Part shown: piece by piece, positions 1 through 21,873 of the stretch
How the letters are laid out: each line of letters begins with the position of its first letter
Position numbering within the stretch: position 1 is the stretch's first letter
Source: a virus
Reading direction: 5' to 3' (one strand)
IMG/VR virus record: IMGVR_UViG_3300043446_001472
Coordinates: 1 to 21,873 of that record
DNA length: 21,873 bases
Translations under genes and position numbers: made by a program
Notes under the pieces: generated by a model
The model's input: the letters and a program-made list of their open reading frames with translations, nothing else
What the model was told of the DNA's origin: nothing
Database searches by the model: none

Positions 1-376
1 TAAACACAAATGGGTTGCAAGTCACACCAGAAATGCTTACCGCTGTGGCGTTCAGATTGAACACACGCCATTCAGTTGTTGCGTTACCTGTGGTGAAATA
101 CAAAACGTTACGCACGTTGTCGTATTCCATAGCAACGCCTGTGTAACCCGATGTGGTGTTCGCTAAATACTGCCAACCCTCGGTCCACGTGTCATAACGC
201 CACAACTGCGTTGTTGAGGCCGCACCAGTTGAACCAAACTGAATGACCCAATACATGTAGCGGGTGCCATCGTATGCGTGGTCGGTTCCGTGATACGACA
301 AACCTTGTGGGAAAAACGCAAGCCAATCCCATGTAGGTAGGTCGGTGCCTTTACGTAAGTTACTTATCCAGCCCAT
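1..376 (-). CDS. Tail-associated protein, possible beta-propeller (partial)
   Basis: The gene starts at ATG 376 and runs off the left edge, so only the first 125 residues are visible. The start overlaps the upstream stop as TAATG, which fixes the reading frame. The protein begins MGWISNLRKGTDLPTWDW and is rich in Trp, Tyr, Thr and Gly. Segments such as LWRYDTWTEGWQYL followed by a Gly-Tyr turn and NVLYFTTGN look like strands of a Kelch-type propeller blade, with one blade about 50 residues long. It is last in a run of tail genes downstream of the collagen-like fibre, so a role in the distal tail or in host surface binding is likely. The propeller assignment rests on the look of the repeats only; the family is not recognised with certainty. 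Confidence 0.7.
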   Translation of the reverse strand, partial: MGWISNLRKGTDLPTWDWLAFFPQGLSYHGTDHAYDGTRYMYWVIQFGSTGAASTTQLWRYDTWTEGWQYLANTTSGYTGVAMEYDNVRNVLYFTTGNATTEWRVFNLNATAVSISGVTCNPFVF

Positions 377-663
377 TAGTTGATTGTCCACCTACTCTGT
401 CGTGTGTAGTTTGCGTTGTAACGCAACTGTTGGCGTAGCGGGTCACGTGCATCAACAACGTTCCAACTTGTGGCGTTGTTGTAAGAGTTGCTATCAAACC
501 CTTGCATGCTGTTGCTGTTTGCACGGTTATAGATAACAATGGCACCAGCGTCCACGCTTACACGAATACGGTCTGCTGGGTCACGTGCAAAGTTGAGCAA
601 GTTTGCTATGCGGCGTAGCGCACTTTCAGTGCCTAAGTTATCGAAAGCATTTTTGAGCGGCAT
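376..663 (-). CDS. Small tail-module protein, unknown function
   Basis: This is a 95-residue protein starting [12 protein letters not shown] chose the ATG at 663 because it overlaps the upstream stop as TGATG; a GTG at 678 in the same frame would add five residues. The first 35 residues look helical (two short amphipathic helices, with SALRRIANLLNFARD), and the rest is polar and Asn/Tyr/Arg-rich. It lies between the collagen-like fibre and the propeller-like gene with overlaps at both ends, so it is translationally coupled with them and is probably a fibre-associated or tip protein. I do not recognise a family. Confidence 0.75.
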   Translation of the reverse strand: MPLKNAFDNLGTESALRRIANLLNFARDPADRIRVSVDAGAIVIYNRANSNSMQGFDSNSYNNATSWNVVDARDPLRQQLRYNANYTRQSRWTIN

Positions 664-1295
664 CAGTATCCAATCCACATAGTAAAGTCGGCCCCGCTGC
701 TACCTAGGCCAGTTTGCACCCACAAGTAACTTGCAGGTGGGCTGGCTGGTGCAGTGTTGCTTACAAAGATTTGCTGGTTCGTTTTGCGCACATAACGCAC
801 ATCGTTGTAAGCGTCCTCGAGGGCTTGGTCAAAACCTAGTTGCGCACTGGTGCTTGTGCCGCTGTTTGTTATCGGTGCAGTAACGGCAACAACGCCGCTA
901 GGGCCTTGTGGGCCTGTGGCACCTGTAGCACCTGTAGCACCAGTTGCACCAGTTGCACCAGTTGCACCCTGCGGGCCTACATCGCCTGTGTCGCCTTTAG
1001 GGCCTTGCGCACCTGTGGCACCTTGCGGGCCTTGTATGCCTTGCGGCCCCTGTGGGCCAACCGCACCAGTGCCTTCAACCGTAACTGGTGTCGCAGTAAC
1101 GTTCACCGCAACTTGCTGCACGTTTTCAACAACGGCAATGTCTTGCTGCACCGTGGTTTCAGTAACGCTAATCTGATTGACGCTCGCAGTAACGCTCACG
1201 CCGCTAGGCGTGCTTTCACTAACGGTCACACGTTGCACCGTTTCAGCAACACTGATGCCGCCGTTTACCTCAACCGTTACGTTACTCAAGCCCAA
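663..1295 (-). CDS. Collagen-like tail fibre protein
   Basis: The protein has 210 residues. Residues 1-78 are a Val/Thr/Ser-rich, strand-like N-terminal region with repeated V-x-V and V-x-E patterns. Residues 80-134 form a collagen-type Gly-X-Y run of about 18 triplets, including six consecutive Gly-Ala-Thr triplets. A C-terminal head of about 75 residues follows and ends in [10 protein letters not shown] and DFTMWIGY, a motif common at the ends of phage fibres. Collagen-like stalks trimerise, and the distal head usually binds the host or assembles partners. The frame begins with TTG at 1295, preceded by TAGGGCGG, and overlaps the upstream stop by 10 nt. A later start is possible, but the overlap and the ribosome site favour this one. 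Confidence 0.85.
894..1058 (-). repeat. Collagen-like Gly-X-Y coding repeat
   Basis: This tract encodes about 18 Gly-X-Y triplets (residues 80-134 of the fibre). The part between about 917 and 970 is a near-perfect 9-nt tandem repeat (GGTGCAACT and variants) coding Gly-Ala-Thr. Such tracts expand and contract by slippage or recombination, so stalk length may vary between related phages. Confidence 0.85.
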
Positions 1296-1642
1296 ACCGC
1301 CCTACGCACGCTGAACTTACCAGCCATAAATGGTGTGCGTAGGCCGCCGCTGCTAATAAGCCAAAGCGTGTAGTTGTGTGCACCGTAAGGCATTGCGGCG
1401 AGCGCAGCGTGCCCAATGGTTGGCGCAATGGTGCCTAGCGCACCGCCAAGCACAATGCCCGCCGTGGTGTCAATGTTCGTAAGCACGTTGCCAGCATCGT
1501 CCCACACGGTCATTTCAGCCGTGTAGCCAGTGAGGTTTACCGCAACGCCGTCAATCTTGTAGGTGAACGTTTTGGCCCAGTCGGAATGCTGCACGGCCAC
1601 GTAGTCACGCACAATGGGAAACTCGTCAAATGTATCGGCCAT
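1286..1642 (-). CDS. Minor tail protein, BppU/Ig-like fold candidate
   Basis: The 118-residue protein starts [18 protein letters not shown]. Its pattern (hydrophobic strand, [17 protein letters not shown], a Gly/Thr-rich stretch, then [10 protein letters not shown]) resembles the small beta-sandwich domain at the N-terminus of phage receptor-binding and upper-baseplate (BppU-type) proteins. In those proteins the domain anchors fibres to the tail tip. It sits directly upstream of the collagen-like fibre and overlaps it, which fits an adaptor role. The first 95 residues of the 304-residue connector at 10124-11038 show a similar strand pattern. The fold is inferred from sequence pattern, not from a confirmed match. 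Confidence 0.7.
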
Positions 1643-1674
1643 GCGTCTAGTGTGGCCGCAGTGTCACGGCTGGC

Positions 1675-2352
1675 CTAAGCGTCAGGGCCTAGGTAAGTCA
1701 CCGTCATGTGGCTTTCAGAAATCGAAGTTGAGTTCAATGCAAGCGTGCCACCAGAGTTTTGACGCACCTGCATTTGCACGTAGTCGCCAGACACTAGGTT
1801 CACGATTACGGAACCTTGATGAGAAAACAATGCTGTGCCTGTGCTGTCGGTTTGGCACAAGTTCAACGGCGTGGCACCGTTTAGCATTACACGTGAACCA
1901 CGGTATGAAGTGGCGTTAGCGGTCCATTGTGCTTGGTGTTCAATCAGGTAGCGGCCAGTTATGCGGGCGTAAACGCCTGTGCCGCTGTTCCACATTCCGT
2001 AAGGGTCAAAATCAACGGTTTGCCATGCAACGGTAGTCCAAGTTGAACCAGTGGCCACGTTCAGGTCGGCTGTGCGATACACCTTGCAACTTGGCACCTG
2101 CCCACCCAAACCTGCCACTGCACCAATCGCAATCCAATCCTGCCCATCGGTATCAAGCCACACTTGGCTGTTCACCTTGGGTGCAAAATGCGCAAAATAG
2201 CGCACACCAGTAATGGTAGTGGTGCTGCCAGCAATCTGCACGCTAATCGTATAGTTGCTGTTCACCGCTGTAACCTTGCCCATGCGGCGGCGCAAAGCGG
2301 GCGTGCCACTAGCGTTGCTGATGGCATCAACGAGTGAGTTCAAATCTGTCAT
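1675..2352 (-). CDS. Minor tail protein with OB-like N-terminus and C1q-like C-terminus
   Basis: The protein has 225 residues; its ATG overlaps the upstream stop as ATGA. Residues 1-85 (KVTAVNSNYTISVQIAG, then VWLDTDGQDWIAIG) look like the OB-fold domain of phage baseplate or hub-associated proteins. Residues 88-225 look like a C1q/TNF-type jelly roll: KVYRTADLNV, TWTTVAWQTVDFDP, GRYLIEHQAQW, SVIVNLVSGDYVQMQV and the closing SHMTVTYLG are typical strands. Such domains form trimers and often bind the host surface. With the hub protein upstream and the fibre downstream, this is a strong candidate for part of the receptor-binding tip. The domain calls come from family patterns and are moderately secure. 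Confidence 0.8.
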   Translation of the reverse strand: MTDLNSLVDAISNASGTPALRRRMGKVTAVNSNYTISVQIAGSTTTITGVRYFAHFAPKVNSQVWLDTDGQDWIAIGAVAGLGGQVPSCKVYRTADLNVATGSTWTTVAWQTVDFDPYGMWNSGTGVYARITGRYLIEHQAQWTANATSYRGSRVMLNGATPLNLCQTDSTGTALFSHQGSVIVNLVSGDYVQMQVRQNSGGTLALNSTSISESHMTVTYLGPDA

Positions 2353-3437
2353 TCTGCGGTCTGCCTCGCTACTGCGCTCATGGGTTCAGTCTGTTTTAGC
2401 GGTATGTTCAGGCTGTCAATCACGGCACGCACCGTTATGCCGCCAATAGTCATTTGCACAACGTCAAGCGGTTCTAAAGCGGGGTTCACCACTGCGGGCC
2501 ACGACAGTTGAGCAGTGCTGCCCTTTATCATGGCCAAGATTTTGGTTGCTGCCACGGTGCACGCTGCAGTGGTTGTGAGCAGTGGCGATGAAAAGAAATA
2601 CGGCACTTGGCCGTAGCCACCTAGGTAGTAGGTTGGCGATGCAGGGTCGGTATCCCACACAACGGCACGTAGCGGCGTTGAAATGCCGCTGCCCTCTGCG
2701 CTCGCCACAACGCCGTTGTAAGTCTTTTCAAGGCTGCCCTGCACCCTAGCATCAAGCACCAGTTGCGTAGTGCCGCTACCAAAGTCAAACGATGGGCCAA
2801 CCGTTGCTGGGTCTTGCACAAGTTGTGCACGTGCAGTGCCCAAACCGTCAAAGTTTAGGTCGTAGCCATACGTGCTAAACAACTCACGTGCAACCTGCCA
2901 TGGGTCAGTGTAATCGCCTGCATCGTAGGTAATGTTGCTGCCAATAGTTGCGGTTACGTTGCTAAAGTTTGTGGCTACAAGCGACCAGCGGCTTTGCAGC
3001 AACGCTGTGCCTGCGGCGGCCAGCGTAGTGCCCGCAGTTATTTGGTAAGGGTCAATAAAGCGTGCACGGCTAATCTTTTTGCTACGGTCAGACCCTTGCC
3101 ACGACACGTAGCCTGCCACGTTGGCACTGTAGTCGGCACTATCGGTGCTAAACACACCCAGCGGCACATACTCGTAAGCACCGTTTACCAGCAAGCCACG
3201 GTAAATGGTCAGTTCAACGTTAGGGGTCATAACCAAGTCGTAAATGGCTTTAGTGCTAAGTGTGCCACTAGGCACCAGCGACAAACTGGCAGTGCGGGTA
3301 ATGTTGCGGCGGCTATCCATTTCAACCGAGCCACCAGTTGTGGCTAGTGTGTAACCATTGCTGGTAGTCACCAGCACGCTACTCACTTGGTTAGCGGAAC
3401 GAACAGCCGCTAAAAACCCTGCGCTCACCGAATACAT
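2349..3437 (-). CDS. Minor tail protein, baseplate hub-like (DUF5047-like)
   Basis: The protein has 362 residues; its ATG at 3437 overlaps the upstream stop as TAATG. The N-terminus (SAGFLAAVRSANQVSSVLV, then SVEMDSRRNITRTASLSLV) and the middle (VPLGVFSTDSADY, DPWQVARELFSTYGYDLNFD) match the layout of hub proteins annotated DUF5047 in actinobacteriophages, thought to resemble the T4 gp27/tail-associated lysin (Tal) hub. The final part (LEPLDVVQMTIGG, VRAVIDSLNIPL) fits the same family. The hub closes the tail tube and seats the fibres; its place directly after the tail protein that follows the tape measure is the usual one. No catalytic lysin domain is visible. Confidence 0.8.
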   Translation of the reverse strand: MYSVSAGFLAAVRSANQVSSVLVTTSNGYTLATTGGSVEMDSRRNITRTASLSLVPSGTLSTKAIYDLVMTPNVELTIYRGLLVNGAYEYVPLGVFSTDSADYSANVAGYVSWQGSDRSKKISRARFIDPYQITAGTTLAAAGTALLQSRWSLVATNFSNVTATIGSNITYDAGDYTDPWQVARELFSTYGYDLNFDGLGTARAQLVQDPATVGPSFDFGSGTTQLVLDARVQGSLEKTYNGVVASAEGSGISTPLRAVVWDTDPASPTYYLGGYGQVPYFFSSPLLTTTAACTVAATKILAMIKGSTAQLSWPAVVNPALEPLDVVQMTIGGITVRAVIDSLNIPLKQTEPMSAVARQTAE

Positions 3438-4990
3438 TACGGTGCCACCGTTTGCACATAGTTCACAGTCACGTTGCGGCGTGGCGAGGTATTTGTGCCA
3501 AGTATGTTTACACGTATGCCGCTAGTCAGGCGTATGTATTTTGACCAACCAAATGGACTTTCAAGCAGCAACACCTTTTGCGCCTCAAGCAATGCTCGCA
3601 GTGCGTTCCATTCAGCGGTGGTGCTGGTGTAAATGTTCAGGTCGCCGTCCCATGAGCCAAGCGTGCCCGCAACCACAACTGGGTAGCGGCGGTCAAGCGG
3701 CCTAAACACGCCAAGTTCCTCGTTCATTTCCTCACTTGGCTGGCCGATAATCTGCACATCAAGCATGTTCAGTGCAGGCGTTTCAGGGCACTTTATGTTC
3801 CAGTCAGCCACGGTAATGTTTGCGGTTTGGTTGCTAGTCCACGCAGATGCGTTTGTGGCACCAGCGTTAGTTGCGTTCACACGTGCACGGTAGAGCACGT
3901 TGATGCCACGTGTCAGTTCGTAGTCGTAAAACGTGCTGGCACTACCAAACGTGCCTGCAGCCGCCGTTGCGCCACGCACAGCCGTCCACGTAGTGCCGTT
4001 ATCCTCGCTGCGCTGCACGTCAATAGTGGGGTTGCTGTAGCCTGTGGTAGCAACTGGGGTTACAGCAATGGTTGCACGGTCATTGGTTTGGTCGCTGGTA
4101 ACGCTAATGGTTGGCGTGGTGGGTGGCGTTACGGACATGGTTAGCGTTACTGCGCTTGACCATGCGCCATACTGGTCGCTACCAAAACTGGTCTGGCCCT
4201 CACGGTATCTAATCGCACGTGCGTAAACGTTATAGGTGCCGTTGGCCAAAGCATCGGTAAATACAATGCTTTGTGCCACGGTGCCTGTAGCGGTGAACTG
4301 GTAGTCAAACGTCTTGGTTGCCCTCAGCGTGCCTGTGCCAACACCGCTGCCGCCGCTTTCAATGCGCACCTCGGTAGTCACCTTGCGCAAGTTCTGCCAG
4401 TCGTATGCGCTGGCCTCAAAGCCAATGGTGGCTGTAACGCTCACTGGGATGGTTGGGTAAACGCTGGTGGTCATGGTTGTTGCGGTAGGCGTGGCCGTAG
4501 CGTTTTTGATGGTGTAAACGTTTGCCCAAATGTCGTAAACGGTTGCAGGCGCAGCGAGAAAACTTGCATACCTGCCGTCATACCAAAGCATGCGCATGGC
4601 GTTGATTTCGGCTGGTGTCCAAGCCACGGTCTGGTAAGCGAGTTCAAACGTAGTAGCCGTGCTTATGGTGCCGTCAATCGTGATTGCGGGATAGCCGCTT
4701 GGCTGTGGGTCGGTATTACGGTAAGCAATAACGCCAAGCGAGTAACTGCCCGCACCACCAGTAGAGGCCAACAAACGCACAGCGTGGCCTACACGGCACA
4801 CATACTCATCGCTAGGTATAGAAACCGTGCCTAAACCAAACACCCACGTAATGGGGGTCACGTTAGCGGTATGGCTTACGCTCGTTGCATCGCTGTTATC
4901 GCCTAAATAGGCAAGCGTGTTTGCGGCGGTTTGGTTAGTGCCACCACCGTTAGTAACGGTAGTGGTAGGGCGCACAATGTAGGTTGCCAT
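3437..4990 (-). CDS. Minor tail protein with fibronectin-III-like domains, distal-tail candidate
   Basis: The protein has 517 residues, coupled to the tape measure gene through TAATG. Residues 1-165 are a beta-rich domain. Residues 170-400 hold two Ig/fibronectin-type repeats: WSSAVTLTMSVTPPTTPTIS is a typical junction, and ATIAVTPVATTG with YRARVNATNAG looks like fn3 strands. The last 110 residues (VAGTLGSWDGDLNIYTSTTAEW, then a QKVLLLESPFG segment and a final NVTVNYVQT) resemble the C-terminal domain of minor tail proteins placed where Dit normally lies, next to the tape measure. A role in joining the tube to the hub, with surface-exposed Ig-like domains, is likely. Confidence 0.8.
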   Translation of the reverse strand: MATYIVRPTTTVTNGGGTNQTAANTLAYLGDNSDATSVSHTANVTPITWVFGLGTVSIPSDEYVCRVGHAVRLLASTGGAGSYSLGVIAYRNTDPQPSGYPAITIDGTISTATTFELAYQTVAWTPAEINAMRMLWYDGRYASFLAAPATVYDIWANVYTIKNATATPTATTMTTSVYPTIPVSVTATIGFEASAYDWQNLRKVTTEVRIESGGSGVGTGTLRATKTFDYQFTATGTVAQSIVFTDALANGTYNVYARAIRYREGQTSFGSDQYGAWSSAVTLTMSVTPPTTPTISVTSDQTNDRATIAVTPVATTGYSNPTIDVQRSEDNGTTWTAVRGATAAAGTFGSASTFYDYELTRGINVLYRARVNATNAGATNASAWTSNQTANITVADWNIKCPETPALNMLDVQIIGQPSEEMNEELGVFRPLDRRYPVVVAGTLGSWDGDLNIYTSTTAEWNALRALLEAQKVLLLESPFGWSKYIRLTSGIRVNILGTNTSPRRNVTVNYVQTVAP

Positions 4991-7500
4991 TAGCGGTTTC
5001 TCAACTCTCTAGCCAACTTATCCAAAGCATCGTTCACGGCCACGCTCACATCGTTAGCGTTAGCGTTGCCCTGTATGGTCACTTGCACAGCACCCTCGGT
5101 AATCGTTACTGGTGCCACCTTGTAAATGCCTGCCTGCGTGTTGCCAACAATGCCAGTAAGGCGTTGCTGTTCAGTGTATGAGGCGTTGTATTGCGCCAAC
5201 TGTGCATCGGTAGCACCAGCAAGCGCAGCGGCAATGCTGCCACCTTGCGCCGCACCCATGGCAAATACGGCGGCGAGCGCACCAGCGTTCAGTTTGCGGG
5301 CCTTTAGTTTCGCAATGTTGTTCATAAAATCAGCGGTAGCAACGATTTGGCTTTGCAAGGCGGTAAGCAACTGTTCCATTGACGTAGTAATGGGCTTTAC
5401 TATGTCGGTCATAGACCAAGCCTGCATGGCCTCTTTCGTTAGGCGTGCGCCCTCTTTGATTTTGGCTGCCAGTTCCTTAGCGGCCTTGCTCAACTTGTCG
5501 CCTTTGTCTTTGACAGGCTTGATGTATGAGTTTTCGATAATCGGCCCTAGGGCTTCGTTTTCGATAGCCGTCTTGGCATCAAGCGCAACAAACTCGTTAC
5601 GCACATCTTCGATTTGCTTGAGCAGTCTGCGTGCACGTGTGAACTTGGCAGGCGTAGTAATCTTGCCGTCAGCCCCAATGCCCTCTGGGTTTTTTAGCAT
5701 CACACCAGCCAAAGCCTGTTGCGCCTTGCTAAGTGCTGCAGCGTCACCCATAACTGCGTCAGTTATCACCTTGGCACTCAAGCCAGTTAGGTTCTTGAAC
5801 CCTGTTAGCATGCCTTTTTGCGATAGGCTAGACACAACGTTGCCACGGTCAATGTTTTTGAGCGCACCGTTTAGCGTGTTGGCTGTGTTAGTTGCGATGG
5901 CAGTAGCAGTGCTTTGAATAACGTCAGCACGTGCAGCCAAACCATCGTTGAAACCATCGCCAATGTTTTTACCAATCTCGGTAGTAACCTTTGACGGCGA
6001 GGCAATGCCAAGCAGCGATTTGGCTTTGTCAATCGCACCAGTGATTGGGTCAATCATGGCGTGCCACACACGGCTGCCAAAATCTGCAAGGCCACGTATA
6101 AAGCCATCAGCCATGTCACGGCCAAACGAAATCATGCGGCTAACCAAACCACTAAAGAACCCGATTACACGGTCTATAGCGGCTTTCACAGCCCCGCTTA
6201 TGGCGTTCCATGCGTTGGTCAGTGCACGCCTAAATCCGTCATTTGTTTTCCATAGGTAGATGATGCCTGCGGCTAGTGCGGCAACGGCGGCAATCACAAG
6301 GCCAATCGGGTTGGCGGTAAGCGCAGCGTTTAGCAACCACTGCGCCGCAGCGGCGGCCTTGGTAGCCACGCTGCTCGCTATAGTGGCAGCCGTGTTGGCA
6401 ACCTTAGCGGCAGTAGCGGCAATCCATAGCCGCACACCCATGGCCGTGTAACTAAGTTGGCGCATGGCGTGTGCTGCCTTTTCGGCGGCAGTGTTGGCCG
6501 TGGTAGCAATGGTGTTGGCAATCTTGGCTGCGCTATCAGACTTGAACCACAGCACCATGTTGCTTAGGCCGCTCGCAACCATGCCTGCAACGGAAATAAA
6601 ACGGCCCAGAACCGATAGCAGCGGGCCTAATGCCATAAGCAAAAGACCAGTGTTTACAATCATGCCCTTTTCGCCATCGCTCAACTTGGCGAACCAATCG
6701 GCCACACGTTGAATGGTGGGCACAATACGTGTTTGCAGCAACGTGGTGAACTGTTGCATTACTGGCATAAACGCATAGCCAAGACTTTCAGTGGCCTCGT
6801 CTATTGCAACTTTGTTACGCTGCAACGCACCCGCTTGCGTATTAGCGGCGGCAGTTGCTTGCCCGCCAACAATCTGTGCAACGCTTGCCTGAATGCGACC
6901 CCAATCAGCAGATTTGACGGCGGCTTTGTCTATTCCTGGAACCAGTTTCGTGAGTTGCGAGGTTTGACCCGCATACGCTTTCGCAATCGCTTTAGCAGCG
7001 AGTTCAACTGGCACGCCACGTGCAGCAGCAACGTCCATTGCAAGCGATGCAAGTTGTGTGCCTTTAGCAACGTTCTTAGTGGCACCCACAAGCGTGCTAA
7101 GTGCTGGGCGCAACTCGTCATCGCTAACACCAATCAACTCGCCTTGCTTAGTAATCCAATCCTCAACTGCAGCAATCTGTGTTTTGGTTGCACCAGTGTT
7201 GTTGCGCAGTGCGTTGGCCAAAATGACTTGTGCACGTGCGTCCTCTGCGGCGTTGGTCGTGGCCTTTGCCAACCCCATAGCAACGCCTGCAAGTGGCAAC
7301 GTGAGGCCACGTGTGAGGCTGCCACCGAGGTTGGCCATTTTGTCGCCTGTGGTCTTAGCGGTGTCGCTAATCTGCGCCATGGCACCAGCAAAGCCACCAG
7401 CGTTACGGCGTGCGTTGGCTTGCAGTTTGTCTAGTTCGCCACGTGCACGCTCGATTTGGCGCATGTCTGCAACGCCATAAACTGTGACCTTTACTGCCAT
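4990..7500 (-). CDS. Tail tape measure protein
   Basis: The protein has 836 residues, the longest gene in the window, as expected. It is Ala-rich and helical. Hydrophobic segments lie near residues 283-315 ([20 protein letters not shown]) and 395-425 ([20 protein letters not shown]), the latter being a classic tape-measure signature followed by Trp-Lys-Thr-Asn-Asp-Gly. A long, partly coiled-coil C-terminal half follows. Tape measure proteins fill the tail tube, set its length and help DNA enter the cell. By the usual rule of about 0.15 nm per residue, the tail would be near 125 nm. ATG 7500 lies 2 nt after the upstream stop, with GGAGAGG about 10 nt before it. No lysozyme or peptidase domain is visible. 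Confidence 0.93.
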
Positions 7501-7502
7501 TT

Positions 7503-7991
7503 TTAGTAAGCCTCTCCTGCCGCATCTAGTTTAGATTGCAGGTCACGCTCGGCAGCCAAAACACCTTGCCTAATGGTTTCCAATGCTTTCTTGCCACGTT
7601 CGTCCCATGCAGCCCACAAGAAACGACCAGTGCCACCATACTTTTCGTTTAGGTGTTTGATTAGGCCACGTGCTTGCGGCGTTGCACCACTTTGCGTGCT
7701 ACCAGCAAACTCAAAAATGGCGGCACGCACGCCGCCATCAGCATCAGCCCATGAGCCTGTGGTGCCACGGCTACCCGCACGTGTCTTGATTGAGCCCAAC
7801 ATGTTTTTGTTGCTGATAACTATTTGCCATGCGCCTGTAGGGTATTTAGCCTGCGCACCAGCCTGCACGTCAGCAAGCGCAGTGCGTATGGTTTTGTTCA
7901 GGCGTTTCTTTAGAGCAGGGTCAAACGCTGCAAGCGCACGTGTGGTTTCCTTGATGCCTGTAACGCCAATGGCGGTGTTTAGTCTGCTCAC
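7503..7991 (-). CDS. HK97 gp10-like tail component
   Basis: The protein has 162 residues and starts at a GTG placed directly after the TAG that ends the frameshifted chaperone. The helical N-terminus ([20 protein letters not shown]), then the strand segment around [13 protein letters not shown], the [10 protein letters not shown] stretch and the helical C-terminus ([18 protein letters not shown]) match the HK97 gp10 / putative tail-component family. That family normally acts at the head-tail joint and is usually encoded between the connectors and the tail terminator. Here it lies between the chaperone and the tape measure, which is an unusual location. The family assignment is moderately secure. 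Confidence 0.75.
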
Positions 7992-8434
7992 CTAACGGCC
8001 CAGCCTTTCTTTCAACTCTTGTGCAAGCCGCTCACGTTCCGCATGCTTTGCACGCTGCTCAAGCAACTCGTGCATTGCCGCAAAAACTTCTGCGTCACAA
8101 GTTTCAAAGTTCAGGCCGAACCCTGCAGCCAATGCCACATTGGCAATAGCCATGGCGGCATCACTTATTTTGGGTCGTCAGAAACCTCGTAGTCGCCTAG
8201 GTTGTCGTCAATGAACTGGTCAAACGTAACCTTTGCGTCAATCTGGCCGCTGTGCACCAGCCCAAGGTAGGCAAGGTAAACCATGTATTCCTCGCCAATC
8301 TCTTGGGCAGCCAAATCACGCAGGTTGATTTTGAAATGACGTTCAGCCTTGATGCGTTCACGAGGCCCAGCCGAAAACTCCAACTCGGTGCCATCGTTTA
8401 GCGTTACAACGCCTTTGATAAGCGAACTTGCCAT
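7992..8434 (-). CDS. Tail assembly chaperone, -1 frameshift product (GT-type)
   Basis: Reading starts at ATG 8434 and slips back one base at the heptamer C-CCA-AAA (8168-8174), immediately before the zero-frame stop TAA. The -1 frame then stays open for 58 codons to TAG at 7992-7994, giving a predicted product of 147 residues. The extension begins ISDAAMAIANVALAAGFG and ends in a charged helix (KHAERERLAQELKERLGR), typical of the T part of GT proteins. In lambda-like and actinobacterial siphoviruses the G and GT chaperones coat the tape measure before tail tube assembly. Position between tail tube and tape measure fits. The extension could also be translated from its own ATG GCT start near 8152, but the slippery site makes frameshifting the better explanation. 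Confidence 0.85.
8128..8144 (-). promoter_or_regulatory. Hairpin downstream of the frameshift site
   Basis: On the coding strand GCCAATG-TGG-CATTGGC forms a perfect 7-bp stem with a 3-nt loop. It starts 23 nt after the slippery heptamer. That is farther than the usual 5-9 nt, so it may be a weak stimulator, or chance structure inside the coding sequence. Confidence 0.45.
8165..8434 (-). CDS. Tail assembly chaperone, short form (G-type)
   Basis: This is the unshifted 89-residue product, starting MASSLIKGVVTLNDGTELEF and ending in EVSDDPK. The ribosome site AAAGGG lies 10 nt before the ATG. The protein has an N-terminal beta hairpin (KGVVTLNDGTELEFS), then helical segments, with an acidic C-terminus. 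This is the usual build of small chaperones that bind the tape measure. In other phages the G form is made in large excess over GT. Confidence 0.85.
   Translation of the reverse strand: MASSLIKGVVTLNDGTELEFSAGPRERIKAERHFKINLRDLAAQEIGEEYMVYLAYLGLVHSGQIDAKVTFDQFIDDNLGDYEVSDDPK
8168..8174 (-). promoter_or_regulatory. -1 programmed ribosomal frameshift heptamer CCCAAAA
   Basis: On the coding strand the sequence is GAC CCA AAA TAA, so the heptamer C CCA AAA has the X-XXY-YYZ form with both tRNAs able to re-pair after a -1 slip. It directly abuts the stop codon, which would add a termination pause. The -1 frame downstream is open for 58 codons. Confidence 0.85.
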
Positions 8435-8456
8435 GTGTTTTTATCCCTTTCAGTTA

Positions 8457-9434
8457 TTAGTAAGAGGCTTGCTGGTTGGTCAGTGCATACACCAGCGGTG
8501 CGGTTCCACCCGCAGGCATTACAGCCATGCCAGCGAGTTCGATTTCCACTGCGCCACCCTTTGGGTCTGCATCAGGGAAAGCGGTCATGAACGCAACTTT
8601 GCTGCCTGTAACCACTAACTGGCCAGTGCCGTTGTTCTCTTTGAACGTGAGCGATACCGAACCAGTAGGCGCAACCAAAGCAACGCTGGTGCCCGCTGCG
8701 CCGCCTGTAACGGTCTTGCGGAACAACGATAGGTCGTCAGGCACAATGGTCAGTTTCAGGCTGTGCTCTTGCACGCCCTCATACTGGTCGTCAGCCTCAA
8801 CCGCTGCGCTTGGGTCAATAGCACCCACGTTGTTTTTGATGGTCAGTTCGCCGCCAACAACACGTGCGCTAACCAAGGTGCTGCCCAGTGGGTCAAGCGA
8901 GAACGTTCCGCCAACTGGCACAAGGAAAGCCTCAACACCAGTTTCGTCAGTGCCAGCGGTAAAGGTGCTTGGGTAACTAAACACGGTGCCAGCCAACTTG
9001 GCCGATACCATAACTGGCTTAGAGCCTTCCCACTTTAGGGTCAGTTCATCAACCTTGCAGTCACGGATACCCTCAATGGTGCTGTCAATGCCCTTAGCAA
9101 ACACGCTTAGGTATGGCAGGTCGCCTGTGCTGTAAGTGTGCACGTATGGGCCAGTGCCAGTAACGGTGTCGGTTCCGATTGCGCCAAGTAGGTAAAGGCC
9201 CAGCGACTTCAGGTAGGCCATGGTTTCAATGCTGGCACTGTTTGCAACTTGGTCACGGTAAACGTTGTATGCGGCACGCTTACCTGCAGTTACTTCAAGT
9301 GCAGCCTGTGTGGCCTCAACAACGATTGGGCTGCCACCAGTAAGGCCGTGTGCAAAAGTAGGGTTGGCGGCGATGGTGCCCTTAGATGCCTGCTTGGCAA
9401 TGCCAGCGACGGCGGTGAATTTCTGGATTGGCAT
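8457..9434 (-). CDS. Major tail tube protein
   Basis: The protein has 325 residues, starting MPIQKFTAVAGIAKQASKG, a typical opening of actinobacteriophage tail tube proteins. The body is beta-rich (LTLKWEGSKPVMVSAKLAG, SLKLTIVPDDLSLFRKTVTG), consistent with the stacked hexameric tube fold. The C-terminal part (VSLTFKENNGTGQLVV, then VEIELAGMAVMPAGG) completes the barrel. AGGAG precedes the ATG by 6 nt, a strong ribosome site as expected for a highly made protein. It sits between a small structural gene and the G/GT chaperone, the canonical place. Confidence 0.9.
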   Translation of the reverse strand: MPIQKFTAVAGIAKQASKGTIAANPTFAHGLTGGSPIVVEATQAALEVTAGKRAAYNVYRDQVANSASIETMAYLKSLGLYLLGAIGTDTVTGTGPYVHTYSTGDLPYLSVFAKGIDSTIEGIRDCKVDELTLKWEGSKPVMVSAKLAGTVFSYPSTFTAGTDETGVEAFLVPVGGTFSLDPLGSTLVSARVVGGELTIKNNVGAIDPSAAVEADDQYEGVQEHSLKLTIVPDDLSLFRKTVTGGAAGTSVALVAPTGSVSLTFKENNGTGQLVVTGSKVAFMTAFPDADPKGGAVEIELAGMAVMPAGGTAPLVYALTNQQASY

Positions 9435-9437
9435 TGC

Positions 9438-9656
9438 TTACTCCTGTGTTGGTTCTGATGGGGTCTCGGCAACCACTTCAGTTACCGAAGTTTTTTTGCT
9501 GGATTTGGTAGCCTCACTTGCAAGGCCCTGCGCAATGAGCAGGTCGGCAACTGGCTGCGCCAGTTCCACATCACCAGCGGTAAGGTCAAGGTCAAGCACT
9601 TCACCGTCAAGCACAATGCTTACGTGGCATGCCTCTGCAATCGTGTATTTAGCCAT
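9438..9656 (-). CDS. Small structural-region protein, unknown function
   Basis: This 72-residue protein starts MAKYTIAEACHVSIVLDGEV. A short beta-rich first half is followed by a helical stretch (QPVADLLIAQGLASEA) and a polar Ser/Thr/Glu tail. The build resembles the 64-residue protein at 11057-11251: both have a strand-rich start, a V/L-A-D-x-x-I/L-x-A-x-G helix and a charged tail. Small proteins of this sort commonly occur beside connector and tail tube genes. AAAGGAAA lies about 9 nt before the ATG. Function is unknown. Confidence 0.75.
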   Translation of the reverse strand: MAKYTIAEACHVSIVLDGEVLDLDLTAGDVELAQPVADLLIAQGLASEATKSSKKTSVTEVVAETPSEPTQE

Positions 9657-9677
9657 GGCAATAGTTTCCTTTCAGTG

Positions 9678-10124
9678 TCACGCCAAAAAGCCGCTGCACT
9701 CTACGGTGAGTTTCAAAACACCCTCACGTGCGTGCCCATTAGCGTCTGCAAATGCGCCCTCGTATTCGCCGCCAACAATCTGCGCATACAAAACAACGCC
9801 ACCCAAAAAGGTGTCGCTACCTAACGTATCTGCAATGGCGGCTGCAGCCGTGCGTATTTCGTCACGCACCTCTTGCGCAGTAGCACCAGTGCGCTTGTCG
9901 TAAATGTAAACGCTCAACCTAAACGTTTCGCTGCGGCTGGTAAGGCCAGTGCTGGTAAGTTCTTGGCCCCAGTCAGTAACCTGTTCATCAACCCAAATGT
10001 GCTGCTCTTGCGGGCGGCCTGCAGGCATGCCGTAGTCAATAGTCCATGCGGCGAGCGCAGCGGTGTTTTGCAAGGCTGCAACCAATGCGTCTTGCGCCGC
10101 AAATGCTTTGGTATCAAATGCCAT
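9678..10124 (-). CDS. Tail terminator / tail-to-head joining protein candidate
   Basis: The protein has 148 residues and its ATG overlaps the upstream stop as TAATG. Helical N-terminus (AFAAQDALVAALQNTAAL), a central strand region (HIWVDEQV, ETFRLSVYIYDKRTG), a long Ala-rich helix (EVRDEIRTAAAAIADTLG) and final strands (GVLKLTVECSGFLA) match the layout of the gpU/Neck-type tail terminator family. It lies between the connector and the tail tube gene, where the tail terminator is normally found. The assignment rests on pattern and position. Confidence 0.75.
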   Translation of the reverse strand: MAFDTKAFAAQDALVAALQNTAALAAWTIDYGMPAGRPQEQHIWVDEQVTDWGQELTSTGLTSRSETFRLSVYIYDKRTGATAQEVRDEIRTAAAAIADTLGSDTFLGGVVLYAQIVGGEYEGAFADANGHAREGVLKLTVECSGFLA

Positions 10125-11038
10125 TAGCCGATGCCGTAACCTTTGCGGCCAAACTGGTCAATGGCTGCATCAACGTCAGGGATACCAGTTATGCCGTCAC
10201 GGCCTGCAATGGTGAGCCTGAAAATCTGGTCGCCAATGCTGGTAGCGGTGGCACGGCTTGGCAGGTCGGACTTGACCAGATACTCACGGCCCAAAATGAG
10301 GGCTGCACGTGTAATGGCTGCAGGCGGTCTGTCGTAGCCGCATTCGTAGTGCAGCACAATGTTTTTGTGGCCGTATGGCCAACTAGGCCACTGCACGCCC
10401 GCCTTGCGCCACAGCACGTTGTCGGCAATGTCAATGTCGGCAATCTCTTGCTGGGTAAGCGCAGTGCCGTCAATGCTTACGCTGTAAACGCTGCGCACCT
10501 CATAGTCGGGCACGGTAAGGCAGCGGGTGTCGTTGCCGTAGAGCAGCGGGCTGTAAGCACGTGCAAAGTCAGGTGCAGTGCCATCAAGCGTTACACGGCG
10601 GCCACGTGGCACCCAGCACACTTGGCTGGCACGGCTACTTTCAAACGTTTCCTCAACCGCAATGCGCACAGCACGCAGCAATGCGTTCGGGTATTTGGTC
10701 GTGTCGGCAAACGCCCTATCCATGGCACGCAAGTCAGCAATCTCAAAAATGTGCCCGCCCACCAGTTCAAGCGTGGTAGTCCATTCAGTGGCCACGCTGT
10801 TTACGCTGCCAGACCACACCAGCGTGTAGGTGTCAAGTTTTGGCAGCACCGTGTAGGCAATGTTGGCGGTAAAGATGCTTGCAGCGTAGGCAGGCGTTTG
10901 GGTGGCCAGCAACGTGCTTGCGCCGTCATAAATCTTGAGCGTGTATGGGCCAGTAACGGTTACTAGGGCACCGTCATCATCGGTGGCAGTTTGCGTTACG
11001 GTGTAGGAACCTGTGGCCTGCCGCTTTACACGTAGCAT
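10124..11038 (-). CDS. Head-tail connector (adaptor) with extra N-terminal beta domain
   Basis: The protein has 304 residues. Residues 95-304 carry the features of the gp6/gp15-like head-tail adaptor family: a helical segment (ALLRAVRIAVEETFESS), the strands CLTVPDYEVRSVYSVSIDG, and IVLHYECGYDRPPAAITRAA with the following helix LILGREYLVKS, a very typical motif. Residues 1-95 form an additional beta-sandwich-like domain (YTLKIYDGASTLLATQ, YTLVWSGSV) resembling BppU/Ig-type domains. Adaptors dock under the portal and gate the DNA channel. Most family members are well below 200 residues, so the N-terminal extension is notable. TAAGGG precedes the ATG by about 11 nt. Confidence 0.8.
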   Translation of the reverse strand: MLRVKRQATGSYTVTQTATDDDGALVTVTGPYTLKIYDGASTLLATQTPAYAASIFTANIAYTVLPKLDTYTLVWSGSVNSVATEWTTTLELVGGHIFEIADLRAMDRAFADTTKYPNALLRAVRIAVEETFESSRASQVCWVPRGRRVTLDGTAPDFARAYSPLLYGNDTRCLTVPDYEVRSVYSVSIDGTALTQQEIADIDIADNVLWRKAGVQWPSWPYGHKNIVLHYECGYDRPPAAITRAALILGREYLVKSDLPSRATATSIGDQIFRLTIAGRDGITGIPDVDAAIDQFGRKGYGIG

Positions 11039-11056
11039 GTGTGCGTGCCCTTACCG

Positions 11057-11251
11057 TTACTTGGTTGCGGTTTCGCCCTTGGCCTTTACCGCACGCTCTG
11101 CCTTGGCAGGTGTGGCATGGCCAGCGGCAATGAACATTGCAGCAATGTCGTCAGGCACGGTAGCGGTTTCGCCCGCCTTGTAGTCGTATGCCTTGAAACC
11201 GTCTGCACCTGCAATGTGCAGGCTTGCATCGGCAATAAAAATGAGTTTCAT
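11057..11251 (-). CDS. Small head-module protein, unknown function
   Basis: This 64-residue protein starts MKLIFIADASLHIAGADGF. I chose the ATG at 11251 because AAAGGAG lies 8 nt before it; an upstream ATG in frame has no such site. The sequence has a beta-rich start, a GETATVPDDIAAMFIAAGHA motif and a Lys/Ala-rich tail. Short proteins of this shape are common between capsid and connector genes in siphoviruses, but their function is not established. Confidence 0.8.
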   Translation of the reverse strand: MKLIFIADASLHIAGADGFKAYDYKAGETATVPDDIAAMFIAAGHATPAKAERAVKAKGETATK

Positions 11252-11306
11252 GCAGCACTCCTTTAGTGGTTGCAACCATTGTGCGTGCCGTGTCACAAGC
11301 GCAAAG

Positions 11307-11345
11307 ACACAAACGGCACCCAAGCGAGTAAGGGTGCCGTTGTGT
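11307..11345 (-). terminator. Hairpin terminator candidate after the accessory cluster
   Basis: The arms at 11332-11345 and 11307-11321 pair over 14 bp (coding-strand ACACAACGGCACCC and its complement) with one bulged base and a 10-nt loop. On the minus strand it is followed by CTTTGCG, a weak U-tract. It lies between the 170-residue gene ending at 11392 and the next structural gene at 11251. On the plus strand a run of five T lies 7 nt beyond the stem, so it might also work in the other direction. Confidence 0.65.
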
Positions 11346-11391
11346 GGGTGGCTATTTTTGAGGGGGAATGGTTAGTGCCACCCAAGCATTG

Positions 11392-11904
11392 CTAACGTGG
11401 TAGGGCTAACACCACCTGCAGCCAGTTCATTGCAGGCGTTGGGCGGTCTGAAAACGCAATCAACGCCCTGCCCAAATAGTCCATTTCAACTGGTGCAAGC
11501 GGCTGCCACTCACGCTTGTAGGTTTCGCCATACGTTTCAACGTTGTAGCCAACCAAGTCCAAAAACGGCGGCAGCGGGTTGCCCTCACCGTCATAGTCGT
11601 AGTTGTCTGACCAGCGCAGTAAATCCACAAATGGCTCGGCCCACGCAGGTGCCACGTCAAGTGCTTTCCAGTAGTCATACGTGAACTCTGGGTCTTTGGC
11701 GTAGTGTTGCCACGTTGCTGGGTCGCTCACAATCTCACGGTAAATGCTGTGCAGTTGCGCATCGGCATCACTAAATGCTGACCCCAGTTGGTCCAGTATT
11801 GCCCTGCGTATGGCCAGCATTTCATCGGTGCTAATGCTGCGCTCAATCAACGCTTGATACACTGCGCTGCCGTATTCGTAGTGCAGTTCTTTCATGCGGC
11901 CCAT
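11392..11904 (-). CDS. Accessory protein, unknown function
   Basis: The 170-residue protein starts MGRMKELHYEYGSAVYQ. The ATG at 11904 overlaps the stop of the upstream gene as TAATG, so I prefer it to a longer in-frame start at 11952. The protein is acidic and rich in aromatic residues (WQHYAKDPEFTYDYWKAL, DLLRWSDNYDYD), appears helical, and has no membrane segment, Cys motif or catalytic motif I can recognise. With two small Cys proteins upstream it forms a three-gene cluster bounded by terminators inside the head module. No function can be assigned. Confidence 0.8.
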   Translation of the reverse strand: MGRMKELHYEYGSAVYQALIERSISTDEMLAIRRAILDQLGSAFSDADAQLHSIYREIVSDPATWQHYAKDPEFTYDYWKALDVAPAWAEPFVDLLRWSDNYDYDGEGNPLPPFLDLVGYNVETYGETYKREWQPLAPVEMDYLGRALIAFSDRPTPAMNWLQVVLALPR

Positions 11905-12173
11905 TACGCTGCCACCTTTTTCAGCACGTTGGCCGCAAACTTTTTGGCGCACTCGCTGCCAACTGGGTAGTGGCCCATGTAGCCACGGTCATTTTGGTCG
12001 GCAGGGCCGTTGCTGTATTCGTCCCAAATGGCACCGCCGTCAAATACCTCAACCCACAGTGGGTTGTTGCCAACTGGTCGCAAGCACAGTGCGCAGTAGT
12101 GCATGCTGCCAATGTTTGCGCCTTGCTTGAATGGCATGTCGTTGCCGTGTTGCAGTTTGTTTGTGTTTTCCAT
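11904..12173 (-). CDS. Small Cys-containing accessory protein
   Basis: The protein has 89 residues starting MENTNKLQHGNDMPFKQG. It has HYCALCLRPVG (a CxxC knuckle) in the middle and a later VGSECAKKFAANVLKK, so three Cys and nearby His could bind one zinc ion. The C-terminal Lys/Ala helix is basic. Its leader (GAAAGCGAGTAACAAA then ATG) nearly repeats the leader of the gene just upstream. The gene overlaps the 170-residue gene as TAATG. Similar small CxxC proteins with a G-x-x-C-A-K-K ending occur in phages without known function. Confidence 0.78.
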   Translation of the reverse strand: MENTNKLQHGNDMPFKQGANIGSMHYCALCLRPVGNNPLWVEVFDGGAIWDEYSNGPADQNDRGYMGHYPVGSECAKKFAANVLKKVAA

Positions 12174-12200
12174 TTTGTTACTCGCTTTCGTTGTTGTTAG

Positions 12201-12446
12201 TTACTTCTGAATGGCTGCCCATGCATCGCCACGCTCGTAGCACTCGTGGCACATGGCTGGCTTGGTTGCGCTGGCCCATACTGCAGCCTCGCAGGTCTTG
12301 CATTGCGCAACTGGGTTGCAATACCAACTCTTTGGCATTGGCTGGCTCAACCAAATCGCAAGTGCCTCACGCTGGCCCCAGCGCATTACGTCCTGCACAA
12401 AAAATGGGTTGCTTTCTAGGCGGTTGCTCTTAGTGGTGGTGCTCAT
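12201..12446 (-). CDS. Small zinc-ribbon-like accessory protein
   Basis: The protein has 81 residues starting MSTTTKSNRLESNPFFVQD. The two CxxC pairs CKTC and CHEC, spaced about 16 residues apart, are a probable zinc ribbon; a Trp-rich region (QREALAIWLSQPMPKSWYC) precedes them. I chose ATG 12446 because it carries the GAAAGCGAGTAAACAAA leader shared with the next gene; the in-frame upstream extension would run through an intergenic operator-like palindrome. It is the first gene after a terminator, so it needs its own promoter. Function unknown; small zinc ribbons in such islands are often regulators or host-takeover proteins. Confidence 0.8.
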   Translation of the reverse strand: MSTTTKSNRLESNPFFVQDVMRWGQREALAIWLSQPMPKSWYCNPVAQCKTCEAAVWASATKPAMCHECYERGDAWAAIQK

Positions 12447-12463
12447 TTTGTTTACTCGCTTTC

Positions 12464-12482
12464 TGTGGCCCCCTTGGCCACA
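12464..12482 (-). promoter_or_regulatory. Hairpin in the leader of the zinc-ribbon gene
   Basis: On the coding strand TGTGGCC-AAGGG-GGCCACA forms a perfect 7-bp stem with a 5-nt loop, ending 17 nt before the ATG and directly before the shared GAAAGCGAG leader. It could shape translation initiation or protect the transcript end. No U-tract follows, so it is not a terminator. Confidence 0.5.
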
Positions 12483-12507
12483 CGTCCAAGTTACCATCAG
12501 GCAAGCC

Positions 12508-12524
12508 CAAAATGTGCCATTTTG
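12508..12524. promoter_or_regulatory. Perfect palindrome, operator candidate
   Basis: CAAAATG-TGC-CATTTTG has 7-bp perfect inverted arms with a 3-nt spacer. It lies between a terminator (12563-12584) and the first gene of the small accessory cluster, where a promoter is required. A weak extended -10-like TGGTAACTT lies downstream on the minus strand near 12490, but I cannot define the promoter with confidence. Confidence 0.5.
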
Positions 12525-12562
12525 CAGCAAAAACGGCTTTGTTACCAAACCGTTACAAACGC

Positions 12563-12584
12563 AAAAGACCCGCCAAATGGCGGG
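12563..12584 (-). terminator. Rho-independent terminator after the 67-residue gene
   Basis: On the minus strand CCCGCCA and TGGCGGG pair over 7 bp, the innermost pair probably open, followed by TCTTTTGCG. It lies 35 nt after the stop of the gene at 12619-12822. The stem repeats the core of the terminator at 12844-12866. Confidence 0.7.
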
Positions 12585-12618
12585 CCTTTGCGGGGGTCGG
12601 GGGTTTGCGGGCGGGGTT

Positions 12619-12822
12619 CTAAGCCACGGCGTTCAGCGTAACCGTGTAAGCCTGCACCAGCGTATCGGTGCTGTCGTAACGCTGCACCTTTACGCAAGCC
12701 ACATGCTGCAGCATCAGCCAGTTCACAACGGCTGACCAAATAGCATCGTGGTCGTCAATCGTGCGTGTCTTTTCAAGCACGTCATCTTGGTCATCACAAG
12801 CGGTAATAAGTGCAGTGTTCAC
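12619..12822 (-). CDS. Small hypothetical protein between two terminators
   Basis: The protein has 67 residues starting at a GTG at 12822, with AGGGAG 6 nt before it, which is the best ribosome site nearby. The acidic N-terminus (DDQDDVLEKTRTIDDHD) is followed by a hydrophobic helix-like segment (IWSAVVNWLMLQHVACVKV) and a strand (TLVQAYTVTLNAV). The hydrophobic part is interrupted by polar residues and is probably not a membrane span. The gene stands alone between two terminators with matching stems. I recognise no family. Confidence 0.7.
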   Translation of the reverse strand: MNTALITACDDQDDVLEKTRTIDDHDAIWSAVVNWLMLQHVACVKVQRYDSTDTLVQAYTVTLNAVA

Positions 12823-12843
12823 ATCAACTCCCTACGTAAGCAC

Positions 12844-12866
12844 AAAGCCCGCCATTGCTGGCGGGC
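12844..12866 (-). terminator. Terminator after the major capsid gene
   Basis: On the minus strand GCCCGCCA-GCAA-TGGCGGGC makes a perfect 8-bp stem with a GNRA tetraloop, followed by TTTGTG. It lies 20 nt after the capsid stop codon. The U-tract is short, so it may attenuate rather than stop transcription fully. Confidence 0.75.
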
Positions 12867-12885
12867 CTTGCGTTTGCCGTTTGTA

Positions 12886-14031
12886 TTAGGCGTTGTTGGA
12901 CTTGAGCAGGATAACTGCGTCTTTGTTCCAAGGGGTTCCACCCATGCGGCCCAGTGCGTAGAAACGCACGTTAGGTGCAGCGGTGTATGGGTCACGCAGA
13001 ATGCTGACGTTCTTGTGGATACCAGCGGCGTAACCTTGTGCAAGGTCACCAAATGCAACTGGGAAGTTTGCAGCACCGATTGCTGGTGCGTCATCAACTT
13101 CAACCACTGGCTTGCCCAGAATGTAGAACGAGCCATTGCGGTTCTCAACAAGCGGTGTGTTGTTCAGGTTCGGGTAAGCGAAACCGATAACGCTTGAGAG
13201 GGTTGCAGGTGATAGATACCACTTAGCGGCTGCACGGAACTTCTGTGGCAGCGCAAAGAAAGTGGACAGGAACGAGGTGTTGCTCAACGCACCTGCAGCA
13301 CCCGACAACTGGGTTGCGTAAGTGCTTGATGCGTTGAAAATACCTGCGGCCTGCTGCGAGCCAGTGCCCGCACCAGTTGCCAACTGCGACTGGAACTTCT
13401 CGGCAATGTCACCGTAAATCCATTCGGTCAGCATGTTCTCTGCACCATCAACGCTGTCAAGGAACTGCTGCGATGCACGCTGGTCGGTGTAGATGTCGAA
13501 CGCCTGCAGTGTGCCGTTGGTGAACGTAGGCTCGGTCTGCTGGGTGCGTGCACCAGTTTCGGTAGCGTTTGCAACTGCGCCAACCGTGTCCTTGCGAGGC
13601 AGGAACATGGTGGTGTCACCAGTCATGTTGAACACAGTAACGTCCTGCAGCAATGGAGAAACCTTGCGGAACTTCTCAATCATCGGTGCGTGCACTGGTT
13701 CAGGAACAACAAAGCCACCGTTAGCGTCAGTGCCAGCAATCAGGGTTGCACGGTCCTCAGCACCAGTCTTGAGGTATGAGCGAAACGCTGCAGCGGCCTT
13801 GTCAGCCTCGGCAGTTTCACCCGCACGCTTGCCGTTCTCGGCAATCGCACGTGCTTCAGCCAGTTCAGCGTCACGTGCCTCAATACGTAGGCGGTCAAGT
13901 TCTTCCAACTTGCCAGTGATTTTCATAAGGCGGTCACGTTCCTCGTTAGCGAGGGTGTCGCCCTTAGCGGCTAGGTCGGCACCAATCTGGCGCAGTTCCT
14001 CGGCCTGCTTGTCCATGGCACGGTAGTCCAT
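12886..14031 (-). CDS. Major capsid protein, HK97 fold
   Basis: The protein has 381 residues. Residues 1-75 are a highly charged helix (MDKQAEELRQIGADLAAKG, RLMKITGKLEELDRLRIEAR), the delta/scaffolding region usually removed by the prohead protease. From about residue 100 the HK97-fold coat domain follows: GTDANGGFVVPEPVHAPMI is a typical N-arm, and YLSPATLSSVIGFAY, GSFYILGKPVVEVDDAPA and VAFGDLAQGYAAGIHKNVSI are classic coat segments. AAAGGAAAA precedes the ATG, and the gene starts 2 nt after the protease stop. Length and order are normal for the family. It forms the icosahedral shell. Confidence 0.95.
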   Translation of the reverse strand: MDYRAMDKQAEELRQIGADLAAKGDTLANEERDRLMKITGKLEELDRLRIEARDAELAEARAIAENGKRAGETAEADKAAAAFRSYLKTGAEDRATLIAGTDANGGFVVPEPVHAPMIEKFRKVSPLLQDVTVFNMTGDTTMFLPRKDTVGAVANATETGARTQQTEPTFTNGTLQAFDIYTDQRASQQFLDSVDGAENMLTEWIYGDIAEKFQSQLATGAGTGSQQAAGIFNASSTYATQLSGAAGALSNTSFLSTFFALPQKFRAAAKWYLSPATLSSVIGFAYPNLNNTPLVENRNGSFYILGKPVVEVDDAPAIGAANFPVAFGDLAQGYAAGIHKNVSILRDPYTAAPNVRFYALGRMGGTPWNKDAVILLKSNNA

Positions 14032-14033
14032 AG

Positions 14034-14891
14034 TCAGTTTTCCTTTCGGTTAGGGATAAAGCCAAAGCCGAACACAAATGTTTGGCCTTGACGGTTTGGG
14101 GTTTCGGCTGCGCCAGCCGATGACCGATTTGCCTCGTCAAGCGAGCCGCCTGACAGCATTTCGGAGTTTGGGGTGATGCCAGCGTGGTCGCCCATAAGCA
14201 CGCCATCAACAACGGTTGCAGGTTCCTCAACTTCAGGGGCCTCAACTTGGTCCTCGTCAAAACTTGGGTCCACCTGCTGCAGCACAGTGCCAATAGCATC
14301 AGCCGCAGTTTCAATCTGACCCAATGCGCCCTTTAGCACCTGCTCGTTAGCATCGCTAAGAACACGCCCAGCACGTGCCTCAACGCCTGCAGCCTTAGCC
14401 AACTGCGTAGCACGGTCACGTGCCTCGGCAGTGGTTTCAGGGTAGGCAGGCATGCTGGTAACGGTAAGTTCACTCACACGTGCCTTTAGCACGTCACGGC
14501 ACACCATGCCGTCTTGCACATACCAGCGGTCCTCATCAACAAACATGCGGTAACTGCAACCCTTTATGTCGCCACGTTCCATGCTCACACGCAGGTCGTT
14601 AGCCCAAGTGGTTTGCGGTGGGTAAGCGGTAAACGCAACACCCTTAGTGTCGCTGCGCACTTCCATGGTGCCTGCGCTAGTGCGGCCCAGCACCTTGTCA
14701 GTAGCGTGGTCAAAAAGGGCAACTAGGTCAGGGTCAAGTTCAACGCTGTTAGGCATCATGCGTTCACGGAACCCGCCCAAATCAACCGACCAACTGTCAA
14801 AAACAATGGCACGGCCGTCAATGCGTGGCTTACCGCCCTCGCTGGTAAACGTAAGCGCACCGTTGCCTAGTGCACGTGTTTCAAATGCCAT
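14034..14891 (-). CDS. Prohead protease, HK97 family (S78/U35)
   Basis: The protein has 285 residues starting MAFETRALGNGALTFTS. I chose ATG 14891 because AAAGGA lies 7 nt before it; the frame is open well upstream but that part is antisense-like and overlaps the portal. The catalytic pattern of HK97 protease is visible: His62 in ALFDHATDKVLGRTSAGTM, Ser113 in KGCSYRMFV, and Glu141 in RVSELTVTSMPAYPET. The C-terminal 120 residues are acidic and Pro-rich and may act in scaffolding or be removed by self-cleavage. It cleaves the delta region of the coat protein during capsid maturation. Confidence 0.92.
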   Translation of the reverse strand: MAFETRALGNGALTFTSEGGKPRIDGRAIVFDSWSVDLGGFRERMMPNSVELDPDLVALFDHATDKVLGRTSAGTMEVRSDTKGVAFTAYPPQTTWANDLRVSMERGDIKGCSYRMFVDEDRWYVQDGMVCRDVLKARVSELTVTSMPAYPETTAEARDRATQLAKAAGVEARAGRVLSDANEQVLKGALGQIETAADAIGTVLQQVDPSFDEDQVEAPEVEEPATVVDGVLMGDHAGITPNSEMLSGGSLDEANRSSAGAAETPNRQGQTFVFGFGFIPNRKEN

Positions 14892-14928
14892 GGCGTTCCT
14901 TTCCATTGCTGCAATGTTGCCTGCGGTG

Positions 14929-16365
14929 TCACGCCTGTTTGTCAGCGGGCCACACCTGCAGCCAATCAAACTCAAATGGAACGCCTGCACGTTCGTAAGC
15001 CAAACGCAGCGGTGGCAACACGTTTTCATCAGCCCACACTTGTGTGGTTGCTGCGTCACGGTTGCGCTCGCCGTCTTGCTTGGCCCTAATGCGTATGCGC
15101 TCAAGCGCATCGTCATAAAGCGGTTGCAGCACGCTACGTGGTTCAGCGGCATCAGTTGATGCTGGCTGTTCTAAGTTTCCGTCAGTGCCAATAACCTGCA
15201 TGTTTAGCGGCACTAGGTAATCATCGCCGCCATCGTATGGGTCAAGGTCCTCGTAAGCACGTGCCTCATTGCGGCTCATAACACCAGCCTCAATCATGGT
15301 GCGGTAGCCTGCAGTGCGGGTTGCGTAGTCGCCACGCAAAATAGCGTCCACGTTGAACTTGACATACAAATCTTCCTCGCCGTCAATAAACAACTTGCGC
15401 ACAGTGCGTTCAGTGTCCACGGCTATAGGTGCAATGGTGTGCTGCGCAAACCACAAGCCTGCTTGCTCGCTGTTCGTGTAAGTGCCGTGCGTCCAATCCT
15501 GCACAAGCGGTAGCGGCACACGGTAAATGCGGCAAATCTGTTCCAAATACCAGCGCATTTGCGTGCTTAGGTCAGCGTCACGCAAACTCATTGCGTTTTG
15601 CTTTACCTTTAGGCCACGGTCAAAAATGCGGGTCTGGCCTGCGCCAAACACACCTGCGGTTGCCTTTAGCGAGTTGGCAATGGCCTTTACATCGTCAGGC
15701 GATAGCGGCGCATCGGTTTCAAGGTAGGTGGGAAAGTGTGTGCCGTTGTTTAGAAACCGACCAAAGAACTGCTCGGTGGCAATGCTTAGGCCAATGGTGT
15801 CTTTGATTAGGTCAATCGGGCTACTGGCCTCAAGCGGGTTTTTTACAAACGGCCCTTTGAAGTGCAGTATGTCGCCTGCAGGGTAATCGCCCGCAGGTGT
15901 TAGTTCATCGCCAACGTAGCGGTAAGCAATCTTGCCTTTGTTCGTTTTTACTTCAGGGTTGCTGGCATACAGCGGCCACAACTCTTGAGGCTCACCGCCA
16001 CGCCACACAATGCGCATGTAAGCGTTGCCTGTAAGGTCCTCACGTATTTGTTTCCAGCGCAGCAACTCGCCGCTGGTCATAAGTGGGTTAGGGCGGCCTG
16101 CCAGCAACTTGTAAACGGCGTGGTCGTTCACAGCGGTGCGCTGACGGTCTTGCCTGCGGTAAACGCCTACTGGTAGTGCGCTAAAAGTTTCAGCACGCAC
16201 CTCAACACAAGCGGCAACTGCAACGCTTGCAAGTGCGGTTTCTGGTGTAACCCGAACGCCCGATGCGGATACGTTGCCACCATAAAAGAACGCCTGCGCC
16301 AAGTTATCCATTGCGTCACGTTTTTCACGGCGGCCCCGCAGTGCGGCAAATGGGTTCAGTTCCAT
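14929..16365 (-). CDS. Portal protein, HK97 type
   Basis: The protein has 478 residues starting MELNPFAALRGRREKRD. Family features in order are: VAACVEVRAETFSALPVGVY (N-terminal wing helix), LLAGRPNPLMTSGELLRW, LTGNAYMRIVWRGGEPQELW, DILHFKGPFV, TGVFGAGQTRIFDRGLKV-type core around residues 240-260, then ICRIYRVPLPLVQDW and EQAGLWFAQHTIAPI, and the late MIEAGVMSRNEARAYEDLDP, a very typical portal motif. Twelve copies form the vertex ring through which DNA is packaged. The ribosome site is weak (AACGGATT). Order TerL, portal, protease, capsid is canonical. Confidence 0.94.
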   Translation of the reverse strand: MELNPFAALRGRREKRDAMDNLAQAFFYGGNVSASGVRVTPETALASVAVAACVEVRAETFSALPVGVYRRQDRQRTAVNDHAVYKLLAGRPNPLMTSGELLRWKQIREDLTGNAYMRIVWRGGEPQELWPLYASNPEVKTNKGKIAYRYVGDELTPAGDYPAGDILHFKGPFVKNPLEASSPIDLIKDTIGLSIATEQFFGRFLNNGTHFPTYLETDAPLSPDDVKAIANSLKATAGVFGAGQTRIFDRGLKVKQNAMSLRDADLSTQMRWYLEQICRIYRVPLPLVQDWTHGTYTNSEQAGLWFAQHTIAPIAVDTERTVRKLFIDGEEDLYVKFNVDAILRGDYATRTAGYRTMIEAGVMSRNEARAYEDLDPYDGGDDYLVPLNMQVIGTDGNLEQPASTDAAEPRSVLQPLYDDALERIRIRAKQDGERNRDAATTQVWADENVLPPLRLAYERAGVPFEFDWLQVWPADKQA

Positions 16366-16429
16366 GCGATGTAATCCGTTCTGAATGTATAAGCCTGCCT
16401 GTGGTTACAGTTTGCTTGCAGTGTCACGG

Positions 16430-17875
16430 TCAGATACTTACGTCAAGCGAGTAAATGCCACCAGTGCTGGCAAATGATGGGCCGCCAAGTGACCATTCAC
16501 TTTCGGCAATGTGCACTGCCATGGCGAGCGCAACTGCAGCGTCAATGTGTTCATTGGGTGAAAGTTTAGTCATGCGCCAACCGCTTGGCGGTATTTCCTT
16601 TGCACCTGCGTTTAGCACGTGTTTTGTAAGTAGCGGGTCGTTGCCGTGCCGCAGGCGACCTAACTGGATTAGGTCATAAAGGTTCATGCTGGCTGGCACC
16701 ATGCGGCTTGCGTGTTGCGGGAAATCCTCAACTGGCAAGCCCTCACGGTTTAGTTCGTCCATGATGGCGAATAAGTGGGCGGGGTCCACAACAATGCGGC
16801 TTACGTTGTAGGTGCTGTTCAGGTCACGCAACACTTGCTTTAGTTCATCAAAGTCAAGCAAGCCCGCCTCGGGGTCGGCCTCAAACGTCCACGCACGCAC
16901 GTTGTGGTAGCCGTCCTCGCCACGCTGGTTCAACACCACCGCAGTTTTGTCACGGCGTGGCGCAGCATCAACGCCAATGATGCAAGGCTGCTCGGTGTCT
17001 ATTTGCGGCTCGTCACCACACGCAGCCCAAGCCTTAGCGTTGTATGCCTTAGCCGCATCGCCATCGGTGGGCGTTAGGTTCAAATGCAAGCGTTGAAACA
17101 CTGGCAGCGGTAACGCACGGTATTGCGACTTGAGCATGTCCATGGTTATCCATGAGGCAGGGTTTGCTTTGCGCCACACTGCAGGGTCGTGCGGGTCATC
17201 GGCTGGCTTGGCACCCTGCCAGTAAACGTAGGCAGCGGGGTCGTTTGCCCACAAGTCTTTTAGTTGGTCAAGCGTGCCGCCGCCACGTGCCGCCGCTGTG
17301 GTAATGGCCACAAACAAACCTTGCTCACGGCCCACCATGCCTGTAACCATGCTGTCAATCATTTCAAGGTTACGCATGACGTGAACCTCGTCACCACTGG
17401 CAAAACTTGGGTGAAAGCCCTGTGAGGTGTCAGCGTCAAACGGCAAGGCCCTAAACGTGCAGCCAGTTTCAACAACTTCAATCACGTTGCGGTAAACACG
17501 GCACGCTGCACGCAGTAGCGGGTCGGCATTTATCATTCGCTTGGCGGTATCAAAAATGATGGCTGCCTGTTGGCGGGTGGTAGCAAACGCATACTGCTCG
17601 CCGCCATACACTGGCTCACCAAACATGTGGTAAAGGTGCAGCAAGGCAGTGATTTCCGACTTGCCGTTCCAGCGAGGTATGCCAAACAATGCACGCTTGT
17701 ATTTGCGCTTGCCACGCACCAGCGTGCCATACACTGGCAGCACCATGTTGTCCCACTGAAAGGGCTCAAGCGTAAACGGCTTGCCAGCCCATCGGTCTTT
17801 CATGTGCCTAACGTGCATTTCAGCGAAACGCTTTACACGTTCAGCCTGCGCAATGCCTGCCTGTGTGTATTTCAT
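16430..17875 (-). CDS. terL: Terminase large subunit
   Basis: The protein has 481 residues starting MKYTQAGIAQAERVKRFAE. ATG 17875 overlaps the small-subunit stop as ATGA, so the longer upstream frame is not used. The ATPase carries a Walker-A-like GIPRWNGKS at about residues 65-73 and a Walker B FASGDEVHV with Asp162-Glu163. The RNase H-like nuclease has Asp303 in IIGVDAAPRRDKT, Asp364 in RIVVDPAHL and Asp445 in NEHIDAAVALAMA. It cuts concatemeric DNA and pumps it through the portal. The family is close to the phage terminase of HK97/P27-type systems. All key residues appear intact. Confidence 0.95.
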   Translation of the reverse strand: MKYTQAGIAQAERVKRFAEMHVRHMKDRWAGKPFTLEPFQWDNMVLPVYGTLVRGKRKYKRALFGIPRWNGKSEITALLHLYHMFGEPVYGGEQYAFATTRQQAAIIFDTAKRMINADPLLRAACRVYRNVIEVVETGCTFRALPFDADTSQGFHPSFASGDEVHVMRNLEMIDSMVTGMVGREQGLFVAITTAAARGGGTLDQLKDLWANDPAAYVYWQGAKPADDPHDPAVWRKANPASWITMDMLKSQYRALPLPVFQRLHLNLTPTDGDAAKAYNAKAWAACGDEPQIDTEQPCIIGVDAAPRRDKTAVVLNQRGEDGYHNVRAWTFEADPEAGLLDFDELKQVLRDLNSTYNVSRIVVDPAHLFAIMDELNREGLPVEDFPQHASRMVPASMNLYDLIQLGRLRHGNDPLLTKHVLNAGAKEIPPSGWRMTKLSPNEHIDAAVALAMAVHIAESEWSLGGPSFASTGGIYSLDVSI

Positions 17876-18348
17876 TTGTTGTCCAACGTGTTGTTCAGCG
17901 TGCCCAAAATAGACATGCCTGTGATTTCCATGAGGCCCAAACGGATACGTGCGGCTGGGGTAAGCCCAAACGTTTCGGCGTAACGCAGCATGGTTGCTGC
18001 AGCGTCTTTTTGCACTTTGAGTAGCGGGTTTGTGATTGGCCCGCTGGCACCCTTTACCAGCACGCCAAACTGCGCAATGTTTGCGGTGGCTTGTGTGTGC
18101 ACCCACACGGCGTTGCAGTAAGCCTCAAGGCTCGGCAAGTAACTTTCACGCATGTGGTTTGCGCCGCCTAGGTCAGCAACAATGGCGTTCCAAACGCCGT
18201 GCACTTCCTTTGGCAGCGTGGCAGGTGCGGGGTAGGCGGGTTTGGTTTCAAGCACAAGCGGTGCCTGTGCTTTGGCCTTACCAGCGGCGGGCCTGTTACC
18301 TGTGCCACGCTTGGCACGGTTAGGGTCGGCTGGCCTGCCTTTAGCCAT
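17872..18348 (-). CDS. terS: Terminase small subunit, P27 family
   Basis: The protein has 158 residues if translation starts at ATG 18348 (MAKGRPADPNRAKRGTGNRP), which matches the usual basic opening of P27-type small terminases. An ATG at 18360 would add four residues; neither has a strong ribosome site. Domain pattern includes LPKEVHGVWNAIVADLGGA, YLPSLEAYCNAVWVHTQA, the G-G/A-S-G-P-x-x-N-P motif (GASGPITNPLLKVQ) and the C-terminal LTPAARIRLGL. It recognises the packaging site and activates TerL. It overlaps the upstream Mom-like gene by 8 nt and TerL by ATGA. Confidence 0.92.
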   Translation of the reverse strand: MAKGRPADPNRAKRGTGNRPAAGKAKAQAPLVLETKPAYPAPATLPKEVHGVWNAIVADLGGANHMRESYLPSLEAYCNAVWVHTQATANIAQFGVLVKGASGPITNPLLKVQKDAAATMLRYAETFGLTPAARIRLGLMEITGMSILGTLNNTLDNK

Positions 18349-19081
18349 GTGTGGCCCCATCTAAAAAGTGGAGCCCAGTAGTCGGAGTTGCACCGCTTTC
18401 TGCCAACTGGTCGCTGGCCGCATCACTAACAATGCTTACTGGGCGTAATCCACGATACATACGTGCACCCATTTTGTCCAAATCGGTGAACGGCATTTCG
18501 GGAACGGTCAAACGTTCACGCCAAGTGGGGTCAATAAAGTAAACGTAACGCAACTGGTAGCCGTCCAGCGGTTCCCAGTTTTTGAACTCGTCTTTCATCA
18601 TCAGGTGGTAAGCCTGCATGGTGTGCATGACTTCACCTGTTACTGGGTTGCGCCGCAGGCTGTCGCTCTCACGTATGTCGGTCAGCACAAAGCCGCTGGC
18701 ACGGTAAATAGTGCCATCGCCGCATTGCGTGCCGTCAGCAAAACTGACCACCCACTTTATGTGTGGGTAGTGCTTTTTGATGTAACGCATGGCGTAGCCA
18801 ATGGCACGGCTTTCGCTATTGCGTGGCAGCCAATCCGCAAATGCCATGCGGTTCAGTTCAATAAAGTTGTTCCACTCGGTGCCCTCAACCAAGTTCATCA
18901 TGGTTTGCTTGACCATGCTTGGCCCAAACTGCATGGCACCGCCGCACTTGCCGTTTAGGAATACGCCAAAGTGTAGTTGGCTGTTGGGAACGACCTTGCC
19001 GCTATAGTGCAGGTTCTTGATTACTAGGTTTGCGTCAGCGGCCTTGATTGGCTTGAGCACAATGTCTTTTGCACTTGCCAT
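18341..19081 (-). CDS. Mom-like DNA modification protein, paralogue 2 (GNAT fold)
   Basis: The protein has 246 residues; AAGGA lies 9 nt before ATG 19081. It matches the phage Mom-like family strongly: NLHYSGKVVPNSQLHFGVF (His25-Tyr26), GGAMQFGPS, FIELNRMAFADWLPRNSESR (residues 73-92), WVVSFADGTQCGDGTIYRASG (110-130) and the GYQLRYVYFIDPTWR segment. In phage Mu, Mom converts adenine to N6-carbamoylmethyladenine in DNA and so blocks many restriction enzymes. The adjacent paralogue shares the key positions HY, E-x-x-R at 75-78, N-S/T-E-S, C-G and Y-x-A-S-G. The last 33 residues are encoded by sequence that also forms a tRNA-like cloverleaf (18369-18444), and the tail LAESGATPTTGLHF carries its T-loop. 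Substrate and chemistry here are inferred. Confidence 0.88.
   Translation of the reverse strand: MASAKDIVLKPIKAADANLVIKNLHYSGKVVPNSQLHFGVFLNGKCGGAMQFGPSMVKQTMMNLVEGTEWNNFIELNRMAFADWLPRNSESRAIGYAMRYIKKHYPHIKWVVSFADGTQCGDGTIYRASGFVLTDIRESDSLRRNPVTGEVMHTMQAYHLMMKDEFKNWEPLDGYQLRYVYFIDPTWRERLTVPEMPFTDLDKMGARMYRGLRPVSIVSDAASDQLAESGATPTTGLHFLDGATHG
18369..18444 (-). ncRNA. tRNA-like cloverleaf, glycine-type identity (76 nt)
   Basis: On the minus strand the acceptor GCCCAGT (18438-18444) pairs perfectly with ACTGGGC (18373-18379), followed by U73 and CCA (18369-18371). Inside lie AA, a D-type arm (GCAT/ATGC, 8-nt loop, 18420-18435), G, an anticodon-type arm (GCCAG/TTGGC with one G-U, 7-nt loop CGACCAG, 18402-18418), a 4-nt variable region, and a T-type arm (AGCGG with CCG-CT around one bulged A, loop TGCAACT, 18380-18397). 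G1-C72, C2-G71, C3-G70, U73 and C35-C36 in the ACC triplet match known glycine identity elements. U33, G18-G19 and T-loop U55 are missing, so decoding is unlikely. It lies wholly inside the 3' end of the Mom-like gene and may be missed by standard tRNA tools. Confidence 0.6.
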
Positions 19082-19086
19082 GGTGG

Positions 19087-19833
19087 TTATTCCTTTGGTG
19101 GAGAACCGTGGACTTGAACCACGCCAACATCGCTGTTGTCTGCCCCTGCAGGTTCCCCGCTAGGTGCCACCCACTGTTGGTCACGCCTAAACTGTTTGCT
19201 GGCCTTTGGGTAAGGCTGTTGCTGTTTGGCTAACCTACGGCGAATGGACTTGTCTATAGGGTAAACGTAAAAGTAGCGGTGTGCATAGACGACACACCCA
19301 GAACCAAAAAGTTCCTCGCCCACTTGCTGCAACGTTTTGCCCTTGGTTTCAACACGGCCAAAACGTATGGGTGCAATCATGTTTTTGTATTCGCCTGCAT
19401 CGGTCAGGTAAAAGTCGTTGCAAGGCTGTGCGCCAAAGTAGAGCCAGCCGCTTGCCTGATACACAATGCCGCAATCGTCTTTGCAGCCGCCTGCGTGCGT
19501 AACCACCATGCGTAGGCCGTAGTCGGCTTTCAGTTTTTCAATGATGCGGGCAAGGCTGTAACTTTCTGTGTTGTGGCCGTAAAGGTCGCTAATCCACAAA
19601 CGCTGCATTTCAAGGTATTCGTGCTTGGCAATACCGTAGGCAACCTTGGCCACCTTTTTGTCGGTCTGCGTGCTGTAACCAAACACGCAAATGCCCACCA
19701 CCTTGTCGCCGTCCATGATGGCAATGTTCACCTTGGCCCCGCTGGGGTAGGTGCGCATGTAGTGCTGGGTTTCGCACACATGCTTTGCAACCTCACGGCT
19801 GCAGTATTTGTAGGTGAGGTTTCTAAAGTCCAC
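19087..19833 (-). CDS. Mom-like DNA modification protein, paralogue 1 (GNAT fold)
   Basis: The protein has 248 residues and starts at GTG 19833, overlapping the ParB-like gene by 11 nt with AGGG before it. It is a divergent member of the same family as the next gene: CETQHYMRTYPSGAKV (His24-Tyr25), VVGICVFGYS, EYLEMQRLWISD (E75-x-x-R78), HNTESYSLARII (88-91), MVVTHAGGCKDDCGIVYQASG (109-129). Lengths and spacing of these motifs match the other paralogue almost residue for residue, so the two arose by duplication or join of related genes. The C-terminal 24 residues are coded by sequence that also folds as a tRNA-like cloverleaf (19096-19158), and the stop codon follows 6 nt after its CCA. It probably modifies DNA bases, perhaps with a different group from its partner. 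Confidence 0.8.
   Translation of the reverse strand: MDFRNLTYKYCSREVAKHVCETQHYMRTYPSGAKVNIAIMDGDKVVGICVFGYSTQTDKKVAKVAYGIAKHEYLEMQRLWISDLYGHNTESYSLARIIEKLKADYGLRMVVTHAGGCKDDCGIVYQASGWLYFGAQPCNDFYLTDAGEYKNMIAPIRFGRVETKGKTLQQVGEELFGSGCVVYAHRYFYVYPIDKSIRRRLAKQQQPYPKASKQFRRDQQWVAPSGEPAGADNSDVGVVQVHGSPPKE
19096..19158 (-). ncRNA. Minimal tRNA-like cloverleaf, alanine-type identity (63 nt)
   Basis: On the minus strand the element reads, without a base to spare: acceptor GGGGAAC (19152-19158) with GTTCTCC (19100-19106); D-type arm CTGC-AGGG-GCAG (19140-19151); A; anticodon-position arm CAACA-GCGA-TGTTG (19125-19138); G; T arm CGTGG-TTCAAGT-CCACG (19107-19123); then discriminator A and encoded CCA (19096-19099). 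The acceptor has G1-C72, G2-C71, a G3-U70 wobble and A73, the determinants read by alanyl-tRNA synthetase. The anticodon loop is replaced by a GNRA tetraloop, so it cannot decode. T loop and CCA are those of a normal tRNA. It overlaps the last codons of the Mom-like gene, and the ribosome site of the next gene begins right after CCA. Confidence 0.75.
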
Positions 19834-20449
19834 TTAGGTAGCCCTTGCAAATCTCATAAATGGCGTTGGCGTTCACGTTGGCGTTCACATCGCTTTCAAT
19901 CTTTGTGTTCAGTTTGATTGCGGCAATGGCCTGCAGCACAACGTCTGCCTGCGTGCTGTGCAGCGTGAAAGTGATTTGCTGGAAGTCTGACTTGGGGCCG
20001 TCACTAAGTGCAGGCGGTTCAACTTCCTCAACATCAAACACTCCCATTTCAGTAGGCGTGAACCCTAGCGTGGCCATGCTGTAGCCCACAGCGTCCAACT
20101 CGAGCAACGTGCTGGCCAACTGCACATCGTTCCAGTTAGCCAGTTCAGCCGTGCGGTTATCGGCGAGCGCAAATGCACGTGCCTTGTCTGCGTCCCAATC
20201 GCTTGGCACCTCGGCAACCGCAATGTCTGACCAGCCCAAAGCGGTGGCAGCCTCAAGCGTGCCGTTGCCTGCAATGACTACAAGCGAGCCATCGTTTGCA
20301 CGTGCAACCACAATGGGTTTGCGCTGGCCAAACTGTTGCAGGCTTTGCTTTATCGCCTCAATGTTCCGCTCGTCATGCTGCCTAGCATTTTGCGGGTCAG
20401 GCGTAAGGCTTTTGATTTTTACGGTGGTTACTTTCAGCACATCGCTCAC
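19823..20449 (-). CDS. ParB-like nuclease-domain protein
   Basis: The protein has 208 residues and starts at GTG 20449, with AAGGTAAG 6 nt before it. Residues 8-110 match the ParB/sulfiredoxin-like domain: KIKSLTPDPQNARQHDERNI, AIKQSLQQFGQRKPIVV, the VVIAGNGTLEAATALG motif (57-72, equal to the GNGR-type motif of ParB nucleases, here GNGT), and AFALADNRTAELANWN (92-107). The C-terminal 70 residues have strands (QQITFTLHSTQADVVLQAI) of unknown fold. In phages such proteins commonly sit beside terminase or DNA-modification genes. Overlap with the first Mom-like gene suggests a joint role in DNA modification or in marking DNA for packaging. The Arg-to-Thr change in the motif could affect catalysis. 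Confidence 0.88.
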   Translation of the reverse strand: MSDVLKVTTVKIKSLTPDPQNARQHDERNIEAIKQSLQQFGQRKPIVVARANDGSLVVIAGNGTLEAATALGWSDIAVAEVPSDWDADKARAFALADNRTAELANWNDVQLASTLLELDAVGYSMATLGFTPTEMGVFDVEEVEPPALSDGPKSDFQQITFTLHSTQADVVLQAIAAIKLNTKIESDVNANVNANAIYEICKGYLSGL

Positions 20450-20454
20450 GGTGC

Positions 20455-20811
20455 TTACCTTTCAGTTTCAGGGAATGTTGTTTTGATTGCGGCAACGATG
20501 GCATTGCCTAGTTGGGTGCAACGCCACGCAAGTTCAGGCCGTGCCTGCACGCCAAGCCGTTGCAACGCAAAGCCCACAGCACGTGCCTCAAGCAAACTGC
20601 GTGCAACTTGGTCATCAAGCGATGCTGCGCTTGGCATAACTGGTGGCGGTGGCAGCAAATCAGCCAAAGCCTCAAGTTGTGCGCTGGCCTTGCGGTGGCG
20701 CATGGCACGCATACGGCATGCCGTGCTTGCATAGGTTGGCGCAGGGCCACTGCGGCCAGTGCGCTTTACCTCAAGCCCACAGCCGCAAGCGCATTTACGC
20801 ATTTCAACCAT
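20455..20811 (-). CDS. Cys-rich N-terminus protein, unknown function
   Basis: The protein has 118 residues. It opens with a zinc-knuckle-like KCACGCGLEVKR (Cys7, Cys9, Cys11) and a fourth Cys32 in STACRMRAMRHRK, the same pattern as small treble-clef or zinc-ribbon motifs that end in a basic C-R-x-x-A-x-R-x-R helix. The remaining 80 residues are helical (AQLEALADLLPPPP, LDDQVARSLLEARAVGFALQRL). ATG 20811 is the first start after the terminator region; Met4 at 20802 is an alternative. As first gene after a terminator it probably opens the long late operon. A DNA-binding or regulatory role is possible but not shown. Confidence 0.8.
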   Translation of the reverse strand: MVEMRKCACGCGLEVKRTGRSGPAPTYASTACRMRAMRHRKASAQLEALADLLPPPPVMPSAASLDDQVARSLLEARAVGFALQRLGVQARPELAWRCTQLGNAIVAAIKTTFPETER

Positions 20812-20968
20812 GCCTGCAGCCTACGCAACGTGTCACAAAACACGTAACACCATGCGGGGCCGTGTCGTAACGCCAAAATCCCATTTTCGGGTGCACGCAC
20901 GCTCTGCTGGCAAGGCAGGGTGGGGGCGTTCCTCTGTGGTGATTGACCTGCCCCCGCCTCTGGGCATG
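20812..20968 (-). promoter_or_regulatory. Probable promoter region for the late operon
   Basis: This gene-free stretch lies between a terminator and the first gene of the terminase/structural run, so a promoter should be here. I could not place clear -35 and -10 boxes. Two inverted repeats are visible: ACGTGT-6 nt-ACACGT at 20828-20845 just before the gene, and AAAAT-CCC-ATTTT at 20875-20887. Either could be an operator. Confidence 0.45.
20828..20845. promoter_or_regulatory. Inverted repeat, operator candidate
   Basis: ACGTGT and ACACGT form perfect 6-bp arms around a 6-nt spacer (CACAAA), 17 nt upstream of the ATG at 20811. Half-site length and spacing fit a dimeric regulator; there is no U-tract to suggest a terminator. 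Confidence 0.4.
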
Positions 20969-21008
20969 AAAAAGGCCCTACAAGCGGCGTGGTGGCTGCG
21001 TGTAGGGC
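20969..21008 (-). terminator. Rho-independent terminator after the lysis/accessory genes
   Basis: On the minus strand GCCCTACA (21001-21008) pairs with TGTAGGGC (20975-20982) over 8 bp, with possible further pairs inside the loop, and is followed by CTTTTTC. It lies 27 nt after the stop codon at 21036. This is the best-formed intrinsic terminator in the window. Confidence 0.8.
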
Positions 21009-21035
21009 GTGAGGGTGTTTGTGTCGGTCTGTGGG

Positions 21036-21218
21036 TTACACAGCGTCTGGGTGGCCTTTGCGGCGTATTTCAGGGTGGGTCCATACAAACCATGTGGGCA
21101 CGTTGCATGGTGGGCATGTGGGTGGCGTGTATTTGCCTTGCAGGGGTAGTGGTAGCCACCTGTAGTAGTGGGCCTTGCACTCTGGGCACATGAACCCTAG
21201 GCAGATGCGTTCGTTCAT
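21036..21218 (-). CDS. Small zinc-binding candidate with two CxxC motifs
   Basis: The protein has 60 residues starting MNERICLGFMCPECKAHYY. I chose ATG 21218 because it overlaps the stop of the NlpC/P60 gene as ATGA; the longer in-frame start at 21293 lies inside that gene. CPEC and CPPC are separated by about 20 residues, with His and Trp around them (HYYRWLPLPLQGKY, TWFVWTHPE), as in a zinc ribbon. The C-terminus is basic. It is translationally coupled with the peptidase and followed by a terminator. Function unknown. Confidence 0.8.
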   Translation of the reverse strand: MNERICLGFMCPECKAHYYRWLPLPLQGKYTPPTCPPCNVPTWFVWTHPEIRRKGHPDAV

Positions 21219-21739
21219 TGCTGCACTACTTGCACGTAGCGTATGTGGTCGCCTGCGTAGTCGGTCAGGGGTTGCACTACTGTGGTGCGCCACATGCTGT
21301 TGGCGTTTATTACTTTGCCGTGGCCTAGGTAGATGGCTGCGTGGTAGTAGGTGTTTGACCAGCGTTTGCGGAACAAAACTATGTCGCCTGCGTGTGGGTT
21401 GCGTGTGGGTTTACCTGCGTGTGCTTGTTTGTTTGCGCTGTGTGGCAGGGTTATGCCTAACTGTTCGTAGGCCCATACGACCATGCCGCTGCAATCCCAG
21501 CCGTATGGTGTTGCGCCGCTAAACACGTATGGTGTGCGGTGCACTTGCTTGCGTAGTTTGTGCAGCACGTTGCGCATGGTTGTGTGGTTGTGGCGTGCTA
21601 CGAGTTGCGCTATAAGGTCGGTGTGAGTGGGTGTGGCCACGTGTTGTGTGTGGGTTTGCAGTATTGCTTGGGCTTGGCTTGCGGTGCAGCCTGCGAGCAT
21701 TGCGAGCATGGCAAGTAAGGTCAGTAAGCGTGTGCGCAT
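21215..21739 (-). CDS. NlpC/P60 (C40) peptidase with lipoprotein signal
   Basis: The protein has 174 residues. Residues 1-18 are a lipoprotein signal: basic MRTR, hydrophobic LLTLLAMLAML, and a perfect lipobox Leu-Ala-Gly-Cys18. The NlpC/P60 domain spans about 65-174: PYVFSGATPYGWDCSGMVVW with the nucleophile Cys83, the AGDIVLFRKRW strand, His133 in YYHAAIYLGHGK, and Asn145 in VINANS as likely third catalytic residue. Such enzymes cut peptide stems of peptidoglycan. AGGA stands 4 nt before the ATG, just after the upstream stop. The membrane anchor is uncommon for a phage lysin; it could act in lysis, or be a surface lipoprotein expressed during infection that alters the wall or excludes other phages. 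Confidence 0.9.
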   Translation of the reverse strand: MRTRLLTLLAMLAMLAGCTASQAQAILQTHTQHVATPTHTDLIAQLVARHNHTTMRNVLHKLRKQVHRTPYVFSGATPYGWDCSGMVVWAYEQLGITLPHSANKQAHAGKPTRNPHAGDIVLFRKRWSNTYYHAAIYLGHGKVINANSMWRTTVVQPLTDYAGDHIRYVQVVQQ

Positions 21740-21745
21740 TGGTTC

Positions 21746-21873
21746 CTATTCGCTGTCGGGGTCTGTTCTAAATCCGATGTGTAGTTCAGGCCAGCGTGGG
21801 TCGCCCTGTGTGGTTTCTATTTGTGCCACGTGTGTGCCGCCGTCTTGCAGTGGTGGTTGGCATTTGTGTGTTG
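21746..21873 (-). CDS. Unknown protein (partial, C-terminal end only)
   Basis: Only the last 41 residues are present before the stop at 21746-21748; the rest lies beyond the right edge. The visible part contains KCQPPLQDGGTHVAQIETT, then GDPRWPELHIGFRTDPDSE at the end. The stop lies 6 nt before the start of the NlpC/P60 gene, so the two are in one operon. Codon phase agrees with a coding frame and no stop interrupts it. Function cannot be judged. Confidence 0.6.
   Translation of the reverse strand, partial: THKCQPPLQDGGTHVAQIETTQGDPRWPELHIGFRTDPDSE

Follow-up and report, generated by a model that had tools for sequence, protein, structure and literature searches.

Many phage mom genes were found to end in a tRNA-like RNA, which suggests a charged RNA as the source of the amino-acid group of Mom. 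The RNAs themselves, the covariation of their stems, their identity elements, their lost decoding parts, their linkage to Mom and the agreement of RNA type with enzyme clade are established by computation. The material was a viral stretch of 21,873 nt (positions 1 to 21,873 of IMG/VR record IMGVR_UViG_3300043446_001472), here called the window, in which two such genes lie next to each other (Table 1).

Table 1. Features of the mom locus in the window
Feature	Position	Strand	Details
Mom-family gene A	18341..19081	-	246 aa; PF25680 E 1.6e-52, 178.6 bits; partner of the Gly-type RNA
Gly-type tRNA-like RNA	18369..18444	-	76 nt, CCA encoded; ARAGORN tRNA-Gly(acc); spans gene A codons 213-238
Gly-type RNA landmarks	C35-C36 18410-18409; T-stem bulged A 18382; U73 18372	-	from the fold
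Mom-family gene B	19087..19833	-	248 aa; PF25680 E 2.4e-37, 129 bits; partner of the Ala-type RNA
Ala-type tRNA-like RNA	19096..19158	-	63 nt, CCA encoded; within gene B codons 226-246; from the fold
Ala-type RNA landmarks	G3 19156; U70 19102; A73 19099	-	from the fold
ParB-like gene	19823..20449	-	PF02195 E 4.5e-6; upstream of mom; conserved neighbour

The two tandem genes had been described as Mom-family paralogues in a preliminary description of this DNA, and this was borne out, as both proteins exceed the curated PF25680 cut-off of 27.1 bits and both have the fold of Mu Mom, at a mutual identity of about 22%. Structural searches with their AlphaFold models (pLDDT 83.6 for A and 79.7 for B, with residues 211-246 and 214-248, respectively, below 50) gave Mu Mom (8bv8) as the top match of enzyme A (Z 22.2, rmsd 3.4, 191 aligned; next row Z 13.9) and found it for enzyme B with Z 20.0 (rmsd 4.1, 196 aligned; next row Z 13.1). 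The column of Mu Mom Ser 124, the residue named in a PDB title reporting S124A as inactive, is invariant in all eight aligned proteins, enzymes A and B included. Mom has a GNAT fold, and numerous structural neighbours are annotated with acetyl-CoA or CoA; FemA (1lrz) appears among the matches of enzyme B with Z 11.1, level with many GNATs. In loci that extend 900 nt or more upstream, some of whose contigs are present in more than one locus, a ParB-like gene lies upstream of the first mom in 118/120 A-type, 53/53 B-type and 2/96 Mu-type loci.

Inside the 3′ end of each gene lies a cloverleaf with encoded CCA, of 76 nt in the Gly type and 63 nt in the Ala type, just as previously described. The five glycine identity elements then listed (U73, G1-C72, C2-G71, C35 and C36) are all present in the window copy, in which pair 3-70 is C3-G70 and the G3-C70 of bacterial tRNA-Gly is missing; the bacterial identity sets for tRNA-Gly, -Ala and -Ser were taken from the accessible text of PMC9976931. 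The judgement that both RNAs are unfit to decode also held, the Gly copy having G33, a T stem broken by a bulge and a D loop without GG, all at odds with an elongator tRNA, and the Ala copy a 4-nt loop where the 7-nt anticodon loop would be. Folding energy gave moderate evidence, with 3/200 and 9/200 shuffles folding as well as the two window elements, and because it is weak for single copies, comparative evidence was used instead. An Rfam search of the window at E ≤ 1 matched neither element; the two weak matches that it gave at other places of the window fall short of the gathering scores and seem to be chance matches. ARAGORN called no tmRNA.

In the Gly-type alignment 93.0% of the cells are paired, compared with 69.9% in shuffles, with double changes at 14 of 17 pairs, and 0/500 shuffles matched the observed values on four of five measures (7/500 on the fifth). 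Two held-out sets, whose alignments were both fitted to the structure of the covariance model, showed 98.9% paired cells (0/500 shuffles on four measures, 6/500 on the fifth) and 97.3% (0/500 on all five). Covariation of the cloverleaf stems, the test proposed in the preliminary description, was therewith found in a set of loci reaching far beyond the window, and the comparison confirmed both window elements as real tRNA-like RNAs and excluded chance. The three alignments hold 141 rows, distinct within each and comprising 139 distinct sequences overall, of which 109 rows were recovered by the covariance model and are thus biased toward its consensus; G1-C72 and C2-G71 occur in 141/141, U73 in 138/141, G3-C70 in 124/141 and the bulged A of the T stem in 131/141. 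CC at positions 35-36 was seen in 29/32, 61/61 and 43/48 rows (133/141 in total), and among these rows U33 is found in only 11/29, 25/61 and 17/43.

The Ala copy of the window folds into an acceptor, a D-like hairpin, the hairpin with the 4-nt loop and a T arm, and ends in ACCA. It contains both G3-U70 and A73, on which its alanine identity had been proposed, as well as the G2-C71 and G4-C69 of bacterial tRNA-Ala. Among 29 distinct Ala-type elements, A73, G2-C71 and G3.U70 were found in all 29 and G4-C69 in 27, A73 and G3.U70 always occurring together (29/29). These acceptor pairs were counted by a script that required all seven; a MAFFT alignment of the 29 copies misplaces the 5′ arms. Acceptor pairs 5-7 vary with compensation and G3.U70 is constant; unlike in the Gly type, the T stem is unbroken. 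The D loop is short, the G20 position being without a safe assignment, and the anticodon arm is absent in 22 of the 29.

Relatives of enzyme B carry either such Ala-type RNAs or another type, with G73 and a long variable arm, of which there are nine distinct copies. This Ser type has the G73, C72, G2-C71, R4-Y69 and large variable arm of bacterial tRNA-Ser. C11-G24 is not kept, the second D-stem pair being A-U, G-C, C-G or U-A, and as there is no anticodon arm, the G30-C40 listed for bacterial tRNA-Ser is missing too. In the alignment of 10 rows, pairs 1, 2 and 4 are constant, and the variable arm is paired in 90% of its cells with double changes at two pairs; 0/500 shuffles reached the observed covariation on four of five measures (5/500 on the fifth). 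G3.U70 occurs in 0/9 distinct copies in the register counted; one copy (L276, G73) allows two acceptor registers, one with G3.U70, and the script count and the alignment used different ones. Altogether, the tRNA-like elements measure 51-77 nt.

The positions held in each type nearly match the identity set published for its amino acid, and it is the decoding parts that decay. This bears on the reading of the elements as phage tRNA genes for translation, serving codon supply or rescue from a tRNA-cutting defence. Such genes would fit Microbacterium phage Appa, where a tRNA-Gly(ccc) adjoins mom, and some Mu-type elements that are close to a normal tRNA-Gly, but the Gly type has a bulged T stem and has not kept U33, the anticodon arm is gone from the Ser type and most Ala types, and the general tRNA model of Rfam misses both copies of Psychrobacter phage Y8A, which makes a role in translation very improbable. 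When this model was run on ten further loci, two Gly-type copies (in L128 and L273) scored above its cut-off, and in none of the loci searched with it was an Ala- or Ser-type copy matched.

The linkage of the RNA to Mom was observed by several approaches. The covariance model of the Gly type found the RNA beside Mom in 73/74 held-out viral loci and in 49/63 genome loci, two of the 63 (L154 and L155) matching only at E 0.01-0.13. A DNA pattern that was blind to Mom gave 118 copies, representing 97 distinct 100-nt contexts, of which 110 had Mom within 400 nt, and in a further pattern count 16/16 copies were linked to Mom. Genome matches of at least 43 bits were linked to Mom in 19/20 cases, at least 11 of these loci being already known from the Mom search. 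Of 428 Mom 3′ ends, a descriptor-based classifier labelled 258 on the Mom strand and three more on the other strand, as compared with 1/428 control intervals inside mom and 2/428 shuffled 3′ intervals, in a set of Mom domains that includes near-copies. Phage Y8A has two tandem copies behind one of its mom genes, and no tRNA genes are reported in the accessible text of the paper on this phage (PMC10434257), so that common annotation can miss these RNAs. The preliminary description had foreseen neither the Ser type nor the bulge of the T stem, the wide occurrence or the ParB-like partner.

The placement of the elements could also be explained by a processing or stability signal, which RNase P and RNase Z would cut so as to set the 3′ end of the mom mRNA and limit Mom, with no donor role. 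In agreement with this, the element overlaps or closely trails mom, lies on the mom strand in 70/73 viral matches and in 110/110 pattern copies near Mom, and in the window also separates the body of gene B from gene A. Processing, however, has no need of Gly, Ala or Ser identity, which is held while the decoding parts vary. Moreover, the RNA type tracks the enzyme clade, with three changes on the Mom tree compared with a mean of 19.2 and a minimum of 16 in 100 shuffles, the element lies on the opposite strand to mom in L096, L110, L113, L170 and L174, and the tRNA-Gly of phage Appa is annotated as a separate, convergent gene; a mere signal of this kind is accordingly unlikely. Across 142 loci the stop codon of Mom lies after the RNA in 99, inside it in 24 and before it in 19, and since its position varies, protein coding does not explain the conservation of the RNA. 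Prophages frequently integrate at the 3′ ends of tRNA or tmRNA genes, and the elements could in principle be remnants of attachment sites at host tRNA genes. Their cloverleafs, however, are complete, have covarying acceptor stems of their own and adjoin mom, and the three host tRNA-Gly genes that came up in the genome search differ and have a lower score (41.5 bits), so we give this origin hardly any credence.

Not every mom has the element. It was absent from the interval searched in 151/428 Mom domains, no tRNA-like element lies beside mom in Mu, the tRNA model finding none in the whole Mu genome, and for Mu (L042) and JD024 (L044) the element was absent or allowed no firm call. Among Mu-type loci, 11/80 have a Gly-like RNA without the bulge at the 3′ end, at a score of 17, for which 3.0 chance matches anywhere in the loci are expected per set. 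By eye and ARAGORN, none was seen behind mom in the phage isolates L182, L183, L184, L187 and L373-L380, and by eye none in the roughly 230 bases behind the Mom domain of L142, L146, L147, L149, L156, L160, L161, L164, L166 and L177, little of that stretch lying behind the gene in L177. Thirteen of the 63 genome loci gave no match, namely these ten, L179 and L181, with only part of a Mom match, and L138, with an odd RNA; the match in L153, 1.2 kb from mom, may be an ordinary tRNA. In the A-type viral locus L104, missed by the model, a copy is visible by eye. No element lies directly behind gene B in five of 68 B-type loci (L232, L233, L240, L252 and L253), the first three of which have an Ala-pattern copy elsewhere on the contig. 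L257 and L258 score just under the cut, yet look G73-type, L271 is apparently truncated internally, and L277, L278 and L281 stop at the sequence edge; L283-L292, with a distant Mom, were excluded from the B counts. The B-type loci L085, L269 and L272 were classed as Gly by the classifier, and all three also have an Ala-type element.

Eight of the 118 pattern copies have no Mom nearby. Those away from a sequence edge (L446, L451, and L420 with L465 in a common context) lie next to a gene like a C5-methyltransferase, a gene like a GNAT, or no gene of either kind, and ParB-like genes are present as well in L465 and L446. Together with the equal conservation of ParB-like genes beside these moms, such copies speak for RNAs that are charged for another acceptor or enzyme (a protein, the ParB-like partner or the cell wall), Mom keeping an acyl-CoA donor. 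We consider this quite unlikely, as a Gly RNA goes with some Mu-type moms, yet few Mu-type loci have a ParB-like gene, the amino-acid type changes along with the Mom clade, and the known product of Mu Mom is a glycinamide.

Very likely, then, the RNAs are dedicated non-decoding tRNAs, charged by the host, that serve the co-encoded Mom as aminoacyl donors for phage DNA. We infer that each RNA is expressed by co-transcription with mom and then cut from the mom messenger; host GlyRS would charge the Gly type with glycine and host AlaRS the Ala type with alanine. The bulged T stem, at the place of EF-Tu binding, would bar the Gly type from translation, and the want of an anticodon loop the Ala type. 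Each charged RNA would be the donor for its own Mom, with an adenine of the phage DNA as acceptor, and in relatives the Ser-type RNA would form a third kind paired with its own Mom clade. Transfer of glycine would initially yield N6-glycyl-adenine, which would then rearrange by an internal N-to-N shift to the isomer N6-(carbamoylmethyl)adenine known from Mu.

Charging by synthetases is favoured by the closeness of the constant positions to the Gly, Ala and Ser identity sets, by the loss of the anticodon arm in the Ser type and 22/29 Ala types, whose synthetases need none, by the retention in the Gly type of C35-C36, which its synthetase reads, and by the agreement of RNA type with enzyme clade. 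This supports the proposal of the preliminary description that the RNAs are charged by synthetases and that Mom hands on amino-acid groups to DNA. Against a donor RNA count Mu, the Mom domains without an element and a GNAT fold with CoA-linked neighbours, and also the C3-G70 of the window copy, the absence of C11-G24 and G30-C40 from the Ser type and the five B-type genes without an element. As Mu has no RNA beside mom, Mom can work without an RNA of its own, and Mu would need host Gly-tRNA. The whole Mom family, Mu included, probably consists of aminoacyl-tRNA:DNA aminoacyltransferases, enzyme and donor RNA being bound in one gene, with the identity of the RNA picking the amino acid (Gly, Ala, Ser and perhaps others), three kinds of RNA that have no Rfam family of their own, and an anticodon arm that was dropped where the synthetase is indifferent to it.

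To our knowledge, where the Mom side chain comes from has long been an open question, and we know of no earlier use of an aminoacyl-tRNA to modify DNA. If the donor role is true, a charged RNA encoded inside mom would answer that question, phages would choose among amino-acid marks against restriction, and the Ala and Ser types would be natural minimal tRNAs that reveal the real needs of their synthetases. This is directly testable in three isolates that carry the element, Arthrobacter phage Shade, Microbacterium phage Appa and Psychrobacter phage Y8A. The sole statement that we found on a donor of the side chain, in the accessible text of a comparative jumbo-phage study, assumes an acyl-CoA and gives glycyl-CoA as the example (PMC7824862). 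Among the matches listed by our literature search, which covered journal papers, few of them under subscription, and nothing from bioRxiv, the accessible text mentioned no donor RNA for Mu Mom and no link between Mom and tRNA.

Mu Mom has family (PF25680), fold (8bv8) and Ser 124 in common with enzymes A and B, and differs from the window genes in having no tRNA-like element beside its gene. The 3′ tRNA-like structures of plant viruses belong to RNA viruses, have His, Tyr or Val identity and play roles in replication. The tRNA-like domain of tmRNA has the alanine identity G3.U70 and A73, a small D arm and no anticodon arm; the Ala type shares G3.U70 and A73, the small D arm and, in most copies, the missing anticodon arm, but the phage RNAs are without a messenger-like domain or tag. 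In the FemXAB system the acceptor is peptidoglycan, the tRNAs are host-encoded and do not overlap the enzyme gene, and anticodon-less forms are not known, whereas the window RNAs overlap their enzyme genes, some phage RNAs lack the anticodon arm, and the proposed acceptor is DNA. According to the accessible text of PMC9976931, T-arm changes let the non-proteinogenic tRNA-Gly of S. aureus escape EF-Tu and donate glycine off the ribosome with FemXAB, and the amino acids that tRNAs most often supply to peptidoglycan are Gly, Ala and Ser. The likeness to that system would lie in a dedicated tRNA and, for the Gly type, in the bulged A of the T stem, which may impair binding of EF-Tu. With canonical bacterial tRNA-Gly, -Ala and -Ser, finally, the phage RNAs share most identity elements of the acceptor stem, whereas the features of decoding have been lost.

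The IMG/VR virus record IMGVR_UViG_3300043446_001472 (21,873 bases) is of the tailed-phage type, as judged from its terminase, portal and tail genes, and its minus strand carries a set consisting of a ParB-like gene, the Mom genes B and A and a small terminase gene. Enzymes A and B match Mu Mom, the DNA-modifying enzyme of phage Mu (PF25680; PDB 8bv8), in both profile and fold, and Ser 124, which is named in the PDB title of an inactive Mu Mom mutant, is conserved in both. The last 36 codons of each gene contain the respective RNA element, and the C-terminal tail overlapping this element showed very low AlphaFold confidence in both enzymes. The closest bacterial-genome relative of gene A that was found belongs to an uncultured Microbacteriaceae MAG (76%).

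Features of the window around the two mom genes, and two further open reading frames
Feature	Position	Strand	Length	Acceptor and 3' end	Remarks
Mom gene A	18341-19081	minus
Gene A RNA element (Gly-type)	18369-18444		76 nt	GCCCAGU/ACUGGGC, U73, CCA	3' end of gene A
Mom gene B	19087-19833	minus
Gene B RNA element (Ala-type)	19096-19158		63 nt	GGGGAAC/GUUCUCC, A73, CCA	3' end of gene B
ParB-like gene	19823-20449	minus			upstream of the mom genes
ORF	663-1295				among tail genes; collagen-like Gly-X-Y repeats
Small ORF	21215-21739				signal-like N terminus; matches phage tail families in their C-terminal part

Relatives of gene A were sampled from viral contigs and from genomes. Alignment of 32 copies of the Gly-type RNA revealed covariation in the acceptor, anticodon and T stems, the last of which carries on its 3' side a bulged A that is flanked in both directions by compensatory changes. 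When the covariance model of this RNA, R1, was applied to 74 held-out viral loci, it recovered the element in 73, each time within 400 nt of a Mom domain, and gave no further match at E ≤ 1 in 397 kb. Among 63 genome loci, the element was recovered in 50 at E ≤ 1 and in 48 at E ≤ 0.001, and all but one of the matched loci adjoin Mom, whose presence at two loci was judged from the match in the genome search for gene A relatives. In 630 genomes drawn by kinship, 27 matches were obtained at E ≤ 1e-4, 21 of them adjoining a mom gene (19 of 20 at 43 bits or more), and three matches without Mom were ordinary host tRNA-Gly of 41.5 bits. As at least 11 of the 21 loci, judged by contig and length, were known already from the Mom search of genomes, this search tests specificity more than it enlarges the sample. 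All viral contigs were also scanned with a DNA pattern, which yielded at least 118 Gly-type copies (97 distinct contexts); for 110 of the 118 listed, Mom lies on the same strand no more than 400 nt away. Four of the other eight sit at the edge of the available sequence, two of these in the same context as copies that do have Mom, and the remaining four represent three distinct contexts. Raw counts are inflated by near-identical contigs, and distinct counts were used where it matters.

In the three Gly-type alignments, which comprise 32, 61 and 48 distinct rows, the pairs G1-C72 and C2-G71 are invariant, and U73 is found in 138, CC at positions 35-36 in 133 and the bulged A in 131 of the 141 rows; two of these alignments contain model-found rows and thus lean to the model consensus. 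U33 is not conserved. The bacterial glycine identity set, as listed in a review (PMC9976931), consists of U73, G1-C72, C2-G71, G3-C70, C35 and C36; the window copy has C-G at position 3-70. The mom stop codon is located after the RNA in 99, inside it in 24 and before it in 19 of 142 loci, with the RNA conserved in all three arrangements, and the reading frame across the RNA differs among loci where mom overlaps it. Given this conservation at any stop position and the differing frames, selection at the mom 3' end acts on the RNA rather than on the peptide.

Relatives of gene B bear an RNA element other than the Gly-type. Sixty of 71 such loci passed the cut; their 38 distinct sequences form two classes with no intermediates, namely 29 with A73 and G3.U70 and nine with G73, the latter lacking G3.U70 in the register counted. 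In the first class, acceptor pairs 1 to 4 are almost fixed, with compensatory variation confined to pairs 5 to 7; this pattern matches the bacterial alanine identity set listed as A73, G2-C71, G3.U70 and G4-C69 (PMC9976931). Twenty-two of the 29 are only 51 to 53 nt long, leaving no room for an anticodon arm, and the window copy and six other longer copies retain extra sequence at its place. A MAFFT alignment of the 29 copies (A11) was poor and was excluded from counting. RNAs of the second class combine a long variable arm with the lack of an anticodon arm, and their four helices covary (96.7% of cells paired versus 81.5% in shuffles; 0 of 500 shuffles). This class fits serine identity by G73, G2-C71, R4-Y69 and the large variable region, whereas, of the serine set, C11-G24 is not conserved and G30-C40 cannot exist. 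Serine identity is described as independent of the anticodon, and the alanine set as listed has no anticodon element (PMC9976931). The anticodon arm is thus missing from RNAs whose synthetase does not read it and retained in the Gly-type, whose synthetase does.

When mapped onto a quick tree of 176 representative Mom domains, which has some long branches, the three RNA types required only 3 changes over the 118 rows with RNA, compared with a mean of 19.2 and a minimum of 16 for shuffled types, and the Ser type occupied four rows in a single clade with 100% SH-aLRT support. Rows without RNA were scattered over the tree (22 changes). Of 80 Mu-type loci in the family, 11 have a Gly-like RNA that lacks the bulge; such an RNA overlaps the mom stop codon in Arthrobacter phage Shade, and an annotated tRNA-Gly(ccc) lies just behind mom on the opposite strand in Microbacterium phage Appa. 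None of these RNAs was found in Mu, and no RNA element was seen at twelve other phage loci examined. In Psychrobacter phage Y8A, one mom gene is followed by two Gly-type RNAs in tandem (3162-3229 and 3234-3302 of stretch L043; 67 and 72 bits with R1), whereas no such RNA was seen after the other mom gene (L373); the Y8A paper reports no tRNA genes (PMC10434257). At loci L210 and L211, A-type mom genes form a tandem pair, the second of which is followed by a Gly-type RNA. By eye, an apparent anticodon-less tRNA-like element with A73-CCA and without G3.U70 is present at a Mom locus of a Tenericutes MAG (L138, about 3740-3800).

Among loci with enough upstream sequence, a ParB-like gene precedes mom in 118 of the 120 A-type loci and in all 53 B-type loci, but in only 2 of 96 Mu-type loci; it may be a third part of the system. 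One context present on two stretches (L420, element 832-860; L465, 500-528) has a Gly-type RNA with no Mom nearby, directly behind a gene that by eye is C5-methyltransferase-like and before a terminase-like gene, with ParB-like genes present on L465; here, the enzyme seems to have been replaced and the RNA retained. At L446 (near 12970), the genes preceding a Gly-type RNA are ParB-like (E 8e-17) and, in the case of a short one that the Mom profiles do not recognise, GNAT-like. Another copy (L198, 54 bits), located in a genome with no Mom within 1.5 kb on either side, is perhaps a remnant.

From the evidence, all of it comparative, we infer the following as the most likely scheme for expression, charging and transfer. 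Host tRNA-processing enzymes would cut the mom messenger at the RNA element, each transcript giving an RNA and losing the mom 3' end, and the host would charge the released RNA. The broken T stem would keep the Gly-type RNA away from EF-Tu; non-proteinogenic tRNA-Gly of S. aureus are described as escaping EF-Tu through T-arm changes (PMC9976931). Mom would transfer the aminoacyl group to DNA. The added mass of glycine from Gly-RNA equals that of the known Mu glycinamide, and thus an internal shift after transfer would yield the known Mu product, for which Mu would use host Gly-tRNA.

No paper connecting Mom with tRNA was found among the journal papers listed in the literature searches, and no Rfam family for these RNAs was among the matches obtained, some Gly-type copies passing the cut-off of the Rfam tRNA model. 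The Mom-linked RNA is neither a tmRNA nor a decoding tRNA. It resembles the Fem ligase systems in that a dedicated tRNA would serve the enzyme, but differs from them in its location inside the enzyme's gene and in its proposed acceptor, DNA.

Follow-up and report, generated by a model that had tools for sequence, protein, structure and literature searches.

The tmRNA is charged with alanine through its G3·U70 pair, AlaRS accepts minihelix substrates in which the acceptor and T-arm domain is enough for alanine charging, and armless mitochondrial tRNAs illustrate that the loss of an arm is tolerated. The published determinants of bacterial alanine identity are A73, G2-C71, G3·U70, G4-C69 and G20, and those of glycine identity are U73, G1-C72, C2-G71, G3-C70, C35 and C36 (PMC9976931). 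It is established that aminoacyl-tRNA serves some GNAT-fold enzymes as the source of an amino acid (PMC12945691), and in Staphylococcus, FemX/A/B build cell-wall bridges with a non-proteinogenic tRNA-Gly (PMC4052509). The title of a preprint by Silva et al. (2023, doi 10.1101/2023.03.24.534169; cited in PMC12707154) announces a viral enzyme that modifies DNA with charged tRNA.

The present study concerns two tRNA-like elements at Mom-family genes in IMG/VR virus record IMGVR_UViG_3300043446_001472. The window, that is, the whole stretch of DNA analysed (positions 1 to 21,873 of the record, 21,873 nt), also encodes terminase, portal and capsid genes, as indicated by profile searches. Close to where the block of structural genes ends, there is a gene for a protein with collagen-like GPQGPQG repeats (663–1295, minus strand), probably a tail fibre.

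The Ala-type element of the window and its flanking genes

The Ala-type element comprises 63 nt on the minus strand (19158..19096). Read in the RNA from the 5' end, it consists of the 5' acceptor strand GGGGAAC (19152–19158), the D arm CUGC-AGGG-GCAG (19140–19151), a single A, the anticodon-position arm CAACA-GCGA-UGUUG (19125–19138), a single G, the T arm CGUGG-UUCAAGU-CCACG (19107–19123), the 3' acceptor strand GUUCUCC (19100–19106) and A73 followed by a CCA encoded in the DNA (19096–19099). The stems of 7, 4, 5 and 5 bp are 100% paired, the single G·U being pair 3·70, and the T loop is of the UUCRANY type; the fully paired cloverleaf with an ACCA end, as described in the original prediction, was confirmed on this strand. 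The single-base linkers described with it are present between the D and anticodon-position arms and between the latter and the T arm, but the acceptor–D and T–acceptor junctions are direct. A GCGA tetraloop occupies the place where an elongator tRNA has a 7-nt anticodon loop with U33 and a triplet. The D loop of the Ala-type elements has only 4–6 nt, too short for an assignment of position 20, the site of the G20 determinant.

Minimum-energy folding predicts the cloverleaf (−25.8 kcal/mol, 76% of the ensemble), and the plus strand of 19096–19158 folds differently, with no cloverleaf. The folding energy is unremarkable (z = −1.96; 9 of 200 shuffles fold equally well), and the folding energies and z-scores of the elements are too weak to decide by themselves. 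Sixty shuffles of the whole window, searched on both strands, gave 30 places with a 7-bp acceptor, a 5-bp T stem and CCA, and none when a TTCnA T loop was also demanded; this strict pattern occurs at exactly one place in the real window, the element itself. The earlier statement that chance formation is unlikely holds, the comparative data given below being decisive over folding energy, and the window cloverleaf is real. ARAGORN did not report the Ala-type element and Rfam gave no match for it; the Rfam gathering score was reached by 0 of 7 loci tested, both element types included. ARAGORN found no tmRNA in the window either, and the 63-nt element has no tag reading frame of the kind present in tmRNA of ~350 nt.

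The element overlaps the 3'-terminal codons of a gene with a GTG start (19087..19833, minus strand) that encodes a Mom-family DNA modification protein of 248 aa, designated MomA (Pfam PF25680, E = 2.4e-37; phrog_1384). It ends 14 nt before the ATG (19081) of the gene of a second Mom-family DNA modification protein, MomB (18341..19081, minus strand; 246 aa; PF25680, E = 1.6e-52; phrog_1384). The proposed location between two genes is therefore accurate on the MomB side and not on the MomA side; the Mom-family identity of both genes had been missed. The full-length PF25680 scores are 129 bits for MomA and 178.6 bits for MomB, with a cut-off of 27.1. A ParB_N-domain protein is encoded directly upstream of MomA (19823..20449, minus strand; profile matches). 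ParB-like genes immediately or almost immediately preceding mom were also noticed in loci L161, L166, L173, L174 and L175, and their products are perhaps DNA-targeting partners.

The predicted structure of MomA (mean pLDDT 81) contains a GNAT-like fold up to approximately residue 212, followed by a disordered tail (residues 213–248, pLDDT 30–46); by coordinate arithmetic, the Ala-type element covers the codons of approximately residues 226–246, within this tail. The nearest solved structure is that of phage Mu Mom (8bv8, titled as the inactive mutant S124A), and S91 of both MomA and MomB corresponds to the Mu catalytic serine S124. MomA proteins have T112 with H113 or Y113; the corresponding residues of other Moms are S112 and, in most cases, F113. 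Base modification of DNA is the activity predicted for both proteins from their membership in the Mom family.

The 3' codons of MomB contain a Gly-type tRNA-like element (18369..18444, minus strand), which ARAGORN calls tRNA-Gly and which is also indicated by its fold and by model R1 (70.8 bits, E = 1.8e-13, the identical sequence being part of the R1 training set). It has the acceptor GCCCAGU...ACUGGGC, U73CCA and the anticodon-position triplet ACC (C35, C36), with no U33.

Conservation of the elements among Mom loci

All 13 other intact MomA loci (43–69% protein identity) have an element at the MomA 3' end, and together with the window they provided 9 distinct Ala-type sequences for comparison. 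G1-C72, G2-C71, G3·U70, G4-C69 and A73 are invariant in 9 of 9. Acceptor pairs 5–7 and the T stem vary, yet pair in 71 of 72 cells, compared with 57 in the best of 20,000 shuffles. MAFFT misplaces the 5' strand of the window element against the armless relatives; solely for pair counting, the 11 extra anticodon-arm nucleotides of the window were omitted. Every Watson–Crick form occurs at pairs 5–7 across the set, and 9 of 16 pairs are compensated in a six-sequence set, a number equalled by 0 of 500 shuffles. The acceptors are GGGGAAC/GUUCUCC in the window, GGGGGCU/AGCCUCC in L035 and its group and also in L272, which has a changed D stem, GGGGCCU/AGGCUCC in L189, GGGGGUA/UACCUCC in L281, GGGGCUG/CGGCUCC in L283, GGGGUCG/CGACUCC in L286 and GGGGGAG/CUCCUCC in L285. 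The last four were found by model R2 built without them, i.e., R2 detects the element out of sample in four MomA relatives of 43–57% identity.

The anticodon arm is absent in L035, where the element measures 52 nt, and in L037, L041, L272 and L189, and the remaining Ala-type elements have a variable middle hairpin with a loop that is not anticodon-like. Across the viral and phage loci searched, R2 matched solely at MomA, and each intact MomA has such a match; in L284, where MomA is truncated, just the 3' part of the element is present, and a single deletion accounts for both, which makes this locus weak evidence. The matches listed included no cultured phage with MomA. Since G3·U70 and A73 stay invariant next to covarying pairs, with the anticodon arm missing or substituted, the comparison supports the view, already taken in the original prediction, of a putative alanine-type acceptor unable to decode.

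The position of the stop codon suggests on which level the constraint acts. The whole element is coding in the window and in L035; in L189 its first nucleotide is the final base of the stop codon, and in L281 the stop codon falls within it. A D-stem pair that is G-C in L035 is A-U in L272, and direct reading shows that each of the two substitutions alters the amino acid (Ala to Thr, Ala to Val); the refuting case named with the original prediction, stems broken while the protein is conserved, was looked for, and the opposite was seen. As judged from these sequences, the constraint acts on the RNA and not on the protein.

Every MomA locus examined also has MomB, and both element types are present wherever the sequence is complete. 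The order is MomA-Ala-MomB-Gly in the window and L272, and MomB-MomA-Ala-Gly in L283, L285 and L286. The varying order indicates that the elements behave as separate modules; in the three latter loci both elements are 3' of MomA, so the assignment of an element to an enzyme is not fixed by position.

Nearly all MomB relatives have the Gly-type element in the last codons or just 3' of the stop, and more than 100 other Mom genes carry such an element at the same 3' place, none of which had been noticed originally. The consensus comprises a 7-bp acceptor starting with GC and ending with GC, the sequence U73CCA after it, and a T arm that is conserved and frequently reads GGCGG-N7-CCGACC plus one additional A. 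Scanning with a DNA motif yielded at least 120 contigs; among the matches listed, a same-strand Mom ORF immediately precedes the element in 113 of 120, and five of the seven exceptions are no more than 300 nt away from the end of a contig. As a control for motif bias, Mom genes were found by protein alone and fixed regions were scored relative to the stop codon, which was chosen as the reference because elements can lie inside the HMM domain model. The Mom 3' regions exceeded the threshold in 29 of 35 cases in the MomA/B set and in 59 of 66 cases among relatives of the Mom of Arthrobacter phage Shade; the control regions did so in 0 of 206 cases upstream and 3 of 188 downstream (two of these three loci recur in the Mom list), counts that depend on the scoring scheme of this analysis.

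In 71 aligned Gly-type elements, both-sided changes occur in 19 of 22 pairs, and no shuffle reached the observed covariation score. G3-C70 is present in 81 and U73 in 85 of 88 elements, a set in which G1 and C2 were demanded by the filter. C35 and C36 are kept in 78 of 82 elements, U33 is found in only 31 of 82, and the T loop of many is unlike UUCRANY. The predicted GlyRS determinants are kept and features of decoding and elongation are lost, although ARAGORN calls some of these elements tRNA-Gly.

Isolated phages with Gly-type elements are Psychrobacter phage vB_PmaS_Y8A and Arthrobacter phages Shade and Timinator. In vB_PmaS_Y8A (L161), tandem elements (2162–2229 and 2234–2302) directly follow a mom-like gene annotated as a hypothetical protein; the paper describing this phage reports the absence of tRNA genes. 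In Microbacterium phages Phonegingi (L173) and Appa (L174), a Mom-like acetyltransferase gene is immediately followed by an annotated tRNA-Gly (1454–1528, minus strand), which is encoded on the other strand and whose anticodon differs between the two phages (tcc, ccc). Two further Gly-type elements have A73 instead of U73 (L009, 2763–2836; L010, 4642–4715), and another (L113, 5417–5492, minus strand; 67.9 bits) is located just before terminase genes, with no Mom on that stretch of the contig.

No element was found after mom in Mu, JD024, PAN70, pAEv1818, EfaS_159, PMBT69, TCUEAP3, P12002L, PX29, SWEP2, phiEf11, VSiP, Jing313, CRP-902 and PK3.6; many Mom genes, that of Mu included, have none, so the element is not needed by every Mom. 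An R2 search of 150 host-family genomes gave weaker matches, and those inspected were six tRNA-Ala genes and some short Ala-type elements. The latter, in Microbacteriaceae chromosomes, have 54–56 nt, G3·U70, A73 and CCA and no anticodon arm (L290, 1501–1554, minus strand; L295, 2067–2121; L296, a second identical copy in the genome of L295; L298, L299 and G017). A DNA pattern for them matched two genomes only. No Mom gene was found in the genomes that contain them, and no Rfam match was obtained where checked; possibly, such chromosomal elements were the source of the phage element.

Possible function of the elements

Both element families keep almost exactly the published alanine and glycine determinants and drop features needed for decoding only. 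Together with the precedents of charged tRNA and GNAT-fold enzymes, this suggests that the Ala-type and Gly-type elements probably serve, outside decoding, as dedicated amino-acid carriers that host AlaRS and GlyRS charge and that feed the adjacent Mom enzymes. The predicted RNA structures and identity elements are conserved, the link to mom is tight and location outside the reading frame is possible; from these observations we infer the carrier role and an alanine-derived base. The Ala-type element would be cut from the mom transcript, with the CCA end kept or added, and host AlaRS would charge it with alanine via G3·U70, G2-C71, G4-C69 and A73, ignoring the anticodon; MomA, a Mom-family protein with a predicted GNAT fold, would then use the alanyl-RNA as donor for base modification of phage DNA. 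MomB would likewise use glycine from the Gly-type element at its own 3' end, C35, C36 and U73 presumably being retained because GlyRS needs them. The product of MomB would be adenine with glycinamide, i.e., the Mu modification (~+57 Da), and that of MomA its alanine analogue (~+71 Da). Chemical reasoning suggests that the glycyl group may first be placed on N6 of adenine and then rearrange to the Mu glycinamide, with the alanine analogue formed by MomA in the same manner. The broader proposal, that phages encode orthogonal, partly anticodon-free carrier RNAs, one per enzyme (glycine for MomB; alanine for MomA, leading to an undescribed alanine-derived DNA base), is one on which our confidence is evenly divided.

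Of the alternatives, the best surviving, though unlikely, is a processing or regulatory signal, where RNase P and RNase Z would cut the MomA–MomB transcript, or translation would be tuned, with no involvement of the amino acid. tRNA-like folds are RNase P substrates, the element sits at a gene junction of a tightly packed operon and the carrier model needs cleavage too. However, cutting does not require G3·U70 or A73, yet both are invariant, which argues against the mere RNase P signal suggested earlier; the retention of C35, C36 and U73 in MomB-type elements would stay unexplained, and in L283, L285 and L286 both elements come after both genes. Slightly less probable still is an alanine carrier that does not serve MomA, i.e., an AlaRS-charged RNA for another enzyme or one competing with host tRNA-Ala. 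The Microbacteriaceae elements mentioned above indicate that such RNAs can serve another use where Mom is lacking, but the confinement of viral and phage R2 hits to MomA speaks for a link to this enzyme, and no other candidate enzyme consistently adjoins the elements.

A decoy for host tRNA-cleaving toxins or nucleases, also suggested in the original prediction, is very improbable. Some phages carry tRNAs resistant to anticodon nucleases, but the Ala-type elements lack the anticodon loop in which most of these nucleases cleave, and the fixed position at mom would be unexplained. An equally small chance is given to ordinary phage tRNA genes supplementing translation, or their remnants: the ARAGORN calls and the annotated tRNA-Gly genes of Appa and Phonegingi are in line with this, but codon reading is impossible for the Ala-type, the scarcity of U33 and the deviating T loops do not fit the Gly-type, and compensated stems would not persist in remnants. 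A chance fold, an integration site or a protein-coding constraint can practically be dismissed, since, despite the unremarkable folding energy and the location of the window element within a reading frame, the covariation, the stop codons of L189 and L281, and the amino acid changes of L272 in a tail predicted to be disordered contradict it.

If the carrier reading is true, phages evolve their own stripped-down tRNAs that feed a DNA-modifying enzyme, and amino-acid charging is separated from translation. The two families would then constitute a natural experiment, where the Gly-type, served by the anticodon-reading GlyRS, keeps C35 and C36 and the Ala-type, served by AlaRS, which does not read the anticodon, has lost it. 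The carrier reading predicts a specific new DNA base, the alanine counterpart of the Mu modification, traceable by mass spectrometry. The elements offer a short RNA handle for finding Mom systems, and the Ala-type ones would add putative natural minimal AlaRS substrates for study.

Comparison with known systems

Phage Mu Mom belongs to the same enzyme family (PF25680) and provides the nearest solved structure to MomA; the difference is that Mu has no element after mom, whereas here the phage encodes a putative carrier RNA and one of the Mom paralogues is accompanied by the Ala-type. The staphylococcal tRNA-Gly variants are similar in serving non-ribosomal aminoacyl transfer by GNAT-fold enzymes, with translation features weakened and charging features kept, but they are full host tRNAs with anticodons and are used for the cell wall; the elements described here are phage-encoded, are linked to a DNA-modification gene and, in the case of the Ala-type, lack an anticodon. 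The tmRNA shares alanine identity by G3·U70 and A73 and the lack of an anticodon, but the present elements have 52–77 nt and no tag reading frame and are not called tmRNA by ARAGORN. Finally, minihelices are laboratory constructs and armless mitochondrial tRNAs are translation tRNAs, whereas the elements at the Mom genes look like natural non-translational carriers.
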